Below, piece after piece: positions 1 through 64,000 of a stretch of 64,000 nucleotides of DNA. The DNA comes from Streptomyces sp. SCUT-3 (GTDB taxonomy: Bacteria > Actinomycetota > Actinomycetes > Streptomycetales > Streptomycetaceae), in assembly GCF_014083985.1 (NCBI RefSeq), contig NZ_CP046907.1, positions 4,192,501 through 4,256,500 of the forward strand, written 5' to 3'. Below the pieces are notes generated by a model. The model searched no databases and was not told the origin of the DNA. It saw nothing but the letters and a program-made list of their open reading frames with translations. A program made the translations under genes and the position numbers. The number at the start of each line of letters is the position of its first letter. Position 1 is the first letter of the stretch.

Positions 1-1027
1 GTCCTTCGGCAACGCGGTCAACCCGCTGGACTGGATGGACGCCTACGGGTCCGACGCGGTCCGCTTCACCCTGGCCCGCGGCGCCAACCCCGGCACGGAC
101 GTGCCGATCGGCGAGGACTGGGTCCAGGGCTCGCGAAACTTCGCCAACAAGATCTGGAACGCCACCCGCTTCGCGCTGATGAACGGCGCCACCGTGGACG
201 GCCCGCTGCCGCCCGCGGCGGAGCTGAGCACGGCCGACCGCTGGATCCTGTCCCGGCTGAACGCCACCGTCGCCGAGGTGGACGCGTACTACGAGGACTA
301 CCAGTTCGCCAGGCTCTCGGACGCCCTGTTCCACTTCGCCTGGGACGAGGTCTTCGACTGGTACGTCGAGCTGTCCAAGACCACCCTGGCCAAGGGCGGG
401 GCGGCGGCCGACGCCTCGCGCCGCGTCCTGGGCGAGGTCCTGGACACCACGCTGCGCCTGCTGCACCCGGTGATGCCGTTCGTCACCGAGGAGCTGTGGA
501 CCGTGCTGACCGGACGCGAGTCCGTCGTCGTCGCCGAGTGGCCGTCCGCCGACGCCTCGCGCCGCGACGAGGCCGCCGAGAAGGAGATCGCCCTGCTCCA
601 GCAGGTCATCACCGAGGTGCGCCGGTTCCGCGCCGACCAGGGCCTCAAGCCCGGCCAGAAGGTCCCCGCCAGGCTCGTCCTGGACGGCACCGCCCTGACC
701 GAGCACGAGGACGCCATCCGCGCCCAGGCCCGCCTGACCGCCCCGGAGGACGGCTTCACCGCCACCGCCTCGCTGCCGGTCGCCGGCGCCACGGTCGAAC
801 TCGACCTGTCCGGCGCGATCGACGTCGCCGCCGAGCGCAAGCGCCTGGCCAAGGACCTCGCGCTGGCGGAGAAGGAGAAGGCCCAGGCCACCGCCAAGCT
901 CGGCAACGACGGCTTCCTGGCCAAGGCCCCCGAGCACGTCGTGGAGAAGATCCGCACGCGCCTGGCGGCCGCGGAGGCCGACATCGCCCGCATCACGGCC
1001 CAGCTGGAGTCCCTCCCGCAGGCCTGA
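1..1027 (+). CDS. valS: Valine-tRNA ligase, 3' part
   Basis: C-terminal part of valyl-tRNA synthetase, which charges tRNA-Val in the cytoplasm. The reading frame is open from base 2, so the gene begins upstream of the window. The first codons read SFGNAVNPLDW, so the window opens just inside the class I KMSKS loop; the catalytic Rossmann core and editing domain lie outside. What remains is the anticodon-binding helical domain (around NKIWNATRF and WYVELSK) and the C-terminal tRNA-binding coiled coil (about 60 residues before the stop, rich in Lys, Glu and Ala: AERKRLAKDLALAEKEKAQA). The stop TGA is at 1025-1027. A strong hairpin follows at once, so valS probably ends its own transcript. IleRS and LeuRS share the fold, but the C-terminal coiled coil is typical of ValRS and the position before folC is conserved in Streptomyces. 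Confidence 0.95.
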   Translation, partial: SFGNAVNPLDWMDAYGSDAVRFTLARGANPGTDVPIGEDWVQGSRNFANKIWNATRFALMNGATVDGPLPPAAELSTADRWILSRLNATVAEVDAYYEDYQFARLSDALFHFAWDEVFDWYVELSKTTLAKGGAAADASRRVLGEVLDTTLRLLHPVMPFVTEELWTVLTGRESVVVAEWPSADASRRDEAAEKEIALLQQVITEVRRFRADQGLKPGQKVPARLVLDGTALTEHEDAIRAQARLTAPEDGFTATASLPVAGATVELDLSGAIDVAAERKRLAKDLALAEKEKAQATAKLGNDGFLAKAPEHVVEKIRTRLAAAEADIARITAQLESLPQA

Positions 1028-1034
1028 CGCACCC

Positions 1035-1080
1035 CGCCGGAGGGCGGGCGGCGGCACTTGCCGACGCCCGCCCTCCGGCG
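1035..1080 (+). terminator. valS terminator hairpin
   Basis: Perfect 16-bp inverted repeat (arms 1035-1050 and 1065-1080, 14-nt loop) eight bases after the valS stop. There is no T tract, as is usual for Streptomyces terminators. Confidence 0.8.
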
Positions 1081-1126
1081 CACTCCGCCCCGGGTGGGGC
1101 GCGCCGCGCCGGGCCGCGCGCCTCCG

Positions 1127-1132
1127 TAGACT
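1127..1132 (+). promoter_or_regulatory. -10 element for leaderless folC mRNA
   Basis: TAGACT fits the TAnnnT -10 consensus and ends 7 nt before the folC GTG. No Shine-Dalgarno sequence lies in that gap. This spacing would put the transcription start at the start codon. Confidence 0.5.
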
Positions 1133-1139
1133 GGGCACC

Positions 1140-2660
1140 GTGAGCGAGCGCCCCAAGAACGACGAACCGTCGGACCGGCCGACGGACCCCTTCGACGAGA
1201 TCATCGCCTCCGAGGCGGACCGGGACCCCGACCTGGCGGTGATCGAGGCGGGCAGCCGCACCCTGCGGGCCCAGGCCGCCCCGGAGGCGGGCGACGACGC
1301 ACCGCGCCGCCCGCAGGACCCCGAGGTCGCCGCCGCCCTGCGCGAGGTCGAGGCCGAGCTCGCCGGCCGCTGGCCGGAGACGAAGCTGGAGCCCTCGCTG
1401 GACCGGATGACCGCGCTGATGGACATCCTGGGGGAGCCGCAGCGCGCCTACCCGGCGATCCACATCACCGGCACCAACGGCAAGACCAGCACCGCCCGGA
1501 TGATCGAGCAGCTGCTGCGCGCCTTCGACCTGCGCACCGGCCGCTACACCAGCCCGCACGTGCAGATGGTCACCGAGCGGATCAGCCTGGACGGCGCCCC
1601 GATCGACCCCGAGCGGTTCGTGGAGACCTACCGGGACATCGAGCCGTACGTCGGGATGGTGGACGCCTCCCAGCCGCACCGGATGTCGTTCTTCGAGGTG
1701 CTCACCGGCATGGCGTACGCGGCCTTCGCCGACGCACCGGTGGACGTGGCGGTCGTCGAGGTCGGCATGGGCGGCGGCTGGGACGCCACCAACGTGATCG
1801 ACGGCCAGGTCGCCGTGGTCACCCCGGTCGCCCTGGACCACACCGACCGGCTCGGGCAGACCCCGGGCGAGATCGCCGTGGAGAAGGCCGGGATCATCAA
1901 GGAGGGCGCGTCCGTCGTGCTGGCCCAGCAGCCGGTCGACGCCGCCCAGGCGCTGCTCAAGCACGCGGTCGAGGTGGACGCCACGGTGGCCCGCGAGGGC
2001 ATGGAGTTCGGCGTGCTGCAGCGCGAGGTGGCCGTCGGCGGGCAGCTGCTGACCCTGCGCGGCCTGGGCGGCGACTACGAGGACGTCTTCCTGCCGCTGC
2101 ACGGCGAGCACCAGGCGCACAACGCCGCGGTGGCGCTGGCGGCCGTGGAGTCGTTCTTCGGCGTCGGCCGGGACCGCAGCGAGGCGCTGGACGCCGACGT
2201 GGTCCGCCGGGCGTTCGCCTCGGCCTCCTCGCCGGGGCGGCTGGAGGTCGTGCGGCGCAGCCCGACCGTGCTGCTGGACGCGGCCCACAACCCGGCGGGC
2301 GCCCGGGCCGCCGCCGCGGCGGTCTCCGAGGCGTTCGGCTTCACCCGCCTGGTGGGTGTTGTCGGCACCAGCGCCGACAAGGACGTGCGCGGGCTGCTGG
2401 AGGCGTTCGAGCCGGTCCTCGCCGAGGTCGTGGTCACCCGGAACTCCACGCAGCGGGCGATGGACGCCGACGAGCTCGCGGCCCTGGCCGTCGAGGTGTT
2501 CGGCGCCGACCGCGTCCAGGTGGAGCCGCGGCTGGACGACGCCATCGAGGCCGCCGTCACGCTGGCCGAGGAGGAGGGCGAACTCGCCGGGGCGGGCGTG
2601 CTCGTCACCGGATCGGTGATCACGGTGGGCGAGGCCCGCCTGCTGCTGGGCAAGGAGTAA
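1140..2660 (+). CDS. folC: Bifunctional dihydrofolate/folylpolyglutamate synthase
   Basis: Mur-ligase-family enzyme that adds glutamate to dihydropteroate and then to folates using ATP. The 506-aa product has a 90-residue acidic, disordered N-terminal extension beyond the usual ~430-aa core. The P-loop ITGTNGKTSTAR sits near residue 110. The metal-binding motif VVEVGMGGGWDATNV and the KAGIIKEG lysine motif follow, and the C-terminal Rossmann-like domain contains DAAHNPAGARAAA. The GTG start at 1140 is chosen because a TAGACT -10 box sits 7 nt upstream and no ribosome binding site is visible, consistent with a leaderless mRNA. The stop is 7 nt before the next ATG, so folC and the DUF4233 gene form an operon. 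Identification is secure; the length of the N-terminal extension is the only uncertain point. Confidence 0.95.
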   Translation: MSERPKNDEPSDRPTDPFDEIIASEADRDPDLAVIEAGSRTLRAQAAPEAGDDAPRRPQDPEVAAALREVEAELAGRWPETKLEPSLDRMTALMDILGEPQRAYPAIHITGTNGKTSTARMIEQLLRAFDLRTGRYTSPHVQMVTERISLDGAPIDPERFVETYRDIEPYVGMVDASQPHRMSFFEVLTGMAYAAFADAPVDVAVVEVGMGGGWDATNVIDGQVAVVTPVALDHTDRLGQTPGEIAVEKAGIIKEGASVVLAQQPVDAAQALLKHAVEVDATVAREGMEFGVLQREVAVGGQLLTLRGLGGDYEDVFLPLHGEHQAHNAAVALAAVESFFGVGRDRSEALDADVVRRAFASASSPGRLEVVRRSPTVLLDAAHNPAGARAAAAAVSEAFGFTRLVGVVGTSADKDVRGLLEAFEPVLAEVVVTRNSTQRAMDADELAALAVEVFGADRVQVEPRLDDAIEAAVTLAEEEGELAGAGVLVTGSVITVGEARLLLGKE

Positions 2661-2667
2661 GAGGACC

Positions 2668-3012
2668 ATGCGAACCCTGTGCGCGAGCACCCTGATCGGC
2701 GAGTTCTTCGTCATCGGCTTCGCCGGACTGGTGGCCATGCAGCTGTCCGGCCTCCCGGCGGGCACGGTGTGGGCGGTGAGCGGCACGGCCATGGTGCTGT
2801 GCGTCCTGCTGTGCGGAGTGATCACCCGGCCCGGCGCGGTGGCCGCCGGATGGGTGCTGCAGGCGGCCCTGGTCGCGAGCGGTTTCGTCGTCCCTGCCAT
2901 GTTCTTCCTCGGCACGGTCTTCGCGGCCCTGTGGTGGGCGGCGGTGCACTACGGCCGGAAGGTCGACGCGATCAAGGCGGCCCGTGTGCAGGAGGCGGCG
3001 CCGACGGCGTAG
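2668..3012 (+). CDS. DUF4233 membrane protein
   Basis: A 114-aa integral membrane protein of the DUF4233 family, found next to folC in many actinobacteria. Hydrophobicity suggests three to four transmembrane helices spanning about residues 5-100 (IGEFFVIGFAGLVAMQL, AVSGTAMVLCVLLCGV, GWVLQAALVASGFVV, AMFFLGTVFAALWWAA), ending in a short basic and alanine-rich tail. The ATG at 2668 is preceded by GAGGA, and the end of folC (AAGGAG) may also help translation. It is transcribed with folC and precedes ndk. No catalytic motif is visible and the function is unknown. Confidence 0.9.
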   Translation: MRTLCASTLIGEFFVIGFAGLVAMQLSGLPAGTVWAVSGTAMVLCVLLCGVITRPGAVAAGWVLQAALVASGFVVPAMFFLGTVFAALWWAAVHYGRKVDAIKAARVQEAAPTA

Positions 3013-3041
3013 CCCCTGATCGCGGGGCGGAGGGGGACAGG

Positions 3042-3047
3042 TAGTGT
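3042..3047 (+). promoter_or_regulatory. Possible ndk -10 box
   Basis: TAGTGT fits TAnnnT and lies 65 nt before the ndk ATG. There is no clear -35, so this is a weak call. Confidence 0.3.
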
Positions 3048-3111
3048 CTGTTCCCCACCTTCCCCGTCACGCCGGCATCGGCGTGCCGCCGAGACCTCCA
3101 GGAGCCGCAGC

Positions 3112-3525
3112 ATGAGCCAGCGCACCCTCGTCCTCCTCAAGCCGGACGCGGTCCGTCGGGGCCTGATGGGCGAGATCATCGGCCGCATCGAGCGCAAGGC
3201 GAACTGGTCGATCACCGCCCTGGAACTGCGCACCCTGGACCGGGCCACCCTGGAGCAGCACTACGGCGAGCACGAGGGCAAGCCGTTCTACGAGCCGCTG
3301 GTCGCCTTCATGGAGTCCGGCCCGACCGCCGTGATGGTCGTCGAGGGCGAGCGGGTCGTCGAGGGCGTGCGCGCGCTGGCCGGCCCGACCGACCCGATCG
3401 CCGCCGCCCCCGGGAGCATCCGCGGGGACTTCGGCACCGTCGTGCGGGAGAACCTCGTCCACGCCTCGGACTCGGAGGAGTCCGCCGAGCGCGAGATCAA
3501 GCTGTTCTTCCCCGGCCGCGGCTGA
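3112..3525 (+). CDS. ndk: Nucleoside diphosphate kinase
   Basis: Transfers the gamma phosphate between nucleoside triphosphates and diphosphates through a phosphohistidine, balancing cytoplasmic NTP and dNTP pools. The 137-aa length is normal. The N-terminal TLVLLKPDAVRRGLMGEII is the family signature. The active-site motif NLVHASDS places the catalytic histidine at residue 117, and the Kpn-loop region follows AGPTDP. The ATG at 3112 is preceded by AGGAG at 3101-3105. A possible promoter lies in the gap after the DUF4233 gene, and a hairpin follows the stop, so ndk may be transcribed alone. Its place between folC and mreB is the standard Streptomyces order. Confidence 0.97.
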   Translation: MSQRTLVLLKPDAVRRGLMGEIIGRIERKANWSITALELRTLDRATLEQHYGEHEGKPFYEPLVAFMESGPTAVMVVEGERVVEGVRALAGPTDPIAAAPGSIRGDFGTVVRENLVHASDSEESAEREIKLFFPGRG

Positions 3526-3555
3526 CGCCTCCTCAAAGACCCTTCGAGGGAACCG

Positions 3556-3584
3556 GTGACGGCCGCCCCCGCGGCGGCCGTTAC
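3556..3584 (+). terminator. ndk terminator hairpin
   Basis: 12-bp arms 3556-3567 and 3573-3584 with one G-T wobble and a 5-nt loop, 30 nt after the ndk stop. Confidence 0.7.
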
Positions 3585-3691
3585 TCCAGGGGAACCAATC
3601 CTTCCGACACGGCGTCCACAATGCAGCGCACCATGGTGTTCGCACGGACAATGGTCGGTGGTACCGTCGGCGCCCCTCGCGCGGGTCTCGC

Positions 3692-3697
3692 TACGAT
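3692..3697 (+). promoter_or_regulatory. Possible mreB -10 box
   Basis: TACGAT fits TAnnnT and would leave a leader of about 80 nt before mreB. The -35 is not obvious. The gap 3585-3783 holds no gene. Confidence 0.3.
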
Positions 3698-3783
3698 GAA
3701 GCACAGGCTGCCGTCGGAGCACTGCCCGTCCCGTACACACCGCCGTCCTCACCGCTCGAGCTCGGGAAGGCTTTCGTATATCC

Positions 3784-4815
3784 ATGGCGAACAACATGTC
3801 GTTCATCGGCCGTGACATGGCTGTCGACCTCGGGACCGCCAACACGCTGGTGTACGTCAGGGGTCGCGGGATCGTCCTCAACGAACCCTCCGTGGTCGCC
3901 ATCAACACCAACACCGGCGGGATCCTCGCGGTGGGCGCCGAGGCGAAGAAGATGATCGGCCGGACCCCCGGCAACATCGTCGCGGTCCGTCCCCTCAAGG
4001 ACGGCGTGATCGCGGACTTCGAGATCACCGAGCGCATGCTCCGGTACTTCATCCTGAAGATCCACAAGCGCCGCTACCTCGCCCGCCCGCGGGTCGTGGT
4101 CTGCGTGCCCTCCGGCATCACCGGCGTCGAGCGCCGCGCCGTGATCGAGGCGTCCACGCAGGCCGGCGCCCGCCAGGTGCACATCATCGAGGAGCCGATG
4201 GCCGCGGCCATCGGCGCCGGGCTCCCGGTCCACGAGGCCACCGGCAACATGGTGGTGGACATCGGCGGCGGCACGACCGAGGTGGCCGTGATCTCCCTCG
4301 GCGGGATCGTGACCGCGCAGTCGATCAGGGTGGCCGGCGACGAGCTGGACAACGCGATCATCCAGCACATCAAGAAGGAGTACTCGCTCCTCCTCGGCGA
4401 GCGCTCGGCCGAACACATCAAGATCACCATCGGCTCGGCCTTCGACCTCGGCGAGGAGGAGCACGCCGAGATCCGCGGCCGGGACCTGGTCAGCGGCCTG
4501 CCCAAGACCGTGGTGATCTCCGCGACCGAGGTCCGCAAGGCCATCGAGGAGCCGGTCAACTCGATCGTGGACGCGGTCAAGACCACCCTCGACAAGTGCC
4601 CGCCCGAGCTGTCCGGCGACATCATGGACCGCGGCATCGTGCTCACCGGCGGCGGCGCCATGCTGCGCGGCCTCGACGAGCGGCTGCGCCGCGAGACCGG
4701 GATGCCGATCCACATCGCCGAGGACCCGCTGGACTCCGTGGCCCTGGGCTCCGGCAAGTGCGTCGAGGAGTTCGAGGCCCTCCAGCAGGTGCTGGACTCC
4801 CAGCCGCGCCGCTAG
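3784..4815 (+). CDS. mreB: Rod-shape actin homologue MreB
   Basis: Bacterial actin that forms membrane-bound filaments. In Streptomyces it acts mainly in spore-wall synthesis rather than hyphal elongation. The 343-aa length is typical. The ATPase motifs are all visible: phosphate-1 [11 protein letters not shown] near residue 16, phosphate-2 [13 protein letters not shown] near residue 160, and the adenosine motif [15 protein letters not shown] near residue 285. The N-terminal [18 protein letters not shown] is characteristic. The ATG at 3784 has GGAAGG 13 nt upstream; an alternative ATG lies at 3796. It heads the mreB-mreC-mreD-pbp2-rodA cluster but is separated from mreC by 153 bases containing a hairpin, so part of its transcription may stop before mreC. 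Confidence 0.98.
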
Positions 4816-4832
4816 TCCCGGCGCGGCAGACC

Positions 4833-4868
4833 GTACGGCCGGCCGCCCCCGCGGGTGGCCGGCCGCAC
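4833..4868 (+). terminator. Hairpin between mreB and mreC
   Basis: Inverted repeat with core arms 4836-4844 and 4857-4865, extended outward with one mismatch. It could reduce read-through from mreB into mreCD-pbp2-rodA and so give MreB in excess. Confidence 0.5.
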
Positions 4869-4968
4869 GTCATGTCACTCCTGCGGGTGATTTTCCCCGC
4901 CCGGCCCCGGAACTGCCCGGGGCACCCTGCAACCGCCAGGTCCTACCGAGGAAGGCATTGCCGCGAAC

Positions 4969-6108
4969 GTGAGGGACACACGAGAGAGCCGGTTGCTGTT
5001 GGTGCTGCTGGTCGCCATCGCGTTCGCCCTGATCACCGTGGACATCAGAGGCGGTGAGAAGTCCCCCCTCGACGGTGCGCGGCACGTCGCCGCCTCGGTG
5101 TTCGGGCCGGTGGAGAAGGGTATGGCGGCCGCGGTCGACCCGGTCGGCAACGTGATCGGCGCGGTCCGCGAGGCGGGCTCGCGCGACACGCAGATCAGCC
5201 GGCTCGAGCGGGAGAACGCCGAGCTGAAGCAGAAGCTGGCGGCCGAGGGCTCGTCCACGGGCCGGGCGGCCGAGCTGGACAGGCTGCTGGGCACCGCCGG
5301 CGCGGGCCAGTACCGCATCAAGGCCGCCGAGGTCATCGCCATCGGACCGGCCCAGGGCTTCTCCTGGACCGTCACGATCGACATCGGCAGCGAGGACGGC
5401 ATCGCCCGCGACATGACGGTGATCAACGGCGACGGACTCGTCGGCCGCGTCACCACCGTCGGCCCCTCCACGTCCACCGTCCTGCTCGCCAACGACCCCG
5501 ACTTCACCGTCGGCACCCGGATGGAGGGGACGAAGGAGCTCGGCTTCGCCACCGGCCAGGGCGACCGGCCGCTGCGCGTCCAGCTGCTCAACGGCAAGGC
5601 GAAGGTGAAGAAGGGCGACCGGCTGGTCACCTTCGGCTCCCAGGGCGACAAGCCGTTCGTCCCCGGCGTCCCGGTTGGCAGGGTCGTCCGGGCCGACTCG
5701 GCGGCCGGGGAGCTCACCCGCACCGTGCAGGTCGAGCCGTTCGTCGGCTTCACCAAGCTCGACGTCGTCGGGGTCGTCGTCCAGGCGCCGCGCGAGGACC
5801 CGCGCGACAGCGTCCTGCCGGACAAGCCGGAGAAGAAGCGGCCGGCCCCCGTGAAGAAGCCCGCCCCCGAGGCGACCCGCCCGGGCGAGGAGGACGGCCC
5901 CGGCGCCGCCGCCAGCCCCGGGACGGGCCCCGGCGACGGCACGGACCCCGACCCCGACCCCGGCACCGGCACGGAACCCGGTCCGGGCACCGGTCCCGGC
6001 ACCGGGACCGACCCGGGCACCGGAACCGACCCCGGGACCGACCCCGGGACCGATCCCGGAACCGGGACCGGAACCGACACCCCGCCCGCGACCGACACCA
6101 GGAACTGA
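4969..6108 (+). CDS. mreC: Rod-shape protein MreC with repetitive Gly-Thr-Asp-Pro tail
   Basis: Membrane-anchored periplasmic scaffold linking MreB/MreD to PBP2 and RodA. The 379-aa protein has a short cytoplasmic N-terminus, one transmembrane helix at about residues 8-26, a coiled coil at about 65-95 (ISRLERENAELKQKLAAE), and the MreC beta domain to about 265, including DMTVINGDGLVGRV. The last 110 residues are an unusual low-complexity tail: a Lys/Pro segment, then repeats of GTDPGTGTDPG type. This tail is extracytoplasmic and absent from the well-studied MreC proteins. The GTG at 4969 has GAGGAAGG at 4948-4955. mreD follows after 2 bases, so translation is probably coupled. Confidence 0.95.
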   Translation: MRDTRESRLLLVLLVAIAFALITVDIRGGEKSPLDGARHVAASVFGPVEKGMAAAVDPVGNVIGAVREAGSRDTQISRLERENAELKQKLAAEGSSTGRAAELDRLLGTAGAGQYRIKAAEVIAIGPAQGFSWTVTIDIGSEDGIARDMTVINGDGLVGRVTTVGPSTSTVLLANDPDFTVGTRMEGTKELGFATGQGDRPLRVQLLNGKAKVKKGDRLVTFGSQGDKPFVPGVPVGRVVRADSAAGELTRTVQVEPFVGFTKLDVVGVVVQAPREDPRDSVLPDKPEKKRPAPVKKPAPEATRPGEEDGPGAAASPGTGPGDGTDPDPDPGTGTEPGPGTGPGTGTDPGTGTDPGTDPGTDPGTGTGTDTPPATDTRN

Positions 6109-6110
6109 CG

Positions 6111-6761
6111 ATGCGTCTGAACCGTGTCCTGCTCTCCGCCGTGCTCATCGTCGTCGCACTGGTCGTCCAGGTGAGCGTGCTGGCCCGGCTCCAGCTGCCC
6201 GGGGCGGTTCCCGACCTGCTGCTGATGGTCGTCCTCGGCCTGGCCCTGACCTACGGTCACACCGGCGGTGCCCTGGTCGGTTTCGCCGCCGGGCTGCTCG
6301 CCGACCTCGCCCCTCCCGCCGACCACGCGGTGGGCCGCTACGCGCTGGTGCTGTGCGTCGTCGGCTACCTCGCCGGGCTGGCCAAGCCCGAGAGCGGGCA
6401 GCCGCGCACGGCCGCCGGCCCCATGCTCGTGGTGGCCGCCGCCGCCCTGGCCAGCACCCTGCTGTACGCGGGCGTCGGCGCCCTCGTCGGTGACACCGCG
6501 GCCCGGCAGGTGGGCCTGGCCAAGCTGCTGTTCACCGCCACCCTGTACGACCTGCTGCTCGCGCCGTTCACGGTGCCGTGGATCCTGGCGCTGGCCAGGA
6601 AGCTCGAACACGACCCGGTGTCCGGGGACAGCGGTCCCTCCGGGGACCTCTACCGGGGCCTGGGCACCGGCATCTCCGGGTTCGGCCGGGCCCGCGGCGG
6701 GCTGCTGGGCCGGGTCGGCAGCCAGCGGGGCGGCTTCCTCGGGAGGTCGGCGAAGCGATGA
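6111..6761 (+). CDS. mreD: Rod-shape membrane protein MreD
   Basis: Small polytopic membrane partner of MreC in the elongation complex. The 216-aa product has about five hydrophobic segments (VLLSAVLIVVALVVQVSVLA; LLLMVVLGLALTYGHTGGALV; YALVLCVVGYLAGLA; MLVVVAAAALASTLLYAGVGA; LLLAPFTVPWILALA) followed by a Gly/Arg-rich cytoplasmic tail of about 45 residues. The ATG is 2 nt after the mreC stop. Its TGA overlaps the pbp2 start as ATGA, so mreC, mreD and pbp2 are one translationally coupled unit. MreD proteins diverge strongly in sequence, so the identification rests on topology and position. Confidence 0.93.
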   Translation: MRLNRVLLSAVLIVVALVVQVSVLARLQLPGAVPDLLLMVVLGLALTYGHTGGALVGFAAGLLADLAPPADHAVGRYALVLCVVGYLAGLAKPESGQPRTAAGPMLVVAAAALASTLLYAGVGALVGDTAARQVGLAKLLFTATLYDLLLAPFTVPWILALARKLEHDPVSGDSGPSGDLYRGLGTGISGFGRARGGLLGRVGSQRGGFLGRSAKR

Positions 6762-9079
6762 GCAACATCCCCGAGACCGGACGGACCACGCGGGTCACCA
6801 TCCGCCTGGTCGTCCTGCAGATCCTCGTGCTGTCCCTGCTGCTGACCCTCGGCGGGCGGCTGTGGTACCTGCAGATCCGCAACGGCGACGAGTACACCCA
6901 GGAAGCGGCGAGCAACCACGTCCAGGAGGTCGTCACACCGGCGACCCGCGGCTCCGTGCTCGACGCCAACGGCGTGCCGCTCGCCGACAACGAGACGCGG
7001 CTCGTCGTCTCGGTCAGCCGCACCGAGATGCTCAAGCAGAAGGACGACGGCGAGGCCGTCCTCGGCCGCCTGGCCGAGGTCCTGGGGATGAAGCCGAAGG
7101 AGGTCACCGACCGGGTGCGGCTGTGCAACGCGGAGACCCCGCAGCCGTGCTGGAACGGCTCCCCGTACCAGCCGATCCCGATCACCGACGAGGCCACCAC
7201 CCAGCAGGCACTGCAGATCATGGAGCGCCGCGAGGACTTCCCCGGCATCACCGCCGAGCCCACCGCCGTGCGCCGCTACCCGGCGCCGGGCGGGGCGCAG
7301 ACCTCCCAGGTCCTCGGCTACCTCTCCCCGGTGACCGACGAGGAGATCACCGAGAGCGAGAAGCCCGGCAGGACCCCGCTGCTGCGCTCCGACCAGGTCG
7401 GCCGCTCCGGCCTGGAGCGCACCTACGACGAGGAACTGCGCGGGCGGGCGGGCATCACCCGCTACCAGGTGGACAACCTCGGCCGGGTCATCGGCAACGC
7501 CGGGGACACCCCGGCGAGGGCCGGCTCCACCGTGGTCACCAGCATCGACTCGCGCGTGCAGGCCATAGCGGAGAGGGAGCTCCTGGCGGCCATGAAGGAG
7601 GCCCGCAAGGCCCACGACCGCAACACGGGCCGCAACTACGAGGCGGACGCCGGCGCGATCGTGGTGATGGAGTCGAGGACCGGCCGGGTCGTCGCCATGG
7701 CGAGCAACCCCGACTACGACCCCAACGCCTGGGTCGGCGGGATCTCCGCCAAGGACTACGCGAAGCTCACCGGCAAGGACTCCAACTACCCGCTGCTGAA
7801 CCGGGCGATCCAGGGCCAGGCGGCGCCCGGCTCGATCTTCAAGGTGGTCTCCTCGGCCGCCGCGGTGCGGGCCGGCCACCCCTTCGACGGCAACTACAAC
7901 TGCCCCAGCTCCTTCAACATCGGCGGGCAGGTCTTCAAGAACTTCGAGTCCCAGAGCCACGGCGTCATCGACCTCGGCCGGGCGCTGGAGGTCTCCTGCG
8001 ACACCGTCTACTACGACCTCGCCTACAAGGAGTGGCTCAAGGACGGCGGCAACAACCCGAAGAAGAAGACCGCGGACTGGTTCTACCGCACCGCCCACGA
8101 CTTCGGCCTGGGCGAGGAGACCGGCATCGACCTGCCCAACGAGGTCCCCGGCCGCGTCCCCGACCGGAAGTGGAAGAAGGACTACTGGGAGGCCAACAAG
8201 GACGCCTGGTGCAAGCAGGCCAAGAGCGACGCCAAGGACTACGTCACCCAGATCGCGCGGGAGAACTGCGCCGAGGGCTTCAAGATGCGCGCCGGTGACT
8301 CCGTCAACTACTCCATCGGGCAGGGCGACACCCTCGTCACCCCGATCCAGATGGCCACCATCTACGCGGCCATCAGCAACGGCGGCACGCTCTACGAGCC
8401 CACCGTCGGCAAGGCGATCATCAGCCCCGACGGGAAGAAGGTGAAGCAGATCCGGCCGAAGGCCAAGGACCGGCTGCCCATGGACCGCGCCACCTTGAAG
8501 GTCATGGACAAGGCGCTGGAGGGCGTCGCCACCCGGGGCACCGCGGCCTGGCGTTTCGGGGGCTGGCCCCAGGACGAGATCCCGATGCACGCCAAGACCG
8601 GCACCGCCGAGGTCTACGGCAAGCAGACCACCTCGTGGTTCGCCACCTACACCGAGGACTACTCGATCGTCATGACGATCTCCCAGGGCGGCACCGGCTC
8701 CGGGGCCTCCGGCCCGGCCGTGCGCAAGATCTACGACGCGCTCTACGGCGTCCAGGAGGACGGGAAGATCGACCGGAAGAAGGCACTGCTGCCCGAGCCG
8801 AAGGCGGAACTGCCGAAGATCAACGCCGACGGCAGCATCGAGCCGGACCCCTCCGCCACCAAGGCCCCGCCGACCGCATCCCCCTCGCCGAGCGCGTCGG
8901 CAGTCCCGGCCGCGCTCACCGCGCCGGCCCCGGGCGCCGCCCCGGCGCCGACTGCCTTCGCCGGAGCCCCGCTGCCCGGCGGCGCAGCCGCGGGGGGCCC
9001 GTCCACGGTGTGGGCGGCCCGGCCGCCCGAGCGGCCCGACCCGTGGGCCGCCCCCCGGCAGCCCGGGAGCGCGGCATGA
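6758..9079 (+). CDS. mrdA: Penicillin-binding protein 2 (class B transpeptidase)
   Basis: Monofunctional DD-transpeptidase that cross-links peptidoglycan made by the adjacent RodA; anchored in the membrane and acting outside. The 773-aa protein has a transmembrane helix near residues 15-40, the PBP dimerization domain, and the transpeptidase domain with S359-IFK (SxxK), SCD at 413-415 and K613-TG. After about residue 690 comes an Ala/Pro-rich, low-complexity tail of some 80 residues not needed for the fold. The start is the ATG at 6758 that overlaps the mreD stop (ATGA). An open frame extends further upstream but only inside mreD. The stop overlaps the rodA start in the same way. The S. coelicolor counterpart takes part in spore-wall synthesis. 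Confidence 0.95.
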   Translation: MSNIPETGRTTRVTIRLVVLQILVLSLLLTLGGRLWYLQIRNGDEYTQEAASNHVQEVVTPATRGSVLDANGVPLADNETRLVVSVSRTEMLKQKDDGEAVLGRLAEVLGMKPKEVTDRVRLCNAETPQPCWNGSPYQPIPITDEATTQQALQIMERREDFPGITAEPTAVRRYPAPGGAQTSQVLGYLSPVTDEEITESEKPGRTPLLRSDQVGRSGLERTYDEELRGRAGITRYQVDNLGRVIGNAGDTPARAGSTVVTSIDSRVQAIAERELLAAMKEARKAHDRNTGRNYEADAGAIVVMESRTGRVVAMASNPDYDPNAWVGGISAKDYAKLTGKDSNYPLLNRAIQGQAAPGSIFKVVSSAAAVRAGHPFDGNYNCPSSFNIGGQVFKNFESQSHGVIDLGRALEVSCDTVYYDLAYKEWLKDGGNNPKKKTADWFYRTAHDFGLGEETGIDLPNEVPGRVPDRKWKKDYWEANKDAWCKQAKSDAKDYVTQIARENCAEGFKMRAGDSVNYSIGQGDTLVTPIQMATIYAAISNGGTLYEPTVGKAIISPDGKKVKQIRPKAKDRLPMDRATLKVMDKALEGVATRGTAAWRFGGWPQDEIPMHAKTGTAEVYGKQTTSWFATYTEDYSIVMTISQGGTGSGASGPAVRKIYDALYGVQEDGKIDRKKALLPEPKAELPKINADGSIEPDPSATKAPPTASPSPSASAVPAALTAPAPGAAPAPTAFAGAPLPGGAAAGGPSTVWAARPPERPDPWAAPRQPGSAA

Positions 9080-10275
9080 CGACCTCCCCCGAGTACACGG
9101 TTCCCCGCTACACCCCCGAACGCTCCACCCTGGCCAAGGTGTTCGCCCGCAACTCGATGCTGTGGCGGCTGGACTGGCTCCTGCTCGGCTCCGCCCTGCT
9201 GCTGTCGTTCGTCGGCACGCTGCTGGTGTGGTCCGCGACCCGGGAGCGCACCGAGCTCAACCAGGGGGACCCGGAGCACTTCCTGTTCCGCAACGTCCTC
9301 AACGTGTGCATCGGCCTGGCCCTGGCCGGCGGGACGGTCATGCTCGGCCACCGCAGGCTGCGCGGCGCCGTCCCGGCGATGTACGGGATCTCGGTGCTGC
9401 TGGTGGCGCTGGTCCTCACCCCGCTGGGCAGCACCATCAACGGCGCGCACGCCTGGATCAAACTCGGCGGCGGCTTCTCCATCCAGCCCTCGGAGTTCAC
9501 CAAGGTCACCATCGTCCTGGGCATGGCGATGCTGCTGGCCGCCCGGGTGGACGCCGGCGACCGCGAGTACCCCGACCACCGCACGGTCGTGCAGGCGCTC
9601 GTCCTGGCCGCGGTGCCGATGGCCGTCGTCATGCTGATGCCGGACCTCGGCTCGGTCATGGTGATGGCCGTCATCGTCCTGGGCGTGCTCCTCGCCTCCG
9701 GCGCCTCCAACCGGTGGGTGCTCGGCCTGATCGGCGCGGGCGCCGGCGGCGCCGTCCTCGTCTGGCAGCTCGGAGTGCTGGACCAGTACCAGATCGACCG
9801 CTTCGCCGCCTTCGCCAACCCCGCGCTCGACCCCTCCGGCGTCGGCTACAACACCAACCAGGCCCGCATCGCGATCGGCTCGGGCGGACTCTTCGGCAAG
9901 GGGCTGTTCGAGGGCACGCAGACCACGGGCCGGTTCGTGCCCGAGCAGCAGACCGACTTCGTCTTCACCGTGGCGGGGGAGGAGCTCGGCTTCCTAGGCG
10001 CCGGCCTGATCATCGTCCTGCTCGGCGTGATCCTGTGGCGGGCGTGCCGGATCGCCCGCCAGGCCCCCGACCTGTACGGCACGATCGTCGCGGCCGGCAT
10101 CGTGGCCTGGTTCGCCTTCCAGTCCTTCGAGAACATCGGCATGACGCTGGGCATCATGCCCGTCGCCGGCCTGCCGCTGCCGTTCGTCTCCTACGGCGGT
10201 TCCTCGATGTTCGCCGTCTGGATCGCCGTCGGGCTGCTCCAGTCCGTCAAGATGCGACGACCCCTGAGCGCCTGA
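9076..10275 (+). CDS. rodA: SEDS peptidoglycan glycosyltransferase RodA (Sfr)
   Basis: Polytopic SEDS-family glycan polymerase that extends glycan strands from lipid II and pairs with the PBP2 encoded just upstream. The 399-aa protein has about ten transmembrane helices. Conserved SEDS features are seen: PSEFTKVTIVLGMA, PDLGSVMVMAVI, the QTDFVFTVAGEELGFLGA loop, and the C-terminal PVAGLPLPFVSYGGSSM signature. The ATG at 9076 overlaps the pbp2 stop. FtsW and SpoVE are the paralogues, but location in the mre cluster indicates the RodA/Sfr member. It is the last gene of the mre unit; a new promoter-like element appears before the next gene. Confidence 0.95.
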   Translation: MTTSPEYTVPRYTPERSTLAKVFARNSMLWRLDWLLLGSALLLSFVGTLLVWSATRERTELNQGDPEHFLFRNVLNVCIGLALAGGTVMLGHRRLRGAVPAMYGISVLLVALVLTPLGSTINGAHAWIKLGGGFSIQPSEFTKVTIVLGMAMLLAARVDAGDREYPDHRTVVQALVLAAVPMAVVMLMPDLGSVMVMAVIVLGVLLASGASNRWVLGLIGAGAGGAVLVWQLGVLDQYQIDRFAAFANPALDPSGVGYNTNQARIAIGSGGLFGKGLFEGTQTTGRFVPEQQTDFVFTVAGEELGFLGAGLIIVLLGVILWRACRIARQAPDLYGTIVAAGIVAWFAFQSFENIGMTLGIMPVAGLPLPFVSYGGSSMFAVWIAVGLLQSVKMRRPLSA

Positions 10276-10355
10276 CCCGCCGGCTCGCCCGGCCCTGCCC
10301 CGTCCGGCCCCCGCCCCGCCCTGTCCGGCCCTGCCCGCGGCCCGGCGGGGCGGGT

Positions 10356-10361
10356 TAGGCT
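10356..10361 (+). promoter_or_regulatory. Possible -10 box for CYTH-CHAD gene
   Basis: TAGGCT fits TAnnnT, 28 nt before the ATG. The short leader still holds an AGGAGGA ribosome binding site. Confidence 0.4.
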
Positions 10362-10389
10362 CGACGCACCGGCGGGCAGGAGGAGCGTC

Positions 10390-11928
10390 ATGGCTTCCAC
10401 GGTGCACGAGGTCGAGCGCAAGTACGAGGCCGCGGACGGCGTTCCGCTGCCGCCCCTGGACGGGCTGCCCGGCGTGGCCCGCGTCGAGGACGCGGGGACC
10501 GCCGCCCTGGACGCCGTCTACTTCGACACCGCCGGCCTGCGGCTCGCCGCCCGCCGCATCACCCTGCGCAGCCGCACCGGAGGCGACGACGCCGGCTGGC
10601 ACCTCAAGCTCCCCTCCGACGCGCCCGACACCCGCACCGAGGTCCGGCTGCCCCCGTCCGGGGGCCGCGACGTCCCCGCGGAACTGGCCGCGCAGGTCGC
10701 CCGCCACCTGCGCGGCGAACGGCTGCTGCCCGTCGTGCGGATCAAGAACAGCCGTGAGAGGCACCACCTGTACGACGCAGACGGCCGACTGCTCGCCGAG
10801 GTCGCCCGGGACCGGGTCACCGCCCAGCTCCTCGAACCCGGCGGCCGACCGTCCTCCGCGGTGACCGCCACCGGCTGGTCCGAGATCGAGGTCGAACTCG
10901 CGCCCGGCGCGCCGCGGAGGCTGCTGGACGAGGTGGAGCGCAGGTTCGCCGCTGCCGGCATCCGCCGCTCCTCCTCCCCGTCGAAGCTCCTGCGCGCGCT
11001 CGGCGACCGCGCCCCGCAGCCGGCGCCGCCGCCCCCCGCCCCGCCCGGGGGCACCGGCACCGCCGGGGACGCCGCCGTCGCCTACCTGCACGGCCGCCTG
11101 CTCGCCCTCCTGGCCGTGGACCCGGCCGTGCGCCTCGACGAGGAGGACGCCGTGCACCGCATGCGGGTGGCCACCCGCCGCCTGCGCAGCGCCCTGAAGA
11201 CCTACCGCCGCGAACTCGACCGCACGGCCACCGACCCCCTCGCCGAGGAGCTGAAGTGGCTCGCCGGCGTACTGGGCCGCGAGCGGGACCGCGAGGTCCT
11301 GGACGCGCGCCTGCGCACCCGGCTCGGCGAGCTGCCCGCGGCCGCGGGAACCGCCGCGGCGGACCGCCGGCTCCGGGACCGCTTCGCCGCCTCCCGCGCC
11401 GGCAACCGCGACCTGCTGCTGCGGGAGATGAACGGAGCCCGGTACTTCCGGCTGCTCGACGCCCTCGAGGAGCTCGTCGCCTCCCCGCCCCTGCGCCGCC
11501 CCGCCCGGAAGCCGGCGCGCGGCGCCGCCGTGCGCGCCCTGCGCCGCGAGCGCCGCCGCCTCACCCGGCGCATGGACGCGGCCCGGGGCCTGCCGCCCGG
11601 CGAGGAGCGCGACCGCGCCCTGCACGAGGCGCGCAAGGCGGCCAAGCGCGCCCGCTACGCCGCGGAGTCCGCCGCACCGGTGCTGGGGAAGCCCGCGAAG
11701 AAGCAGCAGAAGGCGCTGAAGAAGGTGCAGAAGCTGCTCGGCGAGCACCAGGACAGCGTGGTCGCCCGTGAGGCCCTGCTGCGGATCGCCGCCGAGACCC
11801 GGGCCGACGGCGGCGACACCTTCCCCTTCGGGGCCGCCTACCAGCTGGAACGCCACCGCGCCGCCGAGGTGGAGGCCCGGCTGCCGCGCACGTGGCGGAA
11901 GGCGCGCAGGCGCATGCCCGTGGGCTGA
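10390..11928 (+). CDS. CYTH and CHAD domain protein
   Basis: A 512-aa cytoplasmic protein with an N-terminal CYTH domain (about residues 5-200, starting with the signature EVERKYE and containing YFDTAGLRLAARRITLRSR) and a C-terminal CHAD domain (about 225-505) with histidine/arginine-rich helices, VHRMRVATRRLRSALKTYRR and LHEARKAAKRARYAAE. CYTH domains bind triphosphate compounds such as inorganic triphosphate; CHAD domains bind polyphosphate. The pair is therefore probably a polyphosphate-associated triphosphatase, but this is family inference. The ATG at 10390 follows AGGAGGA at ideal spacing. It is independent of the mre unit, and a separate gene follows. Confidence 0.9.
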   Translation: MASTVHEVERKYEAADGVPLPPLDGLPGVARVEDAGTAALDAVYFDTAGLRLAARRITLRSRTGGDDAGWHLKLPSDAPDTRTEVRLPPSGGRDVPAELAAQVARHLRGERLLPVVRIKNSRERHHLYDADGRLLAEVARDRVTAQLLEPGGRPSSAVTATGWSEIEVELAPGAPRRLLDEVERRFAAAGIRRSSSPSKLLRALGDRAPQPAPPPPAPPGGTGTAGDAAVAYLHGRLLALLAVDPAVRLDEEDAVHRMRVATRRLRSALKTYRRELDRTATDPLAEELKWLAGVLGRERDREVLDARLRTRLGELPAAAGTAAADRRLRDRFAASRAGNRDLLLREMNGARYFRLLDALEELVASPPLRRPARKPARGAAVRALRRERRRLTRRMDAARGLPPGEERDRALHEARKAAKRARYAAESAAPVLGKPAKKQQKALKKVQKLLGEHQDSVVAREALLRIAAETRADGGDTFPFGAAYQLERHRAAEVEARLPRTWRKARRRMPVG

Positions 11929-12043
11929 ACCTGCCCGCCCCGGGACCGCCGGGGAGGGCCGGGAACCGCGGCGGCGGGGGAGTGCCCTCGGCCGCGCTAC
12001 CCTTGAGGGTCAACCCTGCCAGCTGTCAGAAAGACACTCCTCT

Positions 12044-13972
<1,929 letters not shown>

Positions 13973-13977
13973 CGGGG

Positions 13978-14009
13978 CCGCGGGGCCGGTGTCCGCACCG
14001 GCCCCGCGG
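13978..14009 (+). terminator. Hairpin after radical SAM gene
   Basis: Perfect 14-bp stem (13978-13991 with 13996-14009) closed by a TCCG tetraloop, five bases after the stop. Confidence 0.75.
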
Positions 14010-14238
14010 ACGGGGGCGCGCCTTCGCACCCGGCCGGTGCGGCGGCCCTGGGGCAGGGGCGGCGACACGCCCGGGACGCCGCGTACCCTGGAAACCTGCA
14101 GCACCCGCTGCGTCCGCAGCACCTGCCGCGGCCGCGGCACCCGTTCCACCCGCTGTATCCGCTGTATCCGCAACGCCTGCGGTACCGCGACACCCGCGGC
14201 GTCCGCATCCGTACGACTCCACGAAGGACTGAGCGACC

Positions 14239-15093
14239 CTGGCCCGCCGACAGCCCGAAGGTCCGCCGCCCGCTCCGGCGGTGCAGCGCATCCGCCTGCG
14301 CTACACCAAGCGCGGCCGCCTCCGCTTCACCAGCCACCGTGACTTCCAGCGCGCCTTCGAGCGGGCACTGCGCCGGGCCGAGGTGCCCATGGCGTACTCC
14401 GCGGGCTTCACCCCGCACCCCAAGGTCTCGTACAACAACGCCGCGCCCACCGGTGTGGCCAGCGAGGCCGAGTACCTGGAGATCGCCGTCGTCCGCGAGG
14501 TCGACGTCGAGAAGCTGCGGGCCCTGCTCGACGAGTCGCTGCCCGACGGGCTGGACGTGATCGACGCGGTCGAGGCCCGGACCTCCGGCTTCGCCGACCG
14601 CCTCCAGGCGTCCGAATGGCTGGTCCGGCTCGACGGCGTCGACGCCGCGACCGCGGAACGGGCCACCGCCCGCTTCCTCGCCGCGGACGAGGTGAGCGTC
14701 GAGCGCCTCACCAAGAACGGCGTCCGCACCTTCGACGCGCGGGGCGCCGTCGTCCGGCTGGAACCGTTCCCCGAGGGTGCGGAGGGGCTGCCCCCCGCGG
14801 TTTCCGGGCCGACGGCCGATAGGCCGGGCGTGGGAGGCTGTGCGATACTGCGGCTGGTTGTTCGGCATGCGACACCTGCCGTGCGACCCGACGACGTCCT
14901 GTCCGGCCTCCGCGTGGCTGCAGACCTGGCGCCGCCGGTCCCCGCAGCGGTGACCAGGCTGGCGCAGGGGCCGCTCGACGAGCAGGCCGGAACGGTGACC
15001 GATCCGTTCGCGCCCGACCGCGACCCGGTCCCGGCCGCCACACCCAGGGCCGCCGGACTGACGCCCGCAGGCGCGCCGGACGGTTCCGCCTAG
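14239..15093 (+). CDS. DUF2344 family protein (TIGR03936), probable CTG start
   Basis: Conserved partner of the TIGR03960 radical SAM protein; function unknown. The recognisable domain covers about the first 190 residues (RIRLRYTKRGRLRFTSHRDF, FTPHPKVSYNNAAPTGV, SEAEYLEIAV). The rest is proline- and alanine-rich and probably disordered. A GTG at 14281 gives a 270-aa protein but has no well-spaced ribosome binding site (GAAGG lies 19 nt away). A CTG at 14239 extends it by 14 residues (MARRQPEGPPPAPA) and has GAAGGA at 14223-14228, 10 nt upstream. I prefer the CTG but am unsure. The 13973-14238 gap holds a terminator and short repeats, including CCGCTGTAT twice in a row, and no gene. Confidence 0.85.
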   Translation: MARRQPEGPPPAPAVQRIRLRYTKRGRLRFTSHRDFQRAFERALRRAEVPMAYSAGFTPHPKVSYNNAAPTGVASEAEYLEIAVVREVDVEKLRALLDESLPDGLDVIDAVEARTSGFADRLQASEWLVRLDGVDAATAERATARFLAADEVSVERLTKNGVRTFDARGAVVRLEPFPEGAEGLPPAVSGPTADRPGVGGCAILRLVVRHATPAVRPDDVLSGLRVAADLAPPVPAAVTRLAQGPLDEQAGTVTDPFAPDRDPVPAATPRAAGLTPAGAPDGSA

Positions 15094-15315
15094 GAGCGGT
15101 CGTCGAAGCGTCGCCGAGGCGCCAGGAGCGATCCGGACCCGGGCGGCGCACTGACCAGGAGACTTTTCGCCGGTGCCGCAAGGACGGACCCGGCGGAGCG
15201 AGAAGACAGCTCCCGTGCGGCGCCCACGCCCCTGGCAGCGGACCCGCTAAGTGTCGCGCGGGTCGCGGCCGGATCGGGGCGCGGCGCCCGGGAGCGTGAC
15301 GGGAGATACGCCCGC

Positions 15316-18300
15316 ATGCTCGAGAACACCGAGCCGAACGACGAAACGTCGAACGGCTCCGATACCGAAGAGAGCGCCGCGCCTGCCGCGCCGCGCCGCC
15401 GTCGCCGTGCCGCCAGCCGTCCGGCCGGCAGCCCGGCCGTGACCGGAGGGGCCGGCGACGCCGTCGGTCCCGTGACCGTTCCCGCGCCCGCCGCGGCCGA
15501 GCCCGCCCCGCAGGCACCGGCGGAGACGGAAGCGGAGACCGCGGCCGCCCCGGCCGAGCCCGAGGCTCCGGCCGCTCCGGCCCGTACCCGTCGCCGTCGT
15601 GCGGCTTCCGCCCCGGCGGGTTCGCCCGCGGTGCGGGAGACCCCGGCGGCGGAACCGGCTCCCGCGGCCGAGGCCGCCCCGGTCGAGGCTGCCGCGGCCG
15701 CCGAGCCCGTGGTTGCGGAGGAGGCTCCGGCCGCCCCGGCCGAGCCCGAGGCTCCGGCCGCTCCGGCCCGTACCCGCCGCCGTCGTGCGGCTTCCGCCCC
15801 GGCGGGCTCGCCCGCGGTGAAGGAGACCCCGGCGGAGCCTGCGGCCGAGGCCGCTACGGCCGCCGAGCCCGCGGCCGCGGAGGAGGCTCCGGCCGCCCCG
15901 GCCGAGCCCGAGGCCCCGGCCGCTCCGGCCCGTACCCGCCGCCGTCGTGCGGCTTCCGCCCCGGCGGGCTCGCCCGCGGTGAAGGAGACCCCCGCGGCGG
16001 AACCGGCCCCTGCGGCCGAGTCCGCCCCGGCCGAGCCGGCCGCGGCCGCCGAACCCGCACCCCGGACCCGCAGCCGCCGCCGTACGGCCGCAGCCGCGGC
16101 CGAAACCGTCCCGGCCACCGAGGCCGCTCCGGCCGCCGAGGCCGTCCAGGCCGGGAGCGCTGCTCCCGCCGGGGGCGCCGGAGCCCCCGAGGCGCCCGAA
16201 GAGGCCGCCCCGGCCGCTCCCCGCCGGCGCACCCGCCGCCGCGCGACGTCCGCCGCCACGGAGGTCGCGGAGACCGCCCCCGCCGTGGACGAGGCGCCTG
16301 CCAAGGCGCTGCAGGCCGAGCCCCCGGCTGCACCCGCCCCGGCCGCACCCGCCCCGGCATCCGCGGAGACCGAGCCCGAGGCCGAGGCCCCGGCTGCCCC
16401 GGCCCGCACCCGCCGCCGTGCGGTGCGTCCGCCGACCGCCCTGTTCCAGGCCCCGGTGTTCACCGCCCCGGTCTTCCAGGAGGAGCCCGAGCACGTCCCT
16501 GCCGCTCCCGAGGAGGCCGAGGAGGAGGAAGAGGAGACCGCCGACCGGCAGTTCGCCGAGGCCGGTACGCGTCGCCGCCGGCGCCGCCGCTCCGCCTCCC
16601 CGGAGGACGTGCACGGCGAGGCCGAGCAGGTGGAGGAGGCCGAGGAGGAGCCCGAGGCCGAGTCCGAGTCCGAGGCCGCCGGTGCCGAGGAGTCCGAGTA
16701 CGAGACGGACGAGTCCGGCGCCGAGAGGCCCTCGCGCCGCCGCCGCAGGGGCGGTCGTCGCCGCCGCCGGGGCGAGGCCGGAGAGGCCGACACCTCCGAG
16801 GCCGAGGAGTCCGAGGAGGGCGGGGCCGAGTCCGAGGAGGGCGCCGAGGGCGCGTCCGAGGAGGCCGGTGGCCCCGAGCCGGAGGAGGGCGCGGGGAGCA
16901 GCAGCCGCCGTCGCCGTCGCCGCCGTCGCCGCAGCGGGGAGGCCGCCGAGGCCGAGCCGGGCGGTGACGAGCCGGAGCGAACCGTCGTCAGGATCCGGGA
17001 GCCGCGCAAGCGCGCCGAGGAGGAGTCCGCCCCGAGCGACGAGGTGCAGTCCATCAAGGGCTCGACCCGTCTGGAGGCGAAGAAGCAGCGCCGCCGCGAG
17101 GGCCGCGAGCAGGGCCGCCGCCGCGTGCCGATCATCACCGAGGCGGAGTTCCTCGCCCGCCGCGAGGCCGTCGAGCGCGTGATGGTCGTGCGGCAGAACG
17201 GCGACCGCACCCAGATCGGCGTCCTCGAGGACAACGTGCTCGTCGAGCACTACGTCAACAAGGAGCAGTCCACCTCCTACGTCGGCAACGTCTATCTGGG
17301 CAAGGTCCAGAACGTGCTGCCGTCGATGGAGGCCGCCTTCGTCGACATCGGCAAGGGGCGCAACGCCGTGCTCTACGCCGGTGAGGTGAACTTCGAGGCG
17401 CTCGGCCTCGGCCACGGCCCCCGGCGCATCGAGAGCGCGCTCAAGTCCGGGCAGCCGGTCCTGGTGCAGGTCACCAAGGACCCGATCGGCCACAAGGGCG
17501 CCCGGCTCACCAGCCAGGTCTCCCTCCCCGGCCGCTACCTGGTCTACGTGCCCGAGGGCTCGATGACCGGCATCAGCCGCAAGCTCCCCGACACCGAGCG
17601 CGCGCGCCTGAAGCAGATCCTCAAGAAGATCGTCCCCGAGAACGCCGGCGTCATCGTGCGCACCGCGGCCGAGGGCGCCAGCGAGGACGAGCTCGCCCGC
17701 GACGTGGAGCGCCTGCAGGCGCAGTGGGAGGAGATCCAGAAGAAGGCCAGGAGCGGCAACGCCCCGACGCTGCTGTACGGCGAGCCGGACATGACCGTCC
17801 GGGTGGTCCGCGACATCTTCAACGAGGACTTCACCAAGGTCATCGTCTCCGGCGACGAGGCGTGGGAGACCATCCACGACTACGTCAGCCACGTCGCCCC
17901 CGACCTCGCGCCCCGGCTGAGCAGGTGGACCTCCGAGGTCGACGTCTTCGCCACCTACCGGATCGACGAGCAGTTGCTGAAGGCGCTGGACCGCAAGGTC
18001 TGGCTGCCCTCGGGCGGCTCGCTGGTGATCGACCGGACCGAGGCGATGGTCGTGGTCGACGTCAACACCGGCAAGTTCACCGGCCAGGGCGGGAACCTCG
18101 AGGAGACGGTCACCAGGAACAACCTGGAGGCGGCCGAGGAGATCGTGCGCCAGCTGCGGCTGCGCGACCTCGGCGGCATCATCGTCATCGACTTCATCGA
18201 CATGGTGCTGGAGTCCAACCGGGACCTGGTGCTGCGCCGCCTGCTGGAGTGCCTGGGCCGGGACCGGACCAAGCACCAGGTGGCCGAGGTCACCTCGCTG

Positions 18301-19584
18301 GGCCTGGTGCAGATGACCCGCAAGAGGGTCGGCCAGGGGCTGCTGGAGTCCTTCTCCGAGACCTGCGTGCACTGCAACGGCCGCGGCGTCATCGTCCACA
18401 TGGACCAGGCGACGGTGTCCGGCGGCGGGGGCAAGCGCAAGAAGAAGAAGGCCGGCGCGGCCCAGCCGGTGCACGAGCACGAGCACGTGCACGAGCCCGC
18501 CGAGGAGGCCGAGGAGGCCGCGGCGGTGTCCGCCGGGGCGCCTGCGGCTCCCGAGGCGCCCACGGCGCCCGAGCCCGCGGCGGAGGCCGAGGAGCAGGCC
18601 GCGGCGGAGGAGGAGTGGTTCGGCAGCCCGGCCGAGGCGGAGGCCGCCGCGTCCCGTCGTCGCAGCCGCCGTCGTGCGGTGCGGAAGGCGACCGCTCCGG
18701 CGGGTGCGCCGGAGGCGGCGGAGGCCGTCGTGGTCGTGGAGCCGGCGGCTCCTGCGGAGCCGGAGGCGGTCGCGGAGGCCGCTTCGGCCGAGCCGGTTGC
18801 CGAGGCGGAGGCGAAGCCCGAGCCGGAGGCCGAGGTGAAGCCCGAGGCGAAGCCGGAGCCGGAGGCTGCTCCTGCGCGTCCGCGCCGTCGTGCCGTGCGC
18901 AAGGCGACCGCTCCGGCGGGCCCGCCGGAGGCGGCGGAGGCCGCCGTCGTGGTGGAGCCAGCGGCTCCTGCGGAGCCGGAGGCGGTCGCGGCGGAGGCCG
19001 CGCCTGCGGAGCCGGAGGCCGAGGCGAAGGCCGAGCCCGAGGCTGCTCCGGCGCGGCCGCGTCGCCGTGCGGTGCGGAAGGCGACGGCCCCGGCGGGTGC
19101 GCCGGAGGCGGCGGAGGCCGTCGTGGTCGTGGAGCCGGCGGCTCCTGCGGAGCCGGAGGCGGTCGCGGAGGCCGCCCCGGCCGAGCCGGTTGCCGAGCCC
19201 GAGGCGAAGCCGGAGCCGGAGGCTGCTCCGGCGCGTCCGCGCCGTCGTGCGGTGCGCAAGGCGACCGCTCCGGCGGGCCCGCCGCAGGGGGAGCCGGGCG
19301 ACGCGGCCGTGGTGGTCCTGACGGTACCCACGCCCGAGCCCGAGGCCGCTCCCGCGCCCGAGGCCGCCGAGGCGGTGCAGGAGGAGGCTCCCGCGCCGAG
19401 GAAGCGCGCCGTCAAGAAGGCCGCGACGACGAAGAAGGCCGCCGCGAAGAAGGCACCGGCCAAGAAGGCCGCCGCCAAGAAGACCGCGGTGAAGAAGACG
19501 GCCACGGCCAAGAAGACGGCCACGAAGAAGGCCGCGGCGAAGAAGACGGCCGCGGTCAGGGCCGCCGAGGACGCGGAGGGCTGA
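15316..19584 (+). CDS. rne: Ribonuclease E/G (RNase ES)
   Basis: Endoribonuclease that cleaves single-stranded AU-rich RNA in mRNA decay and in rRNA and tRNA maturation. The 1422-aa protein is arranged in the Streptomyces manner, with the catalytic core in the middle. Residues 1-600 are disordered, Ala/Pro/Glu-rich with Arg clusters and tandem repeats. The core covers about 600-1025, with the S1 domain (TSYVGNVYLGKVQNVLPSM), the metal-binding motif VVDVNTGKF near 915, GGIIVIDFIDM, and the Zn-link CVHCNGRG near 1016. Residues 1030-1422 are a second repeat region ending in a Lys/Ala histone-like tail. The ATG at 15316 follows GGGAGA. The tails are likely scaffolds for PNPase and RNA. The 222-nt upstream gap holds no recognised element. 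rne lies directly before rplU-rpmA. Confidence 0.96.
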   Translation: MLENTEPNDETSNGSDTEESAAPAAPRRRRRAASRPAGSPAVTGGAGDAVGPVTVPAPAAAEPAPQAPAETEAETAAAPAEPEAPAAPARTRRRRAASAPAGSPAVRETPAAEPAPAAEAAPVEAAAAAEPVVAEEAPAAPAEPEAPAAPARTRRRRAASAPAGSPAVKETPAEPAAEAATAAEPAAAEEAPAAPAEPEAPAAPARTRRRRAASAPAGSPAVKETPAAEPAPAAESAPAEPAAAAEPAPRTRSRRRTAAAAAETVPATEAAPAAEAVQAGSAAPAGGAGAPEAPEEAAPAAPRRRTRRRATSAATEVAETAPAVDEAPAKALQAEPPAAPAPAAPAPASAETEPEAEAPAAPARTRRRAVRPPTALFQAPVFTAPVFQEEPEHVPAAPEEAEEEEEETADRQFAEAGTRRRRRRRSASPEDVHGEAEQVEEAEEEPEAESESEAAGAEESEYETDESGAERPSRRRRRGGRRRRRGEAGEADTSEAEESEEGGAESEEGAEGASEEAGGPEPEEGAGSSSRRRRRRRRRSGEAAEAEPGGDEPERTVVRIREPRKRAEEESAPSDEVQSIKGSTRLEAKKQRRREGREQGRRRVPIITEAEFLARREAVERVMVVRQNGDRTQIGVLEDNVLVEHYVNKEQSTSYVGNVYLGKVQNVLPSMEAAFVDIGKGRNAVLYAGEVNFEALGLGHGPRRIESALKSGQPVLVQVTKDPIGHKGARLTSQVSLPGRYLVYVPEGSMTGISRKLPDTERARLKQILKKIVPENAGVIVRTAAEGASEDELARDVERLQAQWEEIQKKARSGNAPTLLYGEPDMTVRVVRDIFNEDFTKVIVSGDEAWETIHDYVSHVAPDLAPRLSRWTSEVDVFATYRIDEQLLKALDRKVWLPSGGSLVIDRTEAMVVVDVNTGKFTGQGGNLEETVTRNNLEAAEEIVRQLRLRDLGGIIVIDFIDMVLESNRDLVLRRLLECLGRDRTKHQVAEVTSLGLVQMTRKRVGQGLLESFSETCVHCNGRGVIVHMDQATVSGGGGKRKKKKAGAAQPVHEHEHVHEPAEEAEEAAAVSAGAPAAPEAPTAPEPAAEAEEQAAAEEEWFGSPAEAEAAASRRRSRRRAVRKATAPAGAPEAAEAVVVVEPAAPAEPEAVAEAASAEPVAEAEAKPEPEAEVKPEAKPEPEAAPARPRRRAVRKATAPAGPPEAAEAAVVVEPAAPAEPEAVAAEAAPAEPEAEAKAEPEAAPARPRRRAVRKATAPAGAPEAAEAVVVVEPAAPAEPEAVAEAAPAEPVAEPEAKPEPEAAPARPRRRAVRKATAPAGPPQGEPGDAAVVVLTVPTPEPEAAPAPEAAEAVQEEAPAPRKRAVKKAATTKKAAAKKAPAKKAAAKKTAVKKTATAKKTATKKAAAKKTAAVRAAEDAEG
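15544..16015 (+). repeat. Coding tandem repeats, N-terminal part of RNase ES
   Basis: Three units of about 160-185 bp encode near-identical blocks AAPAEPEAPAAPARTRRRR followed by AASAPAGSPAV. The units start near 15544, 15729 and 15892. High DNA identity suggests recent slippage or unequal crossing-over. Confidence 0.8.
18670..19280 (+). repeat. Coding tandem repeats, C-terminal part of RNase ES
   Basis: Four copies of a block beginning RRAVRKATAPAG and continuing with PEAAEA, VVVEPAAPAEPEAVA start near 18670, 18886, 19063 and 19243 (period 177-216 bp). Each copy pairs a basic cluster with an acidic stretch. Confidence 0.8.
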
Positions 19585-19592
19585 GCCGGGTC

Positions 19593-19639
19593 CCGTCCCG
19601 TCCGGCCGGCGGCGCGATGCCGCCGGCCGGACGGGACGG
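19593..19639 (+). terminator. rne terminator hairpin
   Basis: Perfect 21-bp inverted repeat (19593-19613 with 19619-19639, 5-nt loop) nine bases after the rne stop. It separates rne from the rplU promoter. Confidence 0.85.
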
Positions 19640-19651
19640 ACCCGCGCCGGT

Positions 19652-19680
19652 TTGACCCCTGTCAAGACCCCCCGTAACCT
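19652..19680 (+). promoter_or_regulatory. Promoter of rplU-rpmA
   Basis: TTGACC (19652-19657), 17-bp spacer, TAACCT (19675-19680): a good match to the principal sigma factor consensus. It predicts a 5' leader of about 150 nt that includes a GC-rich hairpin near 19720-19742. Confidence 0.75.
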
Positions 19681-19837
19681 TGACCCTCGGCGTGTCTGCG
19701 CCACGCTCCTGAGCAACCACCTCCCGGGCTCCCCGGGGGAGGCCCCCTGTCGCAATGAATCCGGACCCCGTGTCCGTGCTCACCGAGGCGGGCTGGCATC
19801 AGGGGCATCGTCTACGAGTGAGAGAGAGTGACTCCGC

Positions 19838-20158
19838 GTGTACGCAATCGTGCGCAGCGGCGGGCGCCAGCACAAGGTGGCCGTCGGCGACATCGTCGAG
19901 ATCGACAAGCTTTCCGCCAACAAGGTGGGCGACGCGGTCGAGCTCTCGACCCTCCTCGTGGTCGACGGCGACACCGTCACCAGCGACCCGTGGGTGCTCG
20001 CCGGTGTGAAGGTCCACGCCGAGGTCGTGGACCACCACAAGGGTGAGAAGATCGACATCCTGAAGTACAAGAACAAGACCGGTTACCGCAAGCGGATCGG
20101 CCACCGCCAGCAGTACACCTCGGTGAAGATCACCGGCATCGACTCGGCTGCGAAGTAA
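19838..20158 (+). CDS. rplU: 50S ribosomal protein L21
   Basis: Component of the large ribosomal subunit that binds 23S rRNA. The 106-aa length is normal. The family start [24 protein letters not shown] and the C-terminal signature [22 protein letters not shown] are clear. The start is GTG at 19838; upstream lies GAGAGAGAG, a weak ribosome binding site. A consensus promoter at 19652-19680 leaves a leader of about 150 nt with a hairpin, which might allow autoregulation; this is only a suggestion. rpmA follows after 14 bases in the same operon, the standard bacterial rplU-rpmA pair upstream of obg. Confidence 0.98.
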
Positions 20159-20172
20159 GGGACTGAGGGAAG

Positions 20173-20430
20173 ATGGCACACAAGAAGGGCGCATCGTCCA
20201 CCCGGAACGGTCGCGACTCCAACGCTCAGCGGCTCGGCGTCAAGCGCTTCGGCGGCCAGGCCGTCAACGCCGGTGAGATCCTGGTCCGCCAGCGCGGCAC
20301 CCACTTCCACCCCGGTGTGAACGTGGGCCGCGGCGGCGACGACACGCTGTTCGCCCTCGCCGCCGGCGCGGTCGAGTTCGGCACGCGTCGTGGCCGCAAG
20401 GTCGTCAACATCGTCCCGGCCGCCGAGTAG
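20173..20430 (+). CDS. rpmA: 50S ribosomal protein L27
   Basis: Large-subunit protein whose N-terminal tail reaches the peptidyl-transferase centre. The 85-aa product starts directly with [21 protein letters not shown], so there is no cleavable N-terminal extension of the kind found in Firmicutes. The family motif [18 protein letters not shown] is intact. The ATG at 20173 lies 14 nt after rplU, with GAGGGAAG just before it. A long hairpin after the stop ends the operon before obg. Confidence 0.98.
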
Positions 20431-20461
20431 TTCCGGCCCGGAGCGACACACAGACACAGCA

Positions 20462-20524
20462 CCGAGGGCGGACCCCTCTTCCCCTGCCCGGCACCGTCCG
20501 GGAGGGAAGAAGGGCCGCCCTCGG
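20462..20524 (+). terminator. rplU-rpmA terminator
   Basis: Long inverted repeat: outer arms 20462-20471 and 20515-20524 are a perfect 10-bp match, with further complementary C/T- and G/A-rich inner arms. Confidence 0.75.
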
Positions 20525-20670
20525 CGCGTTGAGCACGCATCGGCCGCACCGCACGCGCACGACCGGGACCTCCCGGCCGTACGGCGCGGCGGCGGCCGCC
20601 GGGACGGCCCGCTCCGCACGGCCGCCCCGCCCGGTACAACCCCCAGTTCGGACCCCAGGAGGCACCGACC

Positions 20671-22104
20671 ATGACCACCTTCGTGGACCGCGTCGAGCTG
20701 CACGTCGCCGCGGGTAACGGAGGCCACGGCTGCGCCTCCGTCCACCGTGAGAAGTTCAAGCCGCTCGGCGGACCCGACGGCGGCAACGGCGGCCGCGGCG
20801 GCGACGTGATCCTCGTCGTCGACCAGGACGTCACCACGCTGCTCGAGTACCACCACTCCCCGCACCGCAAGGCGACCAACGGCAAGCCCGGCGGCGGCGG
20901 ACACCGCACCGGCGCCGACGGCCAGGACCTGGTCCTGCCGGTGCCCGACGGCACCGTGGTGCTGACGAGGAGCGGCGAGGTGCTGGCCGACCTGGTCGGC
21001 CAGGGCACCACCTTCGTCGCCGCCCAGGGCGGCCGCGGCGGCCTCGGCAACGCGGCCCTGGCCTCGGCCCGCCGCAAGGCGCCCGGCTTCGCGCTGCTCG
21101 GCGAGCCCGGGGAGGAACGGGACATCGTCCTGGAGCTCAAGACCGTCGCCGACGTGGCGCTCGTGGGCTACCCCAGCGCCGGCAAGTCGTCGCTGATCTC
21201 GGTGCTCTCCGCGGCCAGGCCGAAGATCGCCGACTACCCCTTCACCACCCTGGTGCCCAACCTCGGCGTGGTCACCGCCGGCAGCACCGTCTACACCGTC
21301 GCGGACGTCCCCGGCCTGATCCCGGGCGCGAGTCAGGGCAAGGGGCTGGGGCTGGAGTTCCTGCGGCACGTGGAGCGCTGCGAGGTGCTGGTGCACGTCC
21401 TGGACTGCGCCACCCTGGAGTCCGAGCGGGACCCGGTCACCGACCTCGACACCATCGAGGCCGAGCTCGCCCAGTACGGCGGCCTGGAGGACCGGCCGCG
21501 CGTCGTCGCCCTCAACAAGACCGACGTGCCCGACGGCCAGGACCTGGCGGACATCATCCGCCCGGAGCTGGTCGAGCGCGGCTACCGGGTCTTCGACGTC
21601 TCCGCGGTCTCCCACAAGGGGCTCAAGGAGCTCTCCTTCGCGCTCGCCGGGATCGTCGCCGAGGCCCGGGCCGCCAAGCCGCACCAGGAGGCCACCCGCA
21701 TCGTCATCCGGCCCAAGGCGGTCGACGACGCCGGGTTCACGGTCACCGAGGAGGACGGCCTGTACCGGGTGCGCGGCGAGAAGCCGGAGCGCTGGGTGCG
21801 CCAGACCGACTTCTCCAACGACGAGGCCGTCGGCTACCTGGCGGACCGCCTGGCCCGCCTGGGCGTCGAGGAGGCGCTGCTCAAGGCCGGTGCGCGCGAG
21901 GGCGCCGAGGTCGTGATCGGCCCCGAGGAGAACGCGGTCGTCTTCGACTGGGAGCCCACCATGGCCACCGGCGCCGAGATGCTCGGGCGCCGCGGCGAGG
22001 ACCACCGCTTCGACGCCCCGCGGCCGGCCGCCCAGCGCCGCCGCGACCGCGACGCCGAGCGCGACGAGGCGCAGAAGGCGTTCGAGGACTTCGAGGCCTT
22101 CTAG
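20671..22104 (+). CDS. obgE: GTPase Obg
   Basis: Essential Obg-family GTPase that associates with the 50S subunit and links GTP level to growth; in Streptomyces it also affects aerial mycelium and spore formation. The 477-aa protein has the glycine-rich Obg fold (residues 1-158, [21 protein letters not shown]), the G domain (about 160-335) with G1 GYPSAGKSS near 166, switch [12 protein letters not shown] and NKTD, and an actinobacterial C-terminal OCT domain (about 350-425), then an acidic-basic tail. The ATG at 20671 follows AGGAGG. It is separated from rpmA by 240 bases and a terminator. A second terminator separates it from the convergent gene downstream. Confidence 0.97.
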
Positions 22105-22128
22105 CCCCCGGGCGGGGGCCGGGAACAC

Positions 22129-22182
22129 CACGGGGCCCCGTCGTCCCCCGGCTGCGTGCCGGGCGGACGACGGGGCCCCGTG
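22129..22182. terminator. Bidirectional terminator between obg and the convergent gene
   Basis: Near-perfect inverted repeat of about 23 bp with one bulge (outer arms end at 22129 and 22182) in the 88-base gap between two convergent stops. Confidence 0.85.
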
Positions 22183-22192
22183 CCGTGTGCGG

Positions 22193-24307
22193 TCAGACCC
22201 CGACGGCCTCGCTGTCCTCGCTGCCGTCGCCGCCGTCACCGGAGGACCCGGAGGACTCCGGGTCCTCCGCGGCGTCCTCCCCCTGCGCGTGGGAGACCGG
22301 CAGCTGCGCCTCGCGGGCGGCCGCGCGGGCCCGGCGCTCCTCCGCCTTGCGGGCGAGGGCGAGGGCGGCGTCGTTGAACCGGACGGGGGAGGGCGGGTCG
22401 GCCGGGCCGAGCAGGTGCTCCTTGAGCTCGGCGCGGGCCGCCGCGTAGGGGTCCTTGGAGGGGTCGCGCACCGCGTCCAGCAGCGCGGGGACCTCCTTGG
22501 CCCCGGCCGTCAGCACCCAGGCCGCGCGCACCGTGGGGAATCCGGCGCGGAACTCCTCCTCGGCGAACCGGCTGGTGTTGGCGACCGCGTACGGCTTCTC
22601 GCTGGTCAGGTAGTCGGAGACCACGCTGGAGACGTCGCTGATCAGCAGGTCGGCCCGGTTGAAGCAGGAGTACAGGGCCGGGCGGGGGCCGGTGACGACC
22701 TGGTGCTCCCACTCCGGCAGCGACGACCAGTAGGCCCGGTCCCAGGCCGCCGCGGCCGCGTCCACGGCCGCGGCGCGGCCCTGCTCGGGACGGCCCTGGA
22801 GCATCATCCGCTCCGTCTCGTCCGAGCTGGTCCGGAAGGAGGACTTGGTGAGGGCGTCGAGCTCCTCGGTGCGGCGGCGCAGCTCCTCGGCGGCCCCGGC
22901 GTCCGGGCGGGTGCGGCCGGGCTCGGCGGCCCGCACCCGGTTCGCCTCCTCGATCATGGCCATGATGCGCGCGTTGGCGGCCCCGGCCCGCGGGTCCACC
23001 GAGCCGGTCATCGGGTGCGGCTTGTACAGCAGCCGCACCTTCGGGTCGGCGAGCAGCTCGCGGACGATGTTCTCGCCGGCCAGGATCACCGAGGTGTTGC
23101 CCGGGTCGTCGGTCCAGCCCTCCCAGGTGGGGGCGTACAGGACGGTGGTGAGCTCGCCGGTGGGGGCGCCGGTGTAGGGGGCGATGGGGGCCAGCTGGGG
23201 CCGCCCGACCTCGACCACGTCGCGGTCGTCCACGCCGATGTCGGCCAGCTGGTAGCGGTCGCGGGCCGCGGGGCCGGCCACCCACACCTCGTCGTAGGCC
23301 TTGGCGTACGGGTTGCAGCTGGAGAGCTTGTCGCTCTCCCCGTGGTTGATGAAGGCGTGCTTGATCGAGGGGATGCGCAGGATCTGCGAGGTCTTCCCGG
23401 AGTTGGCCGGGTGCAGCAGCACGTTCAGCGTGGTGTGCTCCAGCCGCATCAGGTTGGCGACCTTGGGGATGCACACGACCGGCACGTCGGTGGCCTCGAT
23501 CTTCTGCATCATGAAGCGCTCGCGCAGCACGATGATCGGGTTTCCGTCGAGGCCGGCCAGGGTGGAGAGCCACATGTTCGCCTGGTAGGCGGAGGTGGTG
23601 CCGCCGGAGAAGTACAGGCCGACGGTGGGCCGGTAGGCGGCCAGCCAGGAGTCCAGCCACTCCAGGACCTTCTGGTCGCTCGGGGTGCGGCGCCCGGGCA
23701 GCAGCCAGGACGCGAGGTGGACGGTGCCGCCCAGGGCGAGGGCCAGCCCTGCGGCCAGGCCGATCCCGCCCCACGTCGCGTCGGCGGTCGCGGCGGTGGC
23801 CAGCAGGCCGGCCGAGACCGGGACGGAGAAGTACAGCAGGCGGTGGCCGGCACGGCGGGTGAGCAGGCGCGGCGGGGCGGCGGTCAGCCTCAGCCCGGAG
23901 GTGTCGATGTTGCGGGTGAGCACCGGCAGGGTGCGGTCCCGGCGCACCACCACCGCGACCGCCTGGCACGCGAAGTGCAGCAGGTAGAACACCAGGAGCG
24001 CGCCGACCAGCGGAAAGTGCTCCGCCATCGGGTTTATCCCCTCGATCCTCAGCAGACCGACCAGGATGATCATGTCCCGTGCCAGCTGCCGCACGGTGAC
24101 GTCCATGCGGATCTTGCCGAGCAGGGAGACCAGGCCCGGCCGGGACCGGTGCAGGTACAGGTCGAGTGCGAGGCCCAGCGCGGTGGCCGCGACCAGCAGC
24201 GGCACGTTCGGCAGCACGGCACCCGCGAGCTGGAGGGCGAACGTCGCCATCAGCGCGGTGAGGGTGGCCAGCTGCGCAGCGCGTTGGGGGGAACCGGCAG
24301 AGGGCAC
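22193..24307 (-). CDS. Membrane protein with TagF-like glycerophosphotransferase domain
   Basis: A 704-aa protein. The N-terminal ~230 residues contain several hydrophobic segments (about 15-50, 75-95, 97-120, 160-200). The C-terminal ~400 residues resemble the CDP-glycerol:poly(glycerophosphate) glycerophosphotransferase (TagF) fold: HGESDK near 350, VLYAPTWEG, RLLYKPHPMTGS, and the CDP-binding segment LISDVSSVVSDYLTSEKPYA. Such enzymes polymerise poly(alditol phosphate) at the cytoplasmic face of the membrane. The GTG start is at 24307 with AGGAG upstream on the minus strand. The tail is Ala/Glu/Ser/Gly-rich. The S. coelicolor mre-to-nadD region includes genes for a polydiglycosylphosphate wall polymer, so a role in that pathway is likely but unproven; the true substrate may be a diglycosyl phosphate unit rather than glycerol phosphate. 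Confidence 0.85.
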   Translation of the reverse strand: MPSAGSPQRAAQLATLTALMATFALQLAGAVLPNVPLLVAATALGLALDLYLHRSRPGLVSLLGKIRMDVTVRQLARDMIILVGLLRIEGINPMAEHFPLVGALLVFYLLHFACQAVAVVVRRDRTLPVLTRNIDTSGLRLTAAPPRLLTRRAGHRLLYFSVPVSAGLLATAATADATWGGIGLAAGLALALGGTVHLASWLLPGRRTPSDQKVLEWLDSWLAAYRPTVGLYFSGGTTSAYQANMWLSTLAGLDGNPIIVLRERFMMQKIEATDVPVVCIPKVANLMRLEHTTLNVLLHPANSGKTSQILRIPSIKHAFINHGESDKLSSCNPYAKAYDEVWVAGPAARDRYQLADIGVDDRDVVEVGRPQLAPIAPYTGAPTGELTTVLYAPTWEGWTDDPGNTSVILAGENIVRELLADPKVRLLYKPHPMTGSVDPRAGAANARIMAMIEEANRVRAAEPGRTRPDAGAAEELRRRTEELDALTKSSFRTSSDETERMMLQGRPEQGRAAAVDAAAAAWDRAYWSSLPEWEHQVVTGPRPALYSCFNRADLLISDVSSVVSDYLTSEKPYAVANTSRFAEEEFRAGFPTVRAAWVLTAGAKEVPALLDAVRDPSKDPYAAARAELKEHLLGPADPPSPVRFNDAALALARKAEERRARAAAREAQLPVSHAQGEDAAEDPESSGSSGDGGDGSEDSEAVGV

Positions 24308-24617
24308 GGTGAGGACTCCTGGCAGAGGGTCGAAGGTGTTCCGGGGGACGGCCTGAGCCGGCCCGCGCCCGACGGCGGCTGCGTACGCCGGCGGGGGATG
24401 TCAAGCCTTGAAAGTATGACGCCCGCCCGTCCGGTGACAATCCGGGGTGGCCCCCTCCACCCGACGTGTCGGCTCCTCCCCACGCTTCCTTCACTTCTCC
24501 CCGAGCCGGGCCGGACGTGTCGGGGTCCGCCCGCCGGAACGCGCAGGCGTCGTCCGGCCCGGCTCGCGTAGATTGCAGGGACGGAGCACGCACACGGAAC
24601 AAGCAGTGGGGACGAAC
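24308..24617. other. Divergent intergenic region
   Basis: 310 bases between the TagF-like gene (minus) and proB (plus). It must hold two divergent promoters. I see a possible TAGATT -10 near 24570 for proB but no convincing -35, no riboswitch and no gene. Confidence 0.4.
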
Positions 24618-25781
24618 GTGGCAGGGGCGTTGCGCAGCGAGGTGACCGCGGCGCGCAGGATCGTGGTCAAGATCGGGTCGTCGTCGCTGACGACGGCCTC
24701 GGGCGGACTGGACGCGGACCGGGTGGACGCCCTGGTCAACGTCCTGGCCAGGGCTCGCGGCGACGTCCCCTACGGCGGCAGGCCCCCCGGTGCGCACGGC
24801 GGGCCCGAGATCGTGCTCGTCTCCTCCGGCGCGATCGCCGCCGGCCTGGCCCCGCTGGGCCTGAAGAAGCGGCCGAGGGACCTGGCCCGCCAGCAGGCGG
24901 CGGCCAGCGTCGGCCAGGGCCTCCTGGTCGCCCGCTACACCGCCTCCTTCGCCCGGTACGGGGTGCGCGTCGGGCAGGTCCTGCTGACCACCGACGACGT
25001 CGCCCGCCGCGCGCACTACCGCAACGCCTACCGCACCCTGGAAAAACTGCTGTCGATGGGCGCCATGCCGATCGTCAACGAGAACGACACGGTGGCCACG
25101 GACGAGATCCGGTTCGGCGACAACGACCGCCTCGCCGCCCTGGTCGCCCACCTCGTCCACGCCGACCTGCTGGTGCTGCTCTCCGACGTGGACGGCCTGT
25201 ACGACGGCGATCCCCGCATCCCGGGCACCACCCGCATCGACGAGGTCCGCGGGGAGGAGGACCTGGAGGGGGTCTCCATCGGCAGTGCGGGCAAGGCCGG
25301 GGTCGGCACCGGCGGGATGGTGACCAAGGTCGAGGCGGCGCGGATCGCCTCCGACGCGGGCATCCCGGTCGTGCTCACCTCGGCCGTGCACGCGGCCGAC
25401 GCCCTGGCCGGCCGCCGGACGGGCACCCTGTTCCACCCCACCGGCAGGCGGTCGGCCGACCGCCTGCTGTGGCTGGCGCACGCCAGCGCGCCCCGCGGGG
25501 CGCTCACCCTGGACGGCGGTGCCGTCGAGGCGGTCGTCCACCGCCGCAAGTCGCTGCTCCCGGCGGGCATCGCCGGCGTGGAGGGGCACTTCGCCGCGGG
25601 CGACCCGGTGGACCTTCTTGACGAAAACGGCCACGCCGTCGCCCGCGGACTGGTCAACTTTGACGCGAAGGAACTGCCCCGGCTGCTCGGCCGGTCCACC
25701 AGGGAACTGGCCCGGGAGCTGGGCCCGGCGTACGAGCGGGAGGTCGTGCACCGGGACGACCTGGTCCTGCTGCCCCGCTGA
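24618..25781 (+). CDS. proB: Glutamate 5-kinase
   Basis: First step of proline synthesis: phosphorylates glutamate to gamma-glutamyl phosphate, which ProA reduces. The 387-aa protein has an amino-acid-kinase domain (IVVKIGSSSLTT at the N-terminus, IVLVSSGAIAAGLAPLGL, MPIVNENDTVATDEIRFGDND) and a C-terminal PUA domain starting near residue 295. GTG at 24618 is chosen because GGGGA lies 5 nt upstream and the product MAGALRSEVTAARRIVVK matches the family; an in-frame GTG at 24606 is the alternative. A basic, glycine-rich insertion (GGRPPGAHGGPEIVLVSSG) lies before the SSGA motif. A gene of unknown function separates it from proA. Feedback inhibition by proline is usual in the family. Confidence 0.96.
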   Translation: MAGALRSEVTAARRIVVKIGSSSLTTASGGLDADRVDALVNVLARARGDVPYGGRPPGAHGGPEIVLVSSGAIAAGLAPLGLKKRPRDLARQQAAASVGQGLLVARYTASFARYGVRVGQVLLTTDDVARRAHYRNAYRTLEKLLSMGAMPIVNENDTVATDEIRFGDNDRLAALVAHLVHADLLVLLSDVDGLYDGDPRIPGTTRIDEVRGEEDLEGVSIGSAGKAGVGTGGMVTKVEAARIASDAGIPVVLTSAVHAADALAGRRTGTLFHPTGRRSADRLLWLAHASAPRGALTLDGGAVEAVVHRRKSLLPAGIAGVEGHFAAGDPVDLLDENGHAVARGLVNFDAKELPRLLGRSTRELARELGPAYEREVVHRDDLVLLPR

Positions 25782-25823
25782 CGGGGAGGGCGCGGCCGGC
25801 ACACGCCGAACGGGAGGCCACCG

Positions 25824-26390
25824 GTGGAACGACGAGCGCGACCGGGGGAGCGGGAGGCGGTCCGCAGGACCTCCGGGCGGGCACCGGCCGGCGCCGCGCC
25901 GCTCCGGGCCGTACGGGACACCGCCCCGCCGGACGCCGACCCGCCGGACGCGGACGGGCAGGGCGCCGGCCCGCAGAGCGCGGACGCACCGGACGCGGAC
26001 ACGCCGGAGGCGCACCTGCGGGAGGCCCCCGGGGCCCGGCAGGAGGGGCCGTCCCGCCTGTGGCACGTGACGCTCAGCGCCTCCGGACCCCGGACGCCGC
26101 TGCCCCGGGTGCGCGGCGCGATGGAGAGGTTCTCCCAGGCGCACCCCTTCCTGCCCGCCGTCCGCTACGCGGCCGACCGCGCCGAGATCCGGTACTGGGA
26201 GGAGGCCCGCGACCTGCACGACGCGGCGGCCGTCGCCCTGCGGCTGTGGGGCGAGCACCGTTCCAGCGCGGGGCTCCCGCCGTGGGAGATCGTCGGCCTC
26301 GAGGTCATCGACCGCCGGACATACCGGCAGCGGGTCGCCGAGGGCTGCGGCCCGGCCCCGGCCGTGGCGGCCGGGGTCCACCCCTTCTGA
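25824..26390 (+). CDS. Conserved protein of unknown function between proB and proA
   Basis: A 188-aa protein. The first ~75 residues are low-complexity, rich in Pro, Asp, Ala and Arg, with short repeats of PPDAD type, and probably disordered. The last ~110 residues look folded and are, from memory, conserved among Streptomyces at this position: RLWHVTLSASGPRTPL, AHPFLPAVRYAADRAEIRYW, EEARDLHDAAAVALRLWGEH, LPPWEIVGLEVIDRRTY, ending GVHPF. I recognise no catalytic motif, signal peptide or membrane segment. The GTG at 25824 is taken; a later start near the folded part is possible. It lies 42 bases after proB and is probably cotranscribed, which hints at a link to proline synthesis but proves nothing. 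Confidence 0.75.
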   Translation: MERRARPGEREAVRRTSGRAPAGAAPLRAVRDTAPPDADPPDADGQGAGPQSADAPDADTPEAHLREAPGARQEGPSRLWHVTLSASGPRTPLPRVRGAMERFSQAHPFLPAVRYAADRAEIRYWEEARDLHDAAAVALRLWGEHRSSAGLPPWEIVGLEVIDRRTYRQRVAEGCGPAPAVAAGVHPF

Positions 26391-26392
26391 GG

Positions 26393-26434
26393 GCTCCGCT
26401 CCGGCCTCCGGGGGTTCCGCTCCGGCCTCCGGGG
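26393..26434 (+). repeat. 21-bp tandem repeat after a stop codon
   Basis: Two near-identical 21-bp units (core TTCCGCTCCGGCCTCCGGGG) begin two bases after the stop of the preceding gene. Confidence 0.7.
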
Positions 26435-26553
26435 CGCACCCCTGCGGGCTCCCGGACCGCGGCCCCGCCCGGCCCCCGGGCGTTCGCGGGGCGACCGGCC
26501 GCGGCCCCGTCCCGAGGGCCGGAACGGGACGCCGCCGCCCCGGACCCGCCCAG

Positions 26554-26559
26554 TACCCT
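26554..26559 (+). promoter_or_regulatory. -10 element upstream of proA
   Basis: TACCCT fits TAnnnT and lies 8 nt before the proA ATG without a ribosome binding site, suggesting a leaderless transcript separate from proB. Confidence 0.45.
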
Positions 26560-26567
26560 CTGCTGGT

Positions 26568-27851
26568 ATGAGCAGCGCATCGAACTCGCCCGTCCTGGAG
26601 ACCGCCCGCCGCGCCCGGGAGGCCGCAGCCGTCCTCGCCCCGCTGTCGCGGGAGGCCCGGGACCGCGCGCTGCTGGCCGTCGCCGACGCTCTGGTCGCCC
26701 GCACCGCGGAGATCGTCGACGCCAACATCGTGGACGTGGAGAAGGCGCGGGCGGCCGGCACCGCGGAGTCGGTCGTGGACCGGCTGACCCTCACCCCGGA
26801 GCGGGTGGCCGCCATCGCCTCCGACGTGCGCGACGTGGTGGCGCTGCCCGACCCGGTCGGCGAGGTGGTCCGCGGCTCCACCCTCCCCAACGGCCTGGAG
26901 CTGCGGCAGGTCCGGGTCCCGCTCGGCGTGGTCGGCATCATCTACGAGGCCCGGCCCAACGTCACGGTGGACGCCGCAGTGCTGTGCCTGAAGTCCGGCA
27001 ACGCGGTCCTGCTGCGCGGATCCTCCTCCGCCTACGCCTCCAACACCGCCCTGGTGAACGTCCTGCGCGACGCGGTGGCCGGCGCGGGCCTGCCGGCCGA
27101 CGCGGTGCAGCTGGTGCCCGGCGAGAGCCGGGACTCGGTCAAGGAGCTGATGACCGCCCGGGGCCTGGTCGACGTCCTGATCCCGCGCGGCGGCGCCTCG
27201 CTGATCCGCACGGTCGTCCAGGAGTCCACGGTCCCGGTGATCGAGACCGGCACCGGCAACTGCCACGTCTACGTCGACGAGCACGCCGACCTGGACACGG
27301 CGGTGCGGATCCTGGTCAACGCCAAGGCGCAGCGCCCCAGCGTGTGCAACGCGGCCGAGACGGTGCTGGTGCACGAGGCGGTGGCCGGCGAGTTCCTGCC
27401 GATGGCGCTGGCCGCGCTCGGCGAGGCCGGGGTGACCGTGCACGGCGACGAGCGCTGGCAGGCCGCCGCACGGGGCGGGGAGGAGCAGGGCGCGACGGTC
27501 GTCCCGGCCACCGACGAGGACTGGGAGACCGAGTACCTCTCCTACGACATCGCCGCCGCCGTGGTGCCCTCGCTGGACGCCGCAGTGCAGCACATCCGCC
27601 GCTGGTCCTCCGGGCACACCGAGGCGATCGTCACCCGCGACCAGGGCGCGGCCCGCGCCTTCACCGCCCGGGTGGACTCCGCCGCGGTGATGGTCAATGC
27701 CTCCACCCGCTTCACCGACGGCGGGCAGTTCGGCTTCGGCGCGGAGATCGGCATCTCCACCCAGAAGCTGCACGCCCGCGGCCCGATGGGCCTGCCCGAG
27801 CTGACCTCCACGAAGTACGTGGTCACCGGCGACGGGCACGTCCGGCCGTAG
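26568..27851 (+). CDS. proA: Gamma-glutamyl phosphate reductase
   Basis: Second step of proline synthesis: NADPH-dependent reduction of gamma-glutamyl phosphate to glutamate 5-semialdehyde. The 427-aa length is standard. Family motifs include [46 protein letters not shown], and the catalytic cysteine C260 in [12 protein letters not shown]. The C-terminus has the expected [17 protein letters not shown]. The ATG at 26568 has a TACCCT -10 box 8 nt upstream and no ribosome binding site, so it may be made from a leaderless mRNA. It is separated from the upstream gene by 177 bases that include a 21-bp tandem repeat. Confidence 0.97.
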
Positions 27852-28028
27852 GGGGAGACCCGGGACGGGGTGCGGGGGAGCCCGCGGGGTCCCCCGTACG
27901 GAGCAGTGCGGTTCCAGCAGCGCGGTTCCCGCACCGCGGCCCGGTGCCGGGCGGCCGGACCCCGGTCCCGCGCGGAGTTTCGTGGATTTCCCCGCCCGCG
28001 GGGGCGCTGTCGGTAATACGCTGGAGCG

Positions 28029-28577
28029 ATGCCGGACGATGTGGGGGGCACGCCGCCCGAGGACGGTAGTGACCACGAGAGCCGCCACCACGGAGAAGCG
28101 GACGACGAGTTCGCGGCCGTGGTCCTCGACGAGGACTTCGTCAGGTCCGCGCCCGTGCACGAGCCGACGGCCGCCGAGCGGCTGCTCGCGGCCGCGCGGG
28201 CCCGGGCCGAGGCCGAACGCGGCCGCCCGGCCGGCAGGGACGGCTTCGGACCGCCGTACGAGGAGCACGGCCGGGAGCACGACGGCGAGTGGGACGACTT
28301 CGAGGACGACTCCCCGGACGGCTACCCGCCCCTCAGCCGGCGTTCCCGCCCGGGCCGCTGGCACCGCACCGTCGCCTGGGTCCTGGCCCTGGTCATGGGC
28401 ATCGGCGTCGTCGCCCTGACGGTGCTTGCCGTCTACCGGGGGGCGTCCTCCGGGCGCCAGCAGCCGACGCCTGTGCCCACCGGCACCAGCCGGTTCGACC
28501 CTCCGGCCTCCGGCCTCCCGGTGCTCCCGCCGGTGGCCGAGCACACCCCGCCGGTCCACGCCCCGCCGGTCCCCTGA
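28029..28577 (+). CDS. SCO2584-like membrane protein, probable spore-wall factor
   Basis: A 182-aa protein with an acidic cytoplasmic N-terminus of about 110 residues, one transmembrane helix at about 112-134 (TVAWVLALVMGIGVVALTVLAV), and a short Pro-rich exterior tail ending PPVP. The N-terminal motif FAAVVLDEDFVRSAPVHEP followed by TAAERLLAA also occurs, in altered form, in the next gene product. Position after proA matches SCO2584, reported in S. coelicolor as part of the MreB-associated spore-wall complex; I recall this and did not verify it. The ATG at 28029 has GGAG at 28022-28025, very close. A block of 18-bp tandem repeats starts directly after the stop, so the 3' end may be evolving by repeat slippage. 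Confidence 0.75.
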   Translation: MPDDVGGTPPEDGSDHESRHHGEADDEFAAVVLDEDFVRSAPVHEPTAAERLLAAARARAEAERGRPAGRDGFGPPYEEHGREHDGEWDDFEDDSPDGYPPLSRRSRPGRWHRTVAWVLALVMGIGVVALTVLAVYRGASSGRQQPTPVPTGTSRFDPPASGLPVLPPVAEHTPPVHAPPVP

Positions 28578-28643
28578 GGTCCGCCAACCTCCTGCGGTCC
28601 GCCGACCTCCTGCGGTCCGCCGACCTCCCGCGGCCCGCCGACG
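28578..28643 (+). repeat. 18-bp tandem repeat after a stop codon
   Basis: Three full units (28578-28595, 28596-28613, 28614-28631) and two thirds of a fourth, core GGTCCGCCGACCTCCTGC, starting at the first base after the stop. Confidence 0.85.
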
Positions 28644-28787
28644 CCCTCCCGCCCTGCGCGTCCCGCGGGCCGGCCGGGCCCGGGTCCCCGGCGGGGCCCG
28701 GAGCCCGGGGCGGCCTGCGAACCCGGGCGTCGAGAGGCTGTCAGGACTCCGTCCACCACCGGACGTTCCTCCCGCGCCGCTCCGGCC

Positions 28788-28793
28788 TACCCT
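28788..28793 (+). promoter_or_regulatory. -10 element for leaderless SCO2583-like gene
   Basis: TACCCT (TAnnnT) lies 6 nt before the ATG at 28800 with no ribosome binding site between. Confidence 0.5.
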
Positions 28794-28799
28794 GGTTAC

Positions 28800-29894
28800 A
28801 TGCCCGCGCGAGGAGACCCTCCCGAGGGGACACCCGAGGACGTCCCCGGTCCGGGAGGCGAGGAGGAGTACCGGTCCGTCGTCTTCGACGAATCGTTCGT
28901 GCGGGCTGCCCGGATACTGGAGTACTCGGCGAAGGAGCGCAGCGGCCCCGAGGCGCGCCCGGTGCGGACGGTCGGCCCGCGGCGGGAGGGGCCGGTCGGC
29001 CACTCGGCGGCCCGGCAGGTGTACGCCATCGTCCTGCTGGTCGCCGTCGCCCTCGGGGTGGTCGTCTTCATGGGGAGGAACAACCCCTACGAGCAGGCCG
29101 GGCAGCCGCCGGCCGGGGACCTGCGGATGTCCGTGACGCCGCTGGTGCCCCGGGGCCCGGTGCCCGCGGCGTCGGAGAACCCTGACGCCCGTTCGGAGGG
29201 GCTGTTCGCCGGGTCGCCCGCGGCGGACTACCGGTCCGGGGCCGAGGGGATCACCCTCCCGGGTGCACGCGCCACCGCCCACTTCACCGAGGACCAGGTG
29301 CTCCGCGGCCTGGTGACCGTCAAGGACTTCCTGGTGGCGTCCTCCATCGACCCCGGAGCCCTGACCGGGGGCGACGTGCGGGGCGTGCGGACCCTGCTCG
29401 ACCCGGGCCAGCACGACCAGTTCGACCGCAGCCTGGAGGCGCCGGAGGACGACGGCCGCCACCTGGCCACCGGGTGGATGGTGCGTTTCGACCCCGCCCG
29501 CACGGAGCTGGCGGACCCCAGGGTCAGGGTGCGCGGGACGCTGGAGGTGCGCGAGGCCGCCGGGAGCCTGCTGCAGATCGAGGCCGACCACACCTATGTG
29601 TACGCGGTGCGGCCGGCGGGCGGGAAGGGCGGCGGGAAGGGCGGCGAGCCCTCGCTGTTCGCGGTCCGGCGCGCGATCACCTTCCAGCTGACCCGGGAGG
29701 ACCTGCGCGACGGGCACGTGGTGCTGGTCCGCTCGGTCGCCGAGGCGGGCCCGCAGGCCTGCGAGGAGTCCTTCGCGGAGTACTACCGTCCGCTGCCGGC
29801 CGGTGCGGAGGCGGACGGCAGGGGCGGCACCGACCCCTACGACCACGGCCGGCCCGTGGCCGCGGCCTGCGGCGTGCTGGTCCGGAAGGGCTGA
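28800..29894 (+). CDS. SCO2583-like membrane protein
   Basis: A 364-aa bitopic protein: acidic cytoplasmic N-terminus (about 70 residues), one transmembrane helix at about 73-91 (VYAIVLLVAVALGVVVFMG), and an extracytoplasmic domain of about 260 residues that looks folded (EDQVLRGLVTVKDFLVASSIDP, DPGQHDQFDRSLEAPED, LQIEADHTYVYAVRP, VRRAITFQLTREDL, CEESFAEYYRPL). Its N-terminal motif EEEYRSVVFDESFVRAARILE is clearly related to DDEFAAVVLDEDFVRSAPVHE in the gene before, so both may dock to the same cytoplasmic partner. The two cysteines in the exterior domain could form a disulfide. Start ATG 28800 with a leaderless-type -10. Function unknown; context suggests spore-wall assembly. Confidence 0.75.
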   Translation: MPARGDPPEGTPEDVPGPGGEEEYRSVVFDESFVRAARILEYSAKERSGPEARPVRTVGPRREGPVGHSAARQVYAIVLLVAVALGVVVFMGRNNPYEQAGQPPAGDLRMSVTPLVPRGPVPAASENPDARSEGLFAGSPAADYRSGAEGITLPGARATAHFTEDQVLRGLVTVKDFLVASSIDPGALTGGDVRGVRTLLDPGQHDQFDRSLEAPEDDGRHLATGWMVRFDPARTELADPRVRVRGTLEVREAAGSLLQIEADHTYVYAVRPAGGKGGGKGGEPSLFAVRRAITFQLTREDLRDGHVVLVRSVAEAGPQACEESFAEYYRPLPAGAEADGRGGTDPYDHGRPVAAACGVLVRKG

Positions 29895-29996
29895 CCGCGA
29901 CCGGCCCGGCCGCCCGCTGCGGGAAGCAGGGCGGGAGCGGCGGGAAGCAGCGGGGGCGGTTGCGGGGAGCGGGGCCGGGAGGCGGTAGGAGACAGC

Positions 29997-30028
29997 GCGG
30001 GAGGCGGGGCCGCGGCCCCGCCTCCCGC
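29997..30028. terminator. Bidirectional terminator (32-bp palindrome)
   Basis: Perfect 32-bp palindrome with no spacer between two convergent genes. Confidence 0.75.
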
Positions 30029-30031
30029 CGT

Positions 30032-30055
30032 CCGCCGGGACGCGCCTCCCGGCGG
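30032..30055 (-). terminator. Terminator of M48 protease gene
   Basis: Perfect 9-bp arms (30032-30040 with 30047-30055) around a 6-nt loop, ending two bases before the stop codon of the minus-strand gene. Confidence 0.65.
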
Positions 30056-30057
30056 GG

Positions 30058-31134
30058 TCAGTTCCCGGGCCCCTCGGCCCCGGCTCCGCCGCTCTCCGCG
30101 CCGTTCCCCCCGGGGCGGCTGCCCGCGAAGCGGTCGCGCAGCTTCCCGCCTATGTCGCCGGCCCCGGCGCCCAGGTCCCGCAGCAGCCCCATCAGCGGGT
30201 CCTTGCTCTCCCGCACGTCCTTGGCGTAGGAGTTCGCGGACTCCTTGAACGACTCGTACACCGAGGTGTCGCGGTCCTCGGACCGGCGCGGGTAGTGGCC
30301 GTCCAGGATCCGCTGGTGGTCGCGCGAGCCGGCCCACCGCTTCAGCTCGGCCGCCCGGACCGTGGTGAACGGGTGCCGGCGCGGCAGCACGCTGAGGATC
30401 TTCAGCACGGAGTCCCGCAGGTCGCCGGCGGACTCGTACTCCTCGGCCTGGGCGAGGAAGGCGTCGACGTTCATCTCGTGCAGGTGGTTGCCGCCGGCCA
30501 GCTTCATCAGGCCCCGCATGGACGCCTGCAGGTCCTGCCCGACCAGGAGGCCGGCCCGGTCCGCGGACAGTTCGGACTTGCGGAACCACTCGTACAGCGC
30601 AGTGTTGATCGCCCGGAACGCGATGCTGCCCAGCGGCAGCCAGGCCACCCGCTCGGCGAGGCCGGTCAGGAACTCCATGAGCGTGCGGTAGACGGCGTGG
30701 CCGGACAGGGCGTGGCCGACCTCGTGGCCGACCACCGCCCGCATCTCCTCCTCGTCGAGCAGTTCCACCAGCGCGGTGGTGACCACGACGACCGGCTCGT
30801 CCAGGCCGATGCACATCGCGTTGGGCCTGGGGTCCTGGACCACGTACATCTGCGGGACCTTCTCCAGGTCCAGGATGTAGCAGGCGTCCCGCAGCATGTC
30901 GTACAGGTGCGGGAACTGCTGCTCGCCCACGCGGACGGAGTCCGAGAGGAAGAGCAGGCGCAGGGAACGCTCGGGCAGCAGCCCGCTCAGCGTCTTCAAA
31001 ACGGTGTCGAACCCGCTCAGCTTGCGCAGCGCCACCAGCGCCGAGCGGTCCGCCGGGTGCTCGTAGGCGCGCGATGAGATCCCGGGGAAGCGGGTGCGGT
31101 TGCGGCCGGGCACGTTCTCGTCGGACTCGGACAT
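30058..31134 (-). CDS. M48-family zinc metalloprotease
   Basis: A 358-aa protein of the M48 peptidase family. The zinc-binding and catalytic motif H137-E-V-G-H141 occurs in VVGHEVGHALSGHAVYRT, and the third ligand is the glutamate in KSELSADRAGLLVGQD, about 70 residues later. Unlike HtpX it has no N-terminal transmembrane helices. The hydrophobic stretch after the active site (FLTGLAERVAWLPLGSIAF) may sit at the membrane. The C-terminal 60 residues resemble a linker with SVYESFKESANSYAKDVRES, then a Gly/Ala-rich tail. The ATG is at 31134. It faces the SCO2583-like gene and is divergent from two tiny membrane protein genes. Substrate unknown; envelope protein quality control is possible. Confidence 0.88.
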   Translation of the reverse strand: MSESDENVPGRNRTRFPGISSRAYEHPADRSALVALRKLSGFDTVLKTLSGLLPERSLRLLFLSDSVRVGEQQFPHLYDMLRDACYILDLEKVPQMYVVQDPRPNAMCIGLDEPVVVVTTALVELLDEEEMRAVVGHEVGHALSGHAVYRTLMEFLTGLAERVAWLPLGSIAFRAINTALYEWFRKSELSADRAGLLVGQDLQASMRGLMKLAGGNHLHEMNVDAFLAQAEEYESAGDLRDSVLKILSVLPRRHPFTTVRAAELKRWAGSRDHQRILDGHYPRRSEDRDTSVYESFKESANSYAKDVRESKDPLMGLLRDLGAGAGDIGGKLRDRFAGSRPGGNGAESGGAGAEGPGN

Positions 31135-31241
31135 CAGGTGTCCACCCCCATGGTTGCCGTTGCTGACTCGTCCCCCGCCCCACAGTAGGGCCCCAAGCGC
31201 CCCCGGCTAGGCTGGACGCCAGGAAAGAGAAGGAGCCCCCC

Positions 31242-31379
31242 ATGAACGACCTGACCGCCCTCCTGGCCGCCGCCCCCGCCGGTGACGGCATCGGCGTCCT
31301 GCGCTGGGTACTGATCGTCTCGGTGGTGGGGATCGTCCTCCTCGCCTGGTTCCTGCTGCGCGGCTACGGGGACAAGTAG
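31242..31379 (+). CDS. Small membrane protein, 45 aa
   Basis: A 45-residue open frame from the ATG at 31242 to TAG at 31377-31379. A good ribosome binding site (AAGGAG, 31230-31235) lies 6 nt upstream and a TAGGCT -10-like box near 31207. The product has a short N-terminus (MNDLTALLAAAPAGDGIGV), one transmembrane helix at about residues 20-39 (WVLIVSVVGIVLLAWFLL) and a charged end RGYGDK. Its codons are G/C-biased at third positions, supporting a real gene. No family function is known to me. It is followed by a second tiny membrane protein of similar design and then nadD. Confidence 0.7.
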   Translation: MNDLTALLAAAPAGDGIGVLRWVLIVSVVGIVLLAWFLLRGYGDK

Positions 31380-31528
31380 CAGGCAGCAGACTCCGTTGAC
31401 GTACCGGTTGCCTGAAAGGACGCGTCCGGACCGTCCGGGGTTCCCCCCGGACCGCATCCGCGGACGCGCCCGTACGATGAGGCACGACATCCTGCCGCGA
31501 CCACTCACCGCAAAGGGCCCCGTCTGAC

Positions 31529-31675
31529 ATGATCACCACCTCCGCCGCCGCGCTGACCCTCCTCGCCTCCGAGAGTGGCGAGCACGAGAACCTCAACCCG
31601 TACGTGACCGGCATCGGCGCCTTCCTCTTCCTGATGGTGCTGCTGTGGATCACCACCCGCTTCAACCGGGACTGA
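31529..31675 (+). CDS. Small membrane protein, 48 aa
   Basis: A 48-residue open frame from the ATG at 31529 to TGA at 31673-31675. The N-terminal part ([20 protein letters not shown]) is followed by one transmembrane helix at about residues 27-42 ([16 protein letters not shown]) and the basic end RFNRD. From memory, a similar protein precedes nadD in other Streptomyces, which supports it as a true gene. The upstream AAAGGG is a modest ribosome binding site at 31512-31517. nadD begins 25 bases later with its own -10-like box. Function unknown. Confidence 0.7.
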
Positions 31676-31686
31676 GCACGCGGCCT

Positions 31687-31692
31687 TAAGCT
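31687..31692 (+). promoter_or_regulatory. -10 element upstream of nadD
   Basis: TAAGCT (TAnnnT) lies 8 nt before the nadD ATG with no ribosome binding site, consistent with a leaderless mRNA. Confidence 0.45.
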
Positions 31693-31700
31693 CTGGTCGC

Positions 31701-32306
31701 ATGGGAGAGCAGCCGAAGCGACGACTGGGTGTGATGGGCGGCACGTTCGACCCGATCCACCACGGACACCTGGTCGCCGCCAGCGAGGTGGCCAGTCTGT
31801 TCGACCTCGACGAGGTGATCTTCGTACCGACCGGCCAGCCGTGGCAGAAGAGCCACAAGACGGTGTCCCCGGCCGAGGACCGCTACTTGATGACGGTCAT
31901 CGCGACCGCCTCCAACCCGCAGTTCTCGGTCAGCCGCACCGACATCGACCGCGGCGGCAAGACGTACACCGTCGACACGCTCCGCGACCTGCGGACCGAG
32001 CACCCGGACGCGGAGCTGTTCTTCATCACCGGAGCCGATGCGCTCTCCCAGATCCTGAGCTGGCGCAACGCCCGGGAGATGTTCGGGCTCGCCCACTTCA
32101 TCGGGGTGAACAGGCCGGGGCACGAACTCCAGGACCCCGGCTTCCCCGAGGGCGGCGTGTCCCTGGTCGAGGTGCCCGCGCTGGCCATCTCCTCCACGGA
32201 CTGCAGGCAGCGGGTGGCCAAGGGCCAGCCGGTCTGGTACCTCGTGCCCGACGGGGTGGTCCGCTACATCAACAAGCGGAAGCTGTACCGGCAGGACGCC
32301 GGATAG
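31701..32306 (+). CDS. nadD: Nicotinate-nucleotide adenylyltransferase
   Basis: Transfers AMP from ATP to nicotinate mononucleotide in NAD synthesis. The 201-aa length is typical. The nucleotidyltransferase motif [15 protein letters not shown] begins at residue 13, and the C-terminal [21 protein letters not shown] carries the conserved ISST substrate motif. SWRNAREM and the PTGQPWQK loop also match. The ATG at 31701 appears leaderless. nadD, the LCP gene, rsfS and the phosphoglycerate-mutase gene keep the usual actinobacterial order. A 10-bp tandem repeat begins five bases after the stop. Confidence 0.96.
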
Positions 32307-32310
32307 ATCC

Positions 32311-32340
32311 CGGACACAGCCGGAGACAGCCGGACACAGC
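32311..32340 (+). repeat. 10-bp tandem repeat after nadD
   Basis: Three units CGGACACAGC, CGGAGACAGC, CGGACACAGC begin five bases after the nadD stop. Confidence 0.75.
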
Positions 32341-32367
32341 ACGGACGAGATCGGCAAGGGGCCGCTG

Positions 32368-34233
32368 GTGAACGACCGACACTCCGCCGACCACTACGGC
32401 GACGAGCCGTACGGGACGGGCGCGTACGACGCCGGCCGGCAGCAGGGCCACGCGCAGGACCCCTACGGGCAGCAGACCCCGTACCCGCAGGAGTACGGAC
32501 AGGGCCAGGAGTACGGGCAGGGCTACGCACAGCAGTACCCCCAGGACCAGGGGCAGTACGCCCAGGACCAGGGGCAGTACGCCCCGGGCGGGCAGCAGTC
32601 CTACTCCGGCGGCGGGTACGCCGAGGGGTACTCCGGGCAGCAGCAGTACCCCGGGCAGCAGTACCCCGGGCAGCAGTACTCCGGGCAGCAGTACCCCGGG
32701 CAGGCCACGGGGCTCCGGGACCAGCAGGCCTGGATCCCCCAGCAGCAGCCCCACGAGCAGCAGCCGCCGCCCAGGGACCCGTCCTACGGGCAGCCGCAGC
32801 CGCAGCCGCACCGGGAGCAGCCCTACGGCGGGCAGCAGCACGACGCGCGGTACGAGGAGGAGCGGTACGAGGACCCGGAGCCGGCCGCACGGCCCGACGG
32901 GGATCCCGGACACGGTTCCGACCGGGGGCCCGACCGGGGGCCCGACCGGGGCCACGGCCCGGAGGCCGACCGCGGCGAGGATTACGCCACGGAGCAGTTC
33001 GCCTTCGTGGAGGAGGACGACGAGGACTCCGAGGACGTCATCGACTGGCTGAAGTTCAGCGAGTCCCGGACCGAGCGGCGCGACGAGCGCAAGCGGCGCG
33101 GCCGCAACCGGGTGATCGCCGCGTGCGTGGTGCTGGTGCTCGCCCTGGCCGGCGGCACCGGCTACCTGTGGGCGACCGGCAGGCTCCCCGGCGGGGAGAC
33201 CGACGTGTCCGGGCCGGCCGTGGCGGGCGGGCAGAAGCGCGACGTCATCGTCGTCCACCTCAAGCCCGTCGACAGCACCGAGTCCTCCACCGCCCTCCTG
33301 GTCGGCAACACGACCAGGAACAAGGGCACCACGGTCCTGCTGCCCAACTCCATGGCGGTCTCCACCGACGACGGCGGCGCCACGACCCTGGGCAAGTCGG
33401 TGGAGGACGAGGGCGCGGGCCCCACCCGCGACGCCCTCAACTCCCTCCTGGGAGCGAACATCAAGGGCACCTGGCGGCTGGACACGCCGTTCCTGGAGAA
33501 CCTGGTCGAGCTCAACGGCGGCATTGTCGTCGACGCCGACGCCACGGTCAGGGACGGTGACGGGGACGACGCCAAGACCCTCGTCACCCGGGGCAAGGGG
33601 CGCGAGCTCAACGGCCGCGCCGCCGTCGCCTACGCCACCCACCGGGCGCAGGGCGAGTCCTCCGACAAGCAGCTCGCCCGCTTCGGCCAGGTGCTGCAGG
33701 GGGTGCTGGAGAAGATGCCCAGCGGCGCCACGGACGCCACCCGCACGGTGCAGAGCCTGGGCGCCATCGCCGACCCGTCGCTGCCGGAGGGGGAGCTCGG
33801 CGCCTCGCTCGCCTCCCTCGCCGAGATGGCCAAGACCGGCGCCTACTCCACCGTCCCCCTGCCGGTCGAGGCGGACGGCACGCTGGACGGGAGCACCACC
33901 GAGGGCGTGGTCAAGGAGGTGCTCGGCGGCACCGTGGACAACACCGACGCCGACTCCACCCCCCGGGTCAGCGTCCGGAACGCCACCGGCTCCCGGGAAC
34001 GGGCCGCGGACGCCGAGGTGGCGATCGTCAACGGCGGCTGGTCCTACGTCCCCGGCGGCACCGCGGAGGGGGCGGCCTCCTCCCGGGTGACCTACGCCGA
34101 CGCCGCGCACGCCGCCGCGGCGAAGGAGGTCGCCAAGACCCTCGGCCTGCCCGCCACGGCGGTGGGCAAGGGCCGGGCGGCCCAGAACGCCGACGTGGTC
34201 GTCGTCCTGGGGCAGGACTACGACGGGAAATGA
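32368..34233 (+). CDS. LytR-CpsA-Psr (LCP)-family protein, PdtA-like
   Basis: A 621-aa protein in the position of S. coelicolor SCO2578 (PdtA), an LCP-family transferase reported to attach polydiglycosylphosphate to the wall. The first ~245 residues are cytoplasmic and strongly biased to Gln, Tyr, Gly and Pro, with repeats of YPGQQ type, then an acidic stretch. One transmembrane helix follows at about 250-270 (VIAACVVLVLALAGGTGYLWA). The extracytoplasmic LCP-like domain (about 290-500) contains RDVIVVHLKPVD and VELNGGIVVDADATV, and a LytR_C-type domain ends the protein (about 530-620, VAIVNGGWSYVPGGTAEG). The GTG at 32368 follows AAGGGG. The usual Arg/Asp pattern of catalytic LCP domains is only partly kept, so activity is not certain. 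Confidence 0.82.
   Translation: MNDRHSADHYGDEPYGTGAYDAGRQQGHAQDPYGQQTPYPQEYGQGQEYGQGYAQQYPQDQGQYAQDQGQYAPGGQQSYSGGGYAEGYSGQQQYPGQQYPGQQYSGQQYPGQATGLRDQQAWIPQQQPHEQQPPPRDPSYGQPQPQPHREQPYGGQQHDARYEEERYEDPEPAARPDGDPGHGSDRGPDRGPDRGHGPEADRGEDYATEQFAFVEEDDEDSEDVIDWLKFSESRTERRDERKRRGRNRVIAACVVLVLALAGGTGYLWATGRLPGGETDVSGPAVAGGQKRDVIVVHLKPVDSTESSTALLVGNTTRNKGTTVLLPNSMAVSTDDGGATTLGKSVEDEGAGPTRDALNSLLGANIKGTWRLDTPFLENLVELNGGIVVDADATVRDGDGDDAKTLVTRGKGRELNGRAAVAYATHRAQGESSDKQLARFGQVLQGVLEKMPSGATDATRTVQSLGAIADPSLPEGELGASLASLAEMAKTGAYSTVPLPVEADGTLDGSTTEGVVKEVLGGTVDNTDADSTPRVSVRNATGSRERAADAEVAIVNGGWSYVPGGTAEGAASSRVTYADAAHAAAAKEVAKTLGLPATAVGKGRAAQNADVVVVLGQDYDGK
32644..32703 (+). repeat. 15-bp coding repeat in LCP gene
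   Basis: Four near-identical units CAGTACCCCGGGCAG encode QYPGQ; related units lie upstream between 32548 and 32583 (QYAQDQG). Confidence 0.75.
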
Positions 34234-34241
34234 CGGGAAGC

Positions 34242-34273
34242 ACCCCTCCGGGGTCATGAGACCCTGGAGGGGT
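34242..34273 (+). terminator. Terminator after LCP gene
   Basis: 14-bp stem with one G-T wobble (34242-34255 with 34260-34273) and an ATGA loop, nine bases after the stop. Confidence 0.75.
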
Positions 34274-34307
34274 TCATCCTGCTCCCGAACCGAAAGCACA
34301 AAACTTC

Positions 34308-34742
34308 GTGACCGCAACGGACCGCGCCGTCGAACTCGTCACTGCTGCCGCCCAGGCGGCGGCCGACAGGCTGGCGCACGACATCATCGCCTACGACGTC
34401 AGCGACGTCCTCGCCATCACGGACGCCTTCCTCCTGGCCTCGGCGCCCAACGACCGCCAGGTCAAGGCGATCGTCGACGGCATCGAGGAGGCCCTCCTGA
34501 AGGAGCACGGCGCCAAGCCGGTGCGCCGGGAGGGCGAGCGCGACGGCCGCTGGGTGCTGCTCGACTACGTCGACATCGTGGTGCACGTCCAGCACGCCGA
34601 GGAGCGCGTCTTCTACGCACTCGAGCGGCTGTGGAAGGACTGCCCCGAGATGGAGCTGCCCGAGGACGCCAGGGCCACCCGCGGCCGCGCCGAGGAGCAC
34701 GCCCGCGCACACGGTGCCGAGGCGGACGGAGAGCTGAGCTGA
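34308..34742 (+). CDS. rsfS: Ribosome silencing factor RsfS
   Basis: Binds L14 on the 50S subunit and blocks subunit joining when nutrients are scarce (RsfS/YbeB/Iojap family). The 144-aa product has the family core: YDVSDVLAITDAFLLASAPNDRQVKAI, WVLLDYVDIVVHVQHAEERVFYALERLW. A tail rich in Arg, Glu and Ala follows. The start is GTG at 34308; the ribosome binding site is weak, so initiation may be inefficient. Its stop TGA overlaps the CTG start of the next gene (CTGA). nadD-rsfS-phosphoglycerate mutase linkage is typical, although a terminator lies between the LCP gene and rsfS. Confidence 0.96.
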   Translation: MTATDRAVELVTAAAQAAADRLAHDIIAYDVSDVLAITDAFLLASAPNDRQVKAIVDGIEEALLKEHGAKPVRREGERDGRWVLLDYVDIVVHVQHAEERVFYALERLWKDCPEMELPEDARATRGRAEEHARAHGAEADGELS

Positions 34743-35392
34743 ACGGCAGGAAGTACGGCCGCGGCCGGCGCATCGTCCTGTGGCGGCACGGCCAGACGGA
34801 GTGGAACCTCGAGGGCCGCTTCCAGGGCACCACGGACATCCCGCTGACGGAGACCGGCATCGCCCAGGCCAAGCGCTCCGCACGCCTGCTGGCTGCCCTG
34901 CGGCCCCACCGGATCATCGCCTCGGACCTCAAGCGCGCCGCCGCCACCGCGGCCGAGCTCGCCGCCGTCACCGGCCTGCCGGTCGACCACCACCACGGGC
35001 TGCGCGAGACCTACGCGGGCGTGTGGCAGGGGCTGACCAACGCCGAGATCCAGGAGAAGTACTCCGAGGAGTACGACGCCTGGAAGCGCGGCGAGCCGGT
35101 GCGGCGCGGCGGCGGCGAGCTGGAGACCGAGGTCGCCGACCGCTCCGCCCCGGTGGTGCTGGCGGCGGCGGACGAGCTGCCCGAGGACGGCACGCTCGTC
35201 GTGGTCGCCCACGGCGGGAGCATAAGGGTCACCCTCGGCCGCCTCATCGGCCTCGACCCGCACCAGTGGGAGTCCCTGGGCGGCCTGTCCAACTGCTGCT
35301 GGTCGGTGCTGGGGGAGGGCGCCTCGGGCTGGCGCCTGCTGGAGCACAACGCCGGCACCCTGCCCGCGCCGGTCATCGGCGACGACACGTAG
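34739..35392 (+). CDS. Histidine phosphatase / phosphoglycerate-mutase-family protein, CTG start
   Basis: A 217-aa member of the histidine phosphatase superfamily. The catalytic histidine lies in WRHGQTEWNLEGRFQGTTDIPL near residue 17 and the second in VVVAHGGSIRVTLGRL. The family includes cofactor-dependent phosphoglycerate mutases and many small-molecule phosphatases; genes at this position have been labelled mutases without proof. No ATG, GTG or TTG occurs between the rsfS stop and the catalytic motif. The CTG at 34739 overlaps that stop as CTGA and has GGAGAG five bases upstream, so it is the best start (MNGRKYGRGRRIVLWRHG). A GTG about 36 codons upstream would put a long extension inside rsfS and is less likely. 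Confidence 0.9.
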   Translation: MNGRKYGRGRRIVLWRHGQTEWNLEGRFQGTTDIPLTETGIAQAKRSARLLAALRPHRIIASDLKRAAATAAELAAVTGLPVDHHHGLRETYAGVWQGLTNAEIQEKYSEEYDAWKRGEPVRRGGGELETEVADRSAPVVLAAADELPEDGTLVVVAHGGSIRVTLGRLIGLDPHQWESLGGLSNCCWSVLGEGASGWRLLEHNAGTLPAPVIGDDT

Positions 35393-35403
35393 GCGGCGGC
35401 CGC

Positions 35404-35429
35404 CCGTCCGGGGTACCGGCCCCGGACGG
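35404..35429 (+). terminator. Terminator after phosphoglycerate-mutase-family gene
   Basis: Perfect 10-bp stem (35404-35413 with 35420-35429) and a 6-nt loop. Confidence 0.7.
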
Positions 35430-35480
35430 ACCCGCCCACGGGGCTCCGTGGCAGGGCCCGCAGGCGGGACCGGGACCGGA

Positions 35481-35511
35481 TTTCAGGATTCGGGGGATCA
35501 CCGGTTAAGCT
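35481..35511 (+). promoter_or_regulatory. Possible promoter of first tRNA-Ala
   Basis: TTTCAG, a 19-bp spacer, then TAAGCT (35506-35511); the -35 is a poor match. Confidence 0.35.
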
Positions 35512-35547
35512 TCTTCTCGTTCGAGGCGGTCACCGCCGAAGAACGGC

Positions 35548-35620
35548 GGGGCTATAGCTCAGCTGGTAGAGCACTTGCATGGCATGCAAGGGGTCAGGGG
35601 TTCAAATCCCCTTAGCTCCA
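35548..35620 (+). tRNA. tRNA-Ala (GGC)
   Basis: A complete 73-nt cloverleaf. The acceptor stem GGGGCTA pairs with TAGCTCC and includes the G3-T70 wobble that identifies alanine tRNAs. The D arm is GCTC/GAGC, the anticodon stem CTTGC/GCAAG with loop ATGGCAT, giving anticodon GGC. The T arm is AGGGG-TTCAAAT-CCCCT. CCA is not encoded (discriminator A, then CAG). A terminator with a T run follows. A second, slightly different tRNA-Ala(GGC) lies 1.7 kb downstream. Confidence 0.97.
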
Positions 35621-35625
35621 CAGAA

Positions 35626-35663
35626 AGAACGCCTCCGGGATCTCCCGGGGGCGTTCTGCTTTT
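35626..35663 (+). terminator. Intrinsic terminator after tRNA-Ala
   Basis: 14-bp stem with one T-G wobble (35626-35639 with 35644-35657) followed by GCTTTT, a classical intrinsic terminator, rare in this window. Confidence 0.85.
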
Positions 35664-35725
35664 GTGCCGCCATTCGCCCCGCGGGGACCGATCCGTCCGT
35701 CCGGCCGGCGCATCCGGCCGGCTGA

Positions 35726-37204
35726 CTACCCCGCGGAGCCGTCGTCCGGGGCCGACGCGGCGCTCGGCGTCCGGCCCAGGGGCGACGGGCGGGCATCCGG
35801 GGCCGGGACCCCGTCCCGCCCCGCTGTCCCCGTCCGCGCCACCGCCCGCCGCAGCACCGCCGTGGCCAGGAGCAGGAACGCCGCGCCGACGGCCGGGTAG
35901 AGGGCGGACAGGGCCGCTTCGCCCGCGCCCTGGTGCAGTTCGAGGCGGCCCTCGCCGTGCGGCACCAGCCAGATGCCGAACGAGCAGAACACCAGCCCCG
36001 CGGCCCCCGCGCCCGCCCACCACGCCCGGCTGCGTCGCCGCGCCGCCTCGCGGCCGAGCAGCAGCACCAGCGGCACGCCCCAGACCCAGTGGTGCGACCA
36101 GGAGACGGGGCTGACCAGCAGCGCCGTCACCGCCGCCGTCACCACCGCCCAGGCGTGCCCGTGCGGCAGCGCCGGGCCCGCGGCGGCGGCGCCGACCGCG
36201 ACGGCCAGCCCGCAGGCCGCGACCACCGCGGCGGTGACGGCCCACCACGCGCCGGGGTCACCGGTGTGCAGGGCCCGCGCCAGGACCCCGCGCAGCGACT
36301 GGTTGGCGGTGTCCTCGGCGAACCCCACCCGGCCGGCGGCGAACACCGCCTCGGTCCAGAACCGCCTCGAGTCGGCGGGGAGGGCCAGGACGGCCACCAG
36401 GACCGTCGCGGTGAAGCAGGCCGCCGCCGTCGCCGCGGCCCGCAGCCACGGGTTCCACAGGCGCGGCCCCCGGCCGGACGGCCCGCCCCTCGCGGTGGTC
36501 CCGTCCGGCCCGGCGGCCCCGCCCGGCCCGCGTGCCGCGCGCACGGCGTGCACGATCCCCACCAGGGCCAGGAACAGGGCGAACAGACCCGGCGTCAGCT
36601 TGATGCCTGCCGCGAGCCCGATCCCCGCGCCCGCCCACCGGTGGCCGGGGCGGCGGGTGAGGTCCCACAGCACCAGCACCGCCAGCAGCAGGTTGACCTG
36701 CCCGTAGCGCAGGGTCGTCCACACCGGCTCGCACCACACCGCGAGGGCGGAGACGAGCAGCACGGCGGCGGGCCGCGCCGGTCCGCGGAGTTCCCCGGAC
36801 GGGCCGGCGCGGTCGAGGAGCCGCAGCGACAGGTGCACCAGGGCGACCAGCAGGGCGAGGTTCCCGGCTGTCGCGACGGTGCGCATCGTCCCCGTCCCGA
36901 CCCAGGTCAGGGGCACGAAGAGCAGTGCCGCGAAGGGCGGGTAGGTGGCGGGTAGCTCCGCGTGGGTGGCACGCATCGCGTACAGGTCGCCGCCGGTGCG
37001 AACCGTCCACCCCTCGGCCCGGTAGACCATCAGGTCGATCATCGAGACCTCCGCGGCCCGCTGCGCCGCCCAGAGCCCGGCGAAGGACAGCAGGCACAGC
37101 GCCGCGGCGGCCGGCACGGGCCTGCGGCGGAGGGCGGCGCGGACGCGGCCGGCGGTGAGACCGCGGGCGCGCGCCGGGAAGGTGCGGGACGGTGTCGCGG
37201 TCAC
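35726..37204 (-). CDS. GT87-type polyprenol-phosphate-mannose-dependent mannosyltransferase (DUF2029)
   Basis: A 492-aa polytopic membrane protein of the DUF2029/GT87 type (GT-C fold), which uses polyprenyl-phospho-mannose at the outer membrane face. About ten hydrophobic helices are visible. Family features are the early acidic motif IDLMVYRAEGWTVRTGGDLY, the YPPFAALLFVPLTWVG loop, RYGQVNLLLAVLVLWD, AGIKLTPGLFALFL, and a late SPVSWSHHWVWGVPLVLLL. The start is taken as GTG at 37204, where a TACTGT -10 box ends 6 nt upstream (leaderless type). An open frame upstream of that enters the second tRNA gene and is not credible. The C-terminal tail is Pro/Ala-rich. It lies antisense between two tRNA-Ala genes. 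Acceptor unknown. Confidence 0.83.
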   Translation of the reverse strand: MTATPSRTFPARARGLTAGRVRAALRRRPVPAAAALCLLSFAGLWAAQRAAEVSMIDLMVYRAEGWTVRTGGDLYAMRATHAELPATYPPFAALLFVPLTWVGTGTMRTVATAGNLALLVALVHLSLRLLDRAGPSGELRGPARPAAVLLVSALAVWCEPVWTTLRYGQVNLLLAVLVLWDLTRRPGHRWAGAGIGLAAGIKLTPGLFALFLALVGIVHAVRAARGPGGAAGPDGTTARGGPSGRGPRLWNPWLRAAATAAACFTATVLVAVLALPADSRRFWTEAVFAAGRVGFAEDTANQSLRGVLARALHTGDPGAWWAVTAAVVAACGLAVAVGAAAAGPALPHGHAWAVVTAAVTALLVSPVSWSHHWVWGVPLVLLLGREAARRRSRAWWAGAGAAGLVFCSFGIWLVPHGEGRLELHQGAGEAALSALYPAVGAAFLLLATAVLRRAVARTGTAGRDGVPAPDARPSPLGRTPSAASAPDDGSAG

Positions 37205-37210
37205 GGGGCG

Positions 37211-37216
37211 ACAGTA
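37211..37216 (-). promoter_or_regulatory. -10 element for leaderless GT87 gene
   Basis: On the minus strand TACTGT is followed by CGCCCC and then GTG, the leaderless arrangement. Confidence 0.45.
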
Positions 37217-37248
37217 CCGGGGCGCTGAGGGCCTGACCAGGAACGCGT

Positions 37249-37279
37249 TTGGCAAACGACCCCCTGAGCCGTGTAATGT
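37249..37279 (+). promoter_or_regulatory. Promoter of second tRNA-Ala
   Basis: TTGGCA (37249-37254) and TAATGT (37274-37279), 19-bp spacer, or TGTAAT with 17 bp. The mature tRNA would start about 33 nt after the transcription start. Confidence 0.55.
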
Positions 37280-37318
37280 ATGCGGAGTCGCCGGGGGAAC
37301 CCGGAGGACAAACAACAC

Positions 37319-37391
<73 letters not shown>

Positions 37392-37398
37392 CAGCAGT

Positions 37399-37428
37399 AC
37401 GGGCCGTCCGATTCGTCGGGCGGCCCGT
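37399..37428 (+). terminator. Terminator after second tRNA-Ala
   Basis: 13-bp stem with one T-G wobble (37399-37411 with 37416-37428) closed by a TTCG tetraloop. Confidence 0.8.
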
Positions 37429-37571
37429 AGTCGTTACCCCTCCGTCCGTTCGCCGGCCCGGCACGTCCGGCCGGCCGTTCACCCGGCCGGCCCGTTCTCG
37501 GGCCGTGTTCCGGCCCGTGTCAGGCCCGTGCCGGCTGCCGGACGTGATGCGGCCGCTTTCCGGCATTGCGG

Positions 37572-37577
37572 TACCCT
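37572..37577 (+). promoter_or_regulatory. -10 element of the leuS leader transcript
   Basis: TACCCT (TAnnnT) is followed by six bases and an ATG at 37584, the leaderless arrangement, so the leader peptide would be read from the first base of the mRNA. Confidence 0.5.
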
Positions 37578-37583
37578 GGCGCC

Positions 37584-37622
37584 ATGCGAGCCGTGCGCCT
37601 TGTCCTTACCGGGCCGCGCTGA
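37584..37622 (+). CDS. Putative leuS leader peptide MRAVRLVLTGPR
   Basis: A 12-codon frame, MRAVRLVLTGPR, that would be translated from a leaderless start. Both leucines use CTT, a rare leucine codon in this very G/C-rich genome, so translation should be sensitive to the level of charged leucyl-tRNA. A T-tailed terminator follows 46 bases after the stop and leuS begins 170 bases downstream. The bases ending the peptide (37613-37619) can pair with 37660-37666, just before the terminator, and a hairpin of two CCGGCCGG arms (37629-37636, 37647-37654) lies between. This is the layout expected for ribosome-mediated attenuation. Seen only as pattern; no expression evidence. Confidence 0.55.
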   Translation: MRAVRLVLTGPR

Positions 37623-37668
37623 CCAGTCCCGGCCGGTGACCGATCCCCGGCCGGAGTCGGCGCGGCGT

Positions 37669-37691
37669 CCCCTCCTGTGCGAGGGGTTTTT
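37669..37691 (+). terminator. Attenuator terminator upstream of leuS
   Basis: CCCCTC (37669-37674), 6-nt loop, GAGGGG, then five T and CTGTTT. One of the few T-tailed terminators in the window, placed inside the leuS leader rather than after a gene. Confidence 0.7.
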
Positions 37692-37775
37692 CTGTTTCCC
37701 GGCGCGTCGGCCCCCTTCGGTGCACGCAGGGCTACTGTCGGTATCCGCAGGGCGCGCACGATCGCGATGACACCC

Positions 37776-37792
37776 ATGGAGCTTCGAGGACG

Positions 37793-37796
<4 letters not shown>
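37776..37796 (+). other. Six-codon frame overlapping the leuS start
   Basis: ATG GAG CTT CGA GGA CGA TGA (MELRGR): its stop overlaps the leuS ATG as ATGA, and the GAGGA inside it serves as the leuS ribosome binding site. It also has a CTT leucine codon. It could couple leuS translation to leucyl-tRNA supply, or be chance. Confidence 0.3.
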
Positions 37797-40621
<2,825 letters not shown>

Positions 40622-40622
40622 C

Positions 40623-40655
40623 GGCGCCCCGGCCCGGTGCCCCGCCCGGGGCGCC
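40623..40655 (+). terminator. leuS terminator hairpin
   Basis: Perfect 10-bp arms (40623-40632 with 40646-40655) two bases after the leuS stop. Confidence 0.7.
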
Positions 40656-40716
40656 GGGCCCGGAGCCCCGGGCCCGCGTGCGCACCCGGCACGCCGGCCG
40701 CGACCGCTGCGCGCCC

Positions 40717-40742
40717 GGAGGGGCGGGAACCCCCGCCCCTCC
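40717..40742. terminator. Second hairpin after leuS
   Basis: Perfect 11-bp arms (40717-40727 with 40732-40742) around AACC. Confidence 0.6.
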
Positions 40743-40841
40743 GAGCGCGTTGTCGTCTACGGGCGCGCGGCGCGGTGACGGGCACGCCCGCCCACCGGAC
40801 CCGCCGGCCCACCGGCACCGCGGACCCTGGAGACGGAGCAC

Positions 40842-41603
40842 ATGGAGTACATCCTCGCCGTGATCCTGCTGATCCTCGTGCTCGTCGCCGCGGCGGCCAC
40901 GGTGGCGGCGGTCAAGACCACCAGGGCGGTCAGGCGGAAGGTGGAGCAGACCGTCCCCCAGGCCCGCCGCATGGTCGAGGACACCACGCTCAAGGCCCGC
41001 AGCTACACCCGGCCCGGCGCGGCCGGGGAGATCGCCCAGCTGCGGCTGTCGGTGCGCACCTCGGTCGACTCCACCCGCCAGGTGCTCCGCGCCGCCCTGC
41101 CCGAGGACCCGGCGCTGCACGAGTCGCTCGCCCTCCTGGCCCGCCTGGAGGAGCACGCCGGGGCGCTCGACGCCGAACTGAAGGGCCTGGAGCGCGAGCC
41201 CGACCGGGCCCGGGCCGCCCAGCGCCTGCCCGAACTGCGCGAGCGGGCCGGCCGCATCACCCACGCCGCCGAATCCCTGCGCTGGGCGGTGCGCGACCGC
41301 AGCCGCCGCTTCGCCGCCGACGACCTGGCCTCGCTGAGCGCGCAGATCGAGACCGAGGCGGGGGCGCTGCGCCACTGGGAGCCCACGGAGGGGCGGGAAC
41401 CCGCCGGCGGGCGGACCGCCGGTCCGGCAGGGGCGTCCGGCGCCCCCGGAACGGCGGACGCCCCCGGAGCAGCCGGCGAGGGCGCGTCCCGTCCGGCGAT
41501 CACCGGCGGAGACCCGCTGCGCAAGAGCACCCGGCTCCCCTGGGAGGAGCCCGCCCGCGAACGCGGTGAACAGCGCGACCACCGCCCGCGGAACGGTTCC
41601 TGA
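40842..41603 (+). CDS. Membrane-anchored helical protein of unknown function
   Basis: A 253-aa protein with an N-terminal transmembrane anchor at about residues 4-24 (ILAVILLILVLVAAAATVAAV) and then a mostly helical, charged cytoplasmic region to about residue 180 (RRKVEQTVPQARRMVEDTTL, RLSVRTSVDSTRQVLRAALP, LLARLEEHAGALDAELKGLE, RWAVRDRSRRFAADDLASLS). The last 70 residues are Gly/Ala/Pro-rich and basic. The pattern suggests a bitopic coiled-coil protein. I do not recognise a family with known function. The ATG at 40842 follows GGAG. Genes at this location between leuS and degV are, from memory, common in Streptomyces. Confidence 0.8.
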   Translation: MEYILAVILLILVLVAAAATVAAVKTTRAVRRKVEQTVPQARRMVEDTTLKARSYTRPGAAGEIAQLRLSVRTSVDSTRQVLRAALPEDPALHESLALLARLEEHAGALDAELKGLEREPDRARAAQRLPELRERAGRITHAAESLRWAVRDRSRRFAADDLASLSAQIETEAGALRHWEPTEGREPAGGRTAGPAGASGAPGTADAPGAAGEGASRPAITGGDPLRKSTRLPWEEPARERGEQRDHRPRNGS

Positions 41604-41643
41604 ACACTTTCCGGCGTCCTCGCCGCGGCCCGCGCTGTGTGTC

Positions 41644-41669
41644 GCGGGAGACGCCGGGTAATCTCCCGC
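41644..41669 (+). promoter_or_regulatory. Inverted repeat overlapping the degV -10 box
   Basis: GCGGGAGA (41644-41651) and TCTCCCGC (41662-41669) flank 10 bases. The -10 TAATCT (41659-41664) lies partly in the right arm and ends 7 nt before the ATG. This could be an operator controlling a leaderless promoter, or a terminator hairpin of the upstream gene. Confidence 0.45.
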
Positions 41670-41671
41670 TC

Positions 41672-42520
41672 ATGTCCCGCCATGTCGCCATCGTCACCGA
41701 TTCAACGGCGTACCTCCCGCAGGAGGCCCTGGAGCGCCACCGCATCACGGTGGTCCCGCTGACGGTGGCCGTCGGGGACGGGGTGATGACCGAGGGGGCG
41801 GACGGCGTCACCGCCGCGGTCTCCCGGGCACTGAAGGACAGGCAGCGGGTCACCACTTCCCGGCCCGGCCCGGAGGAGTTCGCCGCCGCCTACCGGGAGG
41901 CGGCGGAGGCCGGCGCCCGCGGGATCGTCTCCCTGCACCTGTCCTCCCGGCTCTCCGGAACCCACGAGGCGGCCGTGGTCGCCGCCGCGAACGCGCCGGT
42001 GCCGGTCCGCGTGGTCGACACCGGCATGGTCGCGATGGCCCTCGGCTTCACCGTCCTCGCCGCCGCGGAGACCGCCGAGGCGGGCGGCTCGGCCGACGAG
42101 GCTGTGGCCGCGGCGGAGCGGCGCGCGGCCGGAACCTCGGCCTTCTTCTACGTCGACACCCTGGACCACCTGCGCCGGGGCGGCCGGATCGGAGCGGCGC
42201 AGGCACTGCTGGGCTCCGCGCTCGCGGTCAAACCGCTCCTCCACCTCGAGGACGGCCGCATCCAGCCGCTGGAGAAGGTACGCACGGCCTCGCGGGCGAT
42301 CGCCAGGCTGGAGGAGATCGTCGTGGAGCGGGCGGCCGACGCGGCGGTGGACGTCGTCGTCTACCACCTGGCGGCACCCGAACGGGCCGGACTGCTGGCC
42401 GAACGCCTGCGCGGACGGCTGCCGGGGCTGAAGGACCTGTACGTCGACGAGGTGGGCGCGGTCATCGGCGCGCACGTCGGGCCGGGACTGCTCGGCGTCG
42501 TCGTCTCCGCCCGGTCCTGA
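41672..42520 (+). CDS. DegV family fatty-acid-binding protein
   Basis: A 282-aa DegV-family protein. The family binds a fatty acid between two domains; in Firmicutes such proteins (FakB) present the fatty acid to the kinase FakA. Motifs: VAIVTDSTAYLP at the N-terminus, TTSRPGPEEF, SLHLSSRLSGTH (hydroxyl residues for the carboxylate head), and YVDTLDHLRRGGRIG. No FakA-like gene is in the window, so the partner is unknown. The ATG at 41672 follows a TAATCT -10 box by 7 nt, consistent with a leaderless mRNA; a longer upstream frame is rejected. The last two codons start an 18-bp tandem repeat. Confidence 0.93.
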   Translation: MSRHVAIVTDSTAYLPQEALERHRITVVPLTVAVGDGVMTEGADGVTAAVSRALKDRQRVTTSRPGPEEFAAAYREAAEAGARGIVSLHLSSRLSGTHEAAVVAAANAPVPVRVVDTGMVAMALGFTVLAAAETAEAGGSADEAVAAAERRAAGTSAFFYVDTLDHLRRGGRIGAAQALLGSALAVKPLLHLEDGRIQPLEKVRTASRAIARLEEIVVERAADAAVDVVVYHLAAPERAGLLAERLRGRLPGLKDLYVDEVGAVIGAHVGPGLLGVVVSARS

Positions 42521-42565
42521 GCCTCCGTTCGGTCCTGAGCCTTCGCCCGGTCCTGAGCCTTCGCC
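42512..42565 (+). repeat. 18-bp tandem repeat spanning the degV stop
   Basis: Three units of CGGTCCTGAGCCTTCGCC type (42512-42529, 42530-42547, 42548-42565). The first contains the degV stop, and since 18 is a multiple of three each copy repeats the stop in frame. Confidence 0.85.
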
Positions 42566-42787
42566 CGCTGGGCCGTACCCGGTCCGTGTTGTGCGGCGCG
42601 GGCGGTGCGGGTGGCGTGGGCGGTGCGTGCCCCGCGCTCTCCCGACGTGTCCCGGGCGTGCCGAGTGCCCCTGTGGACCGAGGCCGTCCCTGATCCGGAT
42701 TCACCCGGAAGAAGTGCGCCTTCGTCCACAGGCTGCGTGTCGTCCCCAGGGAAAACCTGTGATCACCGGCGCCCGCACCCCCGCCCG

Positions 42788-42793
42788 TACCGT
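42788..42793 (+). promoter_or_regulatory. -10 element for leaderless comEA
   Basis: TACCGT (TAnnnT) is followed by six C and the ATG at 42800. The gap 42566-42787 holds no gene. Confidence 0.45.
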
Positions 42794-42799
42794 CCCCCC

Positions 42800-43822
42800 A
42801 TGCGCACCCCACAGCCGCCCCGTTCCCGCGCCCGCCTCCGTGCGGAGGAGGATGCCACCGAGCTGACCAGGCGTCGGGCCGCACGGCTCTTCGAGCCGCC
42901 GCCCCGACGCCCCGGCGGGTCCGGCCGCCCGTCACCGGCCCCGCCGGTCCGCACGGCGCCCCCTTCCGGACCGGAGCCGTCCGTCCCGATGCCCTTGGGC
43001 GCGGAGCTCTTCGGGCCGGGGGCCTCCGCGGAGACGTCCTCCGGTCCTGCGCCCTCCGGTCCGGCTTGCTCCGGGGTAGTGCCGGCCGAGGGCGCCGCTG
43101 CTCCGAAAGCCCTTCCCGGCAGAGCGCGGGTGGCTGACCGGGGCGGGGCCGTACTCAGGAGCCTGCGGCTGTGGCTGGTGCCGCGCTGCGGGATGGAGCC
43201 CCGGTCGGTCGCCGCCCTCGCAGTGGTCCTGGCCGTCGCGGGCGGCCTCGCGCTCCACCACTTCTGGACCGGCCGCCCCCAGCCCGTGCGCGTACCGGCG
43301 CTCACGTCGGGACCGGCAGGGACCGCGCCCTCCCCGGAGCACGGCCCCGCACCGGCCCCGGCGACCGCCCGAAGGACGGTCGTCGTCGACGTGGCGGGGA
43401 AGGTCCGCGACCCGGGGGTGCACCGGTTGCCCCAGGGCTCCCGGGTGACCGACGCGCTGGAGGCCGCCGGGGGAGCGCTGCGCGGAGCGGACACCCGTCC
43501 GCTCAACCTCGCCCGTGTCCTGAACGACGGCGAGCAGATCCTCGTGGGGGCACCTGCCACAGGGGCCGGCGGTGCCGCCCTCCCCGGTGCCGTTCCCGGC
43601 GGGTACGCCGCCGGCGGTACGGCACCGGCGGGACCGGTCAGCCTGAACACGGCGACCGCCGAGCAGTTGGACGCGCTCCCCGGTGTGGGCCCGGTCCTCG
43701 CCCGGCACATCATCGACTTCCGCACGCGCACCGGCGGTTTCCGCTCCGTCGCCCAACTGCGGGAGGTCAACGGGATCGGCGACCGCCGGTTCTCCGACCT
43801 GAAGGACCTGGTGACGCCGTGA
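42800..43822 (+). CDS. comEA: ComEA-like DNA-binding membrane protein
   Basis: In competent bacteria ComEA binds double-stranded DNA outside the membrane and passes it to ComEC; Streptomyces are not known to be naturally competent, so the role here is open. The 340-aa protein has a Pro/Ser-rich cytoplasmic N-terminus of about 130 residues, one transmembrane helix at about 137-155 (ALAVVLAVAGGLALHHFW), an SLBB domain (VVVDVAGKVRDPGVHRLPQG) and a C-terminal helix-hairpin-helix domain (SLNTATAEQLDALPGVGPVLARHI). The ATG at 42800 has a leaderless-type -10 box. An upstream in-frame stretch exists but has no start signal. comEC is downstream after an unusual 474-base gap. Confidence 0.9.
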   Translation: MRTPQPPRSRARLRAEEDATELTRRRAARLFEPPPRRPGGSGRPSPAPPVRTAPPSGPEPSVPMPLGAELFGPGASAETSSGPAPSGPACSGVVPAEGAAAPKALPGRARVADRGGAVLRSLRLWLVPRCGMEPRSVAALAVVLAVAGGLALHHFWTGRPQPVRVPALTSGPAGTAPSPEHGPAPAPATARRTVVVDVAGKVRDPGVHRLPQGSRVTDALEAAGGALRGADTRPLNLARVLNDGEQILVGAPATGAGGAALPGAVPGGYAAGGTAPAGPVSLNTATAEQLDALPGVGPVLARHIIDFRTRTGGFRSVAQLREVNGIGDRRFSDLKDLVTP

Positions 43823-44313
43823 GGAGCCTCCGGGCAGCACGCCGACCGGGCCGTCCCCCCGCCGGACGCGCGGGCCGGTCCCCCGCGGGCGGCCCCGGTA
43901 CCGCACCGCACGGGCCGTACGGGCTGTACGGGCCATATCGCCTCCGGCGCCTTCCGCCCGCCCCGGAACGGCAACCCGCCGACCCCGCCCTGCCGACGGT
44001 CGGCCCCGGGCCGCTCGTCACCGGCTCCGACCGGGCGGCGGCCGGTCCCGCACCGCAACCCACGGCGGTGCTCCACGAGGCCGTGCTCGAAGAGTCCCCG
44101 GAACTCGGCCGGGGCCTGCCGCCCCCCGGAGCCCGGTCACCGGGTGAGAACCCGTCACCGGGCGGGACGCCGGTACCCGGCGGGACCGGTCGGTGCGGGA
44201 CCGGTCGGTGCGGGGCCGGTCGGTGCGGGGCCGGTCGGTGCGGGGCCGGTCGGTGCGGGGCCGGTCGGTGCGGGGCCGGGGCGGGTGAGAACGGAGATGA
44301 CACGGAGAGCTGA
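43819..44313 (+). CDS. Doubtful 164-aa frame bridging comEA and comEC
   Basis: A frame that starts with GTG overlapping the comEA stop (GTGA) and ends 17 bases inside the proposed comEC start. The product is low-complexity, rich in Pro, Gly, Arg and Ala, and ends with six Gly-Arg-Cys-Gly-Ala or similar units from the 15-bp repeat at 44188-44277. Third-position G/C is raised but lower than in neighbouring genes. The overlap at both ends suggests translational coupling, but I know of no homologue. It may instead be an expanded spacer without coding role. Confidence 0.3.
   Translation: MRSLRAARRPGRPPAGRAGRSPAGGPGTAPHGPYGLYGPYRLRRLPPAPERQPADPALPTVGPGPLVTGSDRAAAGPAPQPTAVLHEAVLEESPELGRGLPPPGARSPGENPSPGGTPVPGGTGRCGTGRCGAGRCGAGRCGAGRCGAGRCGAGAGENGDDTES
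44188..44277 (+). repeat. 15-bp tandem repeat, six copies, before comEC
   Basis: Six units of GGTCGGTGCGGGGCC (first with A for G) in perfect head-to-tail order, ending about 20 bases before the comEC start. No spacers, so not CRISPR. Confidence 0.95.
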
Positions 44314-46825
44314 CCCGGCTTCCGTCACACCTGCACCCTCGCGCAGGCGTTCTCCTCCCCGGCGGCAGGCCTCCCTCCGGGCGCCCTCGCGCCTGGGGGA
44401 TCCGAACCCGCGGGCCGTCGGCCCGGCCGACCTGCGGCTGGTGCCGCTCGCGTCGGCCGCGTGGGGCGCGGCCGCGCTGACCCTCTCCCTGCCCCGGACC
44501 ACCGCGCTCCTCCTCCCGGCCGGATGCGCCGCGCTCGCGGCCGTCCTCGCGGCGGCACTGCTCGCCGTGCGGCGGACGGAGGCCGCCCGCGCCGCGGCCG
44601 CGGTCCTGCTGTGCGCGGCGTGCGCCGCGGCGGTGGCCACTGCGCACGCCGCCGACCTGCGCCGCGGCCCTCTGCCCGCGGCGGCGGCGGAACACCGCAC
44701 AGTCACCGTCGGGTTGACGGTGACGTCCGACCCCCGGACCACACGGCCGCGGGTGAGCGGCCCTCAGCAGTTCCCGCCCTCGGTGGTCTTCGAGGCACGG
44801 GCCGAACGGGTCGCCGTCTCCGGCGGTCCGGCGACGCGGGTCCGCACCCCCGTCCTGGTCCTGGTCCGCACCCGGGAGGCCCGGTCCGCCCCGTGGCTGT
44901 CACTGCTGCCCTCCACCCGTCTGACAGTCACGGCCACCGCCGTGCCGCCGCTCGGCCCGGGCGACCGCGCCGCGGCGGTCCTGCGCGTCGGTGACGGGCC
45001 GCCGCACGTCACCGACGGCCCGAACGCCGCGCAGCGCACCGCGGGGACACTGCGCGCCGGACTGCGCGACGTCACCGACGGCCTGTCGCCCGACGCCCGC
45101 GCCCTGCTCCCCGGGCTCGTGGTCGGGGACACCTCCCGCGTCCCCGCCGACCTGGCCGACGCCTTCCGCGCCACCGACCTGTCCCATCTGCTCGCCGTGA
45201 GCGGCGCCAACCTGACCATCGTCCTGATACTGCTCATCGGTCCTCCGGGCAGGGCCGTCCGCGCCGAGCGCGGCGGGCTGGCACCACTCCTGGGCCTGTC
45301 CCTGAGGGCGACCGCGGTCCTGGGCGGCCTGCTCACCGTCGGCTTCGTCGTCCTGTGCCGCCCGGATCCCAGCGTGCTGCGCGCCGCCGCCTGCGGGCTG
45401 ATCACCCTGCTCGCGATCGGCACCGGCCGCCGCCGCGCCCTGCTGCCGGCCCTCGCCGGGGCCGTCCTGCTCCTCGTCCTGTACGACCCGTGGCTGGCCC
45501 GCTCCTACGGTTTCCTCCTCTCCGTCCTGGCCACCGCCTCGCTCCTGCTCGTCGCGCCCCGCTGGGCCGAGGCGCTGCGTGGTCGCGGGGTGCCCGCGCG
45601 CCTCGCCGAGGTGCTGGCCGCGGCGGGGGCGGCGCAGGCGGCCTGTGCCCCGGTGGTGGCGGTGATCGCGGCGCAGGTCAGCCTGGTCGCCGTCCCGTGC
45701 AACCTGTTCGCCGAACTCGCCGTCGCCCCGGCCACCGTCCTCGGGTTCGCCGCGCTCGCCACAGCTCCCTTCGCCGAGCCGCCGGCGAGGTTCCTGGCCC
45801 GGGTCGCGGCCGAGCCCGTCGAGTGGATCGCGGCGGTCGCCCGCGCGGGGGCGGGGCTGCCGGGCGCCACGGTCGACTGGCCCGGCGGGTGGGCGGGCGG
45901 CGCGCTGCTGGCAGCGGCCGCCGCGGCGGTCTGCCTGGTGGCGCGCCGCGTCGTCCTGAGGCCGTGGCTGTGCGCGGCCCTGGCCGTCGCGCTGCTGCTG
46001 GTCGTGGTGCGGCCGTCTCCGCTGCCCCGCATCGTCACCGGCTGGCCGCCGCCGGACTGGCGGGTGGTCGCCTGCGACGTGGGCCAGGGCGACGCCATCG
46101 TCCTGGCGGCCGGTCCCGGCCGGGCCGTCGTGGTGGACGCCGGCCCCGACCCCGCCCCGGTCGACCGCTGCCTGCGCTCCCTGGAGGTGACCGCGGTGCC
46201 GCTGGTCGTCGTCACGCACTTCCACGCGGACCACGTCGCGGGACTCGCGGGCGTGCTGCGGGGCCGCGAGGTGGGGGCCGTCGAGACGACGGTCCCGGCC
46301 GGCCCGCCCGGGCAGCGCCGCGCGGTGCGCCGCCTGGCCGCCTCGGCAGGCGTGCCGCTGCTGCGCGCGGCCGCGGGGGAGCGACGGCGGGTGGGGGACC
46401 TGTCCTGGGAGGTCCTCGCGCCCGGCCCCTCGGCCGCGGCCGAGGCCCCGTACGGCAACCCCAACGACTCCAGCGTGGTGATGCTGGTGCGCACCGCCGG
46501 CCTGACCGTGCTGCTGCTCGGTGACGTCGAACCGCCCGCCCAGCGCAGTCTGCTGGAAGCGGTTCCGGACCTGCCCCGTGTGGACGTCCTCAAGGTCGCC
46601 CACCACGGCTCCGCCCACCAGGACGGAGAACTGCTGCGCCGCGTCGCCCCCCGGCTGGCCCTGGTGTCCTGCGGCCGGGACAACGACTACGGGCACCCGT
46701 CCCCGCGCACCCTCGCCGCCCTGCGGGCCGTCGGTACCACCGTCCTGCGCACCGACCTGCACGGCTCCGTGGCCGTCACCGGAACCCCGTCCGACCTGCG
46801 CGCGGCCCGGGCCGGTCCTCGGTGA
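44297..46825 (+). CDS. comEC: ComEC/Rec2 family membrane protein with MBL domain
   Basis: Channel protein for single-stranded DNA entry in competent bacteria. The 842-aa protein has N-terminal hydrophobic helices, an extracytoplasmic domain (TVGLTVTSDPRTTRP), the Competence domain with many helices (LSHLLAVSGANLTIVLILLIG, the family signature), and a C-terminal metallo-beta-lactamase-like domain (VACDVGQGDAIVLAAGP, VVTHFHADHVAG, VLKVAHHGSAHQ). The start is uncertain. The ATG at 44297 begins MTRRADPASVTPAP, but its GGAG is adjacent; an in-frame GTG at 44285 is an alternative, and the frame is open through the upstream 15-bp repeats as GPVGA units. Function in Streptomyces is unclear. Confidence 0.92.
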   Translation: MTRRADPASVTPAPSRRRSPPRRQASLRAPSRLGDPNPRAVGPADLRLVPLASAAWGAAALTLSLPRTTALLLPAGCAALAAVLAAALLAVRRTEAARAAAAVLLCAACAAAVATAHAADLRRGPLPAAAAEHRTVTVGLTVTSDPRTTRPRVSGPQQFPPSVVFEARAERVAVSGGPATRVRTPVLVLVRTREARSAPWLSLLPSTRLTVTATAVPPLGPGDRAAAVLRVGDGPPHVTDGPNAAQRTAGTLRAGLRDVTDGLSPDARALLPGLVVGDTSRVPADLADAFRATDLSHLLAVSGANLTIVLILLIGPPGRAVRAERGGLAPLLGLSLRATAVLGGLLTVGFVVLCRPDPSVLRAAACGLITLLAIGTGRRRALLPALAGAVLLLVLYDPWLARSYGFLLSVLATASLLLVAPRWAEALRGRGVPARLAEVLAAAGAAQAACAPVVAVIAAQVSLVAVPCNLFAELAVAPATVLGFAALATAPFAEPPARFLARVAAEPVEWIAAVARAGAGLPGATVDWPGGWAGGALLAAAAAAVCLVARRVVLRPWLCAALAVALLLVVVRPSPLPRIVTGWPPPDWRVVACDVGQGDAIVLAAGPGRAVVVDAGPDPAPVDRCLRSLEVTAVPLVVVTHFHADHVAGLAGVLRGREVGAVETTVPAGPPGQRRAVRRLAASAGVPLLRAAAGERRRVGDLSWEVLAPGPSAAAEAPYGNPNDSSVVMLVRTAGLTVLLLGDVEPPAQRSLLEAVPDLPRVDVLKVAHHGSAHQDGELLRRVAPRLALVSCGRDNDYGHPSPRTLAALRAVGTTVLRTDLHGSVAVTGTPSDLRAARAGPR

Positions 46826-46884
46826 CCGGGAACGGGCCCCGGGGACCGGCGGGGCGGGGTCCGGACGTTCAGGTGCGCAGGCGT

Positions 46885-47142
46885 TCAGGCGTCCTCGCGC
46901 CAGCCGCCGTACTCCTCGGCGAGGGCGTCGAGGGCCCCGGGGTCCAGGGCGGAGTCCGGGTCCTCCAGGACGACCAGCCACTGGGCGTCCTCGGCGTCGT
47001 CCTCCCCGGCGAGGGCGTCGCGCACCAGCTGCGGCTCCTCCGGCAGCGGGAAGCGTTCGGCGGCCTCTTCGGCCGCCTCCTCGGCGGCGTCGCGGTCGGG
47101 GAGTACGAGGAGGTGCCGGACGGCCCGGGTCGTGCTGTTCAT
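46885..47142 (-). CDS. Small acidic conserved protein
   Basis: An 85-aa acidic protein transcribed opposite to its neighbours. Features: RAVRHLLVLPDRDAAEEAAEE, QLVRDALAGEDDAEDAQWLV, VVLEDPDSALDPGALDALAEEYGGW. The alternation of strand and helix, and the size, recall the RraB-like/DUF695 small alpha-beta domains, but I cannot assign it. The ATG is at 47142. It lies between comEC and holA, convergent with comEC (60 bases between the stops) and divergent from holA. Cytoplasmic, no cysteines, no membrane segment. Codon bias supports a real gene. Confidence 0.7.
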   Translation of the reverse strand: MNSTTRAVRHLLVLPDRDAAEEAAEEAAERFPLPEEPQLVRDALAGEDDAEDAQWLVVLEDPDSALDPGALDALAEEYGGWREDA

Positions 47143-47220
47143 CCGGACATTGTGGAGGACGGCGCGCGCCGGGCGGCAACGGGGACCGGCGACCGTGGAG
47201 GGGCCTCCGGGAGGTTCCCC

Positions 47221-47246
47221 GGAGACGCCCGCCGGAGACGCCCGCC
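47221..47246 (+). repeat. 13-bp tandem repeat in divergent promoter region
   Basis: Two copies of GGAGACGCCCGCC, followed by GGAG, between the small acidic gene and holA. Confidence 0.7.
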
Positions 47247-47295
47247 GGAGGTGACCGCGGGGAGGTGTCCGCGGGGCGTGGGATGCTGGTCGGCG

Positions 47296-48288
47296 ATGGC
47301 CAGGAAGAGTTCCACAGACAATCCGCTCGCCCCGCTGACGGTCGCCGTCGGCCAGGAGGAGCTGCTGCTCGACCGGGTGGTGGCCGAGGTCGTGGCAGCC
47401 GCCAGGGCGTCCGACCCGGACACCGACGTGCGCGACCTGACCCCCGACGTGCTGCAGCCGGGCACGCTCGCGGAGCTGACGAGCCCGTCGCTGTTCGCCG
47501 AGCGCAAGGTCGTGGTCGTCCGCGACTCGCACAACCTGTCGGCGGACACCGTCAAGGACGTCAAGGCGTACCTGGGCTCCCCGGCGGAGGAGATCACCCT
47601 GGTCCTCCTGCACGCGGGCGGGGCCAAGGGCAAGGGGCTGCTGGACGCGGCCCGCAAGGCCGGTGCGCGCGAGGTGGCCTGCGCGAAGATGACCAAGCCC
47701 GCCGACCGGCTGGCCTTCGCCCGCGGCGAGTTCCGTGCCGCGGGGCGTTCGGCGACGCAGGAGGCGTGCGAGGCGCTGGTCGAGGCGATCGGCAGCGACC
47801 TGCGGGAGCTGGCGAGCGCGTGCAGCCAGCTCGCCGCCGACGTCGAGGGCACCATCGACGAGCAGGTCGTCGCCCGCTACTACACCGGCCGGGCGGAGGC
47901 GACCGGTTTCGAGGTGGCCGACCTCGCGGTCACCGGACGCGCGGCGGAGGCGCTGGAGCGGCTGCGCTGGGCACTGTCGGTGGGGCAGCCGCTGCCCGGG
48001 ATCACCTTCGCCCTCGCCTCCGGGGTGCGCTCCATCGGCAGGGTGGCGAGCGCGCCCCGCGGGGCGCGGCCCGCCGACCTGGCCCGCGAGCTGGGCATGC
48101 CGCCGTGGAAGGTCGACCGGGTGCGGCAGCAGGCGCGCAACTGGACCGGGGACGGGGTGTCGGTGGCACTGAGGGCGGTCGCCGAGGCGGACGCGGCGGT
48201 CAAGGGCGCGGTGGGGGACCCGGCGTACGCGCTGGAGAAGGCCGTGGTGACGATCGCGCAGGCCGCGCGCGGCGGGCGCCGCCCGTAA
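47296..48288 (+). CDS. holA: DNA polymerase III subunit delta
   Basis: Clamp-loader subunit that opens the beta sliding clamp. The 330-aa length is typical. Family features: the N-terminal PLTVAVGQEELLLDRVVAEV, SPSLFAERKVVVVRDSHNL, ITLVLLHAGGAKGKGLLDAARK, the RelA-like middle region, and the collar-domain sequence ARELGMPPWKVDRVRQQARNWT. Sequence conservation in HolA is low, but gene order (comEC-holA-rpsT-lepA) is standard. The ATG at 47296 begins MARKSSTDNPL; an upstream in-frame region overlaps the opposite-strand gene and is rejected. A strong hairpin follows in the gap before rpsT. Confidence 0.95.
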   Translation: MARKSSTDNPLAPLTVAVGQEELLLDRVVAEVVAAARASDPDTDVRDLTPDVLQPGTLAELTSPSLFAERKVVVVRDSHNLSADTVKDVKAYLGSPAEEITLVLLHAGGAKGKGLLDAARKAGAREVACAKMTKPADRLAFARGEFRAAGRSATQEACEALVEAIGSDLRELASACSQLAADVEGTIDEQVVARYYTGRAEATGFEVADLAVTGRAAEALERLRWALSVGQPLPGITFALASGVRSIGRVASAPRGARPADLARELGMPPWKVDRVRQQARNWTGDGVSVALRAVAEADAAVKGAVGDPAYALEKAVVTIAQAARGGRRP

Positions 48289-48613
48289 CCGGGCGGACGC
48301 CCCGGGCCGAGCACGGCCGAGCCGATCCGGTCCGGTCCGGTCTGGGGGCTGTTCCGGCCCAGGGTCCGACGCCGACGCCCGTTCCGGGAGCCGACGTCCG
48401 GCCCGGGCTTTCGGCCCGGGCGTCCGGGAACGCCGAAGGCCCCGGCGGCCGTCCGGGGACGACGGCGGCAGGGGCCTTCGGTTCGAGCTGTGCGCCGCAC
48501 CCGCGTGGCGAACGCAGGCCGCGTGCGGCGCGGAGGTTCGTGCGGCCGGACCGGGCGGTTGAGAGGGACCGTTCTCCGGTGCCGGCGGGTGGGCCCGCAG
48601 GGCCCGGCGGAGG
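48289..48613. other. Convergent intergenic region holA/rpsT
   Basis: 325 bases between convergent stops. Apart from the hairpin at 48433-48481 and a smaller GGCCCGGG inverted repeat near 48400, I see no gene or RNA. Confidence 0.5.
48433..48481. terminator. Bidirectional terminator between holA and rpsT
   Basis: Perfect 11-bp arms CCGAAGGCCCC (48433-48443) and GGGGCCTTCGG (48471-48481). Confidence 0.75.
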
Positions 48614-48880
48614 TCAGGCCTGGAGGGAGGCGACCTTCTTGGCCAGCGCCGACTTCTTGTTGGCGGCGGCGTTCTTGTGGATGACGCCCTTGCTCACGGC
48701 CTTGTCGAGCTTCTGGGAAGCCTCGCGGGCGGCGACGTTGGCCTTCTCCACGTCGCCGGCGGCGACGGCCTCGCGGGTCTTGCGGATGGCGGTCTTGAGC
48801 GACGACTTGACGGCCTTGTTGCGCAGGCGCGCCTTCTCGTTGGTCTTGTTCCGCTTGATCTGGGACTTGATGTTCGCCAC
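48614..48880 (-). CDS. rpsT: 30S ribosomal protein S20
   Basis: Primary 16S rRNA-binding protein of the small subunit. The 88-aa basic, helical product begins [27 protein letters not shown], the family signature, and ends with [19 protein letters not shown]. The start is GTG at 48880 with GAGGCT upstream on the minus strand; an in-frame ATG further upstream is not supported by family length. A promoter is visible at 48953-48982 (minus strand), giving a leader of about 65 nt. Next to lepA and holA, as in most actinobacteria. Confidence 0.98.
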
Positions 48881-49207
48881 GAAAGAGCCTCGATGGAATT
48901 CGTCGGATTGCTGGACGTGTCCCGGGTCAGAGGGCACGAGACACAGTGGTCCACGCTACCAGCAGCCGCGATGCGCTCCCAAACCGGACGTGCGCGGGCC
49001 CGGGCGCGGTGCGCGCGCCGGCCGCAGCCCGGGCCGTGGGGGCCGGATCGCATGACGGATCGCGTGACTGGCCGCGTGACGGGCCGCGGGCCTGCGGGGG
49101 AGGGGTGCGGGGGAAGGGCGGGCCCGGTCGGGACGGGTTCGTGGGACGATGGGTGCGACGTCTCTAGGAACGTCGCCGATCCTGGCCCTACGGAAACTGG
49201 ACCCTGC
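48881..49207. other. Divergent intergenic region rpsT/lepA
   Basis: 327 bases. It holds the rpsT promoter, three 12-bp tandem units (GGATCGCATGAC type, 49045-49080), and a 7-bp inverted repeat GCGACGT/ACGTCGC (49155-49161, 49170-49176) upstream of lepA. No gene seen. Confidence 0.5.
48953..48982 (-). promoter_or_regulatory. Promoter of rpsT
   Basis: On the minus strand TTGGGA (48982-48977), 18-bp spacer, TAGCGT (48958-48953). Confidence 0.5.
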
Positions 49208-51082
<1,875 letters not shown>

Positions 51083-51089
51083 GCACGGA

Positions 51090-51137
51090 CCGGGGGAGGG
51101 CGGCGCACCGCGGTGCACCGCCCTCCCCCGGGGTTTT
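51090..51137 (+). terminator. lepA intrinsic terminator
   Basis: 20-bp stem with one mismatch (51090-51109 with 51112-51131) followed by GGTTTT. Confidence 0.88.
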
Positions 51138-51156
51138 GTTGCGAACTGTTCGCAAC
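51138..51156. promoter_or_regulatory. 19-bp perfect palindrome, candidate operator
   Basis: GTTGCGAAC-T-GTTCGCAAC: 9-bp perfect arms around one base, just downstream of the lepA terminator and about 25-40 bases upstream of the cobalamin riboswitch. The symmetry and position suggest a binding site for a dimeric repressor controlling the B12 operon. It is not an exact match to any box I know, although spacing is reminiscent of Fur-family sites. A short hairpin role is the alternative. Confidence 0.55.
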
Positions 51157-51179
51157 TGCGGGCCGGGTGCACTGGTGCG

Positions 51180-51320
51180 GGTGTCCTGCGGTCTGCCAGA
51201 CTGAGCGCCATCATCCGGGCGGCGAAGGCCAGGAAACCGGTGCGATTCCGGTACGGTCCCGCCACTGTGACCGGCCCCCGCGGGGGCCGGGAGTCAGACA
51301 CTGACGCGCCGCCTCCATTC
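51180..51320 (+). promoter_or_regulatory. Cobalamin riboswitch
   Basis: Conserved core of the adenosylcobalamin aptamer: AGGAAACCGGTGCGATTCCGG (51231-51251), then ACGGTCCCGCCACTGTGA (51253-51270), a peripheral hairpin of CCGGCCCCCG with its complement, and GAGTCAGACA (51291-51300). It lies in the leader of the downstream transporter gene. Sequences after the aptamer (CCGGAGAGGC before the ATG) can pair with upstream GGATCC-containing bases, so control is probably at translation initiation. Bound B12 would repress the operon. The 5' limit is approximate. Confidence 0.93.
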
Positions 51321-51356
51321 CGGCAGGGGACGAGGATCCCCCGGAGAGGCACGGTC

Positions 51357-52358
51357 ATGACACGACCCGGCGCCGCCCTGCGCGCGCTCACCACCACGGC
51401 ACTCCTGCTCCCCCTCGCGGCCTGCGGCTCACCGGCCGGGGGAGCCGATGCGGGAACGAGGAGCGCGGCGTCCGCCCCCGCCGCCGAGGGCTTCCCGTAC
51501 ACGGTGACCAACTGCGGGGTGAGGACCACCTACACCGCCCCGCCCCGGCGGGCCGTCACCATGAACCAGCACGTCACCGAGATCATGCTGGCGCTCGGCC
51601 TCCAGGACCGCATGGCCGGCACGGCCTACCTCGACGACGCGGTCCTGCCCGCCCACCGCGAGGCGTACGGAACGGTCGAGGTCCTGGCGGAGGAGTACCC
51701 GTCGAAAGAGGTGCTCCTGGGCACGGCCCCCGACTTCGTGTACGGCGGGTTCGCGAGCGCCTTCGACAAGGGGGAGGGCCGGGACCGCGCCGCCCTGGAG
51801 GAGAGCGGCGTGCGCACCCGGCTCAGCGTCGAGAACTGCACCGACGGGCCGGTCGGTCTCGACACGCTCAGGACCGAGATCAGGCAGGTCGCCCGCATCT
51901 TCGGGGTCCCCGGGCGCGGCGAGGAGCTGATCCGGGAGCAGCAGGAGCGGATCGACGCGGTGACCGAGGGACTGGAGGGCGCGGACCGCCCGTCGGTGTT
52001 CGTGCACGACTCCGGCGAGGGCTCCGCCCTCACCGCCGGGGGAGGGGGCGTCGCGGACCGGATCGTCTCCCTGGCCGGGGGCGACAACGTCTTCTCCCAC
52101 CTCGGGGGCGCCTTCGCCGACGTGTCCTGGGAGGAGGTCGTCGAACGCCGCCCCGAGGCCGTCGTGATCCTCGATTACGGCGGCACCTCGGCCTCCGCGA
52201 AGAAGAAGCAGCTCCTGGACGATCCCGCGCTCGCCGGGGTGCCCGCGATCCGCGACGAGCGGTTCGCGGTGCTCCCCCTGTCCTCGGCCGTACTGGGGGT
52301 GCGGGTCGCGGACGCGGTGGAGGACCTGGCCGCCCAGCTCCACCCGGACGCACCGTGA
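51357..52358 (+). CDS. ABC transporter substrate-binding lipoprotein (BtuF-like)
   Basis: A 333-aa secreted lipoprotein that probably captures corrinoids. A signal peptide (MTRPGAALRALTTTALLLPL) ends with the lipobox LAAC, so C23 would be lipidated. The mature protein has the FecB/BtuF periplasmic-binding fold: PPRRAVTMNQHVTEIMLALG at the first strand, VEVLAEEYPSKEVLLGTAPD, VFVHDSGEGSALTAG, and VVERRPEAVVILDYGG. The ATG at 51357 follows GGAGAGG. The preceding cobalamin riboswitch argues for B12 as substrate rather than siderophores, which share the fold. Its stop overlaps the permease GTG (GTGA), so the four genes form a coupled operon. Confidence 0.92.
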   Translation: MTRPGAALRALTTTALLLPLAACGSPAGGADAGTRSAASAPAAEGFPYTVTNCGVRTTYTAPPRRAVTMNQHVTEIMLALGLQDRMAGTAYLDDAVLPAHREAYGTVEVLAEEYPSKEVLLGTAPDFVYGGFASAFDKGEGRDRAALEESGVRTRLSVENCTDGPVGLDTLRTEIRQVARIFGVPGRGEELIREQQERIDAVTEGLEGADRPSVFVHDSGEGSALTAGGGGVADRIVSLAGGDNVFSHLGGAFADVSWEEVVERRPEAVVILDYGGTSASAKKKQLLDDPALAGVPAIRDERFAVLPLSSAVLGVRVADAVEDLAAQLHPDAP

Positions 52359-53503
52359 GGGGCGCCCGCGGCCCCGCCGGTACCCGCGCCCCCGCCGGTA
52401 CCCGCGCCCCCGCCGGCCTTCGCGGCCCCGCCGGTACCTGCGCCCCCGCCGGTCCCCGTGCCCCCGCCGCTCCCCGTCGGACTGCCGGGGCCCGCACCCC
52501 GGCCGTCCTCGCCGTGCTGGTCGCCGCGCTCGTCGTGACGGCCGTCGCCGGCCTGGCCCTGGGACCGGTGCGCGTTCCGCCGCGCGACGTGCTGGGCGTC
52601 GTGCTGGGCGGGGAGCGGGCCGGGCCCCTGGCGGCGGTCGTGTGGGACCTGCGGATGCCGCGGGTGCTGCTGGGCGCGGTCGTGGGGGCCGGCCTCGCCG
52701 TCGCCGGCACCGTCCTGCAGGCCCTGGTGCGCAACCCGCTCGCCGACCCGTTCCTGCTCGGCGCGTCCTCGGGCGCCTCGGCCGGCGCGGTGGTCGTCGT
52801 CGTGCTCGGGGTCGGTGCGGGGGCGGCGGCCGCGGTGGCGCTGCCGTCGGCCGCGTTCGCCGGGTCGATGTGCGCGCTCGTCGTCGTCTGGGCGGCGGCC
52901 CGGCGCGGCGGCACCATGACGGCGGGCCGGCTGGTCCTGGCCGGAGTGGCGGTCCAGTACGTGCTGTCGGCGTTCACCGGCCTCGTGCTGGTGCTGTCGG
53001 CCGACGCCGAGCACGCGCGGACGATCATGTTCTGGACGCTGGGGAGCCTGGGCGGGGCGCGCTGGGACGAACTCGCCCTGCCCGCGGTCGTGCTGGTTGT
53101 GGGGACGCTGCTGCTGACCGCCCTGGCCCGCCCCCTCGACCTGCTGCTCGCGGGGGAGGAGGGCGCGCACACCCTGGGGCTGGACACGCACCGCTTCCGG
53201 GCGGCGGTCTTCGTGCTGGCCTCACTGGTCACCGGCGTCCTGGTGGCCTTCAGCGGCGCGATCGGCTTCGTCGGCCTGATGGTGCCGCACGCGGCCCGCG
53301 CGGTCGTCGGCGCGGGACACCGTCGGCTGCTGCCCGTCGCGGCCCTCGGGGGCGCGGTGTTCCTGCTCCTGGCCGACCTGGTGGCGCGCACGGCCGCCGC
53401 CCCGCGGGAGGTGCCCGTCGGCATCGTCACCGCGCTCGCGGGCGGCCCGTTCTTCCTGTGGCTGCTGCGCCGCTCCTCCCGCACGGAGGGGATCGCCGGA
53501 TGA
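52355..53503 (+). CDS. FecCD-family ABC permease (BtuC-like)
   Basis: A 382-aa membrane permease of the BtuC/FecCD type, forming the homodimeric channel. About nine to ten transmembrane helices begin near residue 48. Family motifs: LRMPRVLLGAVVGAGLAVAG, QALVRNPLADPFLLGASSGA, WTLGSLGGARWDEL, and GAIGFVGLMVPHAAR (ATPase-coupling loop). The first 45 residues are unusual: six-residue repeats R(G/A)PAG(T/L/P) from six 18-bp DNA units, cytoplasmic and disordered. A start further downstream is possible but the GTG at 52355 overlaps the upstream stop, as expected. It is cotranscribed with the binding protein, ATPase and FhuF-like genes under the riboswitch. Confidence 0.93.
   Translation: MRGARGPAGTRAPAGTRAPAGLRGPAGTCAPAGPRAPAAPRRTAGARTPAVLAVLVAALVVTAVAGLALGPVRVPPRDVLGVVLGGERAGPLAAVVWDLRMPRVLLGAVVGAGLAVAGTVLQALVRNPLADPFLLGASSGASAGAVVVVVLGVGAGAAAAVALPSAAFAGSMCALVVVWAAARRGGTMTAGRLVLAGVAVQYVLSAFTGLVLVLSADAEHARTIMFWTLGSLGGARWDELALPAVVLVVGTLLLTALARPLDLLLAGEEGAHTLGLDTHRFRAAVFVLASLVTGVLVAFSGAIGFVGLMVPHAARAVVGAGHRRLLPVAALGGAVFLLLADLVARTAAAPREVPVGIVTALAGGPFFLWLLRRSSRTEGIAG
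52368..52475 (+). repeat. 18-bp tandem repeat, six copies, in permease N-terminus
   Basis: Six head-to-tail units (GCGCCCCCGCCGGTACCC type) at 52368-52475, in frame with the permease and starting 13 bases after its GTG. Confidence 0.9.
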
Positions 53504-54330
53504 CCGCGCGGCCGGCCTCCCTGCGTGCGGAGGGCGTGGGGTACGAGGTGCACGGGCGGACCCTGCTGGACGGCGCGGACCTGACCGCGCACCCGGGCGA
53601 GACGGTCGGCCTGGTCGGCCCGAACGGCAGCGGCAAGACGACCTTCCTGCGCTGCGTGTACGGCACCCTGCGGCCCACGGCCGGCCGGGTGCTGTTGGAC
53701 GGCCGGGACGCGGCCGCGCTCGGGGTGAAGGAACGCGCCCGGCGGGTCGCGGTCGTGGCGCAGGACGCGGGGAGCGCCTTCGGGCTGACCGTCCGCGAGA
53801 CGGTCGCGATGGGCCGCAGTCCGCACAAGCGGTTCTGGGAGCAGGACGGTCCCGGTGACGCCCGGCGCGTCGCCCGGGCCCTGGAACGGGTCGGCGCCGA
53901 GGCCCTGGCGGACCGGCGCCTCGACGAGCTGTCCGGCGGGGAGCGGCAGCGCGTCCTGGTCGCCCGCGCCCTCGTGCAGGACCCGGGCCTGCTGGCCCTG
54001 GACGAGCCGACCAACCACCTCGACGTCCGCCACCAGCTGGAGATCCTCGGCCTCGTCCGCCGCCTGGGCACGACCAACCTGGTCGTCCTGCACGACCTGA
54101 ACCTGGCCGCTGCCCACTGCGACCGACTGTACGTGCTCGGCGCCGGGCGGGTGGTCGCCTCGGGGCCGCCGGGCGAGGTGCTGACGGAGGAACTGCTGGC
54201 CGAGGTCTACGGGGTGCGGGCCCGGGTGGCCGTCCACCCCGCGACCGGGGTGCCGAACGTCGTCTACCTTCCGCCGCCGTCCCCGTCACGGCGGCCCGGC
54301 CCCGACGCGCAGGAGGTGCGCATCCGGTGA
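53500..54330 (+). CDS. ABC transporter ATP-binding protein (BtuD-like)
   Basis: A 276-aa ATPase that drives the permease. Walker A GPNGSGKTTF near residue 40, Q-loop VVAQDAG, signature LSGGERQRVLVARAL near 146, Walker B LLALDEPTNHLD near 165, and the H-loop VVLHDLN are all intact. It belongs to the FepC/BtuD class of metal-chelate importers. The ATG at 53500 overlaps the permease stop (ATGA); its own stop overlaps the next GTG (GTGA). The C-terminal ~30 residues are Pro/Arg-rich. The riboswitch argues for corrinoid import. Confidence 0.95.
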   Translation: MTARPASLRAEGVGYEVHGRTLLDGADLTAHPGETVGLVGPNGSGKTTFLRCVYGTLRPTAGRVLLDGRDAAALGVKERARRVAVVAQDAGSAFGLTVRETVAMGRSPHKRFWEQDGPGDARRVARALERVGAEALADRRLDELSGGERQRVLVARALVQDPGLLALDEPTNHLDVRHQLEILGLVRRLGTTNLVVLHDLNLAAAHCDRLYVLGAGRVVASGPPGEVLTEELLAEVYGVRARVAVHPATGVPNVVYLPPPSPSRRPGPDAQEVRIR

Positions 54331-55019
54331 GGCACGCCCTCGACCGCCTGGCCGCTCTCGGCCCGTACTTCGCCGTGCGCTGCGGCGACCGGCCCGACGG
54401 CGACGGCTTCCGGCCGCTCGCCGAGCTGTACGGTGACGGGCTCGGCCCGTACGTCGCCGGGGTGGGCCGCCGCATGCGCACCGACCAGCCGCGCGTCGCC
54501 GCCTCCACCGCCCAGTTCGGCATCGCCTCCCGGCTGTGGTCCCTGGCGCTCGGCTCGGCGGCCCTCGACGGCCGGGTGCCCGACCTCTCCCCGGACGCCC
54601 TGTGGTGGCGGTACCCGCCGTCCGGGTCGTTCGAGCTGTGGCTGCCGGGCCCACGGGCACTGCCCGGCGCGCCGGCGGAGGCCCTGCGGGCCTCCGTCCT
54701 GGAGTCGAACCTCCGCGTCCTGGACGCGGCCTTGAGGGAACGCCACGGCCTCTCGCCGCAGGTGCTGCGCGGCAACACCGCCTCGGCGCTGGTCGGTGCC
54801 CTGCGCGTCCTCACGGACCGGGCGCCCGACGCGCCGTTCCGGCCCGCGCCCCTCGTGGAGGAACTGCTGGGCACCGATCCCCTCTCCGGCAGCGGCACGT
54901 TCGTGCACGAGGAAGGGCTGGGCCCGTACTTCGCCCGGCGCAGCTGCTGCCTCTACTACCGGGTGCCGGGCGGCGGCATCTGCGGCGACTGCGTCCTGCG
55001 GACCCGCCCGCGCCCCTGA
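54327..55019 (+). CDS. FhuF-type (2Fe-2S) protein, candidate corrinoid reductase
   Basis: A 230-aa protein whose C-terminus has four cysteines C207-C208-x10-C219-xx-C222, the same spacing as the 2Fe-2S site of E. coli FhuF, a ferric-siderophore reductase. The body also fits the FhuF-like family (STAQFGIASRLWSLALGSAA; ALVGALRVLTD; FARRSCCLYYRVPGGGICGDC). No signal peptide, so cytoplasmic. The GTG at 54327 overlaps the ATPase stop, making it the fourth gene of a riboswitch-controlled operon. Since the operon is regulated by B12, I suggest it reduces imported Co(III) corrinoids to Co(II) before adenosylation; this is inference. A ferric-siderophore reductase role remains possible if the transporter has another substrate. 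Confidence 0.85.
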   Translation: MRHALDRLAALGPYFAVRCGDRPDGDGFRPLAELYGDGLGPYVAGVGRRMRTDQPRVAASTAQFGIASRLWSLALGSAALDGRVPDLSPDALWWRYPPSGSFELWLPGPRALPGAPAEALRASVLESNLRVLDAALRERHGLSPQVLRGNTASALVGALRVLTDRAPDAPFRPAPLVEELLGTDPLSGSGTFVHEEGLGPYFARRSCCLYYRVPGGGICGDCVLRTRPRP

Positions 55020-55170
55020 GCCGCGGACCCGGCGGGACCCGGCAGAGCCGGCGGGCCCCGGGCCCGGAGCAGGACCCGGAGCCGGGGGCAGGTGCGGCCC
55101 CGGGGACAGGTACGGACACGGACACAGGCGCGGACATGGACACGCAGGGGTCCGGGCGGGGACAACGGCC

Positions 55171-55209
55171 CATACCGGCAGGTATGCCCGCGCGGTACCC
55201 GGCGGTATG
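55171..55209. promoter_or_regulatory. Paired TACC-N4-GGTATG inverted repeats
   Basis: TACC-GGCA-GGTATG (55173-55186, within the 16-bp palindrome CATACCGGCAGGTATG) and TACC-CGGC-GGTATG (55196-55209), 23 bases apart, about two helical turns. This looks like a double operator for one dimeric regulator. Confidence 0.45.
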
Positions 55210-55248
55210 TTCCGGGACGACCGCGGCCTGCGCGTATGCGACCGTCCG

Positions 55249-55287
55249 ACGGCGGCCCGCGGCCCGAACTGCGCTGCGGGCCGCCGT
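55249..55287 (+). terminator. Terminator-like hairpin after the B12 operon
   Basis: Perfect 12-bp arms (55249-55260 with 55276-55287) and a 15-nt loop, 230 bases after the FhuF-like stop. Confidence 0.5.
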
Positions 55288-55344
55288 TCGTGCGCTCCGC
55301 GGGGGCTCCAGGTAACGGATCGGCTCATGACCCGCGTCACCCCC

Positions 55345-55373
55345 TTACGCGGAAGCGACCTCGCCCGTACGCT
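55345..55373 (+). promoter_or_regulatory. Promoter of acyl-CoA synthetase gene
   Basis: TTACGC, exact 17-bp spacer, TACGCT. The start point would fall near 55380, just before a palindrome. Confidence 0.45.
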
Positions 55374-55386
55374 GTCCCTGCCTGAA

Positions 55387-55406
55387 GGTTACTCGCGAGT
55401 TAAACC
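55387..55406. promoter_or_regulatory. Palindromic operator candidate, acyl-CoA synthetase leader
   Basis: Perfect 10-bp palindrome ACTCGCGAGT (55391-55400) inside the broader imperfect repeat GGTT...AACC. At about +10 to +25 relative to the predicted start, it suits a TetR-type repressor of fatty acid genes. Confidence 0.45.
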
Positions 55407-55446
55407 ACTTGAGCCGATATGTCCCGTGCGGGCACCGGAGGTCGTT

Positions 55447-57330
<1,884 letters not shown>

Positions 57331-57476
57331 CCGCCGGGCCGGGCGGGGCCGGGCCCCGGGCCGGCGGCCCCGCCCCGACCCCGCCCGGCGCCCCGCCGGG
57401 CGGGGACCGGCGTCCGGCCGCCCGTCCCCGGAAACCGCCTCCGGGAACGGCCGGCCGATGCCGGACAATGGGACCC

Positions 57477-58709
57477 ATGCCCTCCGCACTCCCCGACGGC
57501 GAACCCGTACCCGACGACGGCGCCCTGCCCGACAGCGCCCGCGCCGGGTCCGGCGGCCGCCCGCTCGGCTTCTACGTCCACGTGCCCTACTGCGCCACCC
57601 GCTGCGGGTACTGCGACTTCAACACCTACACCGCCACCGAGCTGCGCGGCTCCGGCGGCGCCCTCGCCTCCCGGGAGAACTACGCCGACGCCCTGGTCGA
57701 GGAGGTGCGGCTGGCCCGCAAGGTGCTCGCCGGGGACGACCGGCCCGTCTCCGCCGTCTTCGTCGGCGGCGGCACCCCCACCCTGCTGCCCGCCGCCGAC
57801 CTCGGCCGCATGCTCGCCGCGGTCCGCGACGAGTTCGGACTCGCCGACGGCGCCGAGGTCACGACCGAGGCCAACCCCGAGTCCGTCGACCCCGCCTACC
57901 TGGCCCGGCTGCGCGAGGCCGGGTTCAACCGGCTCTCCTTCGGCATGCAGAGCGCCCGGCAGCACGTGCTGCAGGTGCTGGACCGACGGCACACCCCCGG
58001 CCGCCCCGAGGCGTGCGTCGCCGAGGCCCGCGCCGCCGGCTTCGAGCACGTCAACCTCGACCTGATCTACGGCACCCCGGGCGAGTCCGACGACGACTGG
58101 CGCGCCTCCCTGGACGCGGCGATCGCCGCCGGCCCCGACCACGTCTCGGCGTACGCCCTGATCGTCGAGGAGGGCACGCAGCTCGCCCGCCGCATCCGCC
58201 GCGGCGAGGTCCCCCCGACCGACGACGACGTCCACGCCGACCGCTACCTCATCGCCGAGGAGCGCCTGGCCGCGGCCGGCTACTCCTGGTACGAGGTGTC
58301 CAACTGGGCGACCTCCCCCGAGGCCCGCTGCCGCCACAACGAGCTGTACTGGACCGGCGGCGACTGGTGGGGCGCAGGCCCCGGCGCGCACAGCCACGTC
58401 GGCGGCGTCCGCTGGTGGAACGTCAAGCACCCCGCCGCCTACGCCCAGCGCCTGGACGCGGGGAAGTCCCCCGGCGCCGGCCGCGAACTGCTCACGGACG
58501 AGGACCGCCGCGTCGAGCGCATCCTGCTGGAACTGCGCCTGGCCTCCGGTGCCCCCCTGGACCTCCTCGCCCCCGACGGTGCCCGCGCCGCCGCCCGCGC
58601 CGTCGCCGACGGCCTGCTGGAGCCGGAGCCGTACGCCGACGGCCGCGCCGTCCTCACCCTCCGCGGCCGCCTCCTCGCCGACGCCGTCGTCCGCGACCTG
58701 GTCGACTGA
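57477..58709 (+). CDS. hemW: Radical SAM heme chaperone HemW
   Basis: HemN-like radical SAM protein now regarded as a heme-binding chaperone rather than coproporphyrinogen dehydrogenase. The 410-aa protein has the cluster motif C39-xxx-C43-xx-C46 in VPYCATRCGYCDFNTYTATE. It lacks the fourth N-terminal cysteine typical of true HemN and has the HemW feature HNxxYW (RCRHNELYWTGGDWWGAGPGAHS). SAM-binding motifs are FVGGGTPTLLPA, TTEANPES and RLSFGMQS. The ATG at 57477 is preferred; one at 57468 is in frame. GACAAT ends 7 nt upstream and may be a -10 for a leaderless mRNA. The C-terminal winged-helix HemN_C domain is short. A 176-base, locally A-rich gap separates it from the convergent DUF3097 gene. 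Confidence 0.94.
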   Translation: MPSALPDGEPVPDDGALPDSARAGSGGRPLGFYVHVPYCATRCGYCDFNTYTATELRGSGGALASRENYADALVEEVRLARKVLAGDDRPVSAVFVGGGTPTLLPAADLGRMLAAVRDEFGLADGAEVTTEANPESVDPAYLARLREAGFNRLSFGMQSARQHVLQVLDRRHTPGRPEACVAEARAAGFEHVNLDLIYGTPGESDDDWRASLDAAIAAGPDHVSAYALIVEEGTQLARRIRRGEVPPTDDDVHADRYLIAEERLAAAGYSWYEVSNWATSPEARCRHNELYWTGGDWWGAGPGAHSHVGGVRWWNVKHPAAYAQRLDAGKSPGAGRELLTDEDRRVERILLELRLASGAPLDLLAPDGARAAARAVADGLLEPEPYADGRAVLTLRGRLLADAVVRDLVD

Positions 58710-58867
58710 GGCCGGGTGTTCGGGGCGGTATCCGGCGAAGTGCGGCGGCAAACCGCGGAACAAAAAGACCAAAACGGGCAGAAATTCTGCGCTCTGCCAC
58801 CGCGCTTCGCCGGTCCCTCCTTGCTCGGCCTCCTCACCGGAGGGAGGCGGGGCGGATGCTGTGGTGG

Positions 58868-58885
58868 CCCCCGCGCCTGCGGGGG
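58868..58885 (-). terminator. Terminator of DUF3097 gene
   Basis: Perfect 7-bp stem CCCCCGC/GCGGGGG with a 4-nt loop, directly next to the minus-strand stop codon. Confidence 0.65.
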
Positions 58886-59722
58886 TCAGTCCGGGGCGGT
58901 GACGAAGTCGATGAGTTCCTCGACGCGGCCGAGGAGGGCGGGTTCGAGGTCCTTGTAGGTGCGGACCGAGGCGAGGATGCGGCGGTGCCAGACCTCGCCG
59001 GTGGACTCCGGCCAGCCCAGGGCCCGGCACACCCCGGTCTTCCAGTCCTGCCCGCGCGGCACCGCCGGCCAGGCGGGGATGCCGACGGAGGCCGGCTTGA
59101 CCGCCTCCCACACGTCGACGTACGGGTGGCCGACGACGAGGACGTGCTCGCCGGTGACCTGTGCGGCGATGCTCGACTCCTTCGAACCGGGCACCAGGTG
59201 GTCGACCAGGACGCCCAGGCGCGCGCCCGGGCCGGGGGAGAAGTCGGCCACGATCGCCGGGAGGTCGTCGACGCCCTCCAGGTACTCCACGACCACGCCC
59301 TCGATGCGCAGGTCGTCGCCCCAGACCCGCTCCACCAGTTCGGCGTCGTGCCGGCCCTCGACGTAGATCCGCCCGGCCCGCGCCACCCGGGCCCGGGCGC
59401 CGGGCACCGCCACCGACCCGGAGGCGGTCAGCCGCGGCCCGCGCGCGGCGGCGGGGGGACGGGCGGCCGGGCGCACCAGGGTGACGGGCCTGCCCTCCAG
59501 CAGGAAGCCGCGCGGCTCCATGGGGAAGACGCGGTGCCGGCCGTGCCGGTCCTCCAGGGTGACGGTCGGGCCCTGGGCGGTCTTCTCGCAGCGGACCACG
59601 GCACCGCAGAAGCCCGTGGCCGCCTCCTCCACCACCAGTCCGTCGTCGGCCGGGACCTCGGGGACCGGCCTGCTCCTCTTCCACGGCGGGGTCAGATCGG
59701 GGCCGTAACTCCTGCTGCGCAT
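58886..59722 (-). CDS. DUF3097 family protein
   Basis: A 278-aa actinobacterial protein of the DUF3097 family, function unknown. Conserved blocks: SYGPDLTPPWKRSRPVPEVP at the N-terminus, an SH3-like or OB-like segment (FCGAVVRCEKTAQGPTVTLED, RHRVFPMEPRGFLLEGRPVTL), then a region beginning AGRIYVEGRHDAELVERVWGD with VVVEYLEGVDDLPAIVADF and LGVLVDHLVPGSKES. This second part resembles a Toprim domain (glutamate after the first strand, acidic residues after the third), so a nucleotidyl or nucleic-acid activity is possible. The end GVCRALGWPESTGEVWHRRILASVRTYKDLEPALLGRVEELIDF is characteristic. The ATG at 59722 is chosen; an upstream extension lacks support. Confidence 0.88.
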   Translation of the reverse strand: MRSRSYGPDLTPPWKRSRPVPEVPADDGLVVEEAATGFCGAVVRCEKTAQGPTVTLEDRHGRHRVFPMEPRGFLLEGRPVTLVRPAARPPAAARGPRLTASGSVAVPGARARVARAGRIYVEGRHDAELVERVWGDDLRIEGVVVEYLEGVDDLPAIVADFSPGPGARLGVLVDHLVPGSKESSIAAQVTGEHVLVVGHPYVDVWEAVKPASVGIPAWPAVPRGQDWKTGVCRALGWPESTGEVWHRRILASVRTYKDLEPALLGRVEELIDFVTAPD

Positions 59723-59803
59723 GAGGGCAGACGATAGGAGGAAAACACCCCGCCCGGTCACGACACGCCGAAGCCCCTGGTCACGACACGCCGAAGCAGC
59801 CGG

Positions 59804-60523
59804 TCACGGCACGCCGAAGCGGCGGGCCAGTTCCTCCCGCTGGGCCCGGACGAAGCGGGCGTCCACCGTGGCGCCGTGCCCGGGGACGTACAGCGCCGTC
59901 TCCCCGCCGAGTTCCAGCAGCGCGTCCAGGGTGGCGGGCCACTGCCGGGGCTCCGCGTCCCAGCCGTCCTGCGGGGGGCCGGACTCCTCGACCAGGTCGC
60001 CGCAGAAGAGCACGGGCGGGGTGCCGGGGACCAGCACTGCCAGGTCGTGGCCGGTGTGCCCGGTGCCGGGGCGGGCCAGGACGACGGGCCGCCCGCCCAG
60101 GTCGATCTCCAGGCGGTCGCCGACCTCGGTGCGGGGCAGCACCAGGGCGTCGGCGGCCACGGCGGCCTGCTCCGGGTCCACGCCGTGCCGTACCGCGTCC
60201 GCGCACAGCTCGTCCCGGTTGCGGCGCAGGTACCGGCCCAGACCGCGGGCGCCGATCACCTCGACCCCGGCGAAGGCCGCCGTGCCGAAGACGTGGTCGA
60301 AGTGGCCGTGCGTCAGGGCCACGTGCGTGGCCGGCCGGCCGGTGAGGGCGTGCAGGTCGCGCCGGAGCGCGGCGCCCTCGGCCAGTGTCGATCCGGTGTC
60401 GACCACGAGCATCCCGTCGGTGCCCACCACGACGCCGACCGTCGCGTCGAGTCCGGGGAGCCTGCGCCGCGCGCACCCGGTGGCCAACCTCTCCCAGCGT
60501 GCCTCTTCCCATCCGTGCTCCAC
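59804..60523 (-). CDS. Metallo-beta-lactamase-fold hydrolase
   Basis: A 239-aa MBL-fold protein. Metal motif [10 protein letters not shown] (HxHxDH), the second histidine in [16 protein letters not shown], the acidic ligand in [14 protein letters not shown], and the last histidine in [10 protein letters not shown] are all present. This set of ligands is normal for a dinuclear hydrolase, but the substrate is unknown. The GTG start is at 60523; on the minus strand a TAGCGT -10 box ends 6 nt before it (leaderless type). It is divergent from hrcA, sharing a 213-base region with the CIRCE operator, though there is no sign of shared control. The 81-base gap to the DUF3097 gene contains three copies of CACGACACGCCGAAGC-like sequence. 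Confidence 0.88.
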
Positions 60524-60529
60524 ACCGCG

Positions 60530-60535
60530 ACGCTA
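60530..60535 (-). promoter_or_regulatory. -10 element for leaderless MBL-fold gene
   Basis: On the minus strand TAGCGT is followed by CGCGGT and the GTG start. Confidence 0.45.
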
Positions 60536-60616
60536 GCGGTGTCCGGCGGCGCCCGCAGGCGCGGGGCGCACGGTGGTACGACGGCAGTACTCGGCGGTAC
60601 GGTGTCCGGCCGGTCC

Positions 60617-60647
60617 TTGTCGAGCTTTCGGGACCCGGCCGTACACT
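60617..60647 (+). promoter_or_regulatory. Promoter of hrcA-dnaJ2
   Basis: TTGTCG (60617-60622) and TACACT (60642-60647), 19-bp spacer. The predicted start falls just before or within CIRCE, as expected for repression. Confidence 0.55.
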
Positions 60648-60659
60648 GGCACGGGAAGC

Positions 60660-60686
60660 CTGGCACTCGACAGGACAGAGTGCCAG
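60660..60686. promoter_or_regulatory. CIRCE operator
   Basis: CTGGCACTC-N9-GAGTGCCAG: perfect 9-bp arms with 9-base spacer, the Streptomyces form of the HrcA-binding CIRCE element. It lies 50 bases upstream of hrcA itself, so the operon is autoregulated. Confidence 0.95.
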
Positions 60687-60736
60687 AAACGGGCAGGGAA
60701 CGGCATCGGGACCTGCGGTCTGGAGGTGAGCGCGAA

Positions 60737-61753
60737 GTGCTGAACGAACGCAGGCTCGAGGTGTTGCGCGCCATCGTCCAGGACTACGTCGGGACGGAGG
60801 AGCCGGTCGGCTCCAAGGCGCTCACCGAGCGGCACAACCTCGGCGTCTCTCCCGCGACGGTCCGCAACGACATGGCGGTGCTGGAGGAGGAGGGCTTCAT
60901 CGCCCAGCCCCACACCAGCGCCGGCCGGGTGCCCACCGACAAGGGCTACCGGCTCTTCGTCGACCGGCTCGCGGGCGTCAAGCCGCTGTCGTCCGCGGAG
61001 CGCCGCGCCATCCAGAGCTTCCTGGACGGCGCGGTCGACCTGGACGACGTCGTGGCCCGCACGGTGCGCCTGCTCGCGCAGCTCACCCGGCAGGTGGCGG
61101 TCGTCCAGTACCCGTCGCTGACCCGGTCCACGGTGCGCCACGTCGAGCTGCTGGCACTGTCGGCGTCCCGCCTGATGCTGGTGCTCATCACCGACACCGG
61201 GCGGGTGGAGCAGCGGCTGGTCGACTCGCCGACGCCGGTGGGGGAGACCCTCCTGGCCGACCTGCGGGCCCGGCTCAACAGCAAGGTCGCCGGGCAGCGC
61301 TTCGCGGACGTGCCGCAGCTGGTGCAGGACCTGCCCGACGCCTTCGAGCCCGACGACCGGCCCGTGGTCTCGATCGTCCTGTCCACGCTCCTGGAGACCC
61401 TCGTGGAGGAGACCGAGGAGCGGCTGATGATCGGCGGCACGGCCAACCTGACCCGTTTCAACCACGACTTCCCCCTCACCATCCGCCCGGTCCTGGAGGC
61501 CCTGGAGGAGCAGGTCGTCCTGCTCCGCCTCCTCGGGGAGACCAAGGACTCGGGGATGATGGTGCGGATCGGCCACGAGAACGCGCACGAGGGGCTCAAC
61601 TCCACCTCGGTCGTCTCGGTCGGCTACGGTTCGGGCCGCGAGGCGGTCGCAAAACTCGGCGTGGTCGGACCGACCCGCATGGACTACCCCGGAACGATGG
61701 GAGCGGTACGCGCAGTGGCACGTTACGTCGGACAGATCCTCGCGGAGTCGTAG
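60737..61753 (+). CDS. hrcA: Heat-inducible transcription repressor HrcA
   Basis: Repressor that binds CIRCE and needs GroEL to fold; heat titrates GroEL and frees the genes. The 338-aa length is normal. The N-terminal winged helix is clear ([63 protein letters not shown]). The dimerization and inserted domains follow, and the C-terminus [21 protein letters not shown] is a family signature. The GTG at 60737 has GGAGGTGA at 60722-60729. The CIRCE element upstream gives autoregulation. dnaJ2 begins directly after the stop without a gap, so the two are coupled. Confidence 0.97.
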
Positions 61754-62893
61754 GTGGCCACGGACTACTACGCGGTGCTCGGCGTCCGTCGCGACGCGGG
61801 CCAGGACGAGATCAAGAAGGCGTTCCGGCGCCTCGCCCGCGAGCTGCACCCGGACGTCAACCCGGATCCGAAGACCCAGGAGCGGTTCAAGGAGATCAAC
61901 GCCGCCTACGAGGTGCTCTCGGACCCGCAGAAGAAGCAGGTCTACGACCTCGGCGGCGACCCGCTCTCCTCCACCGGCGGCGCCGGCGGCGCGGGCGGTT
62001 TCGGGGCCGGCGGCTTCGGCAACTTCAGCGACATCATGGACGCCTTCTTCGGCCAGGCGACGCAGCGCGGCCCGCGCTCGCGCACCCGCCGCGGCCAGGA
62101 CGCCATGATCCGCCTGGAGGTCGAGCTCGACGAGGCGGCCTTCGGCACCACCAAGGACATCCAGGTCGACACCGCCGTGGTGTGCACCACGTGCAGCGGC
62201 GAGGGCGCGGCCCCGGGCACCTCCGCCCAGACCTGCGACATGTGCCGCGGCCGCGGCGAGGTCAGCCAGGTCACCCGGTCCTTCCTCGGGCAGGTCATGA
62301 CCTCCCGGCCCTGCCCGCAGTGCCAGGGCTTCGGCACGGTCGTGCCCACCCCGTGCCCGGAGTGCGCGGGCGACGGCCGCATCCGCTCCCGCCGCACCCT
62401 CACCGTCAAGATCCCGGCGGGCGTGGACAACGGCACCCGGATCCAGCTGGCCGGCGAGGGCGAGGTCGGCCCCGGCGGCGGCCCGGCCGGCGACCTGTAC
62501 GTCGAGATCCAGGAACTGCCCCACCCGGTCTTCCAGCGGCGCGGCGACGACCTGCACTGCACGGTCACCATCCCGATGACCGCGGCGGCGCTGGGCACCA
62601 AGTGCCCGCTGGAGACCCTGGACGGGCTGGAGGAGATCGACATCCGGCCCGGCACCCAGTCCGGCCAGTCCATCCCGCTGCACCAGCGCGGCGTCACCCA
62701 CCTGCGGGGCGGGGGGCGCGGCGACCTCATCGTGCACGTCGAGGTGACCACCCCGACCAAGCTGGACGCGGAGCAGGAGGACCTGCTGCGCCGCCTGGCT
62801 GCGCTGCGCGGGGAGGAGCGGCCCTCGGGCACCTTCGCCCCCGGCCAGCAGGGCCTGTTCTCCCGGCTGAAGGACGCCTTCAACGGCCGCTGA
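61754..62893 (+). CDS. dnaJ: Chaperone DnaJ (DnaJ2)
   Basis: Type I DnaJ co-chaperone that stimulates DnaK ATPase. The 379-aa protein has the J domain (residues 1-70, with H32-P-D), a short Gly/Phe-rich linker (GGAGGFGAGGFGNFSDIMDAFFG), a zinc-finger region with four CxxCxGxG-like motifs (CTTCSGEG, CDMCRGRG, CPQCQGFG, CPECAGDG), and the C-terminal substrate-binding domains (VKIPAGVDNGTRIQLAGEGE). The GTG at 61754 follows the hrcA TAG directly. It is the hrcA-linked DnaJ, distinct from the copy in the dnaK operon; control by CIRCE is therefore expected. A 16-bp hairpin follows. Confidence 0.97.
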   Translation: MATDYYAVLGVRRDAGQDEIKKAFRRLARELHPDVNPDPKTQERFKEINAAYEVLSDPQKKQVYDLGGDPLSSTGGAGGAGGFGAGGFGNFSDIMDAFFGQATQRGPRSRTRRGQDAMIRLEVELDEAAFGTTKDIQVDTAVVCTTCSGEGAAPGTSAQTCDMCRGRGEVSQVTRSFLGQVMTSRPCPQCQGFGTVVPTPCPECAGDGRIRSRRTLTVKIPAGVDNGTRIQLAGEGEVGPGGGPAGDLYVEIQELPHPVFQRRGDDLHCTVTIPMTAAALGTKCPLETLDGLEEIDIRPGTQSGQSIPLHQRGVTHLRGGGRGDLIVHVEVTTPTKLDAEQEDLLRRLAALRGEERPSGTFAPGQQGLFSRLKDAFNGR

Positions 62894-62953
62894 CCCGGCC
62901 GCGCAGCCCTGACGGCCGACCCGGCCGCGGGGCCGCAGGCCGGTCCGTCTCCG

Positions 62954-63002
62954 GTGCGCCCCGCCCCCGTCCGCCCGACCCGGCGGCGGGGGCGGGGCGC
63001 AC
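62954..63002 (+). terminator. hrcA-dnaJ2 terminator
   Basis: Perfect 16-bp inverted repeat (62954-62969 with 62987-63002), about 60 bases after the stop. Confidence 0.8.
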
Positions 63003-63130
63003 TGCTGCCGCCCTCCCGGCCCGTCCCGACCCCGGTCCCGTCCTGCCCCTGTTCCCGGTCCCGTTCCCGGTCCCGCTCCCCGTGCCCGCCCGGCTACGGA
63101 CCGGTTCCGGTGCCGTGGCACGATGGGTCC

Positions 63131-64000
63131 ATGCCCCTCGGCCCCCTCCTCCAGCACCCCGTCGTCCAGGCCCCGATGGCGGGCGGCGCCTCGCGGCCCG
63201 AACTCGCCGCCGCCGTCTGCGAGGCGGGCGGCCTCGGCTTCCTCGCCGGTGGCTACAAGAGTGCCGAGGCGGTGCAGGAGGAGGTCCGCGCGCTGCGTGC
63301 GCTGACCCCGCAGCCCTTCGGCGTCAACCTCTTCCTCCCGCAGAACCCCTCCACCGACCCTGCCGCGGTCGCCCTCTACGGCGAGCACCTGGCGGGTGAG
63401 GCCGCCTGGTACTCCACCCCGCTCGGCGACCCGAACCGGGGCGGGGACGACGAGTTCCACGCCAAGCTGACCCTGCTGGTGCGCGACCCGGTGCCGATGG
63501 TGAGCTTCACCTTCGGCTGCCCGACCCGGGAGATGCTGGACGCGCTGCGCGAGGTCGGCACCGTCACCGCGGTCACCGTGACCACGCCCGCCGAGGCCGT
63601 CGCAGCCGAGGCCGCCGGGGCGGACGTGCTGTGCGTCCAGGGGGTCGAGGCCGGCGGGCACCAGGGCACCCACCGCGACGACCCCGGGCAGGACGGGGCC
63701 GCGCTGGGACTGCTGGCGCTCCTGCCGCAGGTGCGCGAGGCGGTGGACCTGCCGATCGTGGCGGCGGGCGGCATCGTGCGCGGCTGCCAGATCGCCGCGG
63801 TCATGGCGGCCGGGGCGGACGCGGCCCAGCTGGGCACGGCCTTCCTGCCCTGCCCCGAGTCCGGCGCCCACCGGCTGCACAAGAAGGCCCTGACCGACCC
63901 GTCGTTCACCCACACCGAGCTGACCCGGGCGTTCTCCGGCCGCCCGGCCCGCGGGCTGGTCAACCGTTTCATGCGCGAGCACGGCCCCTACGCGCCCGCC
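63131..64000 (+). CDS. Nitronate monooxygenase family protein, 5' part
   Basis: FMN-dependent TIM-barrel oxidoreductase of the nitronate monooxygenase (2-nitropropane dioxygenase) family, which detoxifies nitronates such as propionate-3-nitronate. The frame runs off the window end after 290 codons. Motifs: VQAPMAGGASRPELAAAVCEAGGLGFLAGGYKS at the N-terminus (split: VQAPMAGG then GLGFLAGG), VSFTFGCPTREML, the histidine-containing VQGVEAGGHQGTH, and PIVAAGGIVRG followed by MAAGADAAQLGTAFL for flavin phosphate binding. The ATG at 63131 is preceded at 6 nt by CACGAT, a weak -10, with no ribosome binding site. It lies after the dnaJ2 terminator and is probably transcribed separately. Enoyl-ACP reductase FabK is a related family. 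Confidence 0.9.
   Translation, partial: MPLGPLLQHPVVQAPMAGGASRPELAAAVCEAGGLGFLAGGYKSAEAVQEEVRALRALTPQPFGVNLFLPQNPSTDPAAVALYGEHLAGEAAWYSTPLGDPNRGGDDEFHAKLTLLVRDPVPMVSFTFGCPTREMLDALREVGTVTAVTVTTPAEAVAAEAAGADVLCVQGVEAGGHQGTHRDDPGQDGAALGLLALLPQVREAVDLPIVAAGGIVRGCQIAAVMAAGADAAQLGTAFLPCPESGAHRLHKKALTDPSFTHTELTRAFSGRPARGLVNRFMREHGPYAPA

Follow-up and report, generated by a model that had tools for sequence, protein, structure and literature searches.

A cobalamin riboswitch operon links a B12-type importer to a FhuF-like protein: a candidate module for corrinoid import and reduction

In the window (the whole stretch of 64,000 nucleotides that was analysed), a cobalamin riboswitch leads an operon that encodes a B12-type importer and, as its last gene, a FhuF-like [2Fe-2S] protein. 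B12 is imported in the Co(III) state and needs to be reduced before adenosylation and, to our knowledge, a dedicated reductase for imported B12 has rarely been identified; in other bacteria corrinoid reductases are often unspecific flavoproteins, and a dedicated enzyme need not exist. We consider it somewhat probable that the operon is an import-and-reduce corrinoid module, in which the FhuF-like protein would take the corrinoid from Co(III) to Co(II) after import. This reading builds on the anatomy of the operon, the fold and cluster motif of the protein, the conservation of the riboswitch and the repeated association with B12 and cobalt genes, and from these we infer the ligand, the reduction and the electron donor. 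If true, a riboswitch-controlled reductase encoded with its importer would fill the Co(III) reduction step for many actinomycetes and would be a directly testable candidate reductase for imported B12. Furthermore, the FhuF fold would have been reused, from iron to cobalt chemistry, and siderophore annotations of FhuF-like and FecCD-type genes may hide B12 genes.

The original prediction described a riboswitch followed by four overlapping genes (lipoprotein, permease, ATPase, and FhuF-like protein), and RF00174, the Pfam matches and the reading of the gene junctions bear this out (Table 1). All three junctions are 4-base overlaps: GTGA between lipoprotein and permease, ATGA between permease and ATPase, and GTGA between ATPase and FhuF-like gene. 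The RF00174 match spans positions 45-169 of the model and leaves out the riboswitch's 5' part, and RNA folding of the operon leader gave a z of −0.75. Upstream, a terminator-like hairpin may set the operon apart from the preceding gene, lepA, although this single hairpin compares with 0.5 expected from shuffled sequence. Long open frames in five related loci (L136-L140) had suggested an ATPase-FhuF fusion; this was rejected, as the two genes overlap in different frames.

Table 1. Features of the riboswitch-led operon in the window
Feature	Position	Strand	Evidence
Terminator-like hairpin with T run, end of lepA	51120..51134	+	1 found vs 0.5 expected (shuffles), weak
Cobalamin riboswitch aptamer core	51230..51303	+	RF00174, 39.8 bits vs gathering score 31.5
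Substrate-binding lipoprotein, BtuF/FecB-like	51357..52358	+	Peripla_BP_2 PF01497, 86.4 bits
Permease, BtuC/FecCD-like	52355..53503	+	FecCD PF01032, 316 bits
ATPase, BtuD-like	53500..54330	+	ABC_tran PF00005, 120.7 bits
FhuF-like [2Fe-2S] protein, 230 aa	54327..55019	+	PF11575, 36.9 bits vs cut-off 20.5
Codons across the cluster motif C207-C208-x10-C219-x2-C222	54945..54992	+	Cysteine positions in translation

The association of riboswitch and transporter is conserved. Of the 28 Streptomyces genomes in which the lipoprotein has a good orthologue, at least 26 carry an RF00174 match directly upstream of the transporter. A wider set of 80 named loci, retrieved with the lipoprotein alignment, was scored by a motif test and then with Rfam: the motif test placed a riboswitch upstream of the transporter in 76, and Rfam raised the count to about 79 by adding L248, L264 and the tandem transporter pair of L251. 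The last of the four loci that failed the motif test, L290, has no riboswitch at the Rfam gathering score.

The host genome (6.08 Mb, a single contig, assigned to its own genus in the Streptomyces family) holds five RF00174 matches. On reading the downstream genes, the other four lead a cbiMNQO-like cobalt transporter (its CbiM was confirmed), an operon of cobD/cobQ/cobN-like genes, the operon for ribonucleotide reductase, and a locus where an ECF-type transporter accompanies a secreted alpha-toroid protein. From the first two of these operons, the host appears to make B12. The set as a whole agrees with the B12 regulon known from S. coelicolor, as given in PMC4991794. The same paper, citing Borovok 2006, describes SCO7216-7218 as three co-transcribed genes, under a putative B12 riboswitch, for an ABC transporter of the FecCD type, for which iron, heme or cobalamin were suggested. 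Lipoprotein, FecCD permease and ATPase under a riboswitch are thus common to SCO7216-7218 and the window operon, but that paper speaks of three genes and does not mention FhuF, which is the fourth gene here. Since SCO7216-7218 was already known, the importer half of the operon is of a known kind and FhuF is the new part.

The importer also has the same component types as E. coli BtuFCD (Peripla_BP_2, FecCD and ABC_tran; 232 bits with the BtuC model), and the PDB relatives of the lipoprotein are 4n01 and 4mlz. Unlike E. coli BtuFCD, however, it falls below the curated NCBIfam BtuF/BtuC/BtuD equivalog cut-offs (38.2/234, 262.9/461 and 232.1/334, 116.4/281). We know of no reductase in the E. coli system. 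Overall, the corrinoid regulation and the corrinoid role of the window transporter are well supported.

By its PF11575 motif and by its fold, the last protein of the operon is a member of the FhuF superfamily. Its cysteines are exactly C207, C208, C219 and C222 plus C19, so that the cysteine set CC-x10-C-x2-C named in the original prediction is intact; it is also the cluster motif of E. coli FhuF (PMC8068687). The four cluster cysteines are invariant in both alignments considered (A1 and A4), very divergent operon members included. The AlphaFold2 model (pLDDT 86, pTM 0.85) has low confidence in the last 21 residues, where the motif's second half falls. Its best fold match is E. coli FhuF, 7qp5 (Foldseek E 8e-7, TM 0.68), which is also the top match of a divergent operon member (model pTM 0.88; E 3e-4, TM 0.59). 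Fold and motif are therefore held in common with E. coli FhuF (7QP5; PMC8068687), whose potential was measured as −0.36 V at pH 7.4 (PMC8068687). Conversely, structural-alignment identity is 18%, and the window protein scores 30.3 bits with the siderophore-iron reductase equivalog TIGR03951, below the cut-off of 63.85. It further differs from E. coli FhuF in standing under a B12 riboswitch and not under iron control, with a B12-type importer as its operon partner.

The original prediction proposed looking for FhuF-like genes downstream of cobalamin riboswitches in relatives, and counted their absence from the same operon against itself. It held in part. Directly after the ATPase, a FhuF-like gene is present in 26 of the 80 named loci (many Streptomyces, Nocardia australiensis, and two Actinopolyspora), but most relatives of the transporter operon are without one. 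As the riboswitch leads the transporter in nearly all relatives and FhuF comes next in these 26, a chance arrangement of riboswitch, transporter and FhuF is no serious explanation. Moreover, those FhuF-less genomes that were tested nearly always keep a FhuF of the window clade elsewhere. Within the transporter clade around the window, this was the case for 25/27 genomes without an operon FhuF and for 1/26 with a divergent operon FhuF (Fisher p 1e-11), a contrast that relatedness cuts to 4-6 phylogenetically independent comparisons, below formal significance; in nearly all of these the difference either has the expected sign or is absent.

Most operon FhuFs form one deep clade in the tree and are only 26-33% identical to the window FhuF, whereas the latter falls in a clade of solo Streptomyces FhuFs that are about 66% identical to it (SH-aLRT 98). 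The sister group of that solo clade includes L048 and L148, where FhuF has its own riboswitch, and L290, where FhuF is divergent from the transporter. The tree favours a recruitment of the window FhuF independent of that of the commoner operon FhuF, and the simplest reading would be that this operon slot was filled by separate recruitments at least twice. The alternative, a single origin of the operon FhuFs with fast divergence, is disfavoured without being rejected: a constraint joining the window FhuF with the commoner type cost 14.7 lnL (p-AU 0.11).

Outside the transporter operon, FhuF-like genes are repeatedly linked to B12 and cobalt. Six of them (L048, L148, L061, L150, L184, and L190) have their own riboswitch directly upstream, confirmed by RF00174 in the first four; in L048 the FhuF gene is divergent from methylmalonyl-CoA mutase genes (mutAB-meaB), and in the mycobacterium-like locus L184 it lies opposite recA. 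Among 79 FhuF-centred loci, six riboswitches within 900 bp upstream of FhuF compare with about 0.04 expected, on the basis of about eight riboswitches per 8 Mb genome. Beside FhuF in L149, L150, L061, L190 and L255 there is a small cysteine-rich partner (CxxCCC...CxxxC) that no library names and for which no structure match was found; inspection alone would suggest it as a candidate ferredoxin-like electron donor. In L255 (Streptomyces colonosanans), the transporter unit and the unit of FhuF and cysteine-rich partner are adjacent, each with its own riboswitch. A CbtA-like gene is directly upstream of FhuF in L067, L070-L072, L074 and L205, while in L073, L193 and L201 the two genes converge (PF09490 confirmed in L067, L071, L193 and L205, the remainder called by tblastn). 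The cobalt genes adjoining FhuF-like genes also comprise cbtBA and, in L192, a Mg-chelatase-type (cobaltochelatase-type) gene, while in L216 FhuF adjoins RNR and a riboswitch-led cobN-like gene. Many solo FhuF-like genes have no B12 context.

These observations make the operon FhuF a well-supported member of the B12 regulon. The open-access literature searched held no link of FhuF to B12, corrinoids or the cobalamin riboswitch; the B12-controlled arrangement of FhuF and importer is real and conserved in kind, and apparently undescribed in that literature. It is quite possible, to put it tentatively, that a so far unrecognised actinomycete branch of FhuF consists of dedicated corrinoid reductases under cobalamin riboswitches, joined more than once to the same importer operon, with a separate iron-box FhuF of the same genomes serving siderophores.

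In the proposed module, the riboswitch would permit expression when intracellular cobalamin is low, and cobalamin would turn the operon off. The lipoprotein would bind oxidised corrinoid outside the cell, and permease and ATPase would import it. The C-terminal [2Fe-2S] cluster of the FhuF-like protein could then give one electron to the Co(III) corrinoid (aquo/hydroxo, perhaps cyano), and the resulting Co(II) form would pass to the cobalamin adenosyltransferase, which finishes the reaction. Other actinomycetes may rely for the same step on FhuF-like proteins whose genes lie elsewhere, some with their own riboswitch and the cysteine-rich protein as possible donor. Given known corrinoid potentials, the value of E. 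coli FhuF would suffice for the Co(III)/Co(II) couple but fall short for Co(II)/Co(I) in a free corrinoid. PduS, a microcompartment flavin/4Fe-4S enzyme, is of interest here. It is a precedent for a corrin reductase tied to one system (PMC2982820). It belongs to a different sequence family and is not known to be linked to an importer.

The main rival gives the FhuF-like protein a wider part, in reducing cobalt while B12 is being made: it would be a general corrinoid reductase serving both synthesis and uptake, with a CobR-like cob(II)yrinate reductase role upstream of adenosylation, and its linkage to the importer would be happenstance. The neighbouring cbtA, Mg-chelatase-type and RNR/cobN genes, as well as the apparent B12 synthesis of the host, agree with this. 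However, the commonest fixed position of FhuF is directly after the importer ATPase, and the potential of E. coli FhuF is too high to reduce Co(II) to Co(I) in a free corrinoid; acting directly as CobR would thus depend on protein-bound activation. We judge this explanation improbable.

Uptake and reduction of ferric siderophores by an operon that later came under B12 control, the alternative put forward in the original prediction, has lost ground and is unlikely. FhuF has been described as reducing ferrioxamine (PMC8068687), siderophores are cargo of FecCD-type transporters, and some FhuF relatives are housed in FecCD/siderophore-type loci (L196, L197, L199, L208, and L212), indicating that the superfamily is mixed. 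Against it stand the riboswitch, kept in nearly all relatives of the transporter, and the iron control of a paralogue. Indeed, the host has a second FhuF-family gene (PF11575, G000:C1:1270403-1271221) that is preceded, at a distance of 43 bp, by an iron-box-like palindrome, TAAGGTAAGGCTTACCTGT (14/19). A box match of at least 13/19 was found in 29/30 orthologous loci of this gene (itself counted), compared to 13/2000 random stretches. Conversely, a scan of 51000-55019 found no iron box in the window operon (best match 11/19). Thus, the window protein is without the DmdR/IdeR-type iron regulation of its paralogue, and the two kinds of control, by iron and by B12, belong to separate FhuF genes within a single genome. 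Together with the repeated B12 and cobalt linkage in several lineages, this strengthens the coupling to B12 uptake in the predicted corrinoid reductase; the reduction itself we infer from regulation and linkage.

About as unlikely is a redox or Fe-S sensor or chaperone for the B12 regulon, or an incidental linkage. No activity is known for this FhuF-like subgroup, and the score below the FhuF equivalog cut-off would suit such a role, but the cluster cysteines do not vary even among very divergent operon members, the fold matches FhuF, and quite different FhuF types fill the same operon position. Import of another cofactor such as F420-0, on which the FhuF-like protein would act, is very improbable and was rejected: the best NCBIfam matches of all three transporter proteins are proposed F420-0 transporter models (TIGR03868/69/73, TIGR03868 being nearest to the lipoprotein), but these models are themselves hypothetical, all three scores miss the curated cut-offs (184.5/392.4, 294.4/437.35, and 302/372.4), and a cobalamin riboswitch heads the window operon and nearly all its relatives. 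The host is a soil bacterium.

The fourth cobalamin riboswitch of the window's genome precedes a gene whose secreted product has an alpha-alpha toroid of the prenyltransferase/TED type; genes for another secreted protein and an ECF-type transporter come next. Since this toroid resembles transcobalamin/intrinsic factor, the locus could represent a second B12 capture system. The same genome carries a second FhuF-type gene, and the iron-box-like palindrome upstream of it is kept in 29/30 Streptomycetales loci.

For the riboswitch-led transporters of the window and of locus L118, the proposed F420-0 transporter models of NCBIfam were the top or near-top matches, below cut-off, and such names may misdirect annotation. 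The N-terminus of the window permease is a repetitive, low-complexity stretch of the GTRAPAG type, and its real start may lie further downstream. In Streptomyces reniochalinae, two lipoprotein/permease/ATPase sets follow one another behind one cobalamin riboswitch, and FhuF comes after the second. Riboswitch-led FhuF genes are also adjoined by a small conserved protein with cysteines CxxCCC...CxxxC, which had no match among Pfam, NCBIfam or PDB entries.

In a mycobacterium-like genome, a cobalamin riboswitch precedes a FhuF-like gene opposite recA; the related loci L182, L183 and L187 have the FhuF-like gene and no riboswitch at gathering score. Finally, cbtA, a proposed cobalt transporter subunit, adjoins FhuF-like genes in several families (L067, L070-L074, L193, L201 and L205).

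Coordinates of the features, local to the window or fetched locus (L), and on the window's own contig (G000:C1)
Feature	Local	Contig
Permease N-terminus	window 52360-52480	
Riboswitch-led transporter	window 51357-54330	
Riboswitch-led transporter	L118:13139-15998	
Double transporter set, FhuF	L251:2619-9674	
Small CxxCCC...CxxxC protein	L149:8054-8455	
Small CxxCCC...CxxxC protein	L190:2768-3154	
Small CxxCCC...CxxxC protein	L255:4568-4891	
Fourth riboswitch locus	L081:2666-7699	within 4484000-4500000
FhuF-like gene opposite recA	L184:3187-4034	
Second FhuF-type gene	L077:8361-9225	1270403-1271221
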